This document shows, one piece after another, positions 1 through 64,000 of a DNA stretch of 64,000 nt. Made by a program: the position numbers and the translations under genes. The notes beneath the pieces are model-generated. The model worked only from the letters and a program-made list of their open reading frames with translations, was not told the origin of the DNA and ran no database searches. How positions within the stretch are numbered: position 1 is the stretch's first letter; the number at the start of each line of letters is the position of its first letter. Source of the DNA: Leptolyngbya subtilissima AS-A7 (GTDB lineage: Bacteria > Cyanobacteriota > Cyanobacteriia > Phormidesmidales > Phormidesmidaceae); the NCBI RefSeq assembly GCF_039962255.1, contig NZ_JAMPKY010000002.1, positions 434,001-498,000 on the forward strand, written 5' to 3'.

Positions 1-410
1 ATGCCTGACAGCACGACTGCGATCGCTTTATTGCCCCAATCCGCGGCCAACGACTCAAAAAACGCATCCCCCGGCATATATTTGCCCTGAGTTTTCTGGC
101 GCGCCGCCAGACAAAAGGCCCCATCTATCAATGTCATTTGGGTGTTGGGCGGAATCACGTAAATCTGGTTGGGCGCGATCGCCATCTGGTCTTGCACCTG
201 CTGCACCGCCATTGGGGTGACTCTACCTAAGATCTCAGCCAGTTGGCTCTCATGGTCAGGCGCTAGATGCTGAATCAGCACAAATGCCATACCCGTGTCG
301 GCTGGCAAGTTAGAGATCAAGTTTATGAACGCTTCCAGGCCACCCGCAGAAGCAGCCATCCCCACAACCGGAAACGGCGCATCGGTTCTAACTGAAGGAT
401 TTAAATCCAT
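1..410 (-). CDS. CheB-type methylesterase domain protein (partial)
   Basis: The reading frame starts at the ATG complementary to 408-410 and runs off the left edge, so only about 136 N-terminal residues are visible. They read as a CheB protein-glutamate methylesterase domain: an N-terminal PVVGMAASAGG segment with the nucleophile serine, an IQHLAPDH segment with the catalytic histidine, then IYVIPPN. The frame breaks off at VVLSGM, just before the expected catalytic aspartate. There is no receiver domain ahead of the CheB domain. This suggests either a stand-alone CheB or the start of a large CheB-CheR-PAS-kinase fusion, both common in cyanobacteria. The edge prevents a decision. Its role would be deamidation or demethylation of chemoreceptors, or an output domain of a hybrid signalling protein. 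Confidence 0.85.
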   Translation of the reverse strand, partial: MDLNPSVRTDAPFPVVGMAASAGGLEAFINLISNLPADTGMAFVLIQHLAPDHESQLAEILGRVTPMAVQQVQDQMAIAPNQIYVIPPNTQMTLIDGAFCLAARQKTQGKYMPGDAFFESLAADWGNKAIAVVLSG

Positions 411-474
411 GAAAGCAAAAATGATGTACTAAGTAATTTGTTAAAAGAAGTGACGAACAATACAAGCACGCTGA

Positions 475-501
475 GTTTCAGAACTAAAAATGTTCTGAAA
501 C
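475..501. repeat. 10-bp perfect inverted repeat upstream of the CheB gene
   Basis: GTTTCAGAAC (475-484) and GTTCTGAAAC (492-501) are perfect inverse complements around a 7-base A/T loop. The repeat lies 65 bases upstream of the CheB start, in a spacer with no convincing gene. No T-run follows on either strand, so a regulator operator is as likely as a hairpin. Confidence 0.5.
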
Positions 502-1032
502 GTTATATCTACCATTGTGCTCTTCTGGAACAACTATATAGATCGAGAAGTTTCAGCACATCTCCCTTTTGAGGCGAAAGTATCCGGGCATCAGCCGTGC
601 CCTTGACGACGTAGGAAAAAGCTGATGCCAACCTTCAAGATCATGGTGAAGTGTTTTTTCCTTAAGACTCCAGAGCCTGGAGTGACCCCAGAGCAGGCCA
701 TAGAGTGGCCCAGAGTAGTTGCCCCGCGCCACAGAGCAGCAACACAATCTCTCTCAGCAGCTCTTTCGTGAAACGTTCCAAAATTTGTCCACCACTGTGC
801 TCGACAGTAGGAACAAAGCTAAGCAAACCAGCACATAGACAATGCCGCTGATTTGGGCAAGCAGACAAACGCTCCTAGTGATTCTTTTTTAGACAGAACA
901 AGATAGGACAGGGTAAGTACTAAAAAGACCCGCGATCGCCCTCACTCAGAGCCGTACTAGAAGACGAAACGGCGATCGCAGTGAATCGAGCCGCTCAACC
1001 AGCACCAGCAGGGCTGCTAGGAGGAAAAATGG
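502..1032. other. Intergenic stretch without recognisable gene
   Basis: Short open frames here (for example 553-747 and 662-868, both minus) have no recognisable domain and no ribosome-binding site. I regard them as chance. The stretch holds GCGATCGC-type sites near 932 and 971 and nothing else that I can support. Confidence 0.5.
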
Positions 1033-1542
1033 CTAAGCATCAATTTGGTTACGCGTCATGAGAAAACCTAATCCAATCAACACAAAGCCGATTAGAAAAA
1101 AGGCCGCGTCGTAGACTAAATAATTAGGTCCCGGCCGGATGTGGTGCAGCCCCAGCAGAGCGTGAAAAAAGACGCTGTCGAAGAGCTGGAATCCGCCCCA
1201 CCCCATCAAAATCCATCCCACAAAAGCTGAGGTGGTGAGGGGCACAATGGGGACCTGCTGCATACCGCGCCACAGCACAGCCAGCCCAACCACGATGACC
1301 AACCACATGCCAGCGCTCAAAACTCCATCCCAAAAAACGTTGCGCTGCAAACCTACCAAAGTGTTCATTGGTACCCGGCCCGAAACCAGGTGGTGCCACT
1401 GCAACAGCATGTGCAAAACAATGGCGTCAATAAAGCCGCCCAGACCAAACCCGATCAAAAACCCGGCCACCTTAAACGGCCTAACGTTGATCGGAAAAGC
1501 ACTGGGCTTTTCTGCCGTACCTGAGGAAGGAGAGTCGATCAT
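1033..1542 (-). CDS. DUF2243 family membrane protein
   Basis: A small integral membrane protein with four hydrophobic segments. It carries the DUF2243 hallmarks: GFGLGGFIDAIVLH followed by LLQWHH near the N-terminus, and a second FFHALLGLHH motif near the C-terminus, placing two histidine clusters at membrane boundaries. The function of the family is unknown. I place the start at the ATG complementary to 1540-1542 (MIDSPSSG). An in-frame GTG at 1599 would add 19 residues, and neither start has a strong Shine-Dalgarno sequence. The gene stands alone on the minus strand and the next gene upstream is 270 bases away. Confidence 0.8.
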   Translation of the reverse strand: MIDSPSSGTAEKPSAFPINVRPFKVAGFLIGFGLGGFIDAIVLHMLLQWHHLVSGRVPMNTLVGLQRNVFWDGVLSAGMWLVIVVGLAVLWRGMQQVPIVPLTTSAFVGWILMGWGGFQLFDSVFFHALLGLHHIRPGPNYLVYDAAFFLIGFVLIGLGFLMTRNQIDA

Positions 1543-1814
1543 GGCTAATAGTGGTGGCTCTAGCTTGCAAAACAGCCTCGCCAACACCTCAGCGCGCACC
1601 TGCTGCGATCGCGGCTTTGGTCTCAGTCACGACTTGTCGAGGAAGGCTAAGATCGCGTTAGAAAGGCTTTATCTAGGTCGTCGTTTTCAGTCTAGAAATG
1701 GGAGTCTAGGACATCCTCATTAGAAAGGAATAGATTGACGTTTAGGCGATCGCCCAACTAATCTAAAAGCTACCAATCGCCTCTAGCGCAATCGTTCTTT
1801 CCAATTAGAATCGA

Positions 1815-2387
1815 CTACTTAGAATCGACTTCAGACTGCGGCATGGGATAGACATCCCAGGTTTGAATGCTGTGGCCAGCTAAAACCGACTCAGCCTGGC
1901 TCACTTCCTCCTGACTGCCATCGACAATCACCATAAACTCTGCGCCAATTAAGCGATCGCTAAAGACTCCAGCCTGGTCTTCGGAAACGCCTAAAGAACG
2001 CAACCCAGCCTTGAGGTTTGACGTCGCCAAGGCCCCTGCCCCTTGTCCAGCTGCCAACGTAGCCAAAGCCGCACCAACGGAGCCTGCCGCTATCACCGCG
2101 CCCGCCCCAGGAATCATTGCCAAACCGGTCAGGCCGCCTAGCAAACCACCCCAAAATCCTCCTGCTAGAGCATTTTGCGGCAGTCGTTTAGAGTCGTTGA
2201 TGTCTTGCCCTTCAACCTCAGAGCCTGTCTTAACGCCCCCCGCCACCACATCGTCTGCTAACTGCTTGGCCAAAATTGAGATCTGGCCCATCGGAAAGTC
2301 GGATGATTGTAAGGCTCGAATAGCTTGCTCGGCCTGCTCCTCCTTAGGGAAAAAACCGATGCCTCTGTGGGTATATTGCTCTGTCAT
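1815..2387 (-). CDS. General stress protein 17M-like, glycine-zipper protein
   Basis: 190 residues. The N-terminal part (HRGIGFFPKEEQAEQAIRAL) matches the ferredoxin-like fold of the YflT/GSP17M family. The centre (about 75-120) is a Gly/Ala-rich hydrophobic hairpin of the glycine-zipper type seen in outer-membrane or lipid-inserting stress proteins. The C-terminal part (FSDRLIGAEFMVIVDG) resembles a second alpha/beta repeat. Homologues in cyanobacteria are small stress-associated proteins without known biochemistry. It is monocistronic, with GGAG-type sequence just upstream of the ATG complementary to 2385-2387. Function is inferred only from domain type. Confidence 0.65.
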   Translation of the reverse strand: MTEQYTHRGIGFFPKEEQAEQAIRALQSSDFPMGQISILAKQLADDVVAGGVKTGSEVEGQDINDSKRLPQNALAGGFWGGLLGGLTGLAMIPGAGAVIAAGSVGAALATLAAGQGAGALATSNLKAGLRSLGVSEDQAGVFSDRLIGAEFMVIVDGSQEEVSQAESVLAGHSIQTWDVYPMPQSEVDSK

Positions 2388-2606
2388 GGTGTCTCCTAGT
2401 CAGCCCCGTTTAAGGCTGTTACAGTAATGCTTTTATCCATGCTTTACCTTTCCAGAGCAATCCTCAACGGTCAAAGGTCGTAACCTAATTTTTGACGCCA
2501 TAAAAAAGCGCAGTTAGTCCCTTCTAACTGCGCGGCTTCTCACGACTAAGCTTTATGATTCATGACAACTTCACGTGAGAAAGACTTAGATTTTTTGAGC
2601 CCCTTG

Positions 2607-2899
2607 TTAGCCAAATCGCCCAGCTGTAGTGGCAATCAAAAAGGCTGCGTAGGTGAGGGTATAACCTAGAGTAAAGTGGGCTACACCGACTAACTAACCC
2701 TGGACAATCGACATGGCAATGGGTTTGTCTTTCCAACGCACTAGGTTGGCCAACTAGTCTTCTACACCGTTTACAGAGACGTTCTATCTTGGCTACGAAG
2801 CTTAGACAGAGATCGCCGTCTTGTTCATGACAATGCTGTCAGCCCTGTGTAGAGATTAGGGCTAAGCTGCACCGGCGTGTTGGCAGCGGCAGGCTCATG
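2607..2899 (-). pseudogene. Decayed gene for an unidentified membrane protein
   Basis: In the minus frame ending at TAA (complement of 2607-2609), a protein-like sequence can be read through three in-frame stops (complements of 2694-2696, 2754-2756 and 2784-2786). The pieces read NVSVNGVED, then LANLVRWKDKPIAMSIVQG, then LVGVAHFTLGYTL followed by TYAAFLIATTAGRFG. The last is a clear transmembrane helix. Further upstream, in another frame, HEPAAANTPVQLSPNLYTG also looks protein-like. Several stops plus a frame change point to a dead gene. I cannot name the family. Basis is visual reading only. Confidence 0.4.
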
Positions 2900-3093
2900 T
2901 TGTTAGCAATGAGGTCATAAAGCTAGCCAGAATTTCTCGCAATGCTGAAACCCTACCTAAATATCGTGGGGATCGTCGGTTCGAGTTCAATTACGTCCAT
3001 CTTCTAAAAATGCTTGAGCAAGCTAACCTTGCTTAACCAAACAGAACCTAAGAGCGGTGGGCTTAGAAGGCCAAGCCTACCACTCCCAGATCA

Positions 3094-3546
3094 TTAAACG
3101 CTGAGGCTGGTTTCTTTGTCGGGTGCAACAAACCCAAAATAGCCCGCTATCAACGCTGTAACGGCGTTGAACCAAACGTTGTTGCCAAAAATCGGCATCA
3201 AGCCAAACGTGGTATGAGCCACGGGTACCAAACCCATAATGGCAATCAACAGATAAGAAATTGCAAAGAACCGATTAAACAAACGGGCACCACCTACCGT
3301 GGTAGAAGCCGAGATCCCAAAGATGCCCACCGCTAGGTGAACTAGGTTGTGCATTAAGTTGATCGGGAAAAGGCCAAAAAGATAGCCAAAACCCTGTACA
3401 TAGGTATCTCCCATATCAATTGGAAGAGGGGCAGCGCTGGCCATGTCCGGTGAGGGAAGCGTTACAAGCGCTGGAACAAACCCAGCCAAACCCAAAACCG
3501 TAAATAAAATGCCTAAAACTAGTGCACAGTTGCGTTCTCTCATCAT
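3094..3546 (-). CDS. DUF4383 family membrane protein
   Basis: About 150 residues with four hydrophobic segments. The pattern FGYLFGLFPINLMHNLVHLAVG in the middle is the family signature of DUF4383, whose function is unknown. The start is set at the first of two adjacent ATG codons (complements of 3544-3546 and 3541-3543), because AAAGGAGC lies five bases upstream. An upstream in-frame start at 3582 would read through that Shine-Dalgarno sequence and is less likely. The gene is alone on its strand. The hairpin element at 3583-3675 lies immediately upstream and could lie in its 5' region. Confidence 0.8.
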   Translation of the reverse strand: MMRERNCALVLGILFTVLGLAGFVPALVTLPSPDMASAAPLPIDMGDTYVQGFGYLFGLFPINLMHNLVHLAVGIFGISASTTVGGARLFNRFFAISYLLIAIMGLVPVAHTTFGLMPIFGNNVWFNAVTALIAGYFGFVAPDKETSLSV

Positions 3547-3582
3547 TAAGCTCCTTTGGTTGACTTTGTCGCTCTTAACCAA

Positions 3583-3675
3583 GAGTGTTCCGCCAAATAC
3601 TTATTCAAGATTCTGCTGGGCCAGACTAAGGGCCGAGCCCTATGCTTGATCAGAATAGTTTTGGGTGGAACACTC
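3583..3675. repeat. 93-base long-hairpin element
   Basis: The ends pair: 3583-3594 with 3664-3675 gives 12 base pairs including one G-T, and after one bulged base 3595-3597 with 3660-3662 adds three more. Inside, ATTCTG (3610-3615) pairs with CAGAAT (3651-3656), and AGGGC-CGA-GCCCT (3629-3641) makes a tight inner hairpin. The whole element can therefore fold as one long rod. It sits between the start of the DUF4383 gene and the ArfB gene. It could be a small mobile palindromic repeat or a structured leader or RNA; no T-run marks it as a simple terminator. Confidence 0.55.
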
Positions 3676-3865
3676 CAAAACGCCCGCCCTACAAGAAGAA
3701 AGCACCCTGCGAGCAACGTTCTGACTTCAAAGTAAATAAACCCGTCGAGCAGGTAATCAACCAGAATGTAGAGATGCCACACGGCATGAAGTCGTTACCT
3801 GACAAGGCTTTATGCTGCATCCTGGCTCAATCTGGCTATGGTGTAGATAGCGTCCTCAATTTTTC

Positions 3866-4279
3866 ATGCTGCAAATTACCAACCGCACTGCCATTCCGCT
3901 GAGCGAGATTGAGCTGAGCGCCGTCCGCTCTCAGGGGGCGGGGGGCCAAAACGTCAACAAAGTTGCCACTGCCATTCACCTGCGGTTTGACATCAATGCA
4001 TCTTCTCTATCGCCCCTCTACAAAGAACGTCTGCTCAACCTCAACGACAGCCGCATCACCAAAGAGGGAATTGTCATCATTAAAGCCCAGCAGCATCGCA
4101 CCCAAGAGCAAAACAGAGAAGATGCCCTCGATCGCCTCAAGGGTTTAGTTCAAAGCGTTACTGTTACGCCTAAAAAGCGCAAACCCACCAAACCCTCAAA
4201 AACTGCCAAGAGAAAACGCCTCGACAGCAAAGCTAAGCGTGGGCAGATTAAATCTCTGCGGGGGAATGTGCGCGACTGA
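3866..4279 (+). CDS. arfB: ArfB/YaeJ-type peptide-release (ribosome rescue) protein
   Basis: 137 residues. The single domain is the class I release-factor catalytic domain, with the GGQ loop at about residues 26-28 (GAGGQNVNK) that triggers peptidyl-tRNA hydrolysis. A lysine/arginine-rich tail follows (about 100-137), typical of ArfB, which inserts into the empty mRNA channel of stalled ribosomes. There are no codon-recognition domains, so it is not RF1 or RF2. The start codon has no clear Shine-Dalgarno sequence. It is single-gene, with 80 bases to the next start. Confidence 0.88.
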   Translation: MLQITNRTAIPLSEIELSAVRSQGAGGQNVNKVATAIHLRFDINASSLSPLYKERLLNLNDSRITKEGIVIIKAQQHRTQEQNREDALDRLKGLVQSVTVTPKKRKPTKPSKTAKRKRLDSKAKRGQIKSLRGNVRD

Positions 4280-4359
4280 GATGCCTTTGTCGCTGCCTAA
4301 TAGCGGGCAAAAATCTTTCTGTTAACCCGTGCCCAGTCTGACAAACCCTGCTAATGTGA

Positions 4360-4998
4360 ATGTCTGAATTCTGCCGCCAACGGGTGAAGACATCGCCAGT
4401 GCTAGCACCATTCGAACTACTGTGGGCTCTGATTGGGTTGGTTCTCACCATTGTGGCCACCTGGATGGAAGCTTTTACCCTCAACGCTCCCTGGACTTGG
4501 GGTCAGTCTGGTATGGCGCTGCTGTCGCTGGGGGTGAGCTTTCAGGTGGGGGCTGTGCTGCTGACCGGCTGCGTGGGAGGCAAAAACGCGGCGGCGCTGT
4601 CGCAGGTTGCTTACCTAGTGCTGGGGCTGGCGCTGTTTCGAGTGTTTGAGTTTCCGGTATTTACCCAGGGGGGCGGGCTGAGCTACGTGCGCGAGCCGGG
4701 CTTTGGCTATCTGATTGGTTTTGTGCCCGCTGGGTGGGTATGCGGCTACCTGGCCTTTCAAAACCCACCCAAGCTAGAAACCTTGGCACTGAGCTGCCTT
4801 AGCGGGTTGGGCATCATCCACGGACTGGGCATTATTTACCTGACTCTCGCCTCCCTGCTAGGCTGGTTGCAGACTGTATCGGCCTCCTACTGGGAGCTGC
4901 TGGTGGGCTATTCTATTTTGCCGATACCGGGCCATCTGGTGATAGTGTGTGCGGTGGCAGTGCTGTCGCTGGTGCTGCGACAGCTGTTGTTCTACTAG
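4360..4998 (+). CDS. bioY: Biotin transporter BioY (S component)
   Basis: 212 residues, about six transmembrane helices. The motif GFGYLIGFVPAGWVCGYLAF is the conserved biotin-binding segment of BioY, the substrate-capture subunit of an ECF-type transporter; a second conserved stretch is SGLGIIHGLGIIYL. No ATPase or EcfT gene lies nearby, so it must work alone or with a shared energy module elsewhere. The gene ends four bases before the lspA start, so the two are almost certainly cotranscribed. In some cyanobacterial annotations this family carries only a DUF name, but the motif supports BioY. Confidence 0.82.
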   Translation: MSEFCRQRVKTSPVLAPFELLWALIGLVLTIVATWMEAFTLNAPWTWGQSGMALLSLGVSFQVGAVLLTGCVGGKNAAALSQVAYLVLGLALFRVFEFPVFTQGGGLSYVREPGFGYLIGFVPAGWVCGYLAFQNPPKLETLALSCLSGLGIIHGLGIIYLTLASLLGWLQTVSASYWELLVGYSILPIPGHLVIVCAVAVLSLVLRQLLFY

Positions 4999-5002
4999 GC
5001 CC

Positions 5003-5482
5003 ATGAGAGTGCGCAATCGTTGGTTTTGGATCGCCGCTGGGGTTGGGCTAGCCCTCGATCAGCTAACTAAGTTTTGGGTAGCTCAAACTTTTGAACTCAC
5101 CACCCCACCCGACTCGCTGCCAATCTGGCCAGGGGTGTTTTACTTTACCTATGTAACCAACAGCGGGGCCGCCTTCAGCCTGTTTAGCAACAACGGTGAA
5201 TGGCTTAAGTGGCTATCGCTAGCCGTCAGTCTGGGACTGATTGCTCTGGGTTTAAAAGCACGATTGCCCAACCGCTGGGAGCAGGTGGGCTACGGGCTGA
5301 TTCTCAGCGGAGCACTGGGCAACGGCATCGATCGCCTCCTGTCTGGCGAAGTCATTGACTTCCTAGACTTTCGGCTAATTCGCTTCCCGATTTTTAACGT
5401 AGCCGATGTCTGCATCAACATCGGCATCGTCTGCCTGCTCGTGGCGGCGCTCAAAGAACCGCCGAAGCGAGGAGAGGGGTAA
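5003..5482 (+). CDS. lspA: Signal peptidase II (prolipoprotein signal peptidase)
   Basis: 159 residues from the ATG at 5003, with four membrane segments. The two catalytic aspartates are in GNGIDRL and FNVADVCINIG. LspA cleaves lipid-modified prolipoproteins in the cytoplasmic membrane. The frame is open upstream to 4949, but that would overlap bioY. The ATG at 5003 begins directly after the bioY stop and gives the usual family length (MRVRNRWFWIAAG start). It is convergent with the glycogen phosphorylase gene, with an 83-base G-rich spacer between them. Confidence 0.93.
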   Translation: MRVRNRWFWIAAGVGLALDQLTKFWVAQTFELTTPPDSLPIWPGVFYFTYVTNSGAAFSLFSNNGEWLKWLSLAVSLGLIALGLKARLPNRWEQVGYGLILSGALGNGIDRLLSGEVIDFLDFRLIRFPIFNVADVCINIGIVCLLVAALKEPPKRGEG

Positions 5483-5565
5483 ATGGGTGAGAGGGTGGAT
5501 GGGTAGGGGGGTAGGATCAACGGAATCGCTCATCCACCCGACTACTCATCCACCCATCCACCCTC
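5483..5565. repeat. G/C-biased inverted repeat between convergent lspA and glgP
   Basis: The plus strand goes from a GGGTGGATGGGTAGG type tract into CCACCCATCCACCCT type tract. The two halves are inverse complements, so the spacer can form a long hairpin that could end transcription from both sides. Similar GATGGGTGGG-like tracts occur at about 9857-9890, 32733-32760 and 59628-59660. Confidence 0.5.
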
Positions 5566-8097
5566 CTACTCTCCAGCCACCGGCACCGCCTTCACCTTCC
5601 AGATCTCGCGGGCATAGTCAGCGATCGTGCGATCGGCGGAGAACTTGCCGATGCGAGCGGTGTTAAGAATGGCCATGCGTACCCAGCGATCGCGGTCTTC
5701 ATAGGTGCGGCTGACATGCTCTTGGCACTGCACATAGGCGGCAAAGTCAGCCATCACCATGTAGGGGTCATCCACCAACAGCGAGTCGAGGATGGGCAAG
5801 AACAGGTCGGGCTCGCCGGGCGAAAACAGCCCTGAGGCGATCACATCCAGGGTGCGCTTTAGCTCAGGGTTGGTGTCGTAGTAATACCAGGGGTTGTGGC
5901 CCACGGCCTTGCAGGCGGCGACCTGCTCAGTGGTCAGACCAAACAGGAAGAAGTTGTCGGCTCCCACCTCTTCGCGGATTTCCACATTGGCGCCGTCGAG
6001 GGTGCCGATAGTGAGTGCGCCGTTAAGGGCAAACTTCATGTTGCCAGTGCCCGAGGCCTCCATGCCAGCGGTTGAGATCTGCTCTGACAGGTCAGAGGCT
6101 GGGAATAGTCGCTGGGCCTGGGAGACGTTGTAGTTGGGCAAAAATACCACTTTCAGCCGCCCGGCCACAATCGGGTCGTTGTTGACCACATCGGCGACAG
6201 CGTTGACCAGCTTCACCACTAGCTTAGCCATGGCGTAGCCGGGGGCCGCTTTGCCGCCAAAGATCACCGTGCGGGGCACGACGTGATCCCCAGGGTTTTG
6301 CACCATGCGGTTGTAGAGGGTAATCACGTGCAGCACGTTCATCAGCTGCCGCTTGTACTCGTGGATGCGCTTAATCTGCACATCAAACATCGAGTCGGGG
6401 TTGACCTCTATACCCACGGTGTCGTGGATGTAACGGGCCAAGCTCCACTTGTTTTCTTGCTTGATGGCCTGCCAGGCGTGGCGAAACACCTCGTTGTCTA
6501 GGTGAGCTTCTAGCTGCTTGAGATCATCAAGGTTGGTGATCCAGCTGTCGCCGATGGTTTCAGAAATCAGCTGCGCCAGGCGGGGGTTGCACTGCAATAG
6601 CCAGCGGCGGGGGGTAATGCCATTGGTCTTATTGCTGAATTTGTCGGGCCACAGCTCGTAGAAATCTTGCAGCACCTCCTGCTTGAGCAGCTCGGTGTGC
6701 AGAGCGGCGACGCCGTTAATGGCGTGGCTGCCGACGCAGGCCAGGTTGGCCATCCGCACCCGGCGCTCGCCGCCTTCTTCGATTAGCGAAAGGCGTTCGA
6801 GGCGATCGGGGTCGTTGGGGTAGCGCAGCTTGACCTGGGCTAGGAAGCGGTGGTTGATTTCGTAGATGATTTCGAGGTGGCGGGGCAGCAGCTTGCCAAA
6901 CAAGTCCACTGACCACTTCTCCAGCGCCTCAGGCATGAGGGTGTGGTTGGTGTAGCCAAAGGTGCGCTGGGTGATTTGCCAGGCGGCGGCCCACTCAAAG
7001 TTGTATTCGTCGATCAGCAGGCGCATGAGTTCGGCGACGCCAATAGCCGGGTGAGTGTCGTTAAGCTGAATGGCGGCAAACTCGGCCAAATTATCTAGGC
7101 TGCTGTGGTCGCGCAGGTGCAGGCGAATAATGTCTTGCAGCGAGCAGGCGACGAAGAAGTACTGCTGTTGCAGACGCAGCTCTTTGCCCTGGCGGGTCTC
7201 GTCGTTGGGATAGAGCACCTTGGTAATGTTCTCAGACATCATCTTGTTGGCTACCGCCCCAAAATAGTCGCCAGCGTTAAAGGCATCGAGGTCAAAGGCT
7301 TCTCCGGCCTCGGCCTTCCACAGCCGCAGCAGGTTGACGTTCTCGGTGCCATAGCCTGGCACCGGCACATCGTGGGGAATACCAATCACGGTCTGAGCTG
7401 GGATCCATCGCACCTGATAGTCGTCGTCGCCGTCTTTTTTGTAGACCTCAGTGTGACCGCCAAACTTGATTTCGACCCGATAGTCGGGGCGGGCAATTTC
7501 CCAGGGGTTGCCGTAGCTGAGCCATTTGTCGGGCGCTTCGACCTGGTGGCCTTGGCGAATCAGCTGGGTAAAGATGCCAAATTCGTAGCGAATGCCGTAG
7601 CCCACCGCCGGCAGGTTAAGGGTGGTGAGCGAATCCATAAAGCAGGCGGCCAGCCGACCCAGTCCACCATTACCTAGGCCAGGCTCAGCCTCGCGCTCTA
7701 GCAGTTCGTCGAGGTCGAGGCCGCAGTCGGCTAGGGCGTGGCGCATGGTGTCGTAGAGGCCCAAGTTGATGAGGCCATTGCCGAGCTGACGCCCCATCAA
7801 AAATTCGGCCGACATGTAATAGACCGTCTTCGCCCGCTCTTGAGCGTAGGTTTTAGCGGTGCGAATGCGCTTTTGCAGGAGCTGATTACGCACGCTGTGG
7901 GCCAGCGCTGTGTAGTAGTCGTGGGCGTTGGCAAACTGTTCATCTTTGCCCTGTACCCAGTACAAGTTGTTGACCAACGCCTGCTGAATTTGGCTCACCT
8001 GCGCTTCGGCATCGAGCGCAACACCTGCCGACTCTAACGACAGTGGCACCTCTGTCGTTGTGTTTGATTCGGGCAGACGAATAGATTGCTTAGCCAT
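5566..8097 (-). CDS. glgP: Glycogen phosphorylase
   Basis: About 843 residues, the full length of bacterial and plant-type glycogen/maltodextrin phosphorylases. It releases glucose-1-phosphate from alpha-1,4-glucan ends using pyridoxal phosphate. Visible landmarks are GNGGLGRLAACFMDS in the N-terminal half, the KRIHEYKRQ segment, and the PLP lysine in EASGTGNMKFALNGAL followed by TLDGANVEI. I start at MAKQSIRLP (ATG complement of 8095-8097) with AAGGG five bases upstream; an in-frame start at 8124 adds nine residues. Glycogen synthase lies 4.6 kb upstream on the same strand but is separated by the uracil cluster and a 1.1-kb spacer, so they are not one operon. Confidence 0.96.
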   Translation of the reverse strand: MAKQSIRLPESNTTTEVPLSLESAGVALDAEAQVSQIQQALVNNLYWVQGKDEQFANAHDYYTALAHSVRNQLLQKRIRTAKTYAQERAKTVYYMSAEFLMGRQLGNGLINLGLYDTMRHALADCGLDLDELLEREAEPGLGNGGLGRLAACFMDSLTTLNLPAVGYGIRYEFGIFTQLIRQGHQVEAPDKWLSYGNPWEIARPDYRVEIKFGGHTEVYKKDGDDDYQVRWIPAQTVIGIPHDVPVPGYGTENVNLLRLWKAEAGEAFDLDAFNAGDYFGAVANKMMSENITKVLYPNDETRQGKELRLQQQYFFVACSLQDIIRLHLRDHSSLDNLAEFAAIQLNDTHPAIGVAELMRLLIDEYNFEWAAAWQITQRTFGYTNHTLMPEALEKWSVDLFGKLLPRHLEIIYEINHRFLAQVKLRYPNDPDRLERLSLIEEGGERRVRMANLACVGSHAINGVAALHTELLKQEVLQDFYELWPDKFSNKTNGITPRRWLLQCNPRLAQLISETIGDSWITNLDDLKQLEAHLDNEVFRHAWQAIKQENKWSLARYIHDTVGIEVNPDSMFDVQIKRIHEYKRQLMNVLHVITLYNRMVQNPGDHVVPRTVIFGGKAAPGYAMAKLVVKLVNAVADVVNNDPIVAGRLKVVFLPNYNVSQAQRLFPASDLSEQISTAGMEASGTGNMKFALNGALTIGTLDGANVEIREEVGADNFFLFGLTTEQVAACKAVGHNPWYYYDTNPELKRTLDVIASGLFSPGEPDLFLPILDSLLVDDPYMVMADFAAYVQCQEHVSRTYEDRDRWVRMAILNTARIGKFSADRTIADYAREIWKVKAVPVAGE

Positions 8098-8124
8098 AAG
8101 AACCCTTAATACTGTAGTAATCAC

Positions 8125-9216
8125 ACAAGAATTCGCTGGCAGCCCGTAGGCTCGAAGCAGATGCCGCGATGGTCAGACTGCCTGTAGGGGCGATCGCATT
8201 ACCCAAGACAAATTACAGGGCAATTCACCATTCGCGTTGACAACTTGGCCTCAATGACTTGAGACTTTTACACCAAGCAAACCCAACTATGGATTGGTTC
8301 TCTCGCCCAGCGTGGTCAAAGGCCTGTCTTGAGCCTTAGGCTTTTGGCGAGATTGACCTCATTTTAACTGGCTGCGAATAAAACTCTGTCGTCTAGCCAA
8401 CCGACAAAACTGCTGAACGAAAGAAAAAGACCTGTTAACCGGCTCTAAAAACTCCTCAGCCCGTTACTCAGCTCGCCTCAAGAAATGCTGACAAACGCTG
8501 CGAATGCCCCAATTAGCTCACTTTTAGAGTCCTTAAAAGAGTATGAAGGACAATATTATGAGCCGCTGATTTAGAAGTATGAAGTTAAATGAATTAGTGC
8601 GTCAAAGAGCGGATTTTTTTGACTTCAAGCCCTGAAACCCTTATCGTTAATGCCTTTTCGATGTAACAAAAGCTTCATGAACAATTCTAAATATTTCCAG
8701 AAGCTGCTTTACATAGCTTTACGCAACACCTTGCTACTTCCGGATGACGTGCTTAGGTAAAAACTAGCTGTTCTCGATTATCTTAATCAATTTGTTGACC
8801 AGATGAATTCTAGATTAAAAAACAGTTCCACCTGTTGTGTCACGACTTAAAGATAATAAATGCTGATTTCCTTAAGACTAAGGCTATTTATAAGTCTGCG
8901 TCAGTCACCCAAATTTATGAAGTTATTGTAGGCCAACGTTTTGATTGAATGCTTTTGCGATCGCAAAAGCATGAAAACAGAAGAGCGAGAAATTAAGAAA
9001 AGCTCAATAGTCTTAAGTTGTGGCATTTTGGCTTTCCTACTCAAACTTCATCTGCTACAGGTCAATTGGCTGAGAGAATTTAGCGCCACTCAACTCTGAC
9101 CAGGAGCTTGAGCCGCCGCATCTCATAGGAGCGTCTACGGGTCTAGGGCAACCGTTTAGTTGAACATTCAAACGTTAGGAACAAGGCTGATCAAGCGTGA
9201 ATGAGGTTTGGCGTTG
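8125..9216. other. 1.1-kb A/T-rich intergenic region
   Basis: I see no gene of credible length on either strand. The stretch is markedly richer in A/T than its neighbours, most strongly between about 8500 and 9010. It contains the glgP upstream region on the right of 8097 and the perfect palindrome at 8949-8972. No tRNA or T-run terminator was recognised. Confidence 0.5.
8949..8972. repeat. 24-bp perfect palindrome built around a HIP1 octamer
   Basis: The arms ATGCTTTTGCGA and TCGCAAAAGCAT meet with no loop, centred on GCGATCGC. Ordinary HIP1 sites in this window are not extended this far, so this copy is exceptional. It could be a binding site for a dimeric protein or a chance extension of HIP1. 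Confidence 0.7.
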
Positions 9217-9849
9217 CTACTTAGTGCCAAACAGGCGATCGCCTGCATCCCCCAGGCCGGGCAAGATGTAGCCGCGCTCGTCCAGTTTTTCATCTACGGC
9301 GGCAGCGTAGAGGGGCACGTCGGGGTGTTCGCGGTGAAAGTGGGCAATGCCCTCGGGGGCGGCGAGCAGGCAGAGAAAGCGGAGCGATCGCGGCTGAGCC
9401 TGTTTTAACGGGTACAGTGCCGCCACCGCCGTATTGCCCGTAGCGATCATCGGGTCAACGACGAGAACGTCGCGATCGCTCAAATCCTCCGGCACCTTGA
9501 AGAAGTACTCAATCACCCGCAGGGTTTGGGGATCGCGGTAGAGACCAATGTGCCCCACCCGCGCCGAGGGCATCAGCTCCAAGATGCCGTCGAGAATGCC
9601 CTGCCCCGCCCGCATGATCGAAACGACGACTAGCTTTTTCTCCGGAGCCAGCACCGGAGCTTCCATCGTGGCCATGGGTGTCTGGATGGTTTCTAGCTTC
9701 AGCGGCAGATCGCGCGTCACTTCGTAGGCCATCAGCAGGCTGATTTCCTTTAGCAGCGTGCGAAACTTTGCCGTGCTGGTCTCGGCCCGCCGCATCAGGG
9801 TGAGCTTGTGCTGGATGAGGGGATGGTCGATGAGGTGGAGATCAGGCAT
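9217..9849 (-). CDS. upp: Uracil phosphoribosyltransferase
   Basis: 210 residues, the full family length. It converts uracil and PRPP to UMP. The PRPP-binding loop is [18 protein letters not shown], and the uracil-binding C-terminus [17 protein letters not shown] is intact. [10 protein letters not shown] lies in the catalytic core. It is the third gene of a minus-strand run headed by the URC1-like and URC4-like genes, 143 bases after the URC4 stop. That spacer holds low-complexity repeat sequence. In this context it may feed uracil into the degradation route (as yeast URC6 does) as well as salvage. Confidence 0.95.
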
Positions 9850-9992
9850 AGGTTAGTAGAGAGGAGGATGGGTGGGTGAGGGAAGGGGAAAATGCAAAAC
9901 TCAAAGTTTCTCCTGCAAAGACGCTGCACGTAGGCAAAGCCAGTCCGAAGGATTTACAAAGTTTTGAATTCTCCATTTTGAATTTTTGAACT
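9850..9992. repeat. Low-complexity repeat tract between upp and URC4
   Basis: The tract begins with purine-rich GAGGATGGGTGGGTGAGG-like sequence and continues into TTTTGAATTCTCCATTTTGAATT-like words and their near-complements (AAAACTCAAAG). The same word types occur at 42470-42545 and 59674-59716, which suggests a dispersed intergenic repeat family of this genome. Confidence 0.45.
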
Positions 9993-11261
9993 CTAAAACA
10001 CCGTGCCATCGCTGGCCAATTGAATCGGCGGTTCTCCCCCCGATCGCCTCTCCGCAGCGATCTGTCGCCCCGCCGTCCAGGTGCCTCCCTGGAGAATTTT
10101 TACCAGGGGAAGCGTTTCGGCATCCAGGTTTAACGACTGGCGAATGTGGGTGGCGAGGTCGTCTAGCAAACAGAGGGTGAGGGCGCGCCATTCAACTATC
10201 AGTGAAGAATTGGGCGGATGGGCGACCTCAAAATCAGCAGAATTTTTGAGGCTGAGGACACCCATATCCACAAACAGCCCCCCGTTGCGGTATTCGGCTA
10301 AGCCGGTGAGCTGATCGAGATCGGTGATGGTGAGGCCGAGGTCTTGCAGGGGTTCCAGCAGCGAATAGGTGAGCCACTGGGAGAGCTTGTGGAAGGGGAC
10401 AAGGTTGCTGCCGGAGCCAGTATCGGGCAGTTGAGGATGGGGCCATACGTCGCCGAGATTGGTGCCCGCCAGTTCTACCCGTCCGGGCCAGATCGGCCCC
10501 AGGCCTAGCAGAATGGTTTGCAAAACGGTCGTTGCTGATAGCTGACTCTGGAAGGCAATTTGTAGCCAGTAGTCCACCAAGTGACCTGGTCGGGGAAGGT
10601 CAGACCCAAAGAATTGGGGCCACTGGCGCAGGGTGTGGCCGAGTTTTTGCAGCAGCGCTACTCGTCCTTCGAGTCCCAATAGTGGATTGTCGTTGTTAAC
10701 CTGGAAGGCTTGGGCAAGTTGGTTAGCAGTGAGTTGCGTGAGCCCATGGGCGTCTGCTTGCCAGGGATGGTCGGGTTGGCTAGAGAAAAGTCCCGCAGTG
10801 AAGCTGTGGAAGCTGGCGATCGCCAACCCCTCCGACCGTTGAAACTCAATTCCCGTCCCTGGCTCCACGTACCGCCACCGACTCCCGGCTCCAGCGTCCA
10901 GCAGCACGCTGGTGATCGCCAAATCCACCTTCAGCCTTGCCTGCTCTAGTAGATCCAGTCTCGATAACTCTGGCTCTAGAAGGTCTAGGCGCGATCGCCC
11001 TTCTACCTCAAAATGTCGCCAGCGCGAGTGAAAGGGAATCTCACCATCGGGATACTGCTGCCGCATGACGTCGAGAACGTAGGCAGCGGTAGCGGATAGG
11101 GCTTCGGGATGGTAGCGAAAATGCTGGAGCTGATCCTGCTCGGCTAGCTTAAAAAGGGCGCGGGTGCGATCGCGAATGGCCTGCGGACTTTGCAGGTAAG
11201 CGATCGCTGCCTCTGCTGTCGTGTGGGCACCGCCCACCATCCCATCGCTGCCTATTACCAT
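9993..11261 (-). CDS. URC4/Urg3-like protein (DUF1688)
   Basis: 422 residues of the DUF1688 family, founded on the yeast URC4 and fungal urg3 genes of the uracil-degradation (URC) pathway. Recognisable parts are AAIAYLQSPQAIRDRTRALF at the N-terminus, IPFHSRWRHFEVEGRSR, the GAGSRWRY segment and the near-C-terminal VKILQGGTWTAGRQIA. The chemical step is not established. The start (ATG complement of 11259-11261) lies two bases after the URC1-like stop, so translation is probably coupled; an alternative ATG is seven codons inside (11240). Order and spacing strongly tie it to its two neighbours. Confidence 0.88.
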   Translation of the reverse strand: MVIGSDGMVGGAHTTAEAAIAYLQSPQAIRDRTRALFKLAEQDQLQHFRYHPEALSATAAYVLDVMRQQYPDGEIPFHSRWRHFEVEGRSRLDLLEPELSRLDLLEQARLKVDLAITSVLLDAGAGSRWRYVEPGTGIEFQRSEGLAIASFHSFTAGLFSSQPDHPWQADAHGLTQLTANQLAQAFQVNNDNPLLGLEGRVALLQKLGHTLRQWPQFFGSDLPRPGHLVDYWLQIAFQSQLSATTVLQTILLGLGPIWPGRVELAGTNLGDVWPHPQLPDTGSGSNLVPFHKLSQWLTYSLLEPLQDLGLTITDLDQLTGLAEYRNGGLFVDMGVLSLKNSADFEVAHPPNSSLIVEWRALTLCLLDDLATHIRQSLNLDAETLPLVKILQGGTWTAGRQIAAERRSGGEPPIQLASDGTVF

Positions 11262-11263
11262 CC

Positions 11264-12574
11264 TTATTCCAAACCCCGCCCCTTCACCTGGGCCAGATCT
11301 TCTTCGGTGGGGGCTACTTTGTCGGTGTAGTAGCCCGCCGCCTTCTTGGCCTCAATCTCTACCCGCGCATCAGGGGGCACCAGATCGTCGGGGATCGGCA
11401 CGCGCTCAACAATCTCAATACCCGAGCGCACCAGAGCGTTGTACTTCATGTCGCTCATCGACACGAAGCGATCGATGCGGGTCACCCCCAACCAGTGCAG
11501 CACATCGGGCATCAGCTCCTGAAAGCGCACATCCTGCACTCCGGCCACGCACTCGGTGCGGGCAAAGTAGGCATCGGCGCGATCGCCCCCTTCCTGCCGT
11601 TTGCGGGCGTTATACACCAGAAACTTGGTCACCTCTCCCAGGGCGCGCCCTTCCTTACGGAAGTAGATGATCAGCCCCGCGCCCCCCTGCTGAGCCGTAG
11701 CAATACATTCTTCCAAGCCGTGCACTAGGTAGGGGCGACAGGTGCAAATGTCAGAACCAAACACATCCGAGCCATTGCATTCATCGTGAACCCGTACCGC
11801 CAAGGGCCGAGTCGGGTCAGTGATAGCGTCGGGATCACCAACGATATAAACCGTAATGCCGCCGATAGGAGGCAAAAATACCTTCACATCAAACCGCGTT
11901 ACCAGCTCAGGAAACATGCCGCCGGTCTGCTCAAACAGGGCGTAGCGCAGCTCGTCTTCGCTGACCCCGAGGCGCTGGGCTACCCCCGGCAAATACCACA
12001 CCGGCTCCACGGCTGCCTTAGTGACCACTAGGTCGCCACCAGGTTTGACGATTTCGCCGTCTTCTTTAATTCGCCCCTGACGCACCGCCTCTAGCAGTTC
12101 CGGCATTTGAATATGGGCCCGGGTGACGGCGATCGTGGGGCGAATGTCGAGGCCTTCGGTAATCTTGTCGCGATAGACATCGCCAACTAATGCCCCAAAG
12201 GGGTCGAGGGAGACGATTTTGTCAGGGTCAGCCCAGCTAGGGTGAGGGCCAATGGCGATCGCAGGGGAGGTATTGGTAAAATCAGGCCTATGGTCAGGAT
12301 CCAGCACCCCGCTAGCCACCGCCAGAGCGCGGTACACAGCATAGGAGCCAGAATGAGTACCAATGGCGTTGCGGTGGTTGGGGTCGGTGACCGTCGCTAC
12401 GATTGCCCCACGCTGAAGAGGATCCCCATGGCCCCACTGCACCGAATTCCCTTTGAGCCCCGACCGATTGGAGTGAGAGGTCAGCACAATATGACGGCGC
12501 TTGGGCAAGGCTCCGGTCTCGGGTAGACCGGGTTGGATCAGGTTTCCCGCTGCCGAACCGTTACCATCGCTCAT
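11264..12574 (-). CDS. URC1-type GTP cyclohydrolase II-like protein
   Basis: 436 residues. The C-terminal half is a RibA-type GTP cyclohydrolase II fold: the zinc cysteines are present as HDEC, DIC and TC within HDECNGSDVFGSDICTC, followed by YFRKEGRALGE. An N-terminal half of about 170 residues (for example SNRSGLKGNSVQWG and NHRNAIGTHSGSY) is absent from riboflavin RibA and marks the URC1/Urg1 subfamily. In the yeast Lachancea kluyveri URC1 is required for uracil breakdown and is not needed for riboflavin synthesis. It is the first gene of the three-gene run with DUF1688 and upp. Assignment to uracil catabolism here is inference from family and clustering. Confidence 0.87.
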   Translation of the reverse strand: MSDGNGSAAGNLIQPGLPETGALPKRRHIVLTSHSNRSGLKGNSVQWGHGDPLQRGAIVATVTDPNHRNAIGTHSGSYAVYRALAVASGVLDPDHRPDFTNTSPAIAIGPHPSWADPDKIVSLDPFGALVGDVYRDKITEGLDIRPTIAVTRAHIQMPELLEAVRQGRIKEDGEIVKPGGDLVVTKAAVEPVWYLPGVAQRLGVSEDELRYALFEQTGGMFPELVTRFDVKVFLPPIGGITVYIVGDPDAITDPTRPLAVRVHDECNGSDVFGSDICTCRPYLVHGLEECIATAQQGGAGLIIYFRKEGRALGEVTKFLVYNARKRQEGGDRADAYFARTECVAGVQDVRFQELMPDVLHWLGVTRIDRFVSMSDMKYNALVRSGIEIVERVPIPDDLVPPDARVEIEAKKAAGYYTDKVAPTEEDLAQVKGRGLE

Positions 12575-12679
12575 AGGTGCCTCGTGGAACAGAAACCACT
12601 AATCTGCCACACTTTCCCCCTTACAAACCGCTCACAAGTGACAGACAGCAGTACCGTCCGTCCCGCAGGGTTCTCCGCT

Positions 12680-14161
12680 CTATTTTGCTAGCGGAGATTT
12701 GGGAAGAGTCGCATCCACCACCACTAGCGGCTCCTGGGGAGAGGTCGTAGCTGGGGCTAACTCGGGCTTAGACAGCTGGTCTTTAAAGTCGATCCCCAGC
12801 ATTTCGCTGTAGAGCTTGACGTAATCGATCGCCGATTTGTCCCAGCTAAAGTCTTGCTCCATGGCCCGCCGCTGTAGCGCCCGCCAAGCATCCTTAAAGC
12901 GGTAGCCTTCCCAAGCGCGAATGAGGCAGGTAAACAGGTCCAGCGGCTCGTAGCGGTCAAAGCAGTAGCCCGTGCCCGTGTGGTGCTCGGGGTCGTGGTG
13001 CTGCACCGTATCCACCAAACCACCCGTGCGCCGCACCACCGGAATGCAGCCGTAGCGCATGGCAATCATCTGGCTAATACCGCAGGGCTCAAACCGCGAC
13101 GGCATTAGAAACGCGTCGGCTCCAGCATAAATACGGCGGCCTAGCCCCTCGCTGTAGAGGAGGTAGGTGGCCATGCGACCCCGGTAGCGGCTAGCCATCT
13201 GCCAGAGCTGGGTTTCGTAGTAGCGATCGCCCGTGCCCAGCAAAATAAACTGCGCGTCGGTATAGGAGAGGAAGCGGTCCAGAATTTGCAGAATTAGATC
13301 CAGCCCCTTTTGCTCCACCAGGCGGCCGACCAGCCCCACCAAAAAGGCCTTAGAATTCACCTCTAGACCCAGCTCTTCTTGAATCGCCACTTTATTGGCG
13401 CGGCGATTTTCAAGGCTGTCAGGGGTAAAGTTTTTAACGATATATCTGTCAGTGGCGGGGTCGTAGGACTCGTCATCAATGCCGTTGAGAATGCCGCCTA
13501 GCTTGCCGCTAATAAACGACAGCAGCCCCTCCAGCTCTTCGCCGTAGTCGGGAGTTTTAATTTGCTGGGCGTAGGTAGGCGACACCGTGTTGACGCGATC
13601 GGCAGCCTGCACCGCCGCCGCCATGGTGTTGTGCCCCTGCATGTACCACGGGCACCAGGTAATGCGCTCTAGCTCCCATCGCCACGGCCCTTGGTAAGCC
13701 AGGTTGTGGATGGTAAACACCGTGCTGATGTCGGGCGACTGCTGCATCCACACCGGAATCATGCCCGTGTGCCAGTCGTGGCAGTGAATAATCTGAGGCT
13801 TCCAGTAGTTCCAGGCAAACTCAGCCGCGCCGTTGGCAAAGAATGTAAACCGCCAGGCTTCATCGTCGCCACCATAGACCTTACGGGGATCAAAGGCGGG
13901 GTGGCCAAACAGATAAACCGGCACATCAGACTCAGGCAGAGTAGTTTCGTACACCGCAAAGTCGTTAAACATGGCGGTGCCTTTCCACACCGGCTCTTCA
14001 GGAATATCGACCTTGTCAGGCAAAAAGCCGTAGTAGGGCATGAAGATGCGCACGTCGTGCCCCATTTTGCGCAGCACTTTAGGCAGGGAACCCACGACGT
14101 CACCCATACCGCCGACCTTAGCCAGGGGTGCCGCTTCTGCTGCTACAAAAAGAATTTCCAT
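12680..14161 (-). CDS. glgA: Glycogen (starch) synthase
   Basis: 493 residues, GT5 family. It transfers glucose from ADP-glucose to the growing alpha-1,4-glucan. The ADP-glucose motif is [13 protein letters not shown] at residues 15-27 (the family KTGGL position), and the C-terminal nucleotide-sugar motif is seen around [14 protein letters not shown] non-conserved tail of about 30 residues follows. It lies 105 bases upstream of the URC1-like gene on the same strand, and read-through is possible. It forms with GlgP the visible part of glycogen turnover in this window. Confidence 0.96.
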
Positions 14162-14362
14162 ATCGCCCGCCCTGCTGTTGGATCAATCGGTTGTCCTCAG
14201 TCTACGGGGGTGTGGGCGTTATGCCTAGATCTGCCCTCAACCCTACGATCGCAGCTCGGCCAGTTGCCCCATCCACGAGCGGTTTGGTCAACTGGCCCTA
14301 AACTATCGCGACCTGCGCCTATAACGGTGGCGACTAAAGAGCATTGGGCAAAGGCGAATGCC

Positions 14363-14686
14363 CTAGCTCAGGTACTTACTTAGGGTCTCACTATATTCGT
14401 CATACTTTTTCGCCCCCACCAAGGTTTCCGCTACGTCTCCCTGCTGAAAGAACATCACGGCGGGAATGCTGCGAATGCCGTAGCGCTTGGCTACAGCCTG
14501 ATTGGCATCTAAATCGAGCTTGAGGACTTTGACGCGATCGCCGTATTCGTCGGCCAGCTGGTCCATCAGCGGGGCCACCAACTTGCAGGGGCCACACCAG
14601 GCTGCTGTGCAATCGACCACAAATAACGACTCTGCACTTAGAAGCGCATCAAACTCGGTTTCGTTTTCAATGTATGCAGCAGGCAT
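14363..14686 (-). CDS. trxA: Thioredoxin
   Basis: 107 residues, a single thioredoxin domain with the classic redox-active site WCGPCK at about residues 31-36 and the cis-proline segment IRSIPAVMFF. It reduces protein disulfides in the cytoplasm. Its length and the absence of a signal peptide or membrane anchor fit a soluble thioredoxin; subtype (m, x or y) cannot be fixed by eye. It is transcribed towards glgA with a gap of about 200 bases. Confidence 0.93.
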   Translation of the reverse strand: MPAAYIENETEFDALLSAESLFVVDCTAAWCGPCKLVAPLMDQLADEYGDRVKVLKLDLDANQAVAKRYGIRSIPAVMFFQQGDVAETLVGAKKYDEYSETLSKYLS

Positions 14687-15088
14687 AGGTGAAATCTCAG
14701 TTAAAGGCCCATTCTCCCACGGGGATGGTTCAGGAAACCGGGCGTCACCTACTGCCCTTTCCCCTTGAACAGGTTGGTAAGGCGGCTAAAAACTGATCTG
14801 AAGCAAGTAATTTGTCCAAGATCGGCGCCATCAAAACATACAAAACTTCACAATTAAAACGCTAGATATACGGTTGCACGGGGTTTGTCACTCCATAGCT
14901 AGTTTTTATTTAGCGATTTGACCCTCTAGGGTTCCACCAGCTTTTCAAACGTGCTAGGGTGTCTCCAGAGATATAGAGATCGGTTAGCAGCATTTGTTTC
15001 TAGTACTAACGAATTTTTCCGTTTTTCCATTGACAGACTTCTCTCCGAAATTTTGCTCTGCACATCCTTTAATTTTTGGAGAAAAGAT
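14687..15088. other. Divergent control region of trxA and the RRM gene
   Basis: A 400-base spacer between divergently read genes. No gene is supported. The right half, directly upstream of the RRM gene, is A/T-rich and pyrimidine-rich, with repeated TTTTTCC words (15017-15035), as expected for a long untranslated leader of a cold-responsive RNA-binding protein. GGAG at 15078-15081 is the ribosome-binding site for the ATG at 15089. Confidence 0.45.
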
Positions 15089-15421
15089 ATGTCAATCTAC
15101 GTAGGCAACCTGTCCTATGACGCTACCAGCGAAGACCTAACCTCTGTGTTTGCAGAGTACGGGTCTGTTAAGCGGGTACAACTTCCCACCGATCGTGAAA
15201 CCGGGCGTATGCGCGGCTTCGCCTTCGTCGAGATGTCTGCCGATTCTGAAGAAAACGCAGCTATCGAAGCCCTAGACGGCGCTGAGTGGATGGGCCGTGA
15301 TCTCAAAGTTAACAAAGCCAAGCCCCGCGAAGATCGCGGTGGCGGCGGTGGTAACTTCGGTGGCGGCGGCGGCGGTGGTCGCCGTGGCGGTGGCGATAGC
15401 TTCTCCCGCGGCGGTTACTAA
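15089..15421 (+). CDS. RRM RNA-binding protein with glycine-rich tail
   Basis: 110 residues. One RNA-recognition motif: RNP2 is IYVGNL (residues 3-8) and RNP1 is RGFAFVEM (about 46-53). A tail of Gly, Arg and Ser (about 86-110, [10 protein letters not shown] repeats) follows. This is the architecture of cyanobacterial Rbp proteins, which rise on cold shock or high light and bind mRNA. The reading frame is open from 14951, but the ATG at 15089 is chosen because it gives the canonical MSIYVGNL start and has GGAG eight bases upstream. A perfect terminator follows at 15465-15510. Confidence 0.93.
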
Positions 15422-15464
15422 ACCTCTACTCCTAGATTTGATCGTAAAGACCAAACCTAGATAA

Positions 15465-15510
15465 ATAGCAAACAGGGTTCAGGCAGAGATGTCTGAACCC
15501 TGTTTGCTAT
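15465..15510 (+). terminator. Perfect 18-bp hairpin after the RRM gene
   Basis: ATAGCAAACAGGGTTCAG (15465-15482) pairs perfectly with 15493-15510 across a 10-base loop. There is no long T-run on the plus strand, but the A/T-rich stem base and position between the convergent RRM and ndhH genes suit a bidirectional terminator or a 3'-end stabiliser. Confidence 0.8.
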
Positions 15511-15627
15511 GTGCCAAGATATCGACCTTTAGGGATGGCGTTAAGCCGAATTGACGCGTTATGGCGCGTTCCCACACCAGCATCAACGCTGTGCTTTGGC
15601 CAGAGTGCTAACCATGGCACTAACCCT

Positions 15628-16812
15628 CTACCGATCCACTGACCCCATAACCACGTCAATGCTGCCGAGAATAACGAAAATATCGGCCACCTTTTGGCCC
15701 TTGAGCAGGTAGGGCAGCAGCTGCAAGTTGTTGAAATCGGCAGGGCGAATCTTCCATCGCCACGGCATAGGGCTCTCGTTGCCGATCAGAAAAATGCCCA
15801 GTTCACCCCGCCCCGACTCGACCCGCACATAGTGCTCCCCGGCGGGAATTTTGAAGGTAGGGGCAATTTTTTTGGCGATGAACTGGTAGTCAAAGCTATC
15901 CCACGGCGACTTTGGCCCTTCAGCTAGGCGCTTGGCCTCGAGGGTTTCCCAGGGGCCGCCTGGTAGCCCATCGAGAGCCTGCCGAATGATCTTGAGCGAC
16001 TGACGCATTTCCTCTAAACGCACCCGGTAGCGAGCCAGGCAATCGCCCTCAGACTGCCAGGCTACCTGCCAGTTAAAGTCGTCATAGCACTCGTAATGAT
16101 CGACCTTGCGCAGATCCCACTGGACGCCAGAAGCCCGCAGCATGGGGCCAGAGCAGCCCCAGCCTATAGCCTCATCACGGGTGACGACGCCCAGCCCTTC
16201 GCAGCGACGGCGAAACACTGGGTTGTCGGTGACCAGGCGCTCGTACTCGTCGAGCTTGGGGGCTAAGTAGTCCACAAAGTCTTGGCATTTTTCCGTCCAG
16301 CCGTAGGGCAGGTCAGCAGCCACACCACCCACCCGGAAATAATTGTGATTGACCATGCGGTAACCGCTCACCGCCTCAAATAAATCGAGAATGGGTTCGC
16401 GATCGCGCAGCGCATAGAAAAACAGCGTCTGCGCCCCCATATCCATCACGAAAGGGCCTACCCAGAGCAGGTGATTGACCAAGCGGGTCAGCTCTAGCAA
16501 AATCACGCGAATATAGCTAGCCCGCTTGGGCACCTCAATATCTGCCAGCTTTTCTACGGCGTTGACGGTGACGGCCTCGTTGAATAAGCCACCGTAGTAG
16601 TCCCACCGGCTGGTGTAGGGGATGAACATGGTGGAAGTCCGGCTCTCGGCAATTTTCTCCATACCGCGATGCAGGTAGCCGATCACGGGTTCACAGTCGA
16701 TCACATCTTCGCCGTCGAGGGTGACCATAATCCGAAAGCAGCCGTGCATGGAGGGGTGGTGAGGGCCAAAGTTAACCACCATGGGTTCGGTTCGAGTTTC
16801 AAGCAGCACCAT
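15628..16812 (-). CDS. ndhH: NAD(P)H-quinone oxidoreductase subunit H (NDH-1)
   Basis: 394 residues from the ATG complementary to 16810-16812. NdhH is the 49-kDa-type subunit that helps form the quinone site of thylakoid NDH-1, used in respiration and cyclic electron flow. The N-terminus [22 protein letters not shown] and the C-terminal [13 protein letters not shown] are the family signatures. An in-frame start at 16899 would add 29 residues not found in the family. It is monocistronic, as is usual for ndhH in cyanobacteria, and convergent with the RRM gene. Confidence 0.97.
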
Positions 16813-17026
16813 GGACGTTTCTCCAGTCAGAGCGCATAGTTTTAGTATCGCCAGGGCGATCGCGCTCTGTCTTGCAAGTTCTTCCGCTGGTTTGCACAAA
16901 CTTCCGATCGCCGCGCCTAACCTCTACCCTCACGGCAAGAGGCTATGCAAAGCTCTTGGCTCACTGTTCGATGCAGGTATATACCCAAACGCCAAAGCCA
17001 ACCCTAATGACGACAACAGAGCGGCC

Positions 17027-17923
17027 CTAGAAACGGTTTGCCTGCCGCCATTGGCCAGGGGTCGTGCCCACCAGCCGCCTAAAGTGACGGTTGAGGTGGC
17101 TCTGGTGGGCAAAGCCTACCCGGCAGGCAATATCGGCAATGGGGAGGTCGGGCTGAGCCAGCAGCGTCTTGGCCTGCTGTACCCGGCAGCGAATGACGTA
17201 CTGGTGGGGCGCGGCCCCAGTGGACTGCTTAAACAGTTGCGCAAAGTAGTGGGCGCTCATGCCCACCAGGGTGGATAGGGTCTCTAGGCTCAAGTCAGCA
17301 TCTAAGTGGCTGTGAATGTAGTCCACCACCCGCTGGAGCTGAGGCTTGGCCAGCCCGTTGCCATAGGTTTTGAGCTGTGGCTTGCGAGTGGCATAGGTTT
17401 GCAGCAGATGCACGGCCAGGGCTGTGGTGAGCGCTTCGGCATAGAGACGCTCACCACCACTTTGAAGCACCCGTCTGAGACATAGCCCTAGCTGTAACAC
17501 CAAGAGGTCTTGGGTAGCAAAGTGAGGTATGAGCTCAAAGGTGGTGCCGTCGGCAGCTTCGTCGAGCGATCGCCCTAGGGCAGCAGTCTCAAAGACCAAG
17601 TTCATAAATTCGCCGGGGGCATTCCAGCGCGATCGCTGTCCTACCCCGGCGGGCAGCACCAAAATGTCTCCCGGATGCACCCGCTCTGATTTAAATCGTC
17701 CATCGATCGAGCGCTCTGCCCAGACCGGTTCTGATCCGGGAAACTGAGTAAATAGCACAACACTGTGCCAGGGCGTAGACACCTCTTCCTCAATGGCTCC
17801 AGGCGGTTCCCAGCGACAGTCTACGTGAGTGCCACGCCAGCAAAAGCCCTGGGTAGACAACAGCGGCGGGGCCGTAAACAGGTTATCCACCTGGCTAGCC
17901 GTAGATAGAAGTCGAGGTGGCAT
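17027..17923 (-). CDS. AraC family transcriptional regulator
   Basis: 298 residues. The C-terminal 100 residues form the double helix-turn-helix of AraC/XylS regulators (LSLETLSTLVGMSAHYFAQLF and PIADIACRVGFAHQSHLNRHFRR). The N-terminal part resembles a cupin-like sensory domain (VHPGDILVLPAG). The ligand is unknown. It lies 108 bases downstream of the adenosine deaminase-like gene on the same strand, so it may regulate that gene or respond to a nucleoside, but nothing in the sequence proves this. Confidence 0.9.
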   Translation of the reverse strand: MPPRLLSTASQVDNLFTAPPLLSTQGFCWRGTHVDCRWEPPGAIEEEVSTPWHSVVLFTQFPGSEPVWAERSIDGRFKSERVHPGDILVLPAGVGQRSRWNAPGEFMNLVFETAALGRSLDEAADGTTFELIPHFATQDLLVLQLGLCLRRVLQSGGERLYAEALTTALAVHLLQTYATRKPQLKTYGNGLAKPQLQRVVDYIHSHLDADLSLETLSTLVGMSAHYFAQLFKQSTGAAPHQYVIRCRVQQAKTLLAQPDLPIADIACRVGFAHQSHLNRHFRRLVGTTPGQWRQANRF

Positions 17924-18031
17924 GCCCTAGCCCCGCTGCTTAAACGGTGTTGCGAATCCATTGCTCCGGCCCCAGCAGCATTGCCAGAAATGCGACCAAA
18001 ACCGGTGCAACCTTAGTTTAGAACAGGCCCG

Positions 18032-19099
18032 TTAAGACAGCGAGCCCCTCTCGGCTAGCTCCCTAGTGGGTAGGGGGCTGACGGGCGGCACTTGCAGCAT
18101 GTCGGTCAATAGTGTGGAGGGGGGCTGGCTGTGTGGCCAAGCAAAGGCGTGGCGAAAGGCCGCTTCCTGGCAGGCTTGCAGCTCCTCAAAGCCGATGACG
18201 TCGTGGGTGAGCAGGTTCTCGTACTCAAAGGGCAGGCGTACGTTGTGCAGCCCCGCGTTGTCGGTGCAGATAGCGATATCAACCCCGGCCTCAAAGCAGC
18301 GATCGAACACGACTTTGAGCTGGCTGATTTCGTCTAGGGTGCCGGTCTTGAGGTAAGTGGTGGGGCACACCTCTAGGCACTGCCCTCGCGCCGCTACCTC
18401 GGGCAGTAGCTCCGGGTGTCGCAGCGGAATTTGAATGCCGTGGCCAATGCGCATCAGGTAGGGCAGCAGCTTGGGATGGTCGCCATCCACGGTTTCGTAG
18501 AGGTGGCCGGTGGTTTTGAGGCCTAGATCCTGGGCGCGCTGGTAGAGCTGGGTAAACTCGTCGATGCGATCGCCGTACTTCGCGTCACCGCCCGCCACAT
18601 CGACCGCACACACATATTCGGGATATTGCCCCGCCAGTTCCACAATTGCCTGGTTCACCTCGTGGGGCAGCCGCGAGTGCATACACAGAATCTGCTTGGT
18701 CACAATGGGATACTCAGGCTGCTGGCTGGCTCGCCCGACAATTTCTACAATCTCGGCCATCGCCTCAATGCGCTGGTTCTGGGTCAAATGCTCAGGGGTG
18801 CGCAGGTAGGGGGTATAGCGCAGCTCTAAGTAGGCCAGGTTTTCAAAAATGTAGGCACCCCGAATCAGGCGATAGATGAAGTAGGGTAAGGCCTCGTAGG
18901 TTTGCACACTCTCGACGAGGGTATGCAGCTCTAGATACTCCGCAAGAGTATTCCGGGGACGGGTGTAAAACTGCTCAAACGCTGGGTAATCAGCAAACTG
19001 GCCCGACAGATCGGGGCGATTGCGCTCAAAATAGCGCCACAGGACTCGGGGTACAACAGAACCGCCTAGATGACGGTGTAGTTCAGCATATAGACTCAC
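18032..19099 (-). CDS. Adenosine deaminase family protein
   Basis: 355 residues, amidohydrolase barrel of the adenosine/adenine deaminase group. Metal ligands are visible: H8 and H10 in ELHRHLGGS, a histidine in KTTGHLYET, and an aspartate in CTDNAGL; IGHGIQI supplies the catalytic histidine. The usual HAGE and TDDP motifs are replaced by GHLYE and TDN, so the substrate may not be adenosine itself. The neighbour purA works on IMP, which an adenosine-type deaminase route could help supply. The start is the ATG complementary to 19097-19099. It may be cotranscribed with the AraC regulator. Confidence 0.8.
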   Translation of the reverse strand: MSLYAELHRHLGGSVVPRVLWRYFERNRPDLSGQFADYPAFEQFYTRPRNTLAEYLELHTLVESVQTYEALPYFIYRLIRGAYIFENLAYLELRYTPYLRTPEHLTQNQRIEAMAEIVEIVGRASQQPEYPIVTKQILCMHSRLPHEVNQAIVELAGQYPEYVCAVDVAGGDAKYGDRIDEFTQLYQRAQDLGLKTTGHLYETVDGDHPKLLPYLMRIGHGIQIPLRHPELLPEVAARGQCLEVCPTTYLKTGTLDEISQLKVVFDRCFEAGVDIAICTDNAGLHNVRLPFEYENLLTHDVIGFEELQACQEAAFRHAFAWPHSQPPSTLLTDMLQVPPVSPLPTRELAERGSLS

Positions 19100-19368
19100 G
19101 GCAACCTCCGCCTTAATGAAGCTTTTGTAGTGCAGCTTTTATAGATGGACTGGGCTCGCAATGGCCTCTCAGAGCCGACTTAACCCCTGCAGAGAGGCTG
19201 TGCCAATACCATCGCGAGTCTTTGAAAAATCTAAAGAAATGTAAACTAGATATTCCCCTGTTCTATCGCATATTTCACTCATTGGGTATAAGGTTAAACA
19301 CATTTAATTTGCTAAGGGTTCGGGCTCTAGGTAGCGTTGCCTTTAGTCAGAGTCACAAGATCTTGAAG

Positions 19369-19398
19369 TTGACACAATTACATTTACCTAGTGATAAT
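19369..19398 (+). promoter_or_regulatory. Sigma70-type promoter for purA
   Basis: TTGACA (19369-19374) and GATAAT (19393-19398) are separated by 18 bases. The predicted start near 19405 leaves a leader of about 28 bases before the purA start at 19433. The remaining spacer between 19100 and 19368 is A/T-rich and holds nothing else that I can support. Confidence 0.6.
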
Positions 19399-19426
19399 GG
19401 GAATTTGTGTGAACTTTAGAGCCTGA

Positions 19427-20767
<1,341 letters not shown>

Positions 20768-20816
20768 GGCTTGGCAAGTTTGTTTTTTGAATTTATTTTT
20801 AACGGGGGGATTTTCC

Positions 20817-21413
20817 ATGGAACTGACTATTGAGTGCAAATCGCGCGATGCTAAGGCCAAGCCTAACGCCCTACGCCGCGAAGGGCTGCTGCCGGTAGTC
20901 CTTTACGGCCACCAGGGCACCGAGTCGGTGTCGCTGACCGTCAATCAAAAAGACGCCGACCTGCTGCTGCGCAAGGCCGCGGTCAACAACACCATGATTG
21001 ACCTAAAAATTCCAGATATGTCCTGGAACGGCAAGGCTTTGCTGCGGGAAGTTCAGGCCCACCCCTGGAAGAAAACTGTGTACCACCTGAGCTTTTTTGC
21101 GGTGAAGGCTCAAGATGCTGTGGAAGTGGGCGTTACGCTCCATTTTGTAGGTGAGCCCACTGGGGTTAAAGACGACGGCGGCGTGCTCAACACCGAAATC
21201 AACGAAGTCACCGTTAAGTGCAAGGCCATCGACATCCCCGAGGTGATCGAGGTGGATGTGTCTGGGCTAGGTGTGGGTGACTCGCTCACCGTGGCCGACC
21301 TAGTGCTGCCCGAGGGCGCTGTGGTAGCTGGCGACCAAACTCAAACCATTGCTACGGTGCTCCAGGGCCGCATGGCTGAGGGCGAAGGCGAGGACGAAGC
21401 GGCAGCAGAATAG
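20817..21413 (+). CDS. rplY: Ribosomal protein L25 (general stress protein Ctc form)
   Basis: 198 residues from the ATG at 20817. The N-terminal 5S-rRNA-binding L25 domain (RDAKAKPNALRREGLLPVVLYG) is followed by the TL5/CTC C-terminal beta domain (GEPTGVKDDGGVLNTEINEV). A short acidic tail closes the protein (GEGEDEAAAE). GGGGGA at 20805-20810 is a ribosome-binding site seven bases upstream. An in-frame start at 20787 would read through it. A hairpin terminator follows at 21448-21479. Confidence 0.94.
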   Translation: MELTIECKSRDAKAKPNALRREGLLPVVLYGHQGTESVSLTVNQKDADLLLRKAAVNNTMIDLKIPDMSWNGKALLREVQAHPWKKTVYHLSFFAVKAQDAVEVGVTLHFVGEPTGVKDDGGVLNTEINEVTVKCKAIDIPEVIEVDVSGLGVGDSLTVADLVLPEGAVVAGDQTQTIATVLQGRMAEGEGEDEAAAE

Positions 21414-21447
21414 GCTTGCTTGGTTAATCTGGCAGGTTTTAATCCCT

Positions 21448-21479
21448 AGGGGCTAGGAAACACATTCCTGGCCCCTTTG
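21448..21479 (+). terminator. Terminator hairpin after rplY
   Basis: AGGGGCTAGGAA (21448-21459) pairs with TTCCTGGCCCCT (21465-21476), twelve base pairs with one G-T, five-base loop, followed by TTG. It ends the purA-rplY unit before the next gene at 21510. Confidence 0.8.
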
Positions 21480-21509
21480 TAGCGTTAGGCAGTTTTTGGC
21501 AGGTAGAAT

Positions 21510-23045
21510 ATGGCCGATTTTGCACTTCCCGAATTGATTCAGCAGATGAGTCAGCCGGAGTTTTATCCCCACCCGGTAGTTGAGCCCATTCGGCTGCTGC
21601 AAACCCACGTGTCCTATGTGCTGCTGACTGGTGACTACGCCTACAAGGTGAAAAAGCCGGTAAATTTTGGCTTTCTAGACTATTCCACCCTGGAAAAGCG
21701 GCAGCATTTTTGCCAAGAAGAGCTGCGGCTTAACCAGCGGGGGGCCGGAGCGCTTTACCTAGAGGTGGTCGCTTTGGGCCAAACCGGAGAAACCTATCAC
21801 CTCGGCAGCGGCACGACCGTGGAGTATGCCGTCAAAATGGTGCAGTTCCCGCAGGATACGCTGCTGAGTGCTCTATTCGATCGCAGCGAACTCACCGAAT
21901 CCCTAATGGCAGATCTAGCAACGGCCGTGGCCGACTTTCACCTGGGGGCCGAAACCAATGACCACATTCGCACCTTTGGTGCGGTAGAGCAGATTCGCCA
22001 GGCCTTTGACGAAAACTACGAGCAAACCACTGGTTTTATCGGCGGCCCCCAGACCCAAGCCCAGTTCGATGAGACCAAGACTTATACCGACTCTTTCTTC
22101 GCGGCCCACGGCGATTTGTTTAAACGGCGGGTTGAACAAAACTGGATTCGCGCCTGCCACGGTGACCTGCATTTAAATAACCTGTGTCGCTGGCAAGAGC
22201 AACTCTATCTCTTTGACTGCATCGAGTTTAACGAGCCCTTTCGCTACGTCGATGTGATGTATGACGTCGGCTTTGTGGTGATGGATCTGCTGTCTAAGGA
22301 CTGCGCCACACTAGCCACGGTGTTTTTGAACAACTATGTAGAGTGCACCGGCGATTGGGAAGGGGTGCAGCTGCTGCCTCTGTACATTAGCCGCCAGGCC
22401 TACGTGCGAGCCAAGGTGACCTCATTTTTGCTTGGCGATCCGTCAGTTGATGAAGCGACCAAGCAACAAGCGGCTGAGACAGCGGCTGGCTACTACCGCC
22501 TCGCCTGGTCGGTGTGCCAACCCCGCAGCGGTGCAGTCTACATAATGGCCGGGCTGTCCGGCTCGGGCAAGTCCACCACCGCTCGGCAGTTGGCCAGTCA
22601 CACCAATGCCATTCACCTGCGCAGCGACGCGGTGCGCAAGCACCTGGCCGGAGTGCCCCTAGACCAGCGGGGCGACGACAGCCTCTACACTCCAGAGATG
22701 ACCGAGAAGACCTACGATCGCCTCCTCACCTTGGGCATTGCCCTGGCTCAGACCGGCTACCCAGTGATTCTTGATGCCAAGTACGATCGCCAGGCTCTGC
22801 GCCAAACTGCGATTGAGGCCATTCAGCAGGCGGAATTGCCGGTGAGCATTCTGCACTGCACGGCTCCCCCTGAGGTATTGGAGCAGCGGGTGCGCGATCG
22901 CGCGGGGGACATTGCTGATGCGACCGTAGCGGTGCTTCAGCGCCAGCACATGGAGCCCTTTACCGAGGTCGAGCAGCCGCTGGTGCAGGCGATTGACACT
23001 ACCCGAGCGGTGCCCCAGCAAATAGCCGCTATAGTAGGGGCATAG
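21510..23045 (+). CDS. Aminoglycoside phosphotransferase-like / P-loop kinase fusion
   Basis: 511 residues with two domains. Residues about 20-330 form an APH/choline-kinase-like fold: the ATP lysine region YKVKKPVNFGFLDYS, and the catalytic loop ACHGDLHLNNLC with LFDCIEFN. Residues about 345-511 form a zeta-toxin/gluconate-kinase-like P-loop domain, with GLSGSGKSTTARQL as Walker A and VILDAKYD downstream. The fusion is widespread in bacteria, but its substrate is unknown; antibiotic resistance should not be assumed. It is followed 42 bases later by a small membrane protein gene on the same strand. Confidence 0.85.
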   Translation: MADFALPELIQQMSQPEFYPHPVVEPIRLLQTHVSYVLLTGDYAYKVKKPVNFGFLDYSTLEKRQHFCQEELRLNQRGAGALYLEVVALGQTGETYHLGSGTTVEYAVKMVQFPQDTLLSALFDRSELTESLMADLATAVADFHLGAETNDHIRTFGAVEQIRQAFDENYEQTTGFIGGPQTQAQFDETKTYTDSFFAAHGDLFKRRVEQNWIRACHGDLHLNNLCRWQEQLYLFDCIEFNEPFRYVDVMYDVGFVVMDLLSKDCATLATVFLNNYVECTGDWEGVQLLPLYISRQAYVRAKVTSFLLGDPSVDEATKQQAAETAAGYYRLAWSVCQPRSGAVYIMAGLSGSGKSTTARQLASHTNAIHLRSDAVRKHLAGVPLDQRGDDSLYTPEMTEKTYDRLLTLGIALAQTGYPVILDAKYDRQALRQTAIEAIQQAELPVSILHCTAPPEVLEQRVRDRAGDIADATVAVLQRQHMEPFTEVEQPLVQAIDTTRAVPQQIAAIVGA

Positions 23046-23087
23046 GCACTTGCCTAGCCTCACTAGCGCCCCAGAGAGGATGTACCG

Positions 23088-23366
23088 GTGGCCGACAAAA
23101 TTATTCCACCAGCGCTAAAAATTTGGCTGGCCTTTCTATTTATATTCTTGCTGCTGGGCTATGGCGTGGTGCCCAGCATTTTGCTGGGGGCAGTGGCCGG
23201 GTTTGCCGGAGGCACCATCAACGCCTGGTGGACGACGCCTGGGGGTGAACCCACCACCACCCTAGAACTGCCGGCACCCCTGCGACAGCTCAACCCAAGA
23301 CGGCTGCCCCTGGGCAGTCTCTTTAGGCGCAGCGGCACCCAGCGTTTGCCCAGGGCGCGTCGGTAG
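23088..23366 (+). CDS. Small membrane protein of unknown function
   Basis: 92 residues from a GTG start, with GAGAGGA upstream. One or two hydrophobic segments occupy about residues 8-45 (IWLAFLFIFLLLGYGVVPSI and a glycine-rich stretch), followed by a basic arginine-rich tail, which predicts an inner-membrane anchor with a cytoplasmic tail. I do not recognise the family. Its position between the kinase fusion and dprA, all on the plus strand, suggests shared transcription only. Confidence 0.6.
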   Translation: MADKIIPPALKIWLAFLFIFLLLGYGVVPSILLGAVAGFAGGTINAWWTTPGGEPTTTLELPAPLRQLNPRRLPLGSLFRRSGTQRLPRARR

Positions 23367-23420
23367 GGCTTGCAGCACGATGCGGGCATACTGAGCGGGA
23401 GATTTTAACCCCCGTCCAGC

Positions 23421-24563
23421 ATGGCAGAACGAGCGTATTGGCTAGCCTGGGCCCAGGCTTACGGCCTCGGCCCAATTTTGTTGAAGCGACTGTGCAGCCA
23501 CTTCGGCACCCTATCTGCCGCCTGGCATGCTGAAGGAGCAGCTCTGCTAGAGGTGGAAGGCATTGGCCTGGGGACGGGGTCCAAACTGGTGGAGTATCGG
23601 CAGACGGTTTCTCCGCTAGAGCTGCTGGCCAGCTACGAACAGCAGCACCCCAATTTTTGGACTCCGGCAGATGCGGAGTACCCGGCCCTGCTCTACGAAA
23701 TTACTGATCCGCCGCCGCTGCTATTTTATCGGGGACAGCCGGAGCTGGCGGGTGCCCTGCACCTGGTTCCATCGGTTGGGGTGGTGGGCACTCGCAACCC
23801 ATCAGACTACGGTCAGCGCTGGACCCGCCGCCTGACCCAGCAACTGGTGGCCCACGATGTGATCGTAATCTCGGGGTTGGCCAAGGGGGTCGATCGCTAC
23901 GCCCACCAGCAGACCCTAGACAGCCATGGTCTCACCATTGCGGTGCTGGGAACGGGGGTTGATCAGGTTTATCCCCTGGGCAACCGCGATCTGCACGATC
24001 GCATTGCTCGCCACGGTCTGCTGCTCAGTGAGCACCCCAACGGCACACCTCCCGATCGCGCCCACTTTCCCCGCCGCAACCGCATCATTGCCGGGCTCAG
24101 TCGAGCAGTGGTGGTGACCGAAGCTCCGGCGCGATCGGGGGCACTGATTACGGCGCAGTTGGCCAATGACTATGGCCGCGATGTATTTGCGGTGCCAGGG
24201 TCGCTGGATAACCTCAATAGTGAGGGCTGCCTGGGGCTGATCAACCAGGGCGCCCAGATGATTTTGAACGACAAGACGCTGATCGCCGCTCTCGGACAGA
24301 TGCCCCAAATTAGCAATGGTGAACCGGCGGGTTACGCCTTAAGTGAAAAGGGCGATCGCCCGCCGGTCAGACCCCCGGTGTCACCGCCCTTATCCCCCAC
24401 CATGGCCCAGGTATTGGCCACCATCACCAGCGAACCCATTTCCCTCGACGGCCTGGTGCAGCAACTGGCTCAGCCCACTGGGGAGGTACTGGCTACCCTC
24501 GTGCAGTTAGAGCTGATGGGTCTAGTCACTCAGCTGCCGGGCATGCGCTACCAACGTTATTAA
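23421..24563 (+). CDS. dprA: DNA-processing protein DprA (competence)
   Basis: 380 residues. The Rossmann-like DprA core reads VGVVGTRNPSDYGQRW, ISGLAKGVDRYAHQ, LGTGVDQVYP and FPRRNRIIAGLS; an N-terminal helix-hairpin domain and a C-terminal winged-helix (DprA_WH) flank it. DprA loads RecA on incoming single-stranded DNA in natural transformation. The gene ends at TAA 24561-24563, overlapping the stop of the opposite-strand FHA gene in the shared word TTAA. Confidence 0.95.
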   Translation: MAERAYWLAWAQAYGLGPILLKRLCSHFGTLSAAWHAEGAALLEVEGIGLGTGSKLVEYRQTVSPLELLASYEQQHPNFWTPADAEYPALLYEITDPPPLLFYRGQPELAGALHLVPSVGVVGTRNPSDYGQRWTRRLTQQLVAHDVIVISGLAKGVDRYAHQQTLDSHGLTIAVLGTGVDQVYPLGNRDLHDRIARHGLLLSEHPNGTPPDRAHFPRRNRIIAGLSRAVVVTEAPARSGALITAQLANDYGRDVFAVPGSLDNLNSEGCLGLINQGAQMILNDKTLIAALGQMPQISNGEPAGYALSEKGDRPPVRPPVSPPLSPTMAQVLATITSEPISLDGLVQQLAQPTGEVLATLVQLELMGLVTQLPGMRYQRY

Positions 24564-25141
24564 GCGTCGTACCACACCGATTGGTCGCAGCGCTGCTGCA
24601 AAAACTCAAACCGCAGGCTTCCCAGCTTCACCAAGTCGCCGTCTTGCAGGTAGTGGCGCTGGGCCGGAGCCAGGCGGCGACCATTCACCCAGGTGCCCCC
24701 ATCGCTGCCCAGGTCGGTGAGAAAGAAGCCTCGCAGGGAGTCAAAGTTGAGCGCCGCATGGCAGTCGGCAATTCCCGGCCGGGACATGGCCACGGCGCAG
24801 CAACGGCCCTGCCCCAGCAACCAGCGGGTGCCACACGGGGTGACCTCAATGGCGCGCTCGGCGTTGATGTTGGTGCTGAGAAAGGCGCGATCGTCGGCCA
24901 CAATGCCCTGCACATACCAATCGGTGCGGTAGCAATGGTTTTGGGCTGTCAGAATGGGGTCGATAATATCGGCCACTTGCTCAAGGTCATAGCTCATGTT
25001 GCGAAAGAGCGTATCTAGCAGCCAGGGGGGTGAGGCGATTCCCGTTGGGGTCGCTTCGCGAATCGCGCCACCACTTGAACCTTTGGGTGTAGTGCTAGAT
25101 CGCTGATCTGAGTTGGCAGAAAAGAAGGGGGAGGAAACCAT
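24560..25141 (-). CDS. FHA domain protein
   Basis: 193 residues. The C-terminal part (about 105-190) is a forkhead-associated domain: a SRPGIADCHAAL segment at the phosphothreonine-recognition site, then DLGSDGGTWVNGRRLAP and DGDLVKLGSLRFEF. The N-terminal 48 residues are Ser/Thr/Pro-rich; an internal ATG at 24997 (MSYDLEQVADII) is an alternative start. FHA domains bind phosphothreonine peptides, so a Ser/Thr-kinase partner is expected but none is encoded here. It is convergent with dprA. Confidence 0.85.
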   Translation of the reverse strand: MVSSPFFSANSDQRSSTTPKGSSGGAIREATPTGIASPPWLLDTLFRNMSYDLEQVADIIDPILTAQNHCYRTDWYVQGIVADDRAFLSTNINAERAIEVTPCGTRWLLGQGRCCAVAMSRPGIADCHAALNFDSLRGFFLTDLGSDGGTWVNGRRLAPAQRHYLQDGDLVKLGSLRFEFLQQRCDQSVWYDA

Positions 25142-25527
25142 AACAAACCGTCGTTTTACCGCTAACTACGTCTCTAGAACAGGTCATCCACCAACCGCAG
25201 CCTGGGCCGTAGCTTTGTCTGGAAGGGACATGGTTGTGGTGTACCTGGCTTATGCACCGGCCCAAAGTTCAACAGGTAACGTTGGGCGTTGTAGAGAAAC
25301 TCCTTAGGGACTGTGATAACCACACGTGACGATTTTCCTCAAGCGCCTCGCCCGGTCGGGTTTGGCTCTTGCCATTAAACTGGGTTTCTACGGTAGGCAC
25401 AATGCCAGGGCTAGGGTTGCTTATAAAAGCTTTATAGTTTCTCCGCAATTCCACTGATGAGCTTTAATCCGCTACCAGCACCGACGGAGTTTGGCGCTGC
25501 TCTGCTATATCATCGGGGTATTCATTA
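25142..25527. other. Intergenic stretch between FHA and acyltransferase genes
   Basis: This 386-base spacer separates two divergently read genes, so it should hold both promoters. Small open frames at 25113-25307 and 25269-25454 lack recognisable features and I reject them. No terminator or RNA gene is seen. Confidence 0.45.
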
Positions 25528-26994
25528 ATGCTCTGGCCGGGGGCTAAACCCGTGAACCCCTCCACTCGTGCTCAGCCGCCGTTGAGCTTTATTCCCCCCG
25601 CGCTGGATACTCGGGTGCTAGCCCTGGTGCGCCTGGGGTTGCCCTACTGGATGCGCTGGCGAGAACAGGTTCAGCACGTAGAGGTGGTCAACGCCGAGGG
25701 GCTGGTGCAGTTGTACAAAGCATTTGATGCCGGAGAAACCCGGTTTCTACTGGCCTTTCGCCATCCCAGCCCGCTCGACTCATTTTGCATAGGACATTTG
25801 CTGTGGTATGCGGTACCCCAGCGAGCCCGAGAATTGGGTGTTAAGCTCAAGCGCCCAATTCATGTGCACTTCATCTACGATCGCGGCATTCCCCTTTGGG
25901 CTGGTGCTTGGGTCGGTAAGCTCTACGCCAAACTGGGCGGCACCCCCATTCAGCGGGGCAAGGTCGATCGCCAGGGGCTGCGATCGGCTCGCCAGCTGCT
26001 GGCCAATGGGCAGTTTCCCCTTGCCGCTGCCCCCGAGGGCGGCAACAACGGTCACACCGAAATTGTCAGCCCTCTAGAGCCGGGGGTAGCCCAGATGGCC
26101 TTTTGGTGTGTAGACGATCTGCACAGTCAGGGACGAGCGGAGCAGATGGCGATCGCCCCCCTGGGCATCTCCTACCGCTACATCAGACCGCCTTGGCGCG
26201 AACTCGATCGCTGGCTCGATCGCCTAGAGCAGGAGACTAGTCTGGCTCCCCGACAGCATCTCTACCCACCCGGCGACACCTCTAAAACCGCCATCGAGCA
26301 GCGCTATCGTCGGCTCTCTAACCTGGGAGAGCGTCTGCTCACCCTCTTAGAAAATTACTACCGCCGGGTGTATCGTGTGGCGATTCCCTCAGTTGACTCC
26401 GGCGATCGCCCCGATGCCGTGCCTCCAACTAACGCCCTGAGCAATCGCCTCGAAGCTTTAATGAATGCGGCCCTACAGGTAGCCGAAACCTACTTTCAGC
26501 TCCTGCCCAAAGGCAGCACCATTGACCGCTGTCGCCGCATTGAGCAAGCCGGGTGGGAGCATATCTTTCGCCAAGACGTTGTGAGCAACCCGCGACTTTC
26601 AGCCGTGGAGATGGGGCTAGCCAATCGCGAGGCCGAAGAAGCCTCCCTCCGCATGTGGCACATGCGCCTGGTGGAGAGCTTTATCGCCGTTACGGGCCAA
26701 TACGTGCGCCAGCGACCCTCCGCCGAGCGCTTTGCTGAAACGGTGATGATTTTGCGCGACACGGTGTGCTTAATCCAAGGCAAAAACTCCTTTCCACGTC
26801 CCAAGCTGGGGCCACAGCGAGCGGTGCTCACGGTGGGGGAGCCGATCTCGGTGAGCGATCGCTGGCCCGACTACAAAACCAATCGCAAGCAGGCCGTCGC
26901 CCAGCTCACCGCCGACCTACAAAGCGCGCTAGAAGCCATGATTACGCCTATTCTGCCAGGCTCGGAGTTACCGCAGGCAGACGTGCCAAAATAG
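25528..26994 (+). CDS. 1-acylglycerol-3-phosphate acyltransferase-like protein
   Basis: 488 residues. The N-terminal half carries the PlsC-type acyltransferase signature: HPSPLDS (the H-x4-D catalytic pair) at about residues 76-82, and APEGGNNGH further on as the glycerol-phosphate-binding motif. The C-terminal 230 residues are of unknown role and make the protein about twice the size of a minimal PlsC. It is probably a membrane-associated lipid acyltransferase. Its last 47 bases overlap the opposite-strand DUF1802 gene. Confidence 0.78.
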   Translation: MLWPGAKPVNPSTRAQPPLSFIPPALDTRVLALVRLGLPYWMRWREQVQHVEVVNAEGLVQLYKAFDAGETRFLLAFRHPSPLDSFCIGHLLWYAVPQRARELGVKLKRPIHVHFIYDRGIPLWAGAWVGKLYAKLGGTPIQRGKVDRQGLRSARQLLANGQFPLAAAPEGGNNGHTEIVSPLEPGVAQMAFWCVDDLHSQGRAEQMAIAPLGISYRYIRPPWRELDRWLDRLEQETSLAPRQHLYPPGDTSKTAIEQRYRRLSNLGERLLTLLENYYRRVYRVAIPSVDSGDRPDAVPPTNALSNRLEALMNAALQVAETYFQLLPKGSTIDRCRRIEQAGWEHIFRQDVVSNPRLSAVEMGLANREAEEASLRMWHMRLVESFIAVTGQYVRQRPSAERFAETVMILRDTVCLIQGKNSFPRPKLGPQRAVLTVGEPISVSDRWPDYKTNRKQAVAQLTADLQSALEAMITPILPGSELPQADVPK

Positions 26995-27538
26995 CCTCAA
27001 CCTGCTGCTGATAATCTGCCTCCGCAAGAGCTGGCGTGCTATTCTCCACTCCCACCTCCTGGCCGCTCTCTACCCAGGATCGGCAGCCGCTGTAGCCCTT
27101 GTGGCGAGGTAGCATCAGAGGTTGTTGAAAACGGTAGGCCCTCAACAGCAGCCCATAGAGCGGGCGATCGGACTGCCAGTTAAGCCGTTCTGCCACAAAT
27201 TGCTCATTCCACACCAGGTAGGGCAGCAGAGCCGCCGCCTCTGCTTCAGCCGTGAGGGGCAGGGCGTGGGTAATGGTCGCCCACCCGTCAAACCGCACCT
27301 GGTCGTCATGGATAATTTCTCCTTCTATCAGGGGCCAAAAGGCATCCTTCAGCAGGGCCGCTTTTTGATGCTCGACGGTGGGCAGCAGCAGCACCTGCCG
27401 GGCCGCCAGCGAAAACTGCCCTTTAGCCTCGCGAATGCCACCCTTGCGCAACAGCAGAATGGTTTCGCCTTGTAGCAGTGCCGTCACGGCCACTTGCCAT
27501 TCCTTTAAAACCCACGACACCATCGTTTTTGCCTCCAT
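26948..27538 (-). CDS. DUF1802 family protein
   Basis: 196 residues, family of unknown function found in cyanobacteria and some other bacteria. Recognisable elements are the start VLKEWQVAVTALLQGETILLLRKGGIRE and the later WNEQFVAERLNWQSDRPL. The internal ATG five codons inside (27523) is an alternative start. It lies 21 bases downstream of the HAD gene on the same strand, so the two probably share a transcript. The 3' end overlaps the acyltransferase gene by 47 bases in antisense. Confidence 0.8.
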   Translation of the reverse strand: MEAKTMVSWVLKEWQVAVTALLQGETILLLRKGGIREAKGQFSLAARQVLLLPTVEHQKAALLKDAFWPLIEGEIIHDDQVRFDGWATITHALPLTAEAEAAALLPYLVWNEQFVAERLNWQSDRPLYGLLLRAYRFQQPLMLPRHKGYSGCRSWVESGQEVGVENSTPALAEADYQQQVEAILARLPAVTPSLAE

Positions 27539-27558
27539 TTTGCAAGGTCAAGGCATTG

Positions 27559-28332
27559 TTAAATTTTGAAATCTGGGGAACCAACAGCTAGCACGGCCAA
27601 ATCATCCCAGTGCGCTAATACCAGGCTAGCCCCTACAACGGGCGATCGCCCCCAGGGTTCTGAGACAGAGATGAATCCTGCGGCTTGAGCTCGTTCTGCC
27701 AATGCTAGATCAGCCCAGCTATCGCCAACGACCAGGGTGTGCGCGACTGAGACTTGAAGGCGATCGCACACTACCCCCAACAGCGTTGGATCGGGCTTGG
27801 GCGGATCCTCTGGCCTCGTACCCTGCCACGCATCTACCCAGGGCAGCAGCTCGTAATGGGTCAAAAATTCTTCGACAAAGGCTGGGCTATCGGATGACAG
27901 CACTCCAATTTTTAAGGGACTGTGGTGCAGCCGCTCCAGCATTGCAGCGGTGCCCGCAAAGGGTGGGGTATAGGCGGCCTTGCCGTTGCGCTTGGCGTTG
28001 ACCGCCGCGAAGCACTCTGCCACTAGCTCCGTCGCCTTTTCTAAGGGATAGCCGGCCTGCGCTAGCACAGCTACGGCCCCCTGCTTGTTGGCCTCGCGTG
28101 TGCCCGCCGCCATCAGCCCATCGGGGTCAATGCCGCTGGCAGACACCCCAAAACAGTCTAAAAGAGCTGGAATTAACGCATCTCCAAATCCTGCGGCGGT
28201 GGCACAGGCCTCTGCCCGCGCCAGGGCTGTGTGGTGCAATAGCTTCAGGGAGTCGGCCAGGGTGCCATCTTTATCAAATACAATCGCCTCCACATCGGCA
28301 ATCCTCTGCTGCCCGCACCGCACCCAGACCAT
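27559..28332 (-). CDS. HAD-superfamily phosphatase
   Basis: 257 residues, phosphoglycolate-phosphatase-like HAD fold. Motif I is FDKDGTLADS, a central helical cap follows, motif II lies in GVLSSDS, and motif IV is VVGDSWADLALAERA. Substrate cannot be read from sequence; a phosphoglycolate or nucleotide monophosphate phosphatase would fit the subgroup. It is followed closely by DUF1802 on the same strand and is divergent from aspS, with 161 bases for both promoters. Confidence 0.85.
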   Translation of the reverse strand: MVWVRCGQQRIADVEAIVFDKDGTLADSLKLLHHTALARAEACATAAGFGDALIPALLDCFGVSASGIDPDGLMAAGTREANKQGAVAVLAQAGYPLEKATELVAECFAAVNAKRNGKAAYTPPFAGTAAMLERLHHSPLKIGVLSSDSPAFVEEFLTHYELLPWVDAWQGTRPEDPPKPDPTLLGVVCDRLQVSVAHTLVVGDSWADLALAERAQAAGFISVSEPWGRSPVVGASLVLAHWDDLAVLAVGSPDFKI

Positions 28333-28493
28333 AGCTTTACGCTCCTCATAACAACAGCAACCCCGGCTCTAAATTGTCGGTGCAGCGGCCTCAATAGGGC
28401 TAGGGGTGCAGATGAGAATTTTGTCAGGAATTGGTTGAAAAAAATAGCTTTCAAGCTCACCCACTATCCTAGATAATGGGAAGGTTTTGAAAT

Positions 28494-30308
28494 TTGAAAT
28501 ATAAGCAGTTCACTATGCGCACCCACTACTGCGGCACCCTGCGGGCCAGCGACATTGGCAGCACCGTTACCCTGTTCGGCTGGGTCGATCGCCGCCGCGA
28601 CCATGGGGGCGTTATTTTTATTGATCTGCGCGATCGCACTGGCGTCGTGCAAGTTGTCAGCGACCCCGAGCGTACTCCGGCCTCTTATCCCCAAGCTGAC
28701 CCGCTGCGCAACGAGTATGTGGTCAAAATTCAGGGTCGGGTCAGCCAGCGCCAGGAGGGCTCTGTGAACCCCAAGCTGCCCACGGGTGAAATTGAGATCT
28801 ACGCCGACACCATCGAGCTCCTGAACGCGGTGCGCAAGCCGCTGCCCTTTCAGGTCTCCACCGCCGATTCGGAAACCGTGCGCGAAGACCTGCGGCTGCG
28901 CTATCGGTATTTAGATTTGCGGCGCGATCGCATGGCCCAGAACCTGCGCATTCGCCACGAAGTCACCAAAGCCATTCGCCGCTTCCTCGAAGACCAGGAA
29001 GGGTTTTACGAGGTTGAAACCCCCATTCTCACCCGCTCCACTCCAGAAGGGGCGCGGGATTATCTGGTGCCCTCGCGGGTCAACCCCGGCGAGTTTTATG
29101 CCCTGCCCCAGTCGCCCCAGCTCTTCAAGCAGCTGCTGATGGTGTCGGGGGTCGATCGCTACTACCAGATCGCCCGCTGCTTCCGCGACGAAGACCTGCG
29201 CGCCGATCGCCAGCCCGAGTTCACCCAGCTTGATATGGAAATGAGCTTCATGACCCAGGACGAGATCCTGGCGCTGAATGAAGCTCTGGTAGCCCATATC
29301 TTTAAGGCCGTCAAGGGCGTTGAGATTCCCCGACCCTTCCCCCGGCTAACTTATGCCGAGGCGATGGATCGCTACGGCAGCGATAAGCCCGACACCCGTT
29401 ACGGCTTGGAGCTGGTGGATGTGTCTGACCTGGTGAAAGACTGCGGCTTTAAGGTATTTTCTGGCGCGGTAGCCGATGGCGGCATCGTCAAGGTGCTGCC
29501 CATCCCCAACGGCAACGACCAGATCTCCAACGTACGCATCAAGCCCGGTGGCGACCTGTTTAAAGTCGCCGCCGATGCCGGGGCCAAGGGCCTAGCCTAC
29601 GTGCGGGTGCGGGCCGACGGTGCGGTGGACACCATTGGGGCGATTAAAGACAATCTCGGCCCTGAGCAAATGGCCGAACTCCTCAGCCGCACCGGAGCCA
29701 CCGAAGGCACGCTGCTTCTGTTTGGGGCGGGGCCAACCACAATGGTGAATGCCACTCTGGATCGATTGCGCCAGGCGATCGCCCGCGAGATGGATCTAAT
29801 TCCTACCCACAGCCTCAACCTGCTGTGGGTTACCGACTTTCCTATGTTTGAGTGGAACGCTGACCAGCAGCGGCTCGAAGCTCTGCACCACCCCTTCACC
29901 GCCCCCCACCCCGACGACGTGGGTGACCTCAAATCTGCTCGCGCCGTGGCCTACGACATGGTGCTTAACGGCTATGAAATTGGCGGCGGCAGCCTGCGCA
30001 TCTACCAGCCCGAGGTGCAGAGCCAAGTGTTTGAAACCATTGGCCTATCTGAGCAAGAAGCCCGCGACAAGTTTGGCTTTTTGCTCGAAGCCTTTGAGTA
30101 TGGCACCCCGCCCCACGGCGGCATTGCCTACGGGCTCGATCGCATCGTCATGCTGATGGCGGGCGAGGAGTCAATCCGCGATGCGATCGCCTTCCCCAAG
30201 ACCCAGCAGGCCCGCTGTCTGCTCACCCAAGCTCCCTCTGGTGTAGACGAATCGCAGCTCAAGGAACTCGCGATCGCCTCCACCTACGAGCCAGAGGCAG
30301 ACGAGTAA
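28494..30308 (+). CDS. aspS: Aspartyl-tRNA synthetase
   Basis: 604 residues, bacterial-type AspRS including the GAD insertion domain. The anticodon-binding OB domain ([14 protein letters not shown]) is followed by class II motifs: motif 2 in [18 protein letters not shown] and motif 3 in [11 protein letters not shown]. It charges tRNA-Asp, or tRNA-Asn as well where Asn comes from transamidation. The ATG at 28494 is used, but the internal ATG at 28515 (MRTHYCGTL) matches the family start better. Confidence 0.96.
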
Positions 30309-30387
30309 AATTGGAGGTAGGGGATGGGTCACAAACTAATCCTCTATTGGTGGGCAATGCTCACCCTACGGTTGCCCGGAGTTATTG

Positions 30388-30951
30388 ATGGTTGCCACTA
30401 AGCTCTCTCTGGCCAATTTCTTAAGTCTAGAAACAGACTCAGATGCCCTCTGTGAGTTTGTGGATGGGGAAGTGATTGAGATGCCACCAGAGAGTCCGCG
30501 AAATGTGCTGGTCTCGTTGTTTTTATTGCAACGGTTTTTGCAAATCGTGCCCTTCCACTGGTTGCGCCGAATGGATACCGAAGTCGTGGTATCTGGACGA
30601 GTGCGGATTCCGGATTTGCTGGTGTTGGGCGAAGACTTAGCGGCACTGTTAGAAGACACGGGCCGTAGTACCATCACCGAAGACATGCCTGCCCCTTTGC
30701 TGGTGGTGGAGGTGGTTTCGCCGGGCAAAGCCAATGAAGACCGCGACTACCGCTACAAGCGATCGGAGTATGCGGCCCGAGGCATTCCAGAATATTGGAT
30801 TGTAGACCCAGCGCAGGCAAAGGTGACTGTACTCACTTTGGTAGACGGGCTGTATGAGGCTCAGGCGCTCCAGGGAGAGGCCATTTTACAGTCACCCCAG
30901 TTTCCAAAGCTGAGTTTAGCCGTGGCTAGGGTGCTATCGCCCACAGGCTGA
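30388..30951 (+). CDS. Uma2-type endonuclease-fold protein (DUF820)
   Basis: 187 residues from the ATG at 30388, with GGAG seven bases upstream. Pattern of the Uma2/DUF820 PD-(D/E)XK family, hugely expanded in cyanobacteria: EFVDGEVIEMPP, then VRIPDLLV with the PD aspartate, LLVVEVVSPG with the active-site glutamate, and RDYRYKRSEYAARGIPEYWIVDP. Biological role is unknown. Copies are often mobile or multi-copy, but no insertion boundary is seen here. Confidence 0.87.
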   Translation: MVATKLSLANFLSLETDSDALCEFVDGEVIEMPPESPRNVLVSLFLLQRFLQIVPFHWLRRMDTEVVVSGRVRIPDLLVLGEDLAALLEDTGRSTITEDMPAPLLVVEVVSPGKANEDRDYRYKRSEYAARGIPEYWIVDPAQAKVTVLTLVDGLYEAQALQGEAILQSPQFPKLSLAVARVLSPTG

Positions 30952-31127
30952 TATAGCACCTGCTTGTGAGCTAACCAAGCAGCAGTCAGGTTTTTAGACT
31001 TACTGCAATAGTGTTCTACCAATTAGGCTTTTTCAGAAGCCTCAGCTAGCTCCTCTCTTCTGCGCTTGCCTAACTCCACCCAAAAACTAGGGCTTCTACG
31101 GGATTTCACTGAAACTATGCGAAGAGG

Positions 31128-31167
31128 GTATGTAACACTACATATCGATTAAGACTCGCCATAGATA
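31128..31167 (+). promoter_or_regulatory. NtcA-type activator site and -10 element for amt
   Basis: GTA-N8-TAC, the NtcA consensus, is perfect at 31128-31141. About 20 bases downstream lies TAGATA (31162-31167), close to the usual spacing for an NtcA-activated -10 box. The gene downstream is an ammonium transporter, a typical NtcA target under nitrogen limitation. A second TATAAA is at 31201-31206. Confidence 0.7.
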
Positions 31168-31284
31168 AAGGCGATCGCCCCATGGCTTGCCCTCAGGAAG
31201 TATAAAAACTTGCACCATGAACTGTAATTCGTGGCAACCTATGGGCTTATTAGCAGAGAGCCGATTGGGAGACACGTGATCGTT

Positions 31285-32730
31285 ATGTTGCAGCAACCAC
31301 AACGAGCCTTGAAGCAACCTTTGCACCCGCTGGGCAGGCCAGGGGGACGGTGGCGCTATATACCCTGGGTTGCTCTAGGGAGCTTGCTGATTTTCTGTCC
31401 GGCTGCTTTTGCCCAAAGCTCCACTACGGCCGACCTCAAGGTGGCGCTAGACACAGCCTGGGTGCTGTTGACCAGCTTTTTGATCTTCTTTATGAATGCC
31501 GGGTTTTGCATGCTCGAAACCGGCTTTTGCCGCAGCAAAAACGCCGTCAACCTGTTGGCCAAAAATCTGATTGTGTTCGGTCTCTCGACCCTGGCCTTTT
31601 GGGTGGTCGGCTTTGGCCTCATGTTTGGTGACGGCAACCCTTTATTCGGCACGTCTGGTTTCTTGCTACAAGGAGCCGATAACAGCCCCGCCGTTGGCGA
31701 TGCCTACCGAGGCACCTATAGTGCATTGGCTTGGGCTGGGGTACCGCTAAATGCCAAATTTTTCTTTCAGCTAGCCTTTGCGGGTACGGCGGCCACTATT
31801 GTGTCTGGGGCCGTGGCGGAGCGCATCAAGTTCTTAGCCTTTTTTATCTTTAGCCTGCTGCTGGTGGGGTTGTTGTACCCAATCACCGGCCACTGGGTGT
31901 GGGGCGACGGCATGCTGGCTAATTTGGGCTTTTACGATTTTGCCGGCTCTACCGTGGTGCACACAGTCGGTGGCTGGGCCGCGCTGATTGGGGCTATTTT
32001 GCTGGGGCCACGTCTGGGGCGCTTTCAGGCTCGTCCGGTTGCCATGCCGGGGCACAATCTGAGCATTTCTGCTCTGGGTTGCCTGATTTTGTGGCTGGGT
32101 TGGTTTGGCTTCAATCCCGGCTCCACCATGGCTGCTGACCCCTTACCCATCAGCCATATTGTCGTGACCACTAATATCGCTGGTGCCCTAGGGGGCTTAG
32201 CCGCTACCGTCACCTCGTGGATTTACCTCAGCAAGCCCGACCTATCGATGATCATCAATGGGGTACTGGCAGGGCTGGTGTCTATTACTGCCTCCTGCGC
32301 CTACGTTAACCTGGGCAGTGCAGCACTCATTGGTCTAGTGGGAGGGGTGATTGTTGTCTTTTCGGTGACATTGCTGGACAGCTTGAAAATTGATGACCCA
32401 GTAGGCGCTGTGTCGGTGCACCTGGTCTGTGGCACGTGGGGTACCGTTGCGCTGGGGCTGTTTAGCGTTGGCCCTGGCAGCTACTCTTGGTATGGCGAAG
32501 GTGATGGGCCCCTAGCCGGCTTGTTTATGGGAGGTGGCATTCAGCAACTGCTGGTGCAGCTGCTAGGGATTGCGGCGGTGGGGGCGTTTACCGTCACGTT
32601 TAGCCTCCTGTGTTGGCTGACGTTGCGGGCTACTGTGGGCATTCGCGTATCTGAGGCCGAGGAAATTCAAGGCCTTGATCTGGGCGAGCACGCGATGGAA
32701 GCCTATCCAGAGTTTCAGGTTGGGCCGTAG
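31285..32730 (+). CDS. amt: Ammonium transporter (Amt family)
   Basis: 481 residues from the ATG at 31285. A signal-peptide-like N-terminus (about 1-45, ending PAAFAQS) precedes 11 membrane segments. The conserved pore residues are visible: the first histidine in [11 protein letters not shown], the second in [15 protein letters not shown], and the gating region [18 protein letters not shown]. It imports ammonium and is expected to be regulated by PII proteins. The frame is open to a GTG at 31231, giving 499 residues. The upstream NtcA-type site supports nitrogen control. Confidence 0.95.
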
Positions 32731-32769
32731 GGGATGGAGTGAATGGGTAGGACGAGTTAAGGAGATTTC

Positions 32770-33477
32770 TTAGACAAAGTGGTAGGGGGGTAGGGGGTCG
32801 CTGAGCATGAGGATCCAGTGGTTGGTCTGCGATCGCCACTCCTCTACCCGCTGCTCTAGGCTCTCGGCAGCGGCGCGATCGATCAGCAAATACACTCGCG
32901 CTTCTCCGGCGGGGCTTTCGGCCTCAATGTAGTTGTCGTAGGTGGCATGAAGGTCGTTGAGCACCTGGTCAAGCTCATAGTGCTGCTGCTCCTGGGCAGC
33001 GGTTTGATCCTGGAGGCGCTGCTTTTTCGCCAAAAAGTAGTCGCGCCCGGTGAGCCCTTCAGCTAGGGGCGGCAGCTCAGTTGGTTGGGCAATCAGCTTG
33101 AGCTGGTATTCAACTTGGTGACCTAGGATGGCGAGCTTGGCGGCATAGTCGGCTCCCTGGCTGGCCAGGTGAACCTTGAGATGCTCAATGGAAGCAATCT
33201 GAGTGCCAAACCGCAGGGGCAGCAGGGGCGTGTGCTGAAACAGCTCGCAAATGACGCGATCGTGGCTGAGCACCGCGTTTAGCAGCCGCGGTTCGTCGGT
33301 TTGCAGGGTCTCTAAATCGACGCCGGTTTCAACTATGGCGGCAACGTTGTCTACGGCAATCAGCCGGGTGGGTGCAGCCAGCCCCAGGGGTAAGGGCAGA
33401 GGCTGCAAGGGGCGAGGGCAAATGCTGTAGAGGTAGATGGGCTCTTGGATTAGCCCTGGAGTTAGCTCTGGAGACAC
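32770..33477 (-). CDS. GvpL/GvpF family gas-vesicle-type protein
   Basis: 235 residues. The N-terminal YLYSICP, the middle HDRVICELFQHTPLLPLRFGT and the C-terminal LMLSDPLPPYHFV are signature segments of GvpF/GvpL. In gas vesicle gene clusters these are minor shell or chaperone proteins. No gvpA, gvpC, gvpN or gvpK lies in this window, so the gene is an orphan here. It follows the 542-residue protein on the same strand with a gap of 141 bases, and is convergent with amt. Confidence 0.85.
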   Translation of the reverse strand: MSPELTPGLIQEPIYLYSICPRPLQPLPLPLGLAAPTRLIAVDNVAAIVETGVDLETLQTDEPRLLNAVLSHDRVICELFQHTPLLPLRFGTQIASIEHLKVHLASQGADYAAKLAILGHQVEYQLKLIAQPTELPPLAEGLTGRDYFLAKKQRLQDQTAAQEQQHYELDQVLNDLHATYDNYIEAESPAGEARVYLLIDRAAAESLEQRVEEWRSQTNHWILMLSDPLPPYHFV

Positions 33478-33618
33478 GATATCTAAAGCCTTTGGGATGC
33501 GCCACAGTTCGATCTCACTCTAGGCGATTTGCCCCCTGGCTCGGGATGTCTCTGGCACAAACATTTACGGCTTTTGCCATCGTTGGGACGGAGAACAAAC
33601 CGCCTTGAGAATCTGTTG

Positions 33619-35247
33619 CTACAGCGTAGTTTGTAGGGTAAAGCACCAGTCGAGGGTGAGCTGTCCTGCCTGGCAGCCGGCCTCGCCATCGAGCCGGTGC
33701 AGATGAATTGGGGTGCCCTGGCGCAGAGCCGCGATCGCAGGCGTATGTGCGCTCAGATCGTGATCCACAAGTGCGGTTAAATCGGCCACCGTGAGCGGCG
33801 GTCCCCACGGGTCATCGGCCACATCGACGGCGGCCTCAGCGGGTAGCGCCTGGGGCGCAGTAGGCAAGAGTCGGCCTCGGCCTAAGTCCACAATCCAGCT
33901 GCGGTTAGAGGTAGTAAGCTGCATCAGCGGGCGCAGGTAGAGGCTGCCCTGCTGCCAGCTCAGTCCTGGAGGCAGCACCTGGGCCGATACGCCCCCCATC
34001 AGCTGCATCACCCGTTCTGAGCTTTGAGCTAGGTGCCAACGCAGCCGGGGCCACAGGTCTGCCACCAACACCGGCTCATGGACAAAGGTGTGCTTAAATA
34101 GGCCGCTGGCTCCCTGCACCAGATCGGTAGCGGCATAGGTGACGCGGTTGCAAAGATCTTCCCGTTGGCGAAGCCGCTCCGAAGGAGTATCGCCCTCTGA
34201 GCCCAGCAGCATTTGGGGTAGATGCTGCGCCACAACCTGCTCGGCGTAGGCACTCAGAAAAGTTTGAATCCAGCGTTCATCGGTAAAGGTGAGCCAGTCG
34301 CCCAGCACGCCAGCGGTAGCATCGTCTGGACCATCAACCAGGGTGCTGGCAAAGTCATCTAGGGTAAAGCTCGACACGGTTGTCCCAGCGCTCTGCTTAC
34401 CCTCCGGCGGTAGATACAACGCGTCGGGCATCACCTCGCCATGGCTACTATAGGGCTGAGATGGGCCTTGGGTCTCCATTTCAGCCAGGTGCAGGCGGAG
34501 GTGCAAAATACCGTTCTGCCAAGGGTGAAAGGGACGGAGGGCATCAACTTCGCAGCCGTCAACGAGTAAAGCACCCAAGCCAGGCTGGGTGCAGCCCACT
34601 ACTTGCTGAGCCACCTGAGCCAACAGGTCACCACAGGACAGGAGCTGGCCGTCGAGGTCGTTCTCCAACAGTTGAATTTCGATATTTTCAGCCAAATATA
34701 GCGACGACACTGGATCTGTTTGAGTTACCAGATCGAGGGCGTAGCCAGTCTTTTCCGAGGTGAGGGTAAGCACCGGCACTAGGCGCACAATGCGGATTGC
34801 CCCCTGCGCCTGAGGACTAAAGATGCGGGCCTGCACACCCTCGATGAGGCGCATCACTTCGTAGCCACTGCTGGCAAGCATCCACAGCAGGTGGGGCACC
34901 AGGTGGGGCACCGGCACCAGGACGCTGGCGGAGGGCACTGGTAGGGTTGACGCCGTTAACAGGTCCAACAACTCTCCAGTTTCTTCGCTTAGGTAGGGGG
35001 CCAGGTTGTCGGGGGTTTGGGGCAGGTCGGCGGGCCAGCCGCCCATGGGCGATCGCAGTCTCATGCTCTGGGCTACCAACTGCTTCACCGCTGCCGCGAT
35101 CGCCGGCACGCGCCCCAAGGTGGGGCGCTCGATGGCCAAGGGAGCCATGCGGCACACCGTATTGCCCAGGGTTGCAGCTGTAGCACCCGGCAGGGCCAAA
35201 TCGGCTTGCAGCCAGGGGGTCAGCGATCGCACAGCAGAAGAAACCAT
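33619..35247 (-). CDS. Unrecognised protein with about four internal modules
   Basis: 542 residues; I do not recognise the family. Reading along the protein shows related blocks at about residues 111-174, 203-260, 393-454 and 484-541. Each ends in a hydrophobic beta-like pattern such as GAIRIVRLVPVLTLTS, NGILHLRLHLAEMET, GSLYLRPLMQLTTS or GQLTLDWCFTLQTT, preceded by helical sequence such as LWMLASSGYEVMRLIEGV and RWHLAQSSERVMQLMGGV. No signal peptide, membrane helix or enzyme motif is visible. The gene lies upstream of the GvpL/F gene and downstream of leuD on the same strand. Confidence 0.75.
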   Translation of the reverse strand: MVSSAVRSLTPWLQADLALPGATAATLGNTVCRMAPLAIERPTLGRVPAIAAAVKQLVAQSMRLRSPMGGWPADLPQTPDNLAPYLSEETGELLDLLTASTLPVPSASVLVPVPHLVPHLLWMLASSGYEVMRLIEGVQARIFSPQAQGAIRIVRLVPVLTLTSEKTGYALDLVTQTDPVSSLYLAENIEIQLLENDLDGQLLSCGDLLAQVAQQVVGCTQPGLGALLVDGCEVDALRPFHPWQNGILHLRLHLAEMETQGPSQPYSSHGEVMPDALYLPPEGKQSAGTTVSSFTLDDFASTLVDGPDDATAGVLGDWLTFTDERWIQTFLSAYAEQVVAQHLPQMLLGSEGDTPSERLRQREDLCNRVTYAATDLVQGASGLFKHTFVHEPVLVADLWPRLRWHLAQSSERVMQLMGGVSAQVLPPGLSWQQGSLYLRPLMQLTTSNRSWIVDLGRGRLLPTAPQALPAEAAVDVADDPWGPPLTVADLTALVDHDLSAHTPAIAALRQGTPIHLHRLDGEAGCQAGQLTLDWCFTLQTTL

Positions 35248-35356
35248 AGCAAAGCCCGCATGGGGGGTTGAGGGATCTCCCTAGAGAGTGCCTATTTCTG
35301 CGGCAAAATCCACAGGGCGTTGCAAATCTATGGGTGGAGACACGGAGACTGTGAGC

Positions 35357-35944
35357 CTACCAGGCCACGTAGGGCAGCGTTGCCGCCGTGGTGCGAATGG
35401 CCTCGGCGTTAGCAACGAGCTGGCCACAGGCATCCCAGGTGCCCGCCAAGAACGCTTGGCGCACGCCCTCGGGCATAGACACAGCTCCGGCCTCGGCCCC
35501 AACGGTCACGGTTTGAGTTGCTAGGTCGAGCGTCACCACCGTCGTAGGGTCAGCGTCTAGTGCGGCCTGCACCTGGCCTACCACCTCAGCGCTGGCCGTT
35601 AGGCAAGGGATGCCGATCGCGACGCAGTTACCAAAGAAAATTTCTGCAAAGCTCTCGCCCAGCACAGCTTTAATGCCCCAGCGGGCGATCGCCTGGGGAG
35701 CGTGCTCTCGCGATGAGCCACAGCCGAAATTGCGGTTGACCACCAAAATTGTGGCCCCCTGGTACTGGGGCTGGTCAAAGGGATGACGACCCTCCAGGGC
35801 AGCGCGATCGTCGGCAAACACCTGCTCGCCCAGCCCGTCAAAGGTCACGCACTTGAGAAACCGAGCCGGAATGATGCGATCGGTGTCGATGTCGTTGCCT
35901 GTAAGGGGAATGCCGGTACCCGTAATTTGTTCTATCTGCGTCAC
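35357..35944 (-). CDS. leuD: 3-Isopropylmalate dehydratase small subunit
   Basis: 195 residues, the small swivel-domain subunit of isopropylmalate isomerase in leucine synthesis. Hallmarks are [14 protein letters not shown] near the N-terminus and [14 protein letters not shown] in the middle. The partner large subunit, leuC, is not in this window, so the subunits are encoded apart, as in many cyanobacteria. The start is the ATG complementary to 35942-35944. Transcription could run on into the 542-residue gene. Confidence 0.94.
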
Positions 35945-36127
35945 TGCGATCGCTCCTTGCCCTCGCGCCTCTGGCTGAAATCAGTGGGTTACCTCTATAG
36001 AGACAACCGCCTACTAATAGTAGCCTCTGGATGCCCCCACCATAGCTCCGACATCCCAGCTCAAGGGCGCTTCTGCCGCTCTAAACCTGGGTTAAAATCT
36101 GAGCTTTTCAACAGAATGATAGCGGCT

Positions 36128-36189
36128 GTTAACCCAACCATAAACTTTGGTATCATCCCTAGCCATGGGCAAATGAGGAGAGTATCTTA
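36128..36189 (+). promoter_or_regulatory. Possible promoter and leader of the small ORF at 36190
   Basis: TATCAT (36151-36156) with GTTAAC (36128-36133) 17 bases upstream resembles a sigma70-type promoter. GAGGAG at 36175-36180 is followed nine bases later by GTG at 36190. A minicistron ATG-AGG-AGA-GTA-TCT-TAG overlaps that ribosome-binding site. Confidence 0.35.
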
Positions 36190-36339
36190 GTGAATAAGGA
36201 AGCAAATCACCTAACTCAAAAAAACGATTTCTTCCCCGACAGATCGAATAGTTCAGTCCTGTTAAATAGGAGGTACGTTATCGATTTAACGTCTGAATCT
36301 ATCTCGTCAAATACCAGCAGCACTTTACTCGGTTGTTGA
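36190..36339 (+). CDS. Possible 49-residue peptide
   Basis: A GTG-started frame of 49 codons with GAGGAG nine bases upstream. The peptide is polar, rich in Ser and Asn, and ends STLLGC. No hydrophobic helix or known family is recognised. It is below the size reached by ordinary gene callers, and the evidence is a plausible start site plus its place inside a promoter-to-terminator unit (36128-36614). The remaining bases to 36581 have no frame that I can support and might be a structured untranslated region or a small RNA. Confidence 0.3.
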   Translation: MNKEANHLTQKNDFFPDRSNSSVLLNRRYVIDLTSESISSNTSSTLLGC

Positions 36340-36581
36340 TATTTCCTCGCTGTAACTGATGAGAGCTCTGCAAGAAATGCCTAGAGACGCGATGAACCCC
36401 ACGCGATGGTTTCTTTACGACGGCATTTAAACATCTCTATTTAATCGGAACTTTCTTGAGGAAAACTCTCAAGTTAATCAGTCTAAGTGCTGCTGTCTCC
36501 GAATTGCTTAAACGACATCCTGTCTGGAGGAAAATAATCCAGTCCATTGTGTCTAGTTACAGGCTATAGGGTTTAAATTTA

Positions 36582-36614
36582 GAAACCCCCGGCAGACTAT
36601 CTGTCGGGGGTTTC
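36582..36614 (+). terminator. Rho-independent-type terminator hairpin
   Basis: GAAACCCCCGGCAGA (36582-36596) pairs with TCTGTCGGGGGTTTC (36600-36614) with one G-T, with a tight loop. It is not adjacent to the end of any large plus-strand gene, so it must end a short transcript that starts in the 36128-36190 region. It could also act on the minus strand downstream of the 76-residue gene at 36658-36888. Confidence 0.8.
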
Positions 36615-36657
36615 CATTATTAGTAATTTGCTTTAGGTGAATAGTTGGAAGTCGAGC

Positions 36658-36888
36658 TTATCCCTCAACCCGCATGCTCTGAGGCCCGTGGATGAGTTCC
36701 GACAGTTCAGGCATCATTAGATCGGCCTGGGCCGTAGGCATCAGCCCCATTGCCGATATCGGCTCTTCAATCGGGGCAGGGGCCATCATATCGCTGGGCA
36801 AAAAGATGCGGGCGCTCACTGCCAGCATTGCCACCGCAAAAATCAGCACAATCAGCAGAGGCGCAATGTAAGACCGAAAAAACGACAT
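36658..36888 (-). CDS. Small single-span membrane protein, unknown
   Basis: 76 residues. One hydrophobic segment at about residues 8-27 (APLLIVLIFAVAMLAVSARI) follows a short basic start, then a Met/Pro-rich tail. I do not recognise the family. It has its own start and a nearby hairpin downstream (36582-36614). The size and absence of homology make this call moderate. Confidence 0.5.
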   Translation of the reverse strand: MSFFRSYIAPLLIVLIFAVAMLAVSARIFLPSDMMAPAPIEEPISAMGLMPTAQADLMMPELSELIHGPQSMRVEG

Positions 36889-37184
36889 AGGGCCGACGCG
36901 TGTAAAGGGATGTAACTCATGTTCTCATCTTACACGGAAGGCGGGATAGAGGGGATAAGGAAGAAGGAGGATATAAGGGCAACCGAGTGGATAAAAAGAA
37001 GGAATTTAACCGTCAGTAAGATCCACCATTTAGGACACAAAGGCTCGCAAGGTACAGCAGAGCGATCGCCTCGCCACAAAAAATTTCACATCCCACTTGA
37101 GGCCTGGCGAAAGCAACAAAGGCCTTGGAACTAAAGAACCAAGCCGGCTGCCATCACAGCTCAATAAAGGAGTAGGATTTGTGC
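36889..37184. other. Intergenic stretch with no supported gene
   Basis: A plus-strand frame (36919-37134) is purine-rich low-complexity sequence, without a ribosome-binding site worth trusting. I do not call it a gene. Confidence 0.4.
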
Positions 37185-37523
37185 CTAAGAGCCAGCTCTT
37201 TCAAGCTGTGTGACCCGGGTTTCGAGCTGCCTGACCTGCTGCTTGAGTTCGATCGCTAACGTGGCTAGGTTGTCGAACTGCTCGTCAAGGGAAGGCTCGA
37301 CCCCGGGTGAAGTAATTGTGGGCAGGCTGGGGGCCGGACGGTTGGGAATGGAAAGCTGAGATTCTATCTGCCTGACCTGGGATCTCAGTCGACCGAGTTC
37401 AGACTCCAGACTACTTAATCGCATGTCTATGCGGGCTTCGCTCTGGGCCTTGGCACAGTGCCCTAGCCCCAGCCAGAGCAAGACACCCAGCAGCAGACCA
37501 ATGGACCAACGTGCGATCGCCAT
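37185..37523 (-). CDS. Secreted coiled-coil protein, unknown
   Basis: 112 residues. A signal peptide (about 1-26, ending AKAQ) precedes an alpha-helical heptad-rich stretch (SSLESELGRLRSQVRQIESQL) and a second helix near the C-terminus (LKQQVRQLETRVTQLERA), separated by a proline-rich linker. This predicts an exported, oligomerising coiled-coil protein, perhaps periplasmic. No family name is recognised. It is divergent from the TPR gene, which also encodes an exported protein. Confidence 0.65.
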   Translation of the reverse strand: MAIARWSIGLLLGVLLWLGLGHCAKAQSEARIDMRLSSLESELGRLRSQVRQIESQLSIPNRPAPSLPTITSPGVEPSLDEQFDNLATLAIELKQQVRQLETRVTQLERAGS

Positions 37524-37735
37524 GTTATCTCCTTGCCACCGCCGCTGCTATGAAGGCAGAAAGCTGACAGCGGGTACTTACAATTCTAGAAAAAACTCTT
37601 TAAACCCGTCTCTCAACCAAATAAGCTGACCTATCATTAGCGCCAGGGGCGTGGGTGGGTATGCTGACAAAACAGTCTGCTTAGGGGCAGCACCAGCCTA
37701 CTGAATCTGCAAAAACCGTCGGTTGAGGGGAAGCC

Positions 37736-39223
37736 ATGAAACTGCATTACGCCATTTTGCTATTGGGTCTGGGCCTAATGATTGGGGCCACCCCTGGGAG
37801 GGGCTATGCCCAAGCTCCCGCTGAACCTGAAGTCATGGAGCCCGAGGCGGCTGGCCCCGAGGAGATGGACCTCGAAGGTCTTGAGCCTACCCCAGCTGAG
37901 CCTGAAACGCCCGAACCGGAGGCAGCTGAGCCCGGTCTATCGGCTATTGGTGCCTACAACCAGGGGGTGGAACGCTACAACAGCGGTGACTATGACGCCG
38001 CCATCGAATCCTTTGACCTGGCGATCGAAAAGGATCCTAGTCTGGCCAACGCCTACCTCTACCGAGGCCTAATCTACTCTGAGCAGGGCGACTACGATCG
38101 CGCCCTCATCGATCTCAACCAGGCCCTCGACCTTGACCCTAGCAACGCTAACGCCCTCTTTGCCCGAGGCAGCGTTTACTATCGCCAAGGAGAGTCTAGC
38201 CAAGCTCAGGCTGATTTCAACACCGCTCTAGAGCTCAACCCAGATTCTGTAGAAGCTTATCTCTATCGCGGTCTCATCGACAGCGAACAAGGTCGCTACG
38301 ATCTTGCCATCGAAGATTTTTCCACCGCCATTGAGCTGACTCCCGACAATCCAACAGCCTACGTACTGCGGGGCTTTGCCCTAGAGCAGGAAAACAACTA
38401 CACCGCAGCCGTTGCTGACTTTAGTAAGGCTATTGAGCTGAATGGCGATCTGCCGCGAGCCTACATGGGGCGCGGTGTGTCCTATTACCACCTAGGATTG
38501 TTTGACGCGGCCTTGAGCGACCTCAACGAGGCCGTCAACCGGGATCCCGAACTGGCCCGGGCTTACCTCAACCGTGGCCATGTCTATTTCCGCCAGGGTC
38601 GACCTGGGCGGGCTTTACAGGATTTAGATCGCGCCCTTGAGCTCAACCCCGAGCTGACCGAAGCCTACATGAGCCGGGGCACTGTCCGAGCCAGCCAGGG
38701 CGACCTGGGCGGAGCACAGCAAGACTTTGCGCAGGTGCTACAGCTCAATCCTGACTCGGCCATGGCCTACAAACAAAAGGGCGATGCGCTACTACAAGCG
38801 GGGGATGCAACCGCCGCGATCGCAGACTACACCGAAGCGCTGTTCCTCGATCCCGCCTACGCAGAAGCTTTTAAGGCTCGAGGCGACGCTCGCCTGTCTA
38901 CGGGGGATGTCTTTGGTGCGATCGACGACTATAGTCAGGCCCTTGCAGCGCAACCCAGCTACCTAGAGGCCTACTCGGCTCGCGGCTCGGCTTACCTCCA
39001 GGTGAACCAGCCCCAGGATGCCTATCAAGATCTCACTCAGGCCATTGTGAGCGCCTCCAACAGCGCCGACCCAAGGCTCTTTTACAACCGAGGGGTGGTA
39101 CGCGCCCGCTTGGGGGATGATGCCGGTGCGCGCCGCGACTTTGAGCAAGCCGCCCAGCTCTTTTTACAGCAGGGAGAAGCTGCAGGCTATCGACAAACGC
39201 TCAACCAGATGAGCCAGTTGTAG
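37736..39223 (+). CDS. Secreted TPR-repeat protein
   Basis: 495 residues. A signal peptide (about 1-26) is followed by an acidic, proline-rich linker (about 27-66, AEPE/EPE repeats), and then about twelve tetratricopeptide repeats fill the rest (YLYRGLIYSEQGDYDRALID and similar 34-residue units). It is expected to be a protein-protein interaction scaffold in the periplasm or at the outer membrane. The start is the ATG at 37736, with GAGGGG upstream. It is followed closely by a DUF3122 gene. Confidence 0.88.
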   Translation: MKLHYAILLLGLGLMIGATPGRGYAQAPAEPEVMEPEAAGPEEMDLEGLEPTPAEPETPEPEAAEPGLSAIGAYNQGVERYNSGDYDAAIESFDLAIEKDPSLANAYLYRGLIYSEQGDYDRALIDLNQALDLDPSNANALFARGSVYYRQGESSQAQADFNTALELNPDSVEAYLYRGLIDSEQGRYDLAIEDFSTAIELTPDNPTAYVLRGFALEQENNYTAAVADFSKAIELNGDLPRAYMGRGVSYYHLGLFDAALSDLNEAVNRDPELARAYLNRGHVYFRQGRPGRALQDLDRALELNPELTEAYMSRGTVRASQGDLGGAQQDFAQVLQLNPDSAMAYKQKGDALLQAGDATAAIADYTEALFLDPAYAEAFKARGDARLSTGDVFGAIDDYSQALAAQPSYLEAYSARGSAYLQVNQPQDAYQDLTQAIVSASNSADPRLFYNRGVVRARLGDDAGARRDFEQAAQLFLQQGEAAGYRQTLNQMSQL

Positions 39224-39306
39224 AAGGTCAGGAGATGGGGGAGATAATAGGCACAGCCGCTGAAAACGTGGCGGCCCTTCTCCATCTCTATTTATCTCAT
39301 TTCTCC

Positions 39307-39840
39307 ATGCACCACCTTTGGCGTGCCCTGCGGCTGACAGTTCTGGCCCTCCTGCTAGGCTGTTTGCTGCTGCTGGCGTTGGCTGAGCCAGCCCTAGCCT
39401 CTATTCACACCTATCACGAGCAGCCTGGGCAAACGACTTACCGTTCGCGCCAGAGCTTGCGTGACCAGAGCGGCCTAGCTTGGCAGGCTACGGTGTTCAA
39501 GCGTTACACCGAAGGTACTCTTCAAGGTACCTACCTACGTTTGGTGGGATTTCCGGGACGGGGAGTCACAGATCACAACCGTGACCTGGCCATTGAAACC
39601 GGCACTAGCGCCCAGTGGCAAGCGCCGCACCAGCTCGACCCTCAAACCCAAGCGCTGCCCGACAGCGTTGCTCAATACAGCATAGATGCCGTGTTGGCCG
39701 ACCTTCAGCGCCCGATTCCGTTAACGCTGCGGGTGCCACTGCGGGGTGGAGGCACTGCCCGACTAGTTGCGGCTCCCTATGTGGTGGAAGAATGGCTGCA
39801 ACTCTATGCCATGGCTGAAGCTACCAGCACGACAGATTAA
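39307..39840 (+). CDS. DUF3122 family secreted protein
   Basis: 177 residues from the ATG at 39307. An N-terminal signal peptide (LLLGCLLLLALAEPALA) is followed by the DUF3122 pattern SIHTYHEQPGQTTYRS, then GLAWQATVFKR and YLRLVGFPG. The family is cyanobacterial and of unknown function. A longer frame opens at 39235, but its N-terminal residues do not match the signal peptide. It lies 83 bases after the TPR gene and is probably cotranscribed. Confidence 0.8.
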   Translation: MHHLWRALRLTVLALLLGCLLLLALAEPALASIHTYHEQPGQTTYRSRQSLRDQSGLAWQATVFKRYTEGTLQGTYLRLVGFPGRGVTDHNRDLAIETGTSAQWQAPHQLDPQTQALPDSVAQYSIDAVLADLQRPIPLTLRVPLRGGGTARLVAAPYVVEEWLQLYAMAEATSTTD

Positions 39841-40140
39841 CCGAAAATAGTGAGTTATGGGATTGAATAGGTTGGTGAAGGGGTTGGGCAAAACCGCTGC
39901 GATCGCCGCGCCTATCGGCTATAGCAAAAGAACGAAAAGAACACCCGTCTGGCTTTAATCCTTACCTTTCGAGCTGTTCTAACCTAGACCTTACCCGCTA
40001 TAGCTACTACCTCTGCCACGTCTACAGGCTTGTAGATGGGAGCTATCGTCTTCAGCTCCTCAGGGCTAGGCCATCTGAGGGGAGGTGAGCACCAGAGGGC
40101 AGTTTAGCGGAACTGAGATTCCAATATTTGGGTTTTAAAA
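39841..40140. other. Intergenic stretch with no supported gene
   Basis: No frame, RNA gene or terminator is recognised here. The next 70 bases hold the branched hairpin described at 40148-40208. Between that hairpin and the DUF6464-like gene (40607) the sequence contains A/T-rich promoter-like words but no gene. Confidence 0.4.
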
Positions 40141-40250
40141 GTAAAAAGCCGGGTAAGGCGCTATCACTGAGGAGCGAACCTCCACAATGTCCTGTGGCCC
40201 TACCCGGTCTTAGCTTTGGAGCACACGCGAGTCTACAGGATGTTTTTATA
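40140..40250 (-). ncRNA. Candidate structured small RNA
   Basis: On the minus strand the sequence CCGGGTAGGG (complement of 40198-40207) pairs with CCTTACCCGG (complement of 40149-40158), a ten-pair stem including one G-U that is lost on the plus strand. Inside are two hairpins: CCACA with TGTGG (40182-40197) and GAGG with CCTC (40169-40182). A TTTTT run follows the stem (complement of 40143-40147), as in a terminator. Upstream at 40243-40250 lies TATAAAAA. It could be a free small RNA or a long terminator-like repeat. No family is recognised. Confidence 0.45.
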
Positions 40251-40606
40251 ATCGGCTATATATCAAGATCCGCCAATACATGAAAGTTCTGGAAAGTTCA
40301 GGATCTTGTTCAGGTGATAGGAAAACAGGGTGATTTTGAGAGAGAACTGGGTCAAAAAGCGTTCCTATCTAAAGTCTAACTATAAATTTACTAAAACGAT
40401 ATCTATAGTCGGGAACTTTCTGGGCGCAAAGGCGTCGTCACTCGCTATACATACATGTAGCCACGACTGGTAGCGATTTAACCTCTGATTTAGCGTAGGA
40501 GAGAGGGGTGGCCTTTGTTGGTCTATGTTGCGAAAGACTAAGTAACGCAACGGTACGTACCAATCCCTACCGGCATTGGGCTGGTCTGCCAATTCATCGC
40601 GTTAGG

Positions 40607-40954
40607 ATGACTTTGCTAGTTTCGGACGATAGGTTCATGCTCGTCATCATTTTGATTTTCGTTATCGGTCTTACCCCAGCCCTGGTGTCAGCTTACTTAA
40701 GTGTGCGGGCTGACCGAGATGAAAAGTGCGGCAGCAACACTTCAGCTATGCCGACGGCCTTGGGCCAGAGCATGCTCAAGCTGCTCGATGGCAACACCGA
40801 TATGCACTATGTCGATGGCCTGGGCTATATGATTGGCGACATCACTTGCGACCTAAATGCGCGATCGCCCTACCTGCGATGCGCCATGAATCCTATGGGT
40901 CCCTGCGACGGGTGCAGTGCCTATGCGCCCAAGGTCTTTGATCGCCAGTTCTAA
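40607..40954 (+). CDS. DUF6464-like cyanobacterial protein
   Basis: About 115 residues from the ATG at 40607 (an alternative ATG is at 40637). A membrane segment (LVIILIFVIGLTPALVSAYL) is followed by a region with conserved cysteines: ITCDLNARSPYLRCAMNP and GPCDGCSAY. This matches my memory of the cyanobacterial DUF6464 pattern, but I cannot check it. The four-cysteine layout could bind a metal or form disulfides. An upstream frame to 40508 has no ribosome-binding site. Confidence 0.6.
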   Translation: MTLLVSDDRFMLVIILIFVIGLTPALVSAYLSVRADRDEKCGSNTSAMPTALGQSMLKLLDGNTDMHYVDGLGYMIGDITCDLNARSPYLRCAMNPMGPCDGCSAYAPKVFDRQF

Positions 40955-41122
40955 GCGCAATCAGTGAGAGTTCCACTAGAATTTCCCCACTATGGGGTCG
41001 AGCAACGATTTTGAGGCACCTGGGGCATGTCCCTAGGTGTTTCTGTTGTGGGCGCTCAGGAGGTAATCGGGCGATCGCACCTAGCACAAGCGCCTACGCT
41101 ACAATCCTTAAGATAATCCTCT

Positions 41123-41148
41123 AAACCCCGACCGGAATACCGGGGTTT
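41123..41148 (+). terminator. Hairpin between the DUF6464-like and 1-Cys peroxiredoxin genes
   Basis: AAACCCCG (41123-41130) pairs with CGGGGTTT (41141-41148). It lies in the spacer before the peroxiredoxin leader. It could end the upstream transcript or act as a leader structure; only a short T-rich stretch follows. Confidence 0.4.
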
Positions 41149-41219
41149 GTGGGAGAATAGCGAACGTGAACGCTGAGCAACTTTATTTGCACCCTGTCGA
41201 GATTAAACGGAGATTTGAG

Positions 41220-41855
41220 ATGGCGCTTCAACTTGGCGATCAGGTACCTAACTTCACCCAGCAGACCAGCGAGGGTGAGATTGACTTTTATAGCTGGGCT
41301 GGTGATAGCTGGGTAGTGCTATTTTCGCACCCCGCTGACTACACCCCCGTTTGCACCACTGAGTTGGGCAGCGTGGCTAGGCTCAAGCCCGAGTTTGACA
41401 AGCGCAACGCCAAAGTCATTGCCCTCAGCGTAGACAGCGCTGATTCCCACCAAGGCTGGATTGGCGACATTAACGAAACCCAGGGCGTAAATGTCAACTA
41501 CCCCATCATTGCCGACGACGACAAAAAGGTCTCCGACCTTTACGGCATGATCCACCCCAACGCCAACGCCAAGGTGACCGTGCGCAGCGTGTTTGTCATT
41601 GACCCCAGCAAAAAGCTGCGGCTGACCATTACCTATCCGCCGAGCACCGGACGCAACTTTGCTGAGATTTTGCGGGTGATTGACTCGCTACAGCTTACCG
41701 ACAACTACAGCGTGGCTACCCCGGTCGACTGGAAAGATGGCGACGACGTAGTGGTATCTCCCACCATTCCCACCGAAGAAGCTAAGCAGCGCTTCCCCAA
41801 GGGCGTAACCGAAATCAAGCCCTACTTGCGCATGACTCCCCAACCCAACAAATAG
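41220..41855 (+). CDS. 1-Cys peroxiredoxin (Prx6 type)
   Basis: 211 residues from the ATG at 41220. The peroxidatic cysteine is in PVCTTELG, at about residue 47, and the C-terminal half carries the Prx6-type SATPVDWKDGDDV region without a second resolving cysteine motif. It reduces hydrogen peroxide and organic or lipid hydroperoxides. GGAG is placed seven bases upstream. The frame extends to 41166, but the shorter start fits the family. A strong terminator follows. Confidence 0.93.
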   Translation: MALQLGDQVPNFTQQTSEGEIDFYSWAGDSWVVLFSHPADYTPVCTTELGSVARLKPEFDKRNAKVIALSVDSADSHQGWIGDINETQGVNVNYPIIADDDKKVSDLYGMIHPNANAKVTVRSVFVIDPSKKLRLTITYPPSTGRNFAEILRVIDSLQLTDNYSVATPVDWKDGDDVVVSPTIPTEEAKQRFPKGVTEIKPYLRMTPQPNK

Positions 41856-41879
41856 GGTTAGAGCATCACACACCACACT

Positions 41880-41904
41880 AGGCGCACTGCGGTGCGCCTT
41901 TTTT
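41880..41904 (+). terminator. Rho-independent terminator after the 1-Cys peroxiredoxin
   Basis: AGGCGCAC (41880-41887) pairs with GTGCGCCT (41890-41898), followed by a T-run (41899-41904). Confidence 0.9.
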
Positions 41905-41977
41905 ATGACCAATTGGGTAGAGCCGGGGGCAAAAGCTGTATTACACTGCCCCTAAAGCTGCATTCTGTAGGTGTCCT

Positions 41978-42460
41978 GTGCTAGACGAGCAAGCTAAGAA
42001 AACCATTTTGCGCAAGATTCCCCATGGGCTCTACATCTGTGGCGTTAAAGATGGAGATGACCTCAACGGCTTCACGGCGAGCTGGGTGATGCAGGCCTCC
42101 TTTCAGCCCCCCCTGGTAGTAAATTGCGTCAAAAACGACTCCACCTCCCACGCCATGGTGAAATCCAGCGGCGTATTTGCCCTCAGCTTTTTAGAAGCCG
42201 GGCAGAAAGAGCTGGCCCAAAACTTCTTTAAGCCCCTACGCCGGGTGGGCAACAAGTTTGAAGATGTCGAGTTTTACCCTGGTCCTGAAACCGGCTGTCC
42301 CATCATCAAAGACACCTTGGGCTATGTGGAATGTCGGGTGGTGGGCGCTGTAGAGCACGGCGACCACACAGTGTTTGTGGGCGAAGTAGTCGGTGCCGCA
42401 ATTCACCGCGAAGGTGACCCCCTCCTGCTCGAAAGCACCGGCTGGAACTACGGTGGGTAG
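41978..42460 (+). CDS. Flavin reductase-like FMN-binding protein
   Basis: 160 residues from a GTG start. The flavin-reductase-like fold is marked by NGFTASWVMQASFQPPLVV at residues 25-45, a typical FMN-binding signature, and by CRVVGAVEHGDHTVFVGEVV. Family members reduce FMN/FAD or act as the C-terminal half of flavodiiron proteins; here it is free-standing. The substrate cannot be assigned. Its 3' end borders an inverted repeat and the MIF-like gene. Confidence 0.83.
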   Translation: MLDEQAKKTILRKIPHGLYICGVKDGDDLNGFTASWVMQASFQPPLVVNCVKNDSTSHAMVKSSGVFALSFLEAGQKELAQNFFKPLRRVGNKFEDVEFYPGPETGCPIIKDTLGYVECRVVGAVEHGDHTVFVGEVVGAAIHREGDPLLLESTGWNYGG

Positions 42461-42487
42461 ATGAATAGATGAGTTTTAAGTTCTCAG

Positions 42488-42535
42488 TTTTGAGTGTTGA
42501 GTTTGGGCCTTACTGGTACAACTCAACACTCAAAA
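42488..42535. repeat. 16-bp inverted repeat in a dispersed TTTTGAGT-type repeat
   Basis: TTTTGAGTGTTGAGTT (42488-42503) is a perfect inverse complement of 42520-42535, with a 16-base loop. It lies between the flavin reductase and MIF-like genes. Words resemble those of the repeats at 9895-9992 and 59674-59716. It may serve as a hairpin terminator or recombination-prone repeat. Confidence 0.65.
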
Positions 42536-42601
42536 TTAAGAACTCTTCTCACTCCCCATCCAACCACCATCCCCATCGCCCTCACTCCCCACACCACACC
42601 C

Positions 42602-42955
42602 ATGCCTCTAATCAAAGTCCAGACATCCGTCTCCTCTCCCGACCGAGCCGAGGTTGAAGGGCTACTGAAGGAGCTTTCCGCCAGTTTGGCCAGCCACTTG
42701 GGCAAGCCGGAATCTTACGTGATGACAGCTTTTGAAGCCGACATACCCATGACCTTTGGTGGCACTACAGACCCCGTATGCTACGTCGAGATCAAAAGCG
42801 TGGGCACCATGGGCGGTGCCAAAACCCACGCTATGAGCCAGGAGTTTTGCACCCAGCTTGAGACTGCCCTGGGAGTGCCCAAAAATCGTACCTATATCGA
42901 GTTCGCTGATGCCCCTGGTGCCATGTGGGGCTGGAACGGGGGCACCTTTGGCTAA
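42602..42955 (+). CDS. Phenylpyruvate tautomerase / MIF-like protein
   Basis: 117 residues from the ATG at 42602. After Met removal the protein would start with the catalytic Pro1 (PLIKVQTS), as in MIF and phenylpyruvate tautomerase. The fold has the MIF pattern, including SVGTMGGAKTHAMS and YIEFADAPGAMWGWNG. Its substrate in cyanobacteria is unknown. It is preceded by the repeat at 42488-42535. Confidence 0.88.
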   Translation: MPLIKVQTSVSSPDRAEVEGLLKELSASLASHLGKPESYVMTAFEADIPMTFGGTTDPVCYVEIKSVGTMGGAKTHAMSQEFCTQLETALGVPKNRTYIEFADAPGAMWGWNGGTFG

Positions 42956-42985
42956 ACAGAACCGGCTGATACCGGATCCTGTTTA
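42953..42985. terminator. Hairpin overlapping the stop codon of the MIF-like gene
   Basis: TAAACAG (42953-42959, including the stop) pairs with CTGTTTA (42979-42985), with an inner CCGG-CCGG stem. It separates the convergent MIF-like and dnaX genes. Confidence 0.55.
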
Positions 42986-43023
42986 ACTCCGAGTTGAAAT
43001 TTTAGATGTAGCAATCGATCGCC

Positions 43024-44985
43024 TCAAAACGGCACGTCTTTGTCGGCATGGGAGGGCTGCTTAGCCGCCGCCTCAGAGGGCTTCAGCAGCGTTGTATCGA
43101 GTCCAGGGCTCAGATCTTCGTCCAAATCGACCACCTGCCCATTAAAGAAATGGGCAAAGTTCTTCACGGCTCGGTCAAAATCGCTGGCAATGGCAGGCAG
43201 AGATGATGGCGCAGGAGCAGCGGGACTAGTGTCTGCTGCGAGAGCAGGTTCAGGAGTTGCAGCCAATTCTACTGACGCTTCTGCCGAGGGCGTTGAGACG
43301 ACGGGCGGGGGCGGGGGACTGAGAACAACTGGAGCCGGTGGGGTGATATTTTTCTGCCCCGGCGCCTGGGAAATGTTGGGGGCTGGGGCCTCAGGCTTTG
43401 GGTCAGGCAGCACCTCTAGAGAAACCTGCACTTTGTGGTTGAGCACCTGCTGAAAGGCCGCTTCCACATTCTCGACTCGGCCCTGGGCCATCTTAAACAG
43501 TGGCCTAGAGCTGATGCCCACTCGGGCCACTACGCCGTCGAAAAATAGCAGGCTACCCTGCTGCTGCATTAGGGCGCGGGTGCCTAGGGGCTCTAGTACG
43601 GCTATCACCTGAAGCCACAGCTGCCCTAAGTTAGGAGCTGGGGTGGCATCGTCTGTGGGTAGTGTGTCTTGGCTATTGTCGGAGGGCGGCTCGGAGGCAG
43701 CAGCCGGTACGGGGGCGGCTTCGTCTTTTGGCGATGCTCCATTGGCAGGCTCCGGCGGTATGGCCAAGTTTGAAGGCTCAGGCGGCGGTGCTGGTGCTGG
43801 TGATAGGGGGCTAATAGGTGGTGCAGGTTGGGGTGTAGGTCTGGGTGCTGGAAGAGGTGCGATCGCTCCGACCGACCGATCCGCCTGACCAGCCAGCGTC
43901 GAGGGTAGCAGCCCCAGCAGCGTCACCTCTAGCCACAGCCGAGGCTGGGTGGTGTTTTTGACCTGTCCCTCGGCGCTGCGCAGGTGCTGTTGCCCCAGCA
44001 GCAGCACCGTTGGATCGAGCGGTTGCACCAGGGTTTGCATGTCGGCCCAGGTGGGGGGAGTGATGGCGACTAGGTCGTGGCGATCGCCCGCCGTCTTCGC
44101 AATCAGCAGATCACGGTAGAACCCAGCCAAGTTTTGCAGCACAATCAGCGGCTCCCGACCCCGATCCATCAGCTTGCGGGCACCGTCGAGCACGGTGGTG
44201 CTGTCGTCGCTGAGGATAGCCTGCACCAGGGCCAGCAGATCGCGCTCGGGTACCGCTCCCACCAGATCCCACACCGCATCGGCTTCCACAGGAGGCGCTA
44301 GCAGACTGAGCTGGTCGAGCAGACTCTGGGCATCGCGCAGCCCTCCCTGGGAAACCTGAGCCACCAGCCGCAGGGCTTCGTCATTGATAACGATGTTTTC
44401 CTGCTCGGCAATCTTCCGCAGGTGAGCGATCATCGGCTCTAGGGGAATGCGCCGGTAGTCAAACCGCTGGCAGCGAGAAATGATCGTTGGCAACACTCGC
44501 TGGGGGTCGGTTGTTGCCAGGATAAACACCACATTGCTGGGCGGCTCTTCCAAGGTTTTGAGCAAGGCATTGAACGCCGCCGTGCTGAGCATGTGGCACT
44601 CGTCCACAACGTAGACTTTGTACCGACACTGCACTGGGGCAAACTGAGCGCGCTCGATCAGCTCGCGGATGTTGTCGACCCCGGTGTTGCTGGCAGCGTC
44701 GATTTCAATGAAGTCGAGGGCCGAGCCGTTAGTAATCGAGCGACAGGTTTCGCAGATACCGCAGGGATTAGGAGTGGGATGATCTTGGGCAATGCAGTTG
44801 AGCGATTTCGCCAAAATGCGGGCACTGGAGGTTTTGCCCGTGCCGCGGGGGCCGCAAAACAGGTAGGCAGGGGCGATGCGCCGCTGGTTGAGGGCACTGG
44901 TGAGGGTAGTCGCGATCGCATCTTGCCCCACCAGAGCGCCAAAGGTCTGGGGGCGATACTTATGGTGCAGCGGTTCATAGGCCAT
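43024..44985 (-). CDS. dnaX: DNA polymerase III subunits gamma/tau
   Basis: 653 residues. AAA+ clamp-loader core: Walker A GPRGTGKT (45-52), zinc cysteines C64, C75, C78 and C81, Walker B VYVVDECHM (124-132) and the SRCQRFDYRRIP sensor/arginine-finger region. A central collar domain and a Pro/Ala-rich, low-complexity linker (about 355-420 and 530-610) precede the C-terminal tau part. No intein interrupts the core; some cyanobacterial dnaX genes carry one. It is divergent from the RNase H gene further right. Confidence 0.95.
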   Translation of the reverse strand: MAYEPLHHKYRPQTFGALVGQDAIATTLTSALNQRRIAPAYLFCGPRGTGKTSSARILAKSLNCIAQDHPTPNPCGICETCRSITNGSALDFIEIDAASNTGVDNIRELIERAQFAPVQCRYKVYVVDECHMLSTAAFNALLKTLEEPPSNVVFILATTDPQRVLPTIISRCQRFDYRRIPLEPMIAHLRKIAEQENIVINDEALRLVAQVSQGGLRDAQSLLDQLSLLAPPVEADAVWDLVGAVPERDLLALVQAILSDDSTTVLDGARKLMDRGREPLIVLQNLAGFYRDLLIAKTAGDRHDLVAITPPTWADMQTLVQPLDPTVLLLGQQHLRSAEGQVKNTTQPRLWLEVTLLGLLPSTLAGQADRSVGAIAPLPAPRPTPQPAPPISPLSPAPAPPPEPSNLAIPPEPANGASPKDEAAPVPAAASEPPSDNSQDTLPTDDATPAPNLGQLWLQVIAVLEPLGTRALMQQQGSLLFFDGVVARVGISSRPLFKMAQGRVENVEAAFQQVLNHKVQVSLEVLPDPKPEAPAPNISQAPGQKNITPPAPVVLSPPPPPVVSTPSAEASVELAATPEPALAADTSPAAPAPSSLPAIASDFDRAVKNFAHFFNGQVVDLDEDLSPGLDTTLLKPSEAAAKQPSHADKDVPF

Positions 44986-45065
44986 AGCACTAAGATACCG
45001 CGCCCGCCCCTATCTCTGGAGGGTTAACCTGACTCTTCTATCAGGCTGGGGCTAGGCTGGTTTAG

Positions 45066-45497
45066 TCAGTCTGGAAACTCAATAATTAGGGTTTCCATCT
45101 CCGAGGTCGCACACTGAGCGGCCTGCCCTCGCGAGGTACACATGCGGGACTGGGTCTGTTGGGCCAGAGCTTTGACGCGTTCGACCGCCGCTGAGATATC
45201 TTGCCGCCGCTGGCGATCGCTGCGGGGACAGGACTGGGGAATGGGCAAAGCGACTACGGCGGCCTCAAACGGCCCTTCGGCGGGAGAGTAGCCTTGAAAA
45301 TAAGCCAGCGCCAGCCGCCGAAACAGCCCCTGTAAATGGCTCGGCAGATCTTGTTCCACCTGGGCTGGTTTAGCGAGGCAATCCACTAGCTGACCCATAG
45401 CGTGGGCAATCAGCATGTTGTCTTGGCCGTTGGTGGGATAAACATCCTTAAGATCTAGCCAGCAAGCCTCAAAAGCTTTTAGTTCTCGTAGCATCAT
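45066..45497 (-). CDS. Conserved-looking hypothetical protein
   Basis: 143 residues, without membrane segments or signal peptide, predicted mostly helical (for example LKAFEACWLDLKDVYPTNG and AAVERVKALAQQTQS). Four cysteines are present but form no clear metal-binding spacing. No family is recognised. It lies 80 bases upstream of dnaX on the same strand and may be cotranscribed. Confidence 0.55.
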   Translation of the reverse strand: MMLRELKAFEACWLDLKDVYPTNGQDNMLIAHAMGQLVDCLAKPAQVEQDLPSHLQGLFRRLALAYFQGYSPAEGPFEAAVVALPIPQSCPRSDRQRRQDISAAVERVKALAQQTQSRMCTSRGQAAQCATSEMETLIIEFPD

Positions 45498-45666
45498 GGG
45501 TTTAACTTCACCGTTGGGATAACCGTGACGATAATAGGTGCACCCTGCCCATGACCTGAATGGAGGTTGTCCGGGGAGGACATCCGGTCTTAGCTCTAGA
45601 ATGCCCCCTAGTACCGCAAAGCCCCCACGGCTGAATTAACGATTTTTTAAGGACGAGATCGAAACA

Positions 45667-46161
45667 ATGGCAATCATTCAGCGAATTTACACCGACGGTG
45701 CCTGCTCCGGTAATCCTGGCCCCGGCGGCTGGGGTACGGTGCTGTATCTGGTCGATGGCGGTGTTCACGAGATCGGCGGCGGCGAATCTCCCACCACCAA
45801 CAACCGCATGGAAATGCAGGCGGCGATCGCTGGGCTGACCCTGCTGCGCGATAGCGGCCAAACCGAGACCGTCACCATCCACACCGACAGCGAATACGTG
45901 CTCAAGGGCATCACCCAGTGGATCGCTGGCTGGAAGCGGCGCGGCTGGGTGAACTCAGCCAAAAAGCCCGTGCTCAACCGCGATCTGTGGGAAGCCCTAG
46001 ACAGCGTCACCACCGAGGTGAACCAGACCCTCGATCGCCCCTTGCAGTGGATCTACGTGCGCGGCCACTCCGGTGACCCCGGCAACGAGCGCTGCGACAC
46101 CATTGCTCGCGCCTATGCCGCTAAACGCGCGATCGCCCTGACGACAGCAGCCCTTTCCTAG
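45667..46161 (+). CDS. rnhA: Ribonuclease HI
   Basis: 164 residues. The RNase H fold with its metal-binding residues: D10 in YTDGACSGNPGPGG, the glutamate in NNRMEMQAAI, D in TDSEYV, and D in NERCDTIA. It removes RNA from RNA-DNA hybrids. The start is the ATG at 45667, with AAGGA upstream. It is alone, followed 100 bases later by gshA. Confidence 0.96.
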   Translation: MAIIQRIYTDGACSGNPGPGGWGTVLYLVDGGVHEIGGGESPTTNNRMEMQAAIAGLTLLRDSGQTETVTIHTDSEYVLKGITQWIAGWKRRGWVNSAKKPVLNRDLWEALDSVTTEVNQTLDRPLQWIYVRGHSGDPGNERCDTIARAYAAKRAIALTTAALS

Positions 46162-46286
46162 CGACCCTCCTGGTCTAGAACCCTCCTCCCCCGGCGCCTG
46201 AACGGGGGACCGGGTTGCCGATAGTATGAGAACAGCGATCACATTGACTGAATATATATAGAGTGCCGTCTCCAGCGAGGAATGCC

Positions 46287-47438
46287 GTGCTGCTGTCCAA
46301 AGGGTTTGAAATTGAGATATATACCGGCACCCCCAGCGGGGATGTGGTCGGTCTCTCCGATCGGATTGTGGCGGACCTCAATGGTTTCGTGCGCGAGCCC
46401 GACAGCCGCAATGTCGAGTACACCACCCCGCCCCTGTGCCAATACGAGAAACTGCTATGTGAGCTGGTGCGCCCCCGCCACGAGCTGCGCCATTACCTCA
46501 AGGGGTTAGGCAACTATACCCTCGTACCTGGCAGCACCCTCGCCCTCGGCAATACCGATCGCTTCTACCGCTCTGACCCCAGCAATCCTTACCACGCCTA
46601 CATCGAGCAGACCTACGGCACCACCGTGGTTACCGCCAGCGTCCACATCAACATTGGCATCTCGGATCCAGAAATTCTGATGCGGGCCTGTCGCTTGGTG
46701 CGGGTCGAAGCGCCCTTGTACCTGGCTCTCACCGCCTCATCGCCGTTTCTGGGTGGGAAAGCTACGGGCTCTCACTCTAGCCGCTGGCAGGTATTTCCCA
46801 AAACCCCAGCCCACGTGCCTCTGTTCACTAGCCACGTCCACCACATTCAGTGGATGGAAGCCCAGCTGGCGGCAGGCACTATGCAAAACGTGCGCCATCT
46901 GTGGTCATCGGTGCGGCCCAACGGCGATCGCCGCCCCTACAACCTCAACCGTTTAGAGCTGCGCATTTGTGACCTGATCAGCGACCCGGTGGCGCTGCTG
47001 GCGGTGGCGGCCCTGCTCGAAGCGCGCCTGATCCAGCTAATCCAAAATCCAGAATTGGATCCGCTGATTCTGAGTGAGCTACCTCAGGTCAGCCGCAACG
47101 ATGACCTAGTGGCCCTTACTGATGCCAACGAAATGGCCGTCGCCAGTCAAAGCCTCGAGGCCGAACTACGCCACTGGCAGGACGGTCGCCCAATTCTTGC
47201 TCGAGATTGGATCCAACAACTCTATGATGAGGTGTGGCCGATCGCCAAAGCCAATGGTCTCAGCTGCTTCCTCAGCCCGGTGAAAAAAATTCTGCGGGAA
47301 GGCAACGAAGCCCAGCGGTGGCTGCGGCAGCACGAAGCCGGGCAGTCGGTGCAGCAGGTGATCCAAAATGCGATCGCTGAAGTAGCTGACAGCGAGGGAA
47401 TATTAGCTCGCGATCTGTGCGAACCCTGTGCTGCTTAG
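46287..47438 (+). CDS. gshA: Glutamate-cysteine ligase, cyanobacterial type
   Basis: 383 residues from the GTG at 46287 (GAGGAATGCC upstream); an in-frame GTG at 46263 would add eight residues. The first step of glutathione synthesis. The N-terminus VLLSKGFEIEIYTGTPSGDVVG and a run of conserved acids and histidines (VTASVHINIG, HSSRWQVFPK, LNRLELRICDLI) match the plant-unrelated cyanobacterial GshA group. Its partner gshB is not in this window. Confidence 0.85.
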   Translation: MLLSKGFEIEIYTGTPSGDVVGLSDRIVADLNGFVREPDSRNVEYTTPPLCQYEKLLCELVRPRHELRHYLKGLGNYTLVPGSTLALGNTDRFYRSDPSNPYHAYIEQTYGTTVVTASVHINIGISDPEILMRACRLVRVEAPLYLALTASSPFLGGKATGSHSSRWQVFPKTPAHVPLFTSHVHHIQWMEAQLAAGTMQNVRHLWSSVRPNGDRRPYNLNRLELRICDLISDPVALLAVAALLEARLIQLIQNPELDPLILSELPQVSRNDDLVALTDANEMAVASQSLEAELRHWQDGRPILARDWIQQLYDEVWPIAKANGLSCFLSPVKKILREGNEAQRWLRQHEAGQSVQQVIQNAIAEVADSEGILARDLCEPCAA

Positions 47439-47677
47439 GGGAAGTTCCTTAGGGTTAGCGCCGCGATCGCGGCCTCCTAAGTAAAAATTTACTTATAGGT
47501 GCAATAAGGAAAGCTTTCTTCAGTAGAACCCGATCCCCCTTTTTTCGATCAGTTACCGCACAGGGTAAAACCACTGAGGGAAGTATTAATAAAATCTATA
47601 TCCCCTAGACATTTCCACCGCTGCCCTAAATTCGTGCCTCATCCGCTGATCCATTCCGTATTTTGATTCTCCTGTCT

Positions 47678-48181
47678 ATGCCCACCATTGTTTTAGTCAC
47701 GCCCCAGATCCCCCCAAATACAGGGAATATCGCCCGCACCTGCGCCGCCACGACCACTCCTCTACACCTCGTTGGCCCCCTAGGGTTTGACCTCAGCGAT
47801 CGCGCCCTCAAGCGAGCCGGGCTCGACTACTGGCCTCAAGTCAACCTAACTCTGCACACCGACTGGGATACTTTCTACACCCAGCAGCGCCAGCAGGGAG
47901 GACGAACCATCGGCTTTAGTACCTCTGGGCGATGTAGCTATACAGAATTGACCTACCGCGCCGATGACTGGCTGCTATTTGGTAGCGAAACCGAAGGCCT
48001 CCCCAAGTCAGTCCTGGCCACCTGTGACGAAACTGCCTACATTCCTATGGATCGCACCGTGGTGCGCAGTCTCAACCTCTCCGTTAGCGCCGCCATAGCC
48101 CTTTACGAGACCCTGCGCCAGCTTCACCTCTTCCACCCACAATCCACACTAGATATTGCTAGTAACCAAGACCCAGCTTAG
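47678..48181 (+). CDS. trmL: tRNA (cytidine/uridine-2'-O)-methyltransferase TrmL
   Basis: 167 residues from the ATG at 47678. A SPOUT-fold methyltransferase with the deep-knot motifs QIPPNTGNIARTCAAT (N-terminus), LFGSETEGLP (SAM-binding) and SLNLSVSAAIALYE (C-terminus). In E. coli TrmL methylates the wobble base of tRNA-Leu isoacceptors. A slightly longer frame to 47663 is possible. It is single-gene. Confidence 0.93.
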   Translation: MPTIVLVTPQIPPNTGNIARTCAATTTPLHLVGPLGFDLSDRALKRAGLDYWPQVNLTLHTDWDTFYTQQRQQGGRTIGFSTSGRCSYTELTYRADDWLLFGSETEGLPKSVLATCDETAYIPMDRTVVRSLNLSVSAAIALYETLRQLHLFHPQSTLDIASNQDPA

Positions 48182-48973
48182 CTTTGAGCAATAGAGTTGC
48201 CCTAGCCAACCAGAGTTTGATGAAGGCTACATTTAGAGCCTTAAAACAGAACGGGAAATGGTTAATAGCTATCGAGTAATGTCATATCCATAGACCACTG
48301 AGCTGAGTTGTGAAGCTTGTGGCGCGATCTGCTCCGTAGGCCAAAAGGGGTGAAACCCCCAATGCGAGCGTTTTTCGGGGCGAAATTGCGTTGAAAAGCT
48401 AGCAATCAAAATAAGCGGTTTCCAAGGATACAAAATTGGGGTAGTCGAGATAAGAAATTTATATAACCTACTTGGATGGTTTCTGTCTCGACATCTGCCA
48501 TTGGTTATAGAGGTCTAATTGTGCGTTTTGCCCTGTGGGTGATCAGCCCTGTGGGCAAAGGGTTTACGGTCTCAACCACAGTGGTTTATAGCCCCAGAAA
48601 CCAGGCTGGCGTTACAGTTAGTCGGCTCAGTCAAGCCCAAACAATACGCTTGCCAAATACTTTTTTTTGGGGTTAAACGTTTATGTTGTGCTCATCAAGT
48701 TCCCGGTCACGAGCTTAGTGTTCAGGGAAATGACAGAGAGACCCTGGGTATTGATTTTCGTGTTAAGTCATGTAAACTTGCCTAGGTTGCCGAAAGCAGG
48801 GTAATGTTACCTAGCCGAGGCGTTAATCTGTCGATCCGTTGTTGTTCTTCTGCTAACACCTTGCCTTGTCGCTATCTCTAACGAAAGAGTTTCTGCCAAC
48901 TGGCGGTACCTCCATCGGATAGGTAGTGTGGCTTTCATAGGTTGTTAAGCGCTGGTTTACAGGAGGTCGTTCC
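48182..48973. other. Long spacer upstream of the LysM/M23 gene
   Basis: Nearly 800 bases with no supported gene; a 66-codon frame at 48476-48676 has no recognisable product. Hairpin potential is seen at 48347-48360 (GGGG-TGAAA-CCCC) and between CTAGGT (about 48784) and ACCTAG (about 48810). A long 5' leader for the peptidase gene would fit, but I could not match a known riboswitch. Confidence 0.45.
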
Positions 48974-51157
48974 TTGAAACGCGTAGTTCCCCAAGAGTCT
49001 GAAGCTGATTGCCTGCCCTCTAGCTTGAGCAGCGCTCAATCTGAGCCTTCAGGAGGTTATCGTCGAGTGCAAACCTCGGCAGCCATGCTGGGCCTAGCCT
49101 TATCGTTCGGAGCGTCCGCTCCGTTTTTCACTGAGCCAGAATTGGCTCTCGCTGCCGAAGGCACTAACCTGACGGTGTTACCTGCGGCCAATCGGGATCA
49201 ACCCGAGATGCCCAAGTTAGTGTCTGCCGAAACAACCTCGTCCTATCACACCGTTGAAGCAGGGGAAAGCCTTTGGCAAATTGCTGCCCAGCACGAGGCC
49301 GATGTCAAAGCCATCAAGATGGCCAACGGCATTGCTGGTGACGACGTACTACGGGTTGGGCAGGTTATTCGGGTTCCTGCCGTAGGAATGGCCAGTTTGA
49401 CTGCTAGCGCTGATGTCTCTCGTTTGGCTCTCAAGGCCAATGCTGCTGGGGGCGTCGGTGGTGATTTAGCGACTGCTAGCAGCTTGTTGCCAACCAGCGA
49501 CGTACCCACAGTAGACGAGTTGGAGAAAGCTTGGCAGCTAGAGGATGCTCTGGCTCTCAAAGGTGAAGATGGGCTGTCTGAAGAAGATCTCGCTGCGGCT
49601 AACCTAGACAAGCTCTCCTCAGAAGAACTTGAAGTTGACGCTGACGGCCTCGTCTCTGACTCACTCCCCTTAGCTGCGATCCCCACTCTTGAACCAGAGG
49701 CTATCCAGGAGCCTGCGGCAGATCTGACCGCTGACGTTGAGCCAGCTGCCGCTGTCCAGCAAATGGCGAAGGTTGACGAGGCAGCTAGTCAAGCAGCCAG
49801 CGAAACGGTTGAGCCAGTTGAGTCTTTTGCTAGCCTGCCGCTCCACCAGGAAGAGGTCGAGCGTCCTGTTGCTGCTGCCCAGTCGCCGCAACCCGTTGCA
49901 GCTACCAGCACCCCAGTTCCTGCAGCAACTACCAACACTTCGGTCCCAGAGGCCAAGAAAGATTTCACCGTAGCGGCACTACCTCCAAGAACGGCGGCGG
50001 CGACTTCAACCGCTGAGGTTGGTACCGTACGGTCTTATCAGGTCAAGCCGGGTGACACTCTGTGGTCGATTGCTTCTCGCAACGGCCTCACCATAGATGA
50101 GCTTCTCAGCCACAACAACGCTGTTAACCAGCCTGAAGCTTTATCAGTCGGCGACAGCCTAAGCATTCCCCTAGCCTCAGCTACGGAAGAAGCGGTTAGC
50201 TCACCTTCCAGCGGTTTGGCGGCTGCTCCTAGAACCCGTGAGCAGGCTATTCGCGATCACTTGGCCCGCATTCGTGAGTCAAATAGCAACCAGGTTAACC
50301 GCGACGAACTCAACGCGCGAATTCGTGAAGCTCGTCAAGAGCTTGATCGCAGCCGTGTCACCAGTGCGACCCCAGAGACTGCCGCGCTGGAGTATCACAG
50401 CCCTGAGCCGGAAGCTGTGGCTGCTGTGGCTTCTAACGCAGTAGGTGGCCCCGAACCGGCCAGCTCGACAGCCCTAACCGCTAGAGAGGGTGCCCAAACC
50501 CTTGCATCGCCTGCTGCTGATTCGGAGTGGACAGTTACCGATGCCGCCAAAGATCAGGTTCAGCCGATCGCTGCTCTGAGCCCAGCCGATGAGGCCGTGG
50601 TTGATGAGTCTGAGCAGGTAGATGCCGCGACTCCTCCTAGTCAGCTGCTAGCGGCTGCTCCCCTAAGTGCTGATGCCTATCGGACTGCGCCGAGCATGCC
50701 AGTGGGGCAGACCGTGTCTCCCAACATGCCGATGATGCCGGGTGCCAACGAGTTTCTACCCGAGGCACCTCGTCTTTCCAACGGCTACATTTGGCCTACC
50801 CGTGGCACCCTGACTTCTGGCTACGGCTGGCGTTGGGGCCGCATGCACCGCGGTGTTGACATTGCTGGCCCAGTTGGAACGCCGATCGTGGCGGCAGCGC
50901 CAGGGGTTGTCGCGCGCTCTGGTTGGAATTCCGGTGGCTATGGCAACTTGGTAGATATCCGTCACTCCGACGGCAGCTTGACCCGCTATGCTCACAACAG
51001 CCGTTTGCTGGTACGCGAAGGTCAGCAAGTGAGCCAGGGGCAGCAGATCGCTGAGATGGGTAGCACAGGCTATAGCACTGGCCCTCACCTCCACTTCGAG
51101 GTGCACTTACCCAGCAGCGGTACCGTTAATCCCATGGCCTACTTACCCGATCGCTAG
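48974..51157 (+). CDS. LysM-LysM-M23 peptidoglycan hydrolase or regulator
   Basis: 727 residues from a TTG start with AGGAGG seven bases upstream (48961-48966). A signal-like hydrophobic stretch (about 36-60) is followed by LysM1 (about 91-135, YHTVEAGESLWQIA), a long acidic Ala/Glu-rich linker, LysM2 (about 353-400, YQVKPGDTLWSIAS), another linker, and a C-terminal M23 peptidase (HRGVDIAGPVG at about 625, HLHFE at about 704), whose zinc ligands are H and D of HRGVD and H of HLH. It should act in the envelope, in cell separation or envelope maintenance. Confidence 0.92.
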   Translation: MKRVVPQESEADCLPSSLSSAQSEPSGGYRRVQTSAAMLGLALSFGASAPFFTEPELALAAEGTNLTVLPAANRDQPEMPKLVSAETTSSYHTVEAGESLWQIAAQHEADVKAIKMANGIAGDDVLRVGQVIRVPAVGMASLTASADVSRLALKANAAGGVGGDLATASSLLPTSDVPTVDELEKAWQLEDALALKGEDGLSEEDLAAANLDKLSSEELEVDADGLVSDSLPLAAIPTLEPEAIQEPAADLTADVEPAAAVQQMAKVDEAASQAASETVEPVESFASLPLHQEEVERPVAAAQSPQPVAATSTPVPAATTNTSVPEAKKDFTVAALPPRTAAATSTAEVGTVRSYQVKPGDTLWSIASRNGLTIDELLSHNNAVNQPEALSVGDSLSIPLASATEEAVSSPSSGLAAAPRTREQAIRDHLARIRESNSNQVNRDELNARIREARQELDRSRVTSATPETAALEYHSPEPEAVAAVASNAVGGPEPASSTALTAREGAQTLASPAADSEWTVTDAAKDQVQPIAALSPADEAVVDESEQVDAATPPSQLLAAAPLSADAYRTAPSMPVGQTVSPNMPMMPGANEFLPEAPRLSNGYIWPTRGTLTSGYGWRWGRMHRGVDIAGPVGTPIVAAAPGVVARSGWNSGGYGNLVDIRHSDGSLTRYAHNSRLLVREGQQVSQGQQIAEMGSTGYSTGPHLHFEVHLPSSGTVNPMAYLPDR

Positions 51158-51181
51158 ATGGTTTAGCCATAGTTTAGTAGC

Positions 51182-51212
51182 GCGGGCTGACATTGCTGTT
51201 AGCCCGCTTTTT
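51182..51212 (+). terminator. Rho-independent terminator after the LysM/M23 gene
   Basis: GCGGGCTGACA (51182-51192) pairs with TGTTAGCCCGC (51197-51207), one G-T, with a TTTTT run at 51208-51212. Confidence 0.92.
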
Positions 51213-51336
51213 GTAAAATATTTTCCATCAAAGAAATGCTGGACATAGCTTGGTGTGTTGACTAATTCTGTGATAGATTCATTAACTGTGGGTTGACTAA
51301 TGGGGGTACGCCCTAGTTAGAAAAAATCAATGCTAC

Positions 51337-51408
51337 GGCTCAGTAGCTCAGTGGTAGAGCAGGGGACTCATAAGCCCTTGGTCGCAGGTTCAAATCCCGC
51401 CTGAGCCA
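51337..51408 (+). tRNA. trnM: tRNA-Met (anticodon CAT)
   Basis: A 72-base cloverleaf. Acceptor GGCTCAG (51337-51343) pairs with CTGAGCC (51401-51407), discriminator A at 51408. The D-arm AGCTCAGTGGTAGAGC and T-arm GCAGGTTCAAATCCCGC are normal. The anticodon loop is CTCATAA with CAT at 51369-51371; the last pair of the anticodon stem is A-G. The first acceptor pair G-C argues for the elongator rather than the initiator; a lysidine-modified tRNA-Ile cannot be excluded. CCA is not encoded. Confidence 0.93.
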
Positions 51409-51613
51409 TTCTTAACGGTTCAATAGTCCGTCCAGCGAGCGTTGGTCTAGCCTTTCTCTGGCTGGAGTTCGTTGGGGTGACGCATTAAAAAGCTTTATCA
51501 CTCTGTATGTATGGTAAAGCCGAGAGCGGACGAGGACACCAGGGAGAGTTTTCTCTGGCCAAAGTACTATGATGGTACTGCGCAACGGCGGTAAGACCTT
51601 GAGGGATGAGTCC

Positions 51614-52219
51614 ATGCCTGAGATAAGAGATAACTGTTTGCGGGTTGGCCAAATGGCACCCGACTTCAGTGCCACCGCCGTAGTTGACCAAAACTTCAAG
51701 ATTGTTAAGCTATCCGACTACCGGGGCCGATATGTGGTCCTATTTTTTTATCCCCTCGACTTTACCTTCGTCTGCCCTACAGAGATTGCGGCCTTTAGCG
51801 ATCGCTACAGTGAGTTTAAGGCGCTCAACACCGAGATTTTAGGCATCTCTGTAGACAGCGAGTTTGCTCACCTAGCCTGGATCCAAACTGAGCGTAAGCT
51901 AGGCGGGGTGGGCGATTTGAACTATCCCCTGGTGTCTGACATCAAAAAAGACATTAGCGCTGCCTACAACGTCCTCGACCCCGACAGTGGGGTAGCGCTA
52001 CGGGGCTTGTTCGTCATCGACCGGGACGGGGTGCTTCAGCATGCCACGATCAACAACCTAGCCTTTGGCCGTAAGGTCGATGAAACCCTGCGGGTTTTAC
52101 AGGCCATCCAGCATGTGCAAGCCAACCCCGATGAGGTTTGCCCGGTTGACTGGCAACCCGGAGATAAAACCATGAACCCCGACCCGGTGAAGGCAAGAGA
52201 ATTTTTTGCTGAGGTCTAG
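51614..52219 (+). CDS. 2-Cys peroxiredoxin (AhpC/TSA family)
   Basis: 201 residues from the ATG at 51614. Peroxidatic cysteine in FVCPTEI (about residue 55) and resolving cysteine in DEVCPVDW (about 175). [10 protein letters not shown] corresponds to the GG-G motif of hyperoxidation-sensitive enzymes, but the C-terminus REFFAEV lacks the YF helix, which predicts a robust enzyme. It uses thioredoxin-type reductants; trxA is also encoded in this window. A longer frame starts at 51569. It is followed 105 bases later by a second, cysteine-less peroxiredoxin-fold gene. Confidence 0.93.
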
Positions 52220-52324
52220 CGACACCGTCGCGATTCCGGCACGGATACTCGTTCCGAGCCGGTTCCCGAACGCTCCGCGAATCGCCCCTGCCCTGCCGCT
52301 GTTGTATCGTCATTTTTTGGTCTG

Positions 52325-52861
52325 ATGACCCCGATCGCGCCACTACCAGACCAGGCTAATCCCTGGCGCTATTGGCTGCCGTTGCCCCCTCGCTTAGGTC
52401 TGCCCCTCGGCCAGATATGCCCCGACTTTGCCCTGTGGGATGTCACCTACCAGCGCACGGTGCGCTTGGCTAACTGGCGAGGTAAGCAGCCGGTGGTCTT
52501 GCTCTTTTGCCGCCTCCTAGCAGAGATGGCCTACAGCCCTGGGCGGCACCCTTCGCTGGTCGCATTCAATCAGGCCTATGACCAGTTTCGCAACGCTGGG
52601 GTTGAAGTGTTAGCGATCGGCAATCAGCCCCAGCGTCAAGCTCAGGCGGCGGTAGAAGATCTGAGCTTAAGATTGCCGCTGCTATGCGACCCCGCGGGAG
52701 CGAGCTTTCGCGCTTACCACACTGGGCAAGCGCTGGGGGCACCCCTGCCGGCGCAGTTTGTGCTAGATGCGCAGGGGCGATTGCGCTACTGTCACCTGTT
52801 TTCACTGCTGCACCCAACCACATCGCCGGAAACGCTGCTAGCTGCCCTGAGTAGGCTTTAG
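52325..52861 (+). CDS. Peroxiredoxin-fold protein lacking the catalytic cysteine
   Basis: 178 residues. The fold is that of AhpC/TSA redoxins (GQICPDFALWDVTYQRTVRL, then VVLLFCRLLAEM, LAIGNQPQRQAQAAVED, LPLLCDPAGASF). The usual peroxidatic motif (T/S-x-x-C) in the loop after the LLF strand is missing: the stretch reads CRLLAEMAYSPGRHPSLVAF. It is therefore unlikely to be a classical peroxidase; other roles remain open. It lies just after a normal 2-Cys peroxiredoxin. Its stop TAG (52859-52861) interlocks with the stop of alr in the word TTAG. Confidence 0.75.
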   Translation: MTPIAPLPDQANPWRYWLPLPPRLGLPLGQICPDFALWDVTYQRTVRLANWRGKQPVVLLFCRLLAEMAYSPGRHPSLVAFNQAYDQFRNAGVEVLAIGNQPQRQAQAAVEDLSLRLPLLCDPAGASFRAYHTGQALGAPLPAQFVLDAQGRLRYCHLFSLLHPTTSPETLLAALSRL

Positions 52862-54057
52862 TTACTCTGGATGGCGGTAGAGGCTGCTAAGGGCTGCTCC
52901 ACTGCAATGCGGGGCAGACGGTGCTTAAAGCCACAGAGAATTTCCCAGCTGATGGTGTTGGCCATAGCAGCCCAATCGTCTGGGCCAATGATGTGGTGTC
53001 CGTCGCGGCCCAGCAGGGTGACGACATCACCCTCTTGCAGGCTGGGGATATGGCTGACATCCAGCATCAGCTGATCCATGGTGATAGCACCGATTTGCTG
53101 GGCTAGGCGGCCTTTGACCATGACCTGGAGCCGGTTGGAGAGCACCCGCGGCACCCCATCGGCGTAGCCAATGCCGACCACTGCTAGGCGGAGGGGGCGA
53201 TCGCACACGTATTGATGGCCATAACTAATGCCGGTGCCCGCAGGCACATCCTTGAGATGAGTGATGCGGGCTTTGACCTGCATGACAGGCTGTAGGTCGA
53301 GCCGCGATTGCAAATGGGGGGCCGGGTAGAGGCCATAGAGCCCTAGACCAACTCGCACCAGGTCGTAGTGGAGAGCAGGGTCAGCCAGGGTGGCGGCGGT
53401 GTTAGCCAAGTGTAGCCGGGGAGGGAGCAACTGCTGCTGTTGGAGGTGCCCTAGCGCCGTCTTAAACCGCTGCTGCTGCTGCTGCATGATGGTGGGGTCG
53501 GGGCTGTCGGCGGTAGCCAGGTGAGAGTAAAGGCTGTCGATTTTGAGGTGGGGCAACTGCCGCACAAACCGGGTAAAGTCGACGGCCTCGGCCCAGGGAA
53601 ACCCTAGGCGGGTCATACCGGTGTCGATCTTAAGGTGCACCCCAACCGGACGGGAAGCGGCTAGCCCAGAAAGCGTGTCGGAAAAGACCAGGGCCTGTTT
53701 GGGGTTGACCAGGGTGGGCTGAAGCCGCCAGTGGGCGATCGCCTGCATTTCTTCAGGGCTGTTGACCGCCCCCATCACTAAAATTGGCGCCTGAATGCCC
53801 GCGGCCCGCAGCTCAATTCCTTCGGGAACGGTGGCTACGCCGAGCCAGGTGGCCCCAGCTTGCAGCGCCGTTTGGGCAACGGTGACGGCCCCATGGCCAT
53901 AGGCATCGGCCTTAACCACCGCCATCAGCTGAGTGGTGGCGGGCAGCAACCCTCTAAACTGGCGCACGTTGTGCTGCAGCGCCGCCAGATTAATTTCAAC
54001 CCAGGCACGGCAGCAGCGCATAGGCTCCAGGCTTGGAGTGTGATCCCAATTCAGCAT
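52858..54057 (-). CDS. alr: Alanine racemase
   Basis: 399 residues. PLP-dependent interconversion of L- and D-alanine for peptidoglycan. The lysine that holds PLP is in AVVKADAYGHG near the N-terminus (about 49) and the other catalytic residue is the tyrosine in VGIGYADGVPR. It is convergent with the peroxiredoxin-fold gene, with a four-base stop overlap. The start is the ATG complementary to 54055-54057, with GGAGG in the upstream spacer. Confidence 0.96.
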   Translation of the reverse strand: MLNWDHTPSLEPMRCCRAWVEINLAALQHNVRQFRGLLPATTQLMAVVKADAYGHGAVTVAQTALQAGATWLGVATVPEGIELRAAGIQAPILVMGAVNSPEEMQAIAHWRLQPTLVNPKQALVFSDTLSGLAASRPVGVHLKIDTGMTRLGFPWAEAVDFTRFVRQLPHLKIDSLYSHLATADSPDPTIMQQQQQRFKTALGHLQQQQLLPPRLHLANTAATLADPALHYDLVRVGLGLYGLYPAPHLQSRLDLQPVMQVKARITHLKDVPAGTGISYGHQYVCDRPLRLAVVGIGYADGVPRVLSNRLQVMVKGRLAQQIGAITMDQLMLDVSHIPSLQEGDVVTLLGRDGHHIIGPDDWAAMANTISWEILCGFKHRLPRIAVEQPLAASTAIQSN

Positions 54058-54239
54058 TGTGTTCCTCCTTCACCACCGAGGCTAGCGCCTCATCATAGCG
54101 CCAGAACTGGCCACCAGATGTGCCAACACTATCCCAAGGTACCGGCTTCAGGACAGTCTACCAGAGGTCAAAAACCTCAATTTAGCTTCTGTGCTAACAT
54201 CAATCCAAATATTCTTTAGCCAATTATCCACGCATTCGA

Positions 54240-54740
54240 ATGGGTAAGGTTCTGGTGCTCAACGCCTCCTATGAACCGCTCAACATTACGAGCTGGCGTC
54301 GGGCTGTCGTCCTGATTATTAAGGGTAAGGCGGAGCGGGTTGAGCATAACGGCAAGTTTGTCTACGCCGATTTTCCGCTGCCGACGGTAATACGGCTGCG
54401 CCACTACGTGCGGGTGCCCTACAAAGATATACCACTCACCCGGCGCAACCTGCTCCAGCGCGACAACCACACCTGCCAATACTGCGCCTACAGCGGCGAC
54501 GGTCTCACCCTCGACCACGTGATCCCCCGATCGCGCGGTGGCAGCGACACCTGGGAAAACATGGTGGCCGCCTGCGTGCGCTGTAACGTGAAAAAGGGCA
54601 ACCGCACCCCGCGGGAGGCCAACATGCCGCTCTTTAGTCAACCCCGTAAGCCCCACAGCAGTCTCTACTTTGAGGTGACGCGGCAAATTCACAGCGGCGT
54701 ACACCAGGAGTGGAAGAAGTACGTCATTGGGATTTCGTAA
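54240..54740 (+). CDS. HNH endonuclease family protein
   Basis: 166 residues. The C-terminal HNH fold is seen in RDNHTCQYCAYSGDGLTLDHVIPRSRGG, followed by ENMVAACVRCNVKKGNRTP, with two CxxC zinc knuckles. This free-standing HNH family is common in cyanobacteria and other bacteria, and its biological role is not defined. The start MGKVLVLNASYEPLNI is the family start. It is divergent from the alanine racemase gene, with 180 bases between. Confidence 0.9.
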   Translation: MGKVLVLNASYEPLNITSWRRAVVLIIKGKAERVEHNGKFVYADFPLPTVIRLRHYVRVPYKDIPLTRRNLLQRDNHTCQYCAYSGDGLTLDHVIPRSRGGSDTWENMVAACVRCNVKKGNRTPREANMPLFSQPRKPHSSLYFEVTRQIHSGVHQEWKKYVIGIS

Positions 54741-55084
54741 CTGTTCTAGTGCATGATTGCTTCAAGAGTATTCGACGGCATCATCGCTGCTTGACTACCG
54801 GCGGATTCATTCTTAGAGTGCTGCCTTAGGCCATGGGGCTTGAAATCCTATAGCCTGATAACCGTTTGCACCAGACTCTATCGAGTGACTCTAACAGTTC
54901 CGCTGCAATTTGCGATAATTAAGTAGGGCCGCGGCGCTATTGACAGCGCTTTTGAATCAAGACGATGGTGAGCCAAGCGGGTTGACGTTAGCACCTCTAA
55001 CGCCGTTGAGGTCTATCCCTTGTCTTTGCACTAAGGGGCTATGTCTACCTACCATCGAGCGCGCTGTCGCACAAGGAATTGCCC
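54741..55084. other. Upstream region of the DHH gene
   Basis: About 340 bases without a gene. GATAAT (54914-54919) is a possible -10 box. AAGGAATT lies just before the DHH start at 55085. Confidence 0.4.
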
Positions 55085-56290
55085 ATGATGACATTCAATT
55101 TAGACTCTGAGACCGCTGAAGCCACCTTTTCTAACGGCAGCGGGATGACTTCTCTTGTGCCCCGCCCCGAGAATGACAGTGACTCTGAAGATCCGGTACA
55201 GGCGGTGCGTCGGCTGCTGGAGGGGCACCGCGGCGATCGCCACCTGGTGCTGCTGCAAGACTTTCCTGACCCTGATGCGCTGTCGTCGGCCTGGGCCTAC
55301 AAGCTGATTGCCAGCAACTACAAAATCGAGTGCGACATTGTCTACGCAGGCACCCTCAGTCACCAGGAAAACATTGCCCTCGTCCGGCTCACAGGCTTGC
55401 CCGCCCGCCGCTGGCTGACCGCCGCCGATAGTGCTAGCCTGGCTAACTACCAAGGGCTGGTGCTGGTCGATAACCAAGGCACGACGAGCCAACTCTACGA
55501 ACACCTGCGGGAGGGGGGGCTGCCTCTGGTGCTGGTGATCGATCACCATGCCCCCCAATCTAAGCTAGACGCAGAATACATCGATCTGCGCCCCCACATT
55601 CGGGCTACGGCCACCATCTTGACCCAGTATTTGCAGCAGGGGCTGCTGAACCTCGATCGCAACAACAGCAAGCACACCAAGTGTGCCACCGCCCTCATGC
55701 ACGGGTTGCGGGCCGACACCAACCAGCTGATGCACGCTGGGCCCAGCGACTTTATGGCGGCGGCCTACCTGAGCCAGTTTTACGACGGGCAGCTGCTGAG
55801 TGCGGTACTGCAAGCCTCGCGCTCAAAGCGAGTGATGGATGTGATTGAGCGATCGCTGCGCAACCGTAAGGTGCAAAACAACGTCTCTATTGCTGGGGTC
55901 GGCTACCTGCGCTACGACGACCGCGACGCCATTCCCCAGGCAGCAGACTTTTTGGTGACCGAAGAAAACGTGCACACCGCCGTGGTCTACGGCATCGTTC
56001 ACGACGAGGATGAAGAGCGCGAGGTGGTGATTGGCTCTCTGCGCACGAGCAAAATCACCCTCGACCCCGACGAATTTATCAAAGAAGCCTTCGGCCAAGA
56101 CAGCGAGGGTCGCTTCTTTGGCGGCGGGCGATCGATGGCCGGCGGCTTCGAAATTCCGGTGGGCTTTTTGTCGGGCTTTTATGAAAACTCGGAGTTCAAC
56201 CGGCTCAAGTGGGAAGTCTTTGACACCCAGATCAAGCAGAAGCTTTGGCGGCTCATTAACCCTGAAGAGGGCATGATCAATACCGACTAG
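55085..56290 (+). CDS. DHH family phosphoesterase
   Basis: About 401 residues from the ATG at 55085, with AAGGAA seven bases upstream (an adjacent ATG is at 55088). DHH domain motifs: LLQDFPDPDALSSAWAYKL (motif I, with HNPD replaced by FPDPD), LVLVDNQG and VIDHHAP (motif III). A DHHA1-like C-terminal part has FGGGRSMAGGFEIPVGF. Such proteins cleave small oligonucleotides, pAp or cyclic dinucleotide products. The substrate is not decidable from sequence. A perfect terminator follows. Confidence 0.86.
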   Translation: MMTFNLDSETAEATFSNGSGMTSLVPRPENDSDSEDPVQAVRRLLEGHRGDRHLVLLQDFPDPDALSSAWAYKLIASNYKIECDIVYAGTLSHQENIALVRLTGLPARRWLTAADSASLANYQGLVLVDNQGTTSQLYEHLREGGLPLVLVIDHHAPQSKLDAEYIDLRPHIRATATILTQYLQQGLLNLDRNNSKHTKCATALMHGLRADTNQLMHAGPSDFMAAAYLSQFYDGQLLSAVLQASRSKRVMDVIERSLRNRKVQNNVSIAGVGYLRYDDRDAIPQAADFLVTEENVHTAVVYGIVHDEDEEREVVIGSLRTSKITLDPDEFIKEAFGQDSEGRFFGGGRSMAGGFEIPVGFLSGFYENSEFNRLKWEVFDTQIKQKLWRLINPEEGMINTD

Positions 56291-56337
56291 AACTCTCTGC
56301 TCAGCGGCAGCATTTTGACGCAAGCAAGCGGCTAATC

Positions 56338-56374
56338 ACAAAATCCCACCTAGATTCACTAGGTGGGATTTTGT
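56338..56374. terminator. Bidirectional 16-bp perfect terminator
   Basis: ACAAAATCCCACCTAG (56338-56353) pairs perfectly with 56359-56374, five-base loop, and TTTT at the stem base. It separates the convergent DHH and RND genes and can serve both strands. Confidence 0.9.
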
Positions 56375-56399
56375 AGTTAACGGCTGAGAATTTCGTCCT

Positions 56400-59300
56400 C
56401 TAAGATTGAAAAACTTCAGACGAATCTACCGGCTCAATCGAGTCGTCTTCGGCGATCGCCCCTTTGCCGCCCGAACCAAACCCGCCATGGAGCAGGGTAT
56501 AGAAACAGGGAATGATAAACAGCGTCAGCACCGTAGCCAGAGATTGCCCAAAAAACACCACGATGCCCAGAGGTTGTAAGAATTCAGACCCTTCACCAAT
56601 GCCCAGGGCTAGGGGAAACAGGCCCAGCACCGCAGTGATGGTCGTCATCAAAATGGGGCGTAGGCGACGGGGGGCAGCGCGCAGAATGGCTTCCTGGCGA
56701 GAGCAGCCGGTAGCTTTATAGATCTGGTTGGCCAACTCCACCATAATGATGGCGTTGTTGACCACAATGCCCACCAGCAGCACAGCCCCGACAACCACCG
56801 TTGCGCCGATCGCGGTTTGAGTTACATATAGACCCAAGATGCCGCCCGCCAGCGCCAGGGGCACTGTCAGCATAATCACCAGCGGGTCGATCAGCGAGTT
56901 GTACTGCACTGCCATGACCGTAAAGACTAGAAAGGCAGATAGCGCCCCCAGCATGACCAAGGCGTCCTGTAGCTCAGCATTGGTGGCCGCCGCCGAACTG
57001 GGAAGCACAGTCACTCCTTCAGGGAGTTCAAGCCCAGCGATTACGTCTTGGGCTTCGCTTAGGGCTTCGCTCAGGCTGGCCCCCTCCGCCAAGTCACCAG
57101 AGATCAAGAACACCTGTCGACGGTTGATGCGCTGAATTTGGCCGGGGGCTTCTCCTAAACCAACCTGGGCAACATCGCCCAGCTGCACCAACTGGCCATC
57201 GTCGGTGAATAGCGGAATATCCAGCAGTTGAGAGGAACGCTGCACAGTGCCGGGTTCAAGCTGCACTTTGATGTCTACTAGGCGGTTGCCCCGCTGCAGC
57301 TGGGTCGGAATTGACCCCGTCAGCGCCGTCTGAATGGTGGTACCAATGTCGGCCGCCGTGAGGCTCAAGTCTTCAGCTCTGGCCCAGTCAGGGCGAATCT
57401 GCACCTCTGCCTGAGGTTCTTCCCCATCGGGTCGATAGCGGGCTAGGGTAGCCTGTTGGCCCAAGGCTTCAACAACCTGCTGGCCAGCCTGTAGCAAGAC
57501 TTCGGTATCTTCGCTTTGCAGGCCTACGTCCAGATCGGCGCGCACCGGAGAATTACTCAAAAACAGCCCTCGCACCGACTCGGGAGTGACGTTAATGCGG
57601 GTGTCTACTACGGGCAACTTGCTGAGTTCAGCATTGACGCGATCGACGTAGCTCACCGTGTTGGTACCAGGCTTTAGCGTAATTGTGCTGCTGCCGCGCA
57701 GGGTGTTTTCGCTGGTGCTAGTGCCAAAGAGAGAGCCGCCAGCGGTAGTAAACACGTAATCGGTTTCGGGCTGAGTCAGCAGGAATTCTTCTACCGCCTG
57801 CATGACTTGCTGGTTAGCTGCCGCCGTTGTACCGGGTGGAAAACGGACGGAAACGCGGGCCTGCCCAGTGCTAATGCGAGGCAAAATTTCTTGGGGAATT
57901 TGGCCCAGCATAAAAATGCTGCTGCCGCCAAACACCAGTAGCGCTAGAGCAATAATTATGATGCGATGCCGCAGGGCACGGCTGAGCCAACGCCCGTAGG
58001 CCAAGGTAACGCCTTCGAGACGGGTGTTGAACCAGCGAAATGGCCCCCAGCTCTGGAGCGATTGGGTGCTGCGCCCCATCACCATCCGTGCGGCTAGGGC
58101 AGGCACTACCGTCAAGGCCACCACGAGGGAGGCCGCTACAGAAAAGGTAACGGTCAAAATCAGTTCGTTGAAGATCAGTGAGATAAAGCCGCCAATCAGC
58201 AGAAAGGGCAGCACCGACACCAAGTTGGTGGTGGTAGCGGCTACCAGGGTTCCTTCTAGCTCCTGACTGCTGGCTTCGGCCTGAAAGATGGCTTCGCTGC
58301 GGCTGTAAACCCCGCCGGTCTGGCGCGATCGCTCCATTTCTTCGGCCCGGTTGGCCATGTTCTCGAGCATCACAATGGAGTTGTCAACCACAATGCCCAC
58401 ACCTAGGGCCAGCCCGCCCAGGCTAAATACATTGAGGGACAGACCAAACAACCCCATGAGAACCAGGGCGACTAGGCTAGCCAGGGGAATGGCCAGCAAA
58501 ATAATAAATGTCTGCCGTAGAGACCCTAGAAATAGCAGCACGGCCAGGCCAGCCAGCGCGGCTCCAGACAGACCTGAGCCTGTCACGTTATTGATGGAGC
58601 TGCGGATAAACCGCGACTCGTCTAGGGTAGCAACGGTCTCCATCCCCTCAGGAATTTGACCTGCCTGACGCATCTGGTCGAGCTTAGACTTAACTCCGTC
58701 TACCACATCAATCGTGTTAGCCGCTGGTTGCTTTTGAATGCTGACTTTGACCGCGGGCTCGCCGTTCAGGAAGACAAAAACCCGCTGCTCTTCGGTGCCA
58801 TCGATGACGGTAGCCACATCCTGCAGGAGCACCTGCTGGGGAGGATCGGTGCCAGGTACGGTAATGGGCAGGTTCTGCAACTCCTCTGCTGATTCAAAGC
58901 GGCCCACTAGGCGGGTGAGGGTTTCCTCGTCACCACCGCGCAGGCGACCACCGGAGATATCCTGGTTGCGATCGCTGAGTGCATCAATGATGTCGGTTAC
59001 CCCAATGCCCACCGCCTGCAAGCGGCGCAAATCCACATTCACCTGCACCTGCTCGTTTACTCCACCCGATACATCGGCGCTAGCAACACCGGATACCTGC
59101 TGAATCTCTCGGGATAACTCTTCTTCAGCAAAGATGCGCAGCTCTTGGGCACTCAGGCTATCGGAGGTGAGCGCCATTTCGTACACCGGTAGCTGGGAGG
59201 GATCAACCTTAAACAGTCGCGGTGTTTCAAAGGTTTCGGGCAGAGTGCCGCGGGCGCGGTTGAGAGTAGCCGTGGCATCGTTAAGAGCCTGATCGATATT

Positions 59301-59630
59301 GCCGCCGGGTTCAAAATACAAATCGATGCTGACCTGACCTTCTCGGGTTTGAGAAAACACCTGCACCACGCCTTCGGTGGTTGCCAGGGCTTCCTCTAGG
59401 GGCCGAGTAATCTCATCCACTGCCACCTCTGGGGACAGTCCTGGCGCATCGCCACGGAGGCCAATGCGCGGATAGGTAATGGCGGGCAGCAGGTCTACCG
59501 GCAGCTGCGTAGTAATAAAAAAGCCCATCACGAAGACGGTCAGCGTCAGCATGAGGGTGCCAATGTGTTGGCGAATCGCCAACCCGCTAATGCTAAAGCT
59601 GCTCTTGGGAAAGGAGGAGGGGGTAGTCAT
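56400..59630 (-). CDS. RND family efflux transporter permease
   Basis: 1076 residues, HAE-1/AcrB-like or SwrC-like RND pump. There are two repeated halves, each with about six transmembrane segments and a large periplasmic loop. TM4 reads GIVVDNSIVMLENM, so the first of the two usual proton-relay aspartates is kept and the second is Asn, as in SwrC-like members. It uses the proton gradient to export small hydrophobic molecules; substrate is unknown. The adaptor gene is 90 bases upstream on the same strand, so they form an efflux operon. No TolC gene is seen. Confidence 0.94.
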   Translation of the reverse strand: MTTPSSFPKSSFSISGLAIRQHIGTLMLTLTVFVMGFFITTQLPVDLLPAITYPRIGLRGDAPGLSPEVAVDEITRPLEEALATTEGVVQVFSQTREGQVSIDLYFEPGGNIDQALNDATATLNRARGTLPETFETPRLFKVDPSQLPVYEMALTSDSLSAQELRIFAEEELSREIQQVSGVASADVSGGVNEQVQVNVDLRRLQAVGIGVTDIIDALSDRNQDISGGRLRGGDEETLTRLVGRFESAEELQNLPITVPGTDPPQQVLLQDVATVIDGTEEQRVFVFLNGEPAVKVSIQKQPAANTIDVVDGVKSKLDQMRQAGQIPEGMETVATLDESRFIRSSINNVTGSGLSGAALAGLAVLLFLGSLRQTFIILLAIPLASLVALVLMGLFGLSLNVFSLGGLALGVGIVVDNSIVMLENMANRAEEMERSRQTGGVYSRSEAIFQAEASSQELEGTLVAATTTNLVSVLPFLLIGGFISLIFNELILTVTFSVAASLVVALTVVPALAARMVMGRSTQSLQSWGPFRWFNTRLEGVTLAYGRWLSRALRHRIIIIALALLVFGGSSIFMLGQIPQEILPRISTGQARVSVRFPPGTTAAANQQVMQAVEEFLLTQPETDYVFTTAGGSLFGTSTSENTLRGSSTITLKPGTNTVSYVDRVNAELSKLPVVDTRINVTPESVRGLFLSNSPVRADLDVGLQSEDTEVLLQAGQQVVEALGQQATLARYRPDGEEPQAEVQIRPDWARAEDLSLTAADIGTTIQTALTGSIPTQLQRGNRLVDIKVQLEPGTVQRSSQLLDIPLFTDDGQLVQLGDVAQVGLGEAPGQIQRINRRQVFLISGDLAEGASLSEALSEAQDVIAGLELPEGVTVLPSSAAATNAELQDALVMLGALSAFLVFTVMAVQYNSLIDPLVIMLTVPLALAGGILGLYVTQTAIGATVVVGAVLLVGIVVNNAIIMVELANQIYKATGCSRQEAILRAAPRRLRPILMTTITAVLGLFPLALGIGEGSEFLQPLGIVVFFGQSLATVLTLFIIPCFYTLLHGGFGSGGKGAIAEDDSIEPVDSSEVFQS

Positions 59631-59720
59631 GGGTGGAGGGGTGGAGGAGCGGAGCGGTGAGATGGTGGCGGTAGTTTTGAGTTCTTTAGGAAGCGCTTAA
59701 TTCAAAATTCAAAACTTTCC
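59631..59720. repeat. Repeat tract between the RND genes
   Basis: The left part is GGGTGGAGGGGTGGAGG-like; the right part (59674-59716) is an imperfect inverted repeat of TTTTGAGTT and AATTCAAAATTCAAAAC words. Both parts resemble tracts at 9850-9992, showing a paired repeat organisation between genes of one operon. Confidence 0.5.
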
Positions 59721-60992
59721 TCAGCCTTCGGAGGTCAAACTGAGCTTTACGGCTTGCCCTGCTTCTAGGGGCTGGCTGCTGCGCACAACATACTGTTCGC
59801 CGAGGGCGAGGCCAGAGAGAATGGTGACTTGGCCATCAGCGCGATCGCCCACCTGCACCGATCGCGACTCAACCACCGGGTCGCCATCAGCCTCAGCGAC
59901 CACAAAGATCTGGTTCTCGCTATTTTCCGCGGTCTCCAAGGCGCTTTCGGGCACGACAACGGTCTCGGATTGATTGCCGGTGCTGGTCACTCGGGCCAGC
60001 AGACCACTACCGATGCGGCTACCGGGATTGGCCACGGTAATCTCAATCGGCAGCAGGCGCGAGGTGCTGTCGGCGACCGGCGAGATGCGCGTCACTTGAC
60101 CGGTGAAAGTTTCGTCGGGGAAAGCATCGATGGCGATCTCAACCGACTGCCCAACGCTAAATTCGCTGAGGTTGCTGTCGGCCACTTCAATCACCACCAG
60201 CACTTCTGACAGATCGCCCAGGGTTAAGACGGCTTCGCCAGGGAGGATTAAATCGCCGGGTTCGGCGACGCGTTCGAGCACGACCCCTGACAGCGAGGCC
60301 GTTAGGTTGGCGAAGGAGAGGCGCTGCTGGGCCTCGCGCAAAATCGATCGTTGGGCTTCGACGCGCTGCTGGGCGGCCGCGACAGCCTGTTGTCGGGTAC
60401 GCACCTGCTCTTGGGAAGAGGCCAGGGCTTGTTCAGAGGTTCGCAGAGTGGTTTGAGCCTGCTCGGCAGCTTGGGCCGAGATCGCTCCTTGGGATGCGAG
60501 GGTCACTAGGCGCTGAGCATCATTGCTGGCCTGCTGGAGCCGCACCCGCGCGTCTTCAATGGAGGTGCGAATGTCGGCCAGTTCGGCTTCGGCCTGGGCG
60601 ACCTCAAACTGGCGGGCAGCGAGTTCGGCCTGGGCCTCGCCCACGGCGGTTTGCAGCAGCACATTGTCGATGGTGGCAATCACCTGGCCCTGCTGCACCG
60701 TATCACCGACGTCACGAGCCAGGGAAAGCAGCCGCCCCTCGGCCTGCGATCGCAGCGAGACCTCCCGCGCCGGGCTGGTGGTGCCAGTGTAGATGCGGCT
60801 CGAATCTTCGCCAGCGGCAGCTACGGCTGTATCTACTACGGCAGGGCCCTCTTGCTGCTCGGACTGGGCCTGGGCGGCGGGCTCTACAGGTTTGCCACAG
60901 GCTACCGTTGCGATCGCAATACCCGCCATGATTAAAAGCCCTGATGATCGGCCAAGGAGACCCTTGGCCGATCGAAACCGTTGAACAACCAT
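59721..60992 (-). CDS. RND efflux periplasmic adaptor (membrane fusion protein)
   Basis: 423 residues. The N-terminal signal segment ends in a possible lipoprotein site (IATVACGK), with a T at the usual Leu position, so lipidation is uncertain. Then come the lipoyl-like beta-barrel part (RLLSLARDVGDTVQQGQVIATI), a long coiled-coil hairpin (about 110-215, Gln/Glu/Ala-rich), and the C-terminal barrel with a GEPAVLTLGD-like repeat. It links the inner-membrane pump to an outer-membrane channel. It is the first gene of the efflux operon. Confidence 0.92.
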   Translation of the reverse strand: MVVQRFRSAKGLLGRSSGLLIMAGIAIATVACGKPVEPAAQAQSEQQEGPAVVDTAVAAAGEDSSRIYTGTTSPAREVSLRSQAEGRLLSLARDVGDTVQQGQVIATIDNVLLQTAVGEAQAELAARQFEVAQAEAELADIRTSIEDARVRLQQASNDAQRLVTLASQGAISAQAAEQAQTTLRTSEQALASSQEQVRTRQQAVAAAQQRVEAQRSILREAQQRLSFANLTASLSGVVLERVAEPGDLILPGEAVLTLGDLSEVLVVIEVADSNLSEFSVGQSVEIAIDAFPDETFTGQVTRISPVADSTSRLLPIEITVANPGSRIGSGLLARVTSTGNQSETVVVPESALETAENSENQIFVVAEADGDPVVESRSVQVGDRADGQVTILSGLALGEQYVVRSSQPLEAGQAVKLSLTSEG

Positions 60993-61139
60993 GCCTTGAA
61001 TTCCCTAAGCTGCTGGGTTTTAATTTACTTTACAGTTTTTAATCCTGGCGTCTATCTCTCAATAGATGTCAAGCCGTGCAGATTCTGCCAAACCAGTGCA
61101 TAGAACAACTTTTGGTGATTAACAGCACAACGCAGGACT

Positions 61140-61910
61140 CTACTCTTGGGCAGAGGCATCGGGTGTGTTCCACAGCTCAACTTCGGCTTTGCGTCGGTTA
61201 ACTAAGCCAGGAAACTCCTCACCGCCAGCCTTAGTAAATTTCATCAGTTCTGCGGGCACAGCATCGTACTCGCCAGCATTGAGCTTTTTCAGCAGCGTGC
61301 TTTCTTCAAAAGCCTGTAGCCCAATGTTATAGACGAATGAAGCTAAGGCGTCGCGCTGGTTGTTGACAAGCTCAACGGTAACAAGATCGTCGATTTTTTG
61401 GCGAATTGGCTTCAAGTCTTGATCGAGCAGGGTTTTAGCCTGGGCTTGGCTAATACCCCTAGCAAAGGGTACCAATTCGCCGTCGATGTTAATAGTCCCC
61501 GACTGGTGCTCTTGGGGTTGAATCAGGTGCCCATAACCGATGATCTGGTTGCCCAAGCCATCATCGTAGGGATAAATCTTTCCGTCCTCAGCCAAGCCGG
61601 CACCTTCGAAGGTTGCCACCAACTCAACTCCCGGCGTCTCTGGTTGAAGCTTCTCCTGCTGGGCGACCTCGGGCAGCGGCGCGTGAGAATGTCCGTTGAT
61701 CAGACTAACCGCCCACTTGCCTAGGCTTTCTGCTTCAGAGCGGGGCGGTTCTCCAAGCACATCAACGGAGCGCAAGCCCATGTTATTAGCCTGAATCGAT
61801 CGATTGCTGTGCCCCACCATGCCGATACTCAGGGGCACTAAAATACTCGCCGCTAGACCACTGAGCATCAGAATCTTTTGCCAAACCGGGGGCAGCTTGT
61901 CGTCATCCAT
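61140..61910 (-). CDS. Membrane-anchored GH24-type lysozyme-like protein
   Basis: About 256 residues from the ATG complementary to 61908-61910. An N-terminal hydrophobic anchor (ILMLSGLAASILVPLSIG) is followed by a linker and a phage-lysozyme (GH24) domain at about 95-250: the catalytic glutamate in TFEGAGL, aspartate in YPYDDGLGN, then QIIGYGHLI and RDALASFVYNIG. The position of the third catalytic residue (Thr in TIGYGH of T4-type enzymes) is Ile here. Outside a prophage, a bacterial homologue with an anchor may act in cell-wall remodelling. The frame extends to 61949. Confidence 0.8.
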   Translation of the reverse strand: MDDDKLPPVWQKILMLSGLAASILVPLSIGMVGHSNRSIQANNMGLRSVDVLGEPPRSEAESLGKWAVSLINGHSHAPLPEVAQQEKLQPETPGVELVATFEGAGLAEDGKIYPYDDGLGNQIIGYGHLIQPQEHQSGTINIDGELVPFARGISQAQAKTLLDQDLKPIRQKIDDLVTVELVNNQRDALASFVYNIGLQAFEESTLLKKLNAGEYDAVPAELMKFTKAGGEEFPGLVNRRKAEVELWNTPDASAQE

Positions 61911-61952
61911 AGCAGCAGGGGGTGAGAATGCACAGGCTCCAAGCCGCAAAGG

Positions 61953-62873
61953 TTATTGAGTGCGAGAGCTTAGCGACCATTCTTTCACAGCTGTCAACCC
62001 CGCCATGGTGCCGCGCGGGCGATAACCTAGCTCAAACGCCTTTTGGCTGGCAGACGACACATCGGGCGGGCGGGGGGCAGGCAGGGTCACATCGGCCTGT
62101 TTGCTGGCCAGAATGAGGTCTTTATCGAGGCCAAAGACCTCGGCCATCCGCAGGCCAAAGTCGTAGCGGCTGATGCGATCGGGGCCACCAAGGTGCAGCA
62201 GGCCAGAGGCATTCTCTAGAGCCAGCAGCAGGCCAAGGGCGGCATCTTCGACGTAGGTCGGGGTGCGAAACTCGTCGGTAAACAGGTGTAGGGGCTGCCC
62301 TGCTTCTAGCGTGCGCAAGAAGCCCTGCAAAAAGCACTCTGCCGTCGGGCTGGGCGGACCGTACAGCAGCGGCATGCGGCAGATCACAGCGGCGGGGTGT
62401 AAGGCCTGAATGATGGTCTCAGCTTCGACCTTGTGGCGACCATAAACGCTGATGGGATTAGGGGGCGAGGTTTCGTCGTAGGGAGCTGCCAGGCCGTCAA
62501 ACACTTGGTCGGTAGAGGTAAAGGCCAAGGGAATTTGGTGGCTGCCGCAAAACTGAGCCAGCACCCGCGTCGCTTCGACATTCATGGCATAGGAGAGGTT
62601 GGGCTCCTGCTCACAACGGTTGGGCTGCGACAGGGCAGCGGTGTGGATCACAGCGTCGGGGACGACCTGCGCGAGCCATTCGTTGAGGGCGATCGCATCA
62701 GTCAGATCAATACAGTGCAGCTTCACCCCTGGCAGCGGCGGAACGTGGCGGTGGTAGGTGCCCTCAACCTGCCAAGTTGGCTGAGCCGCGCGAGCCAAAT
62801 GCCAGCCCAAAAAGCCGCTAGCACCGGTAATCAACAGTCGGCGGTGGGTTGAGGCCAAGGTGGGGTGTGCCAT
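61953..62873 (-). CDS. NAD-dependent epimerase/dehydratase (RmlD-like)
   Basis: 306 residues from the ATG complementary to 62871-62873. Extended short-chain reductase fold: TGASGFLGWHLA at the N-terminus for NAD(P) binding, and YGRHKVEAE (the YxxxK pair) in the middle. The overall pattern is that of dTDP-4-dehydrorhamnose reductase or a sugar nucleotide reductase. The substrate is unknown. The frame extends to 62948, only four bases from the divergent MscS start, so the shorter start is preferred. Confidence 0.85.
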   Translation of the reverse strand: MAHPTLASTHRRLLITGASGFLGWHLARAAQPTWQVEGTYHRHVPPLPGVKLHCIDLTDAIALNEWLAQVVPDAVIHTAALSQPNRCEQEPNLSYAMNVEATRVLAQFCGSHQIPLAFTSTDQVFDGLAAPYDETSPPNPISVYGRHKVEAETIIQALHPAAVICRMPLLYGPPSPTAECFLQGFLRTLEAGQPLHLFTDEFRTPTYVEDAALGLLLALENASGLLHLGGPDRISRYDFGLRMAEVFGLDKDLILASKQADVTLPAPRPPDVSSASQKAFELGYRPRGTMAGLTAVKEWSLSSRTQ

Positions 62874-62952
62874 AGCGCCCGAGATGGGGTTGAATGAAGG
62901 ATTGCCGGGCAAGAACTGCCGGGTAATGGGCCTAGCGGAGTTAGACAACAGT

Positions 62953-64000
62953 ATGGCTTTGGGAAGACAGAACCATCGGCGGCTCTGGCTGCTAGCGCTC
63001 GGTCTAGGACTGGCCTTGATCCTCAGCTGGTCGGTGCCCCACGCTGGACTGCCCGCCTTTGCTCAAACAGCGGTAGAGCCAGCGGAGCAATTTTTTGCCG
63101 ACGTGCTGGTGCAGGGGCAGCCCGTGTTGCAAGTGGGAGGTTTGCCCGATGTTAGCGCGGTTGAGCGGGCGGGGCAAATCAACCGGCGCATTGCTGCTCT
63201 GCTCAACCAGACCGATAACCCAGACCCCATCACCGTCAATGTTGATCGTGATCGCGACCTGGCCACCCTGCAAGTCAACCAGCGGGTGATCATGACTGTG
63301 ACCGAGCAAGACGCGCTGGACTTTGACACTGATATGGCCACCCTGGCCCAGCGCTGGGCCGACCTGCTCAACCAGGCGATGGCCCGTACCAATCTAGCGG
63401 CGGCGGTGTCATACCGCATTCGCGGCACCTCTCAGCAGATGGTGAGAAACACCCTGGATAATTTGCCCGCACTGCTGGGGGCGCTGGTGGTGCTAGTGCT
63501 GACCTGGCTGCTGGCGGCGGTGGTGCGCCACGCCGTGCTGGTGTGGGCCTCAAAAACCGAGGGCGATCGCACCACCGAAGAGCTGATCAGCCGCCTCTGC
63601 TACGGCGGCGTGTGGACCCTAGGATCCGTGGTGGCCCTGGGTGTAATGGGGCTCAACTTTGCCGCTCTGCTTGGCACTTTGGGCCTGACCAGTGTCGCCA
63701 TCGGCTTCAGCCTACGCGATGTACTGAGCAACTACATCTCTGGGGTAATTTTGCTGGCCACCCGGCCCTTTCGCATTGGCGACCAGATCGTCATCAACAA
63801 TTTCGAGGGCACGGTTACTCAAATTCAGCTACGGGCCACCACGGTGCAAACCTATGACGGCCGCCTGGTCTACATCCCTAACCAAGAAGTATTTCAGAGC
63901 AGCATTACCAACAACACCGCCTCGCCCGTGCGCCTCAGCAGCGTCACCGTGGGCATTGACCACAACGCCGATCTGCCCGACCTGTTTAATCGCATTCAGC
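62953..64000 (+). CDS. MscS family mechanosensitive channel (partial)
   Basis: The frame starts at ATG 62953 and runs off the right edge. A signal peptide (about 1-38, ending AFAQ) is followed by a periplasmic region (40-160), two membrane helices (about 172-250), and the MscS pore/beta domain from about 235: ALLGTLGLTSVAIGFSLRDV (pore helix) and PFRIGDQIVINNFEGTVTQI. The channel opens on membrane tension to release solutes. It is divergent from the RmlD-like gene. Confidence 0.93.
   Translation, partial: MALGRQNHRRLWLLALGLGLALILSWSVPHAGLPAFAQTAVEPAEQFFADVLVQGQPVLQVGGLPDVSAVERAGQINRRIAALLNQTDNPDPITVNVDRDRDLATLQVNQRVIMTVTEQDALDFDTDMATLAQRWADLLNQAMARTNLAAAVSYRIRGTSQQMVRNTLDNLPALLGALVVLVLTWLLAAVVRHAVLVWASKTEGDRTTEELISRLCYGGVWTLGSVVALGVMGLNFAALLGTLGLTSVAIGFSLRDVLSNYISGVILLATRPFRIGDQIVINNFEGTVTQIQLRATTVQTYDGRLVYIPNQEVFQSSITNNTASPVRLSSVTVGIDHNADLPDLFNRIQ

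Follow-up and report, generated by a model that had tools for sequence, protein, structure and literature searches.

The window analysed here is a stretch of 64,000 nucleotides from Leptolyngbya subtilissima AS-A7, and it contains two neighboring genes on the minus strand, one encoding a protein of 542 aa and one, starting 141 bp downstream of it, encoding a GvpL/F protein of 235 aa, which we assign to GvpW below. Table 1 lists both genes and the parts of the longer protein; the coordinates and strand that had been given for the two genes in the original prediction were correct on re-examination. The order leuD, 542-aa gene, gvpW, amt is common to 14 named loci, in which the proteins are 68–90% identical (six loci are titled Nodosilinea, and the other eight come from Leptolyngbya, Phormidium tenue, Tildeniella, Shackletoniella and further filamentous cyanobacteria). 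This shared order in relatives and the recurrent linkage reported below agree with the earlier proposal that the two genes form a pair.

Table 1. Genes of the pair and parts of the 542-aa protein, in window coordinates
Feature	Coordinates	Strand	Evidence or content
542-aa protein gene	33619..35247	-	MazG-derived stretch, two pairs of KGK-like modules and linker
Residues 44-106, MazG-derived, EExxE at 88-92	34930..35118	-	hhalign, 3crc match, column counts
Module 1, residues 110-192	34672..34920	-	module HMM, hhalign; invariant W122 in 61/61
Module 2, residues 194-262, nearest to KGK	34462..34668	-	hhalign to KGK 95.6%, E 4e-9
Linker, residues 263-317, length varies among relatives	34297..34461	-	pLDDT below 50 at 259-311
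Helical pair before second module pair, residues 318-390	34078..34296	-	structure models
Module 3, residues 391-475	33823..34077	-	hhalign to module 1 E 8.3e-27
Module 4, residues 476-542	33622..33822	-	hhalign to module 2 E 2.2e-14
gvpW, second (diverged) GvpL/F by tree placement, 235 aa	32770..33477	-	PF06386 123.1 bits; GvpW side of tree, 100/100

No Pfam model scores over its cut-off in the 542-aa protein. We used HMMs built from the modules of its own family, and hhalign profiles made from up to 61 family members (all E-values are those of single comparisons). The N-terminal half matches the C-terminal half with a probability of 100% (E 1.8e-45), and the six comparisons between modules give probabilities from 84.2% to 99.8%, with E-values of 1.6e-10 (modules 2 and 3), 2.2e-10 (3 and 4), 4.2e-7 (1 and 4) and 8.3e-7 (1 and 2) besides the two found in Table 1; reversed-profile controls range from 0.048 to 0.59. 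By these comparisons the protein consists of four related modules in two pairs with a linker between them. The original prediction had read about four related modules by eye (residues 111-174, 203-260, 393-454 and 484-541), pending a profile self-comparison; the HMMs place the modules close to these positions, and the significant match of the two halves removes the concern that there might be no internal repeats. Module HMMs find all four modules in 59 of the 61 members; one of the other two has three and the last has two. The linker can be as long as about 620 residues, as in the 1078-aa relative L204. No sequence match was found between the helical stretches that precede the module pairs (residues 44-112 and 318-398; hhalign 0.8%, E 0.034), so a duplication is shown only for the modules.

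AlphaFold2 models of the whole protein (pLDDT 79.4, pTM 0.79) and of the C-terminal half (pLDDT 85.7, pTM 0.77) predict the same plan for each half, i.e., two long helices followed twice by helices and a long hairpin. Foldseek found no match in the PDB at E ≤ 0.001 for either model, and the best VIA-align Z scores (4.1 for the whole protein and 5.2 for the C-terminal half) fall on the helical stretches, which neither identifies a known fold nor shows a new one. We note that in one genome (G050) the 542-aa-type gene consists of two ORFs with their junction at position 8905 (L105:8522-10038, minus strand), beside an intact gvpW, which may be a frameshift or a sequencing error.

The KGK domain (PF08872) is found over the Pfam cut-off in four of ten relatives scanned (L031, L032, L097 and L111); two of the other six (L034 and L033) have hits below the cut-off and four have none. 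The window protein has no KGK hit at E ≤ 10 and so does not belong to this family by Pfam. Its modules do resemble KGK by profile: against a KGK profile of 14 proteins, the match to module 2 (Table 1) is followed by module 4 (90.6%, E 1.5e-7), module 3 (68%, E 6.2e-6) and, weakly, module 1 (14%, E 4.3e-4), with reversed controls at E 0.84 or worse. On this profile similarity, the modules are remotely related to the KGK domain, which ‘potentially mediates protein-protein interactions’ (PMC5827413). The likeness lies in the profile match to modules 2 and 4 and in the four relatives over the Pfam cut-off; the described KGK proteins, however, are small (about 120 aa; PMC5827413), whereas the window protein joins four modules in one chain with a MazG-like stretch.

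That stretch is clear by profile. Residues 44-112 match MazG-type proteins with 99.4% probability (E 4.1e-20), positions 56-102 of the family profile match E. coli MazG (3crc, E 1.6e-7), and the counterpart in the C-terminal half has a weak MazG signal (22.7%, E 1.8e-4). Judged from these alignments, residues from about 44 to 106 derive from MazG. The original prediction had called the 542-aa protein unrecognised; this holds in that no Pfam family claims it, and is now partly resolved by the KGK-like modules and the MazG-derived N-terminal stretch.

MazG enzymes bind metal through two motifs, EExxE and ExxD. Among 61 members, the first is mostly kept (E88 in 53, with D in 6; E89 in 60; E92 in 38, with D in 15), while a search of columns 62-99 and 110-139 did not turn up the second; by our reading, 50 of the 61 have P at position 118 and at most one has D there, and 18 have D or E at position 115. 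The protein might still be a MazG-type metal-dependent nucleotide hydrolase that uses the KGK-like modules as binding arms and has an activity useful to vesicle-making cells. We consider this quite unlikely: the largely kept EExxE and the clear MazG stretch speak for it, and E136, present in 54 of the 61 members, could serve as a substitute ligand, but ExxD is missing where it is expected (positions 115 and 118) and no family member scanned reaches the Pfam MazG cut-off (12.8 bits against 22 for the window protein). By these measures the window protein does not qualify as a MazG enzyme; it resembles the MazG nucleoside triphosphate pyrophosphohydrolase in residues of about 44-106 and in EExxE, and differs from it in the low Pfam score, in ExxD and in the absence of the rest of MazG from the alignment.

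The 235-aa protein is a full-length GvpL/F by Pfam, covering positions 2-244 of the 245 of PF06386 with a score far over the cut-off of 23.6 bits (Table 1), and it does not reach the GvpF equivalog model (12.8 bits against 350). A tree of 40 rows, which took every second GvpF hit of L066-L095, separates 21 GvpF proteins from 17 pair-type proteins and two GvpW with the support given in Table 1, and the window protein falls on the GvpW side. The GvpW of the tree come from clusters of the type of L103 and L104, which have the order gvpA-C-N-J-K-F-G-V-W; this order fits the gene set reported for Anabaena (PMC7204071), and the likeness to Anabaena rests on that reported order. GvpW has been described as a distant relative of GvpL/F (PMC2963123), and the functions of GvpV and GvpW have been called unknown (PMC8700078). 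Going by the tree, the ‘lone’ GvpL/F of the window is GvpW, which cyanobacterial gas-vesicle gene sets carry as a second and diverged GvpL/F; it groups with the GvpW of A-C-N-J-K-F-G-V-W clusters, but unlike the GvpW of Anabaena and Microcystis it is detached from the gvp cluster and lies beside the 542-aa gene.

To see where both proteins occur, we used a class sample of 195 cyanobacterial genomes, searched for the 542-aa family, GvpL/F, gvpA and GvpW. A GvpW match (E ≤ 1e-20) is present in 100 of the 101 genomes with gvpA. It is also present in 10 genomes without gvpA, in full in G088, G122, G139, G168 and G218 and in part in G045, G065, G078, G101 and G138 (the partial matches are in family f13); these GvpW-type genes may reflect vesicle loss or a second use of GvpW.

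The gas-vesicle genes of the window's own genome lie elsewhere. The original prediction had seen no gvp neighbors of the GvpL/F gene in the window, and the matched gvp genes indeed all lie on another contig (C3, about 370-380 kb), namely all three GvpA-type matches, the sole gvpK match over the cut-off, and one other GvpL/F that is a stronger match than the window copy (the own-genome searches covered GvpA-type, gvpK and GvpL/F genes). At this locus (L096), gvpA, a C-like coiled-coil gene, gvpN, gvpJ, a short ORF and gvpK share one strand, and gvpF and gvpG lie on the opposite strand at a distance of about 4.4 kb. We assigned the names C, N and G from gene order and similarity to L103. PF06386 finds no GvpW on this stretch, and the GvpW of the genome is the window copy. 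We note that one of the three GvpA-type matches lies inside the gvpK ORF (L096:4666-5139, minus strand), where the PF00741 match (C3:370677-370793) is beside the GvpK match (370839-371078), so that this GvpK, by its domain matches, has a GvpA-like C-terminal stretch.

Of the two options offered earlier, that the GvpL/F half no longer makes vesicles or that it works with gvp genes located elsewhere, the second gains from the gvp genes on C3 and from the co-occurrence of both genes with gvpA (see below); gvp genes elsewhere, which had been listed as an argument against the proposal, are also what C3 provides. The first option finds no support, since the genome does have gvp genes elsewhere. Its one favorable point is that the pair and the gvp genes are on different contigs; as gvpA, gvpJ, gvpK and GvpF are all present, and as the GvpL/F is a GvpW, a protein matched in nearly every gvpA-carrying genome of the sample, we regard it as highly improbable that this protein has ceased to serve vesicles here.

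Among the matches listed, the 542-aa-type gene is found within 3 kb of GvpW in 25 of 51 class-sample genomes with both, from seven families, and is not near it in 26 (including all 16 of f24); within the genus the two are apart in 6 of 23 genomes with both. Many of the separated cases are genes on different contigs of fragmented assemblies, which proves no distance. Whether neighboring species keep the genes apart, an outcome that would have spoken against a pair, therefore has a mixed answer. In three loci (L097, L098 and L099) the 542-aa-type gene is followed by gvpW, an ArsA-like gene of opposite orientation, an AAA gene and gvpA-C-N-J-K-F-G; in L100 the pair lies on the opposite strand directly after gvpA-C-N-J, and in G047 about 12 kb separate the pair from the gvp cluster. 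The 542-aa protein co-occurs with known Gvp proteins and is in some genomes linked to them, and differs from GvpA, J, K, F, G and the C-like protein in having no profile similarity to them. Two further identities were tried and rejected. The 542-aa protein is not a form of GvpV, as a gvpV-like ORF lies beside it in L101 and L123, and the modules are not relatives of GvpA-type proteins, with which they share a helix and hairpin (best hhalign E 0.057 against GvpA, GvpJ, GvpK, GvpF, GvpG and the C-like protein).

At least 52 of the 195 class-sample genomes contain the 542-aa family. Among the matches listed, gvpA is present in 50 of the 52 genomes with the protein and in 51 of the 143 without it (Fisher p 1.4e-15, phylogeny being ignored). 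The count treats as lacking the protein nine genomes with a second match beyond those listed (G036, G092, G108, G139, G140, G147, G172, G190 and G202); as four of these are without gvpA, the worst case is 50/56 instead of 50/52. One of the 52 (G052) has only a 214-aa ORF with two modules, and G084, included in the 101 with gvpA, is represented by a single weak match (1.3e-5). By family, again among the matches listed, gvpA is found in 12 of 12 genomes with the protein and 0 of 9 without it in f1, while f15 and f24, each considered by itself, show no significant association (p 0.21 and 1, respectively), and the sample has no gvpA-carrying genome of f23, f5, f32 or f4 that is counted with the protein. 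Since 51 of the 101 gvpA-carrying genomes lack the protein among these matches, it is not needed everywhere.

In the genus of the window, gvpA, GvpW and the 542-aa protein are found together in 23 of 26 genomes, and the other three (G005, which is 85% complete, G006 and G018) lack all three; the count comprises 22 further genomes (19 with all three and 3 without) and G000, G004, G012 and G020. In G005, only about 20 bp separate the end of leuD from amt, and both genes of the pair are missing there (L193). Neither the pair nor amt was matched in G006 and G018, in 1.3 kb and 1.8 kb after leuD, respectively, and only G005 represents an empty site. Presence and absence are concordant inside genera g1 (23 against 3), g2 (G026, G090 and G214 against G110) and g33 (G064 against G196).

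This concordance and the contiguity with gvp clusters argue against a function that lies outside gas vesicles or extends beyond them, in which the pair would track gvpA through shared lineage or habitat. Such a function seems unlikely to us, and it has points in its favor: the Fisher test ignores phylogeny, GvpW occurs without gvpA in G088, G122 and G139 (and partially in the five f13 genomes), and G168 and G218 keep both proteins without gvpA. In the latter two, the 542-aa-type copies are open (514 and 448 aa, four modules each), and the gvpK matches, at 17.1 and 17.0 bits, stay below the cut-off of 25. Either these genomes have recently lost their gas vesicles or both proteins have a second use.

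With these results, a role in gas vesicles is very probable for the 542-aa protein, judging from its gene neighborhoods and distribution. As an explanation of the whole, we favor, at about even odds, that the pair belongs to the gas-vesicle gene set but lies apart from its main part, and is made up of GvpW and a so far undescribed family of cyanobacterial accessory proteins. Each half of the 542-aa protein consists of a helical stretch, the first one from MazG, and two KGK-like helix-plus-hairpin modules. GvpF has been reported to be the main binding partner of GvpA2 and likely its chaperone, and GvpL to bind GvpS, K and J (PMC11445434). Taken together, the four modules of a protein whose gene adjoins gvpW, the contacts ascribed to KGK and the binding by GvpF and GvpL would most simply suggest a multivalent scaffold or chaperone partner, which would bind GvpW and perhaps shell-type proteins during vesicle assembly. 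That it acts as a scaffold working with GvpW is a tentative proposal, which we would put well short of even. Somewhat more plausible, and still below even, is the general picture of an unnamed gas-vesicle protein in about half of gvpA-carrying cyanobacteria, a four-armed scaffold (a disarmed MazG piece with KGK-like modules) that would organise GvpW and shell-type subunits in assembly; the family would then have been overlooked owing to its absence from Anabaena-type clusters such as L103 and L104 and its frequent location away from the gvp cluster.

In the literature searched, which leaves most subscription journals outside, we found no link of KGK or MazG-like proteins to gas vesicles, and the 542-aa family is absent from the gvp gene lists in the available parts of PMC7204071, PMC8700078, PMC5259702 and PMC2963123. 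A cyanobacterial co-occurrence study reported for gas vesicles a module comprising eight ortholog groups and two ATPases with no known function (PMC5862535), with no KGK or MazG-like protein named in the available part of that paper. The family is most likely an undescribed accessory part of the gas-vesicle system, which is itself known. Gas vesicles are genetically encoded ultrasound agents, and for the question of how accessory proteins build the gas-vesicle shell the family, present in 50 of the 101 gvpA-carrying sampled genomes and almost nowhere else among the matches listed, would be a directly testable missing part; it would also provide a candidate partner for GvpW and a functional context for the KGK domain.

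Other genes found in the neighborhood of the genes discussed here include an ArsA-like ATPase and an AAA gene, which are beside gvp genes in six of six loci (L097-L099 and L102-L104; a link of ArsA homologues to gas vesicles was already proposed, PMC2963123), and, in G168 and G218, an HPF-like gene beside gvpW with a lipB-like gene nearby (L197:6644-9137 and L198:4797-7132; names by ORF reading). On contig C7 of the window's own genome, a KGK gene follows an 809-aa ORF that we read as dynamin-like, and then comes a short HNH-like ORF (L173:5549-9052, plus strand), as reported for the KGK clade of dynamin-like proteins (PMC5827413).
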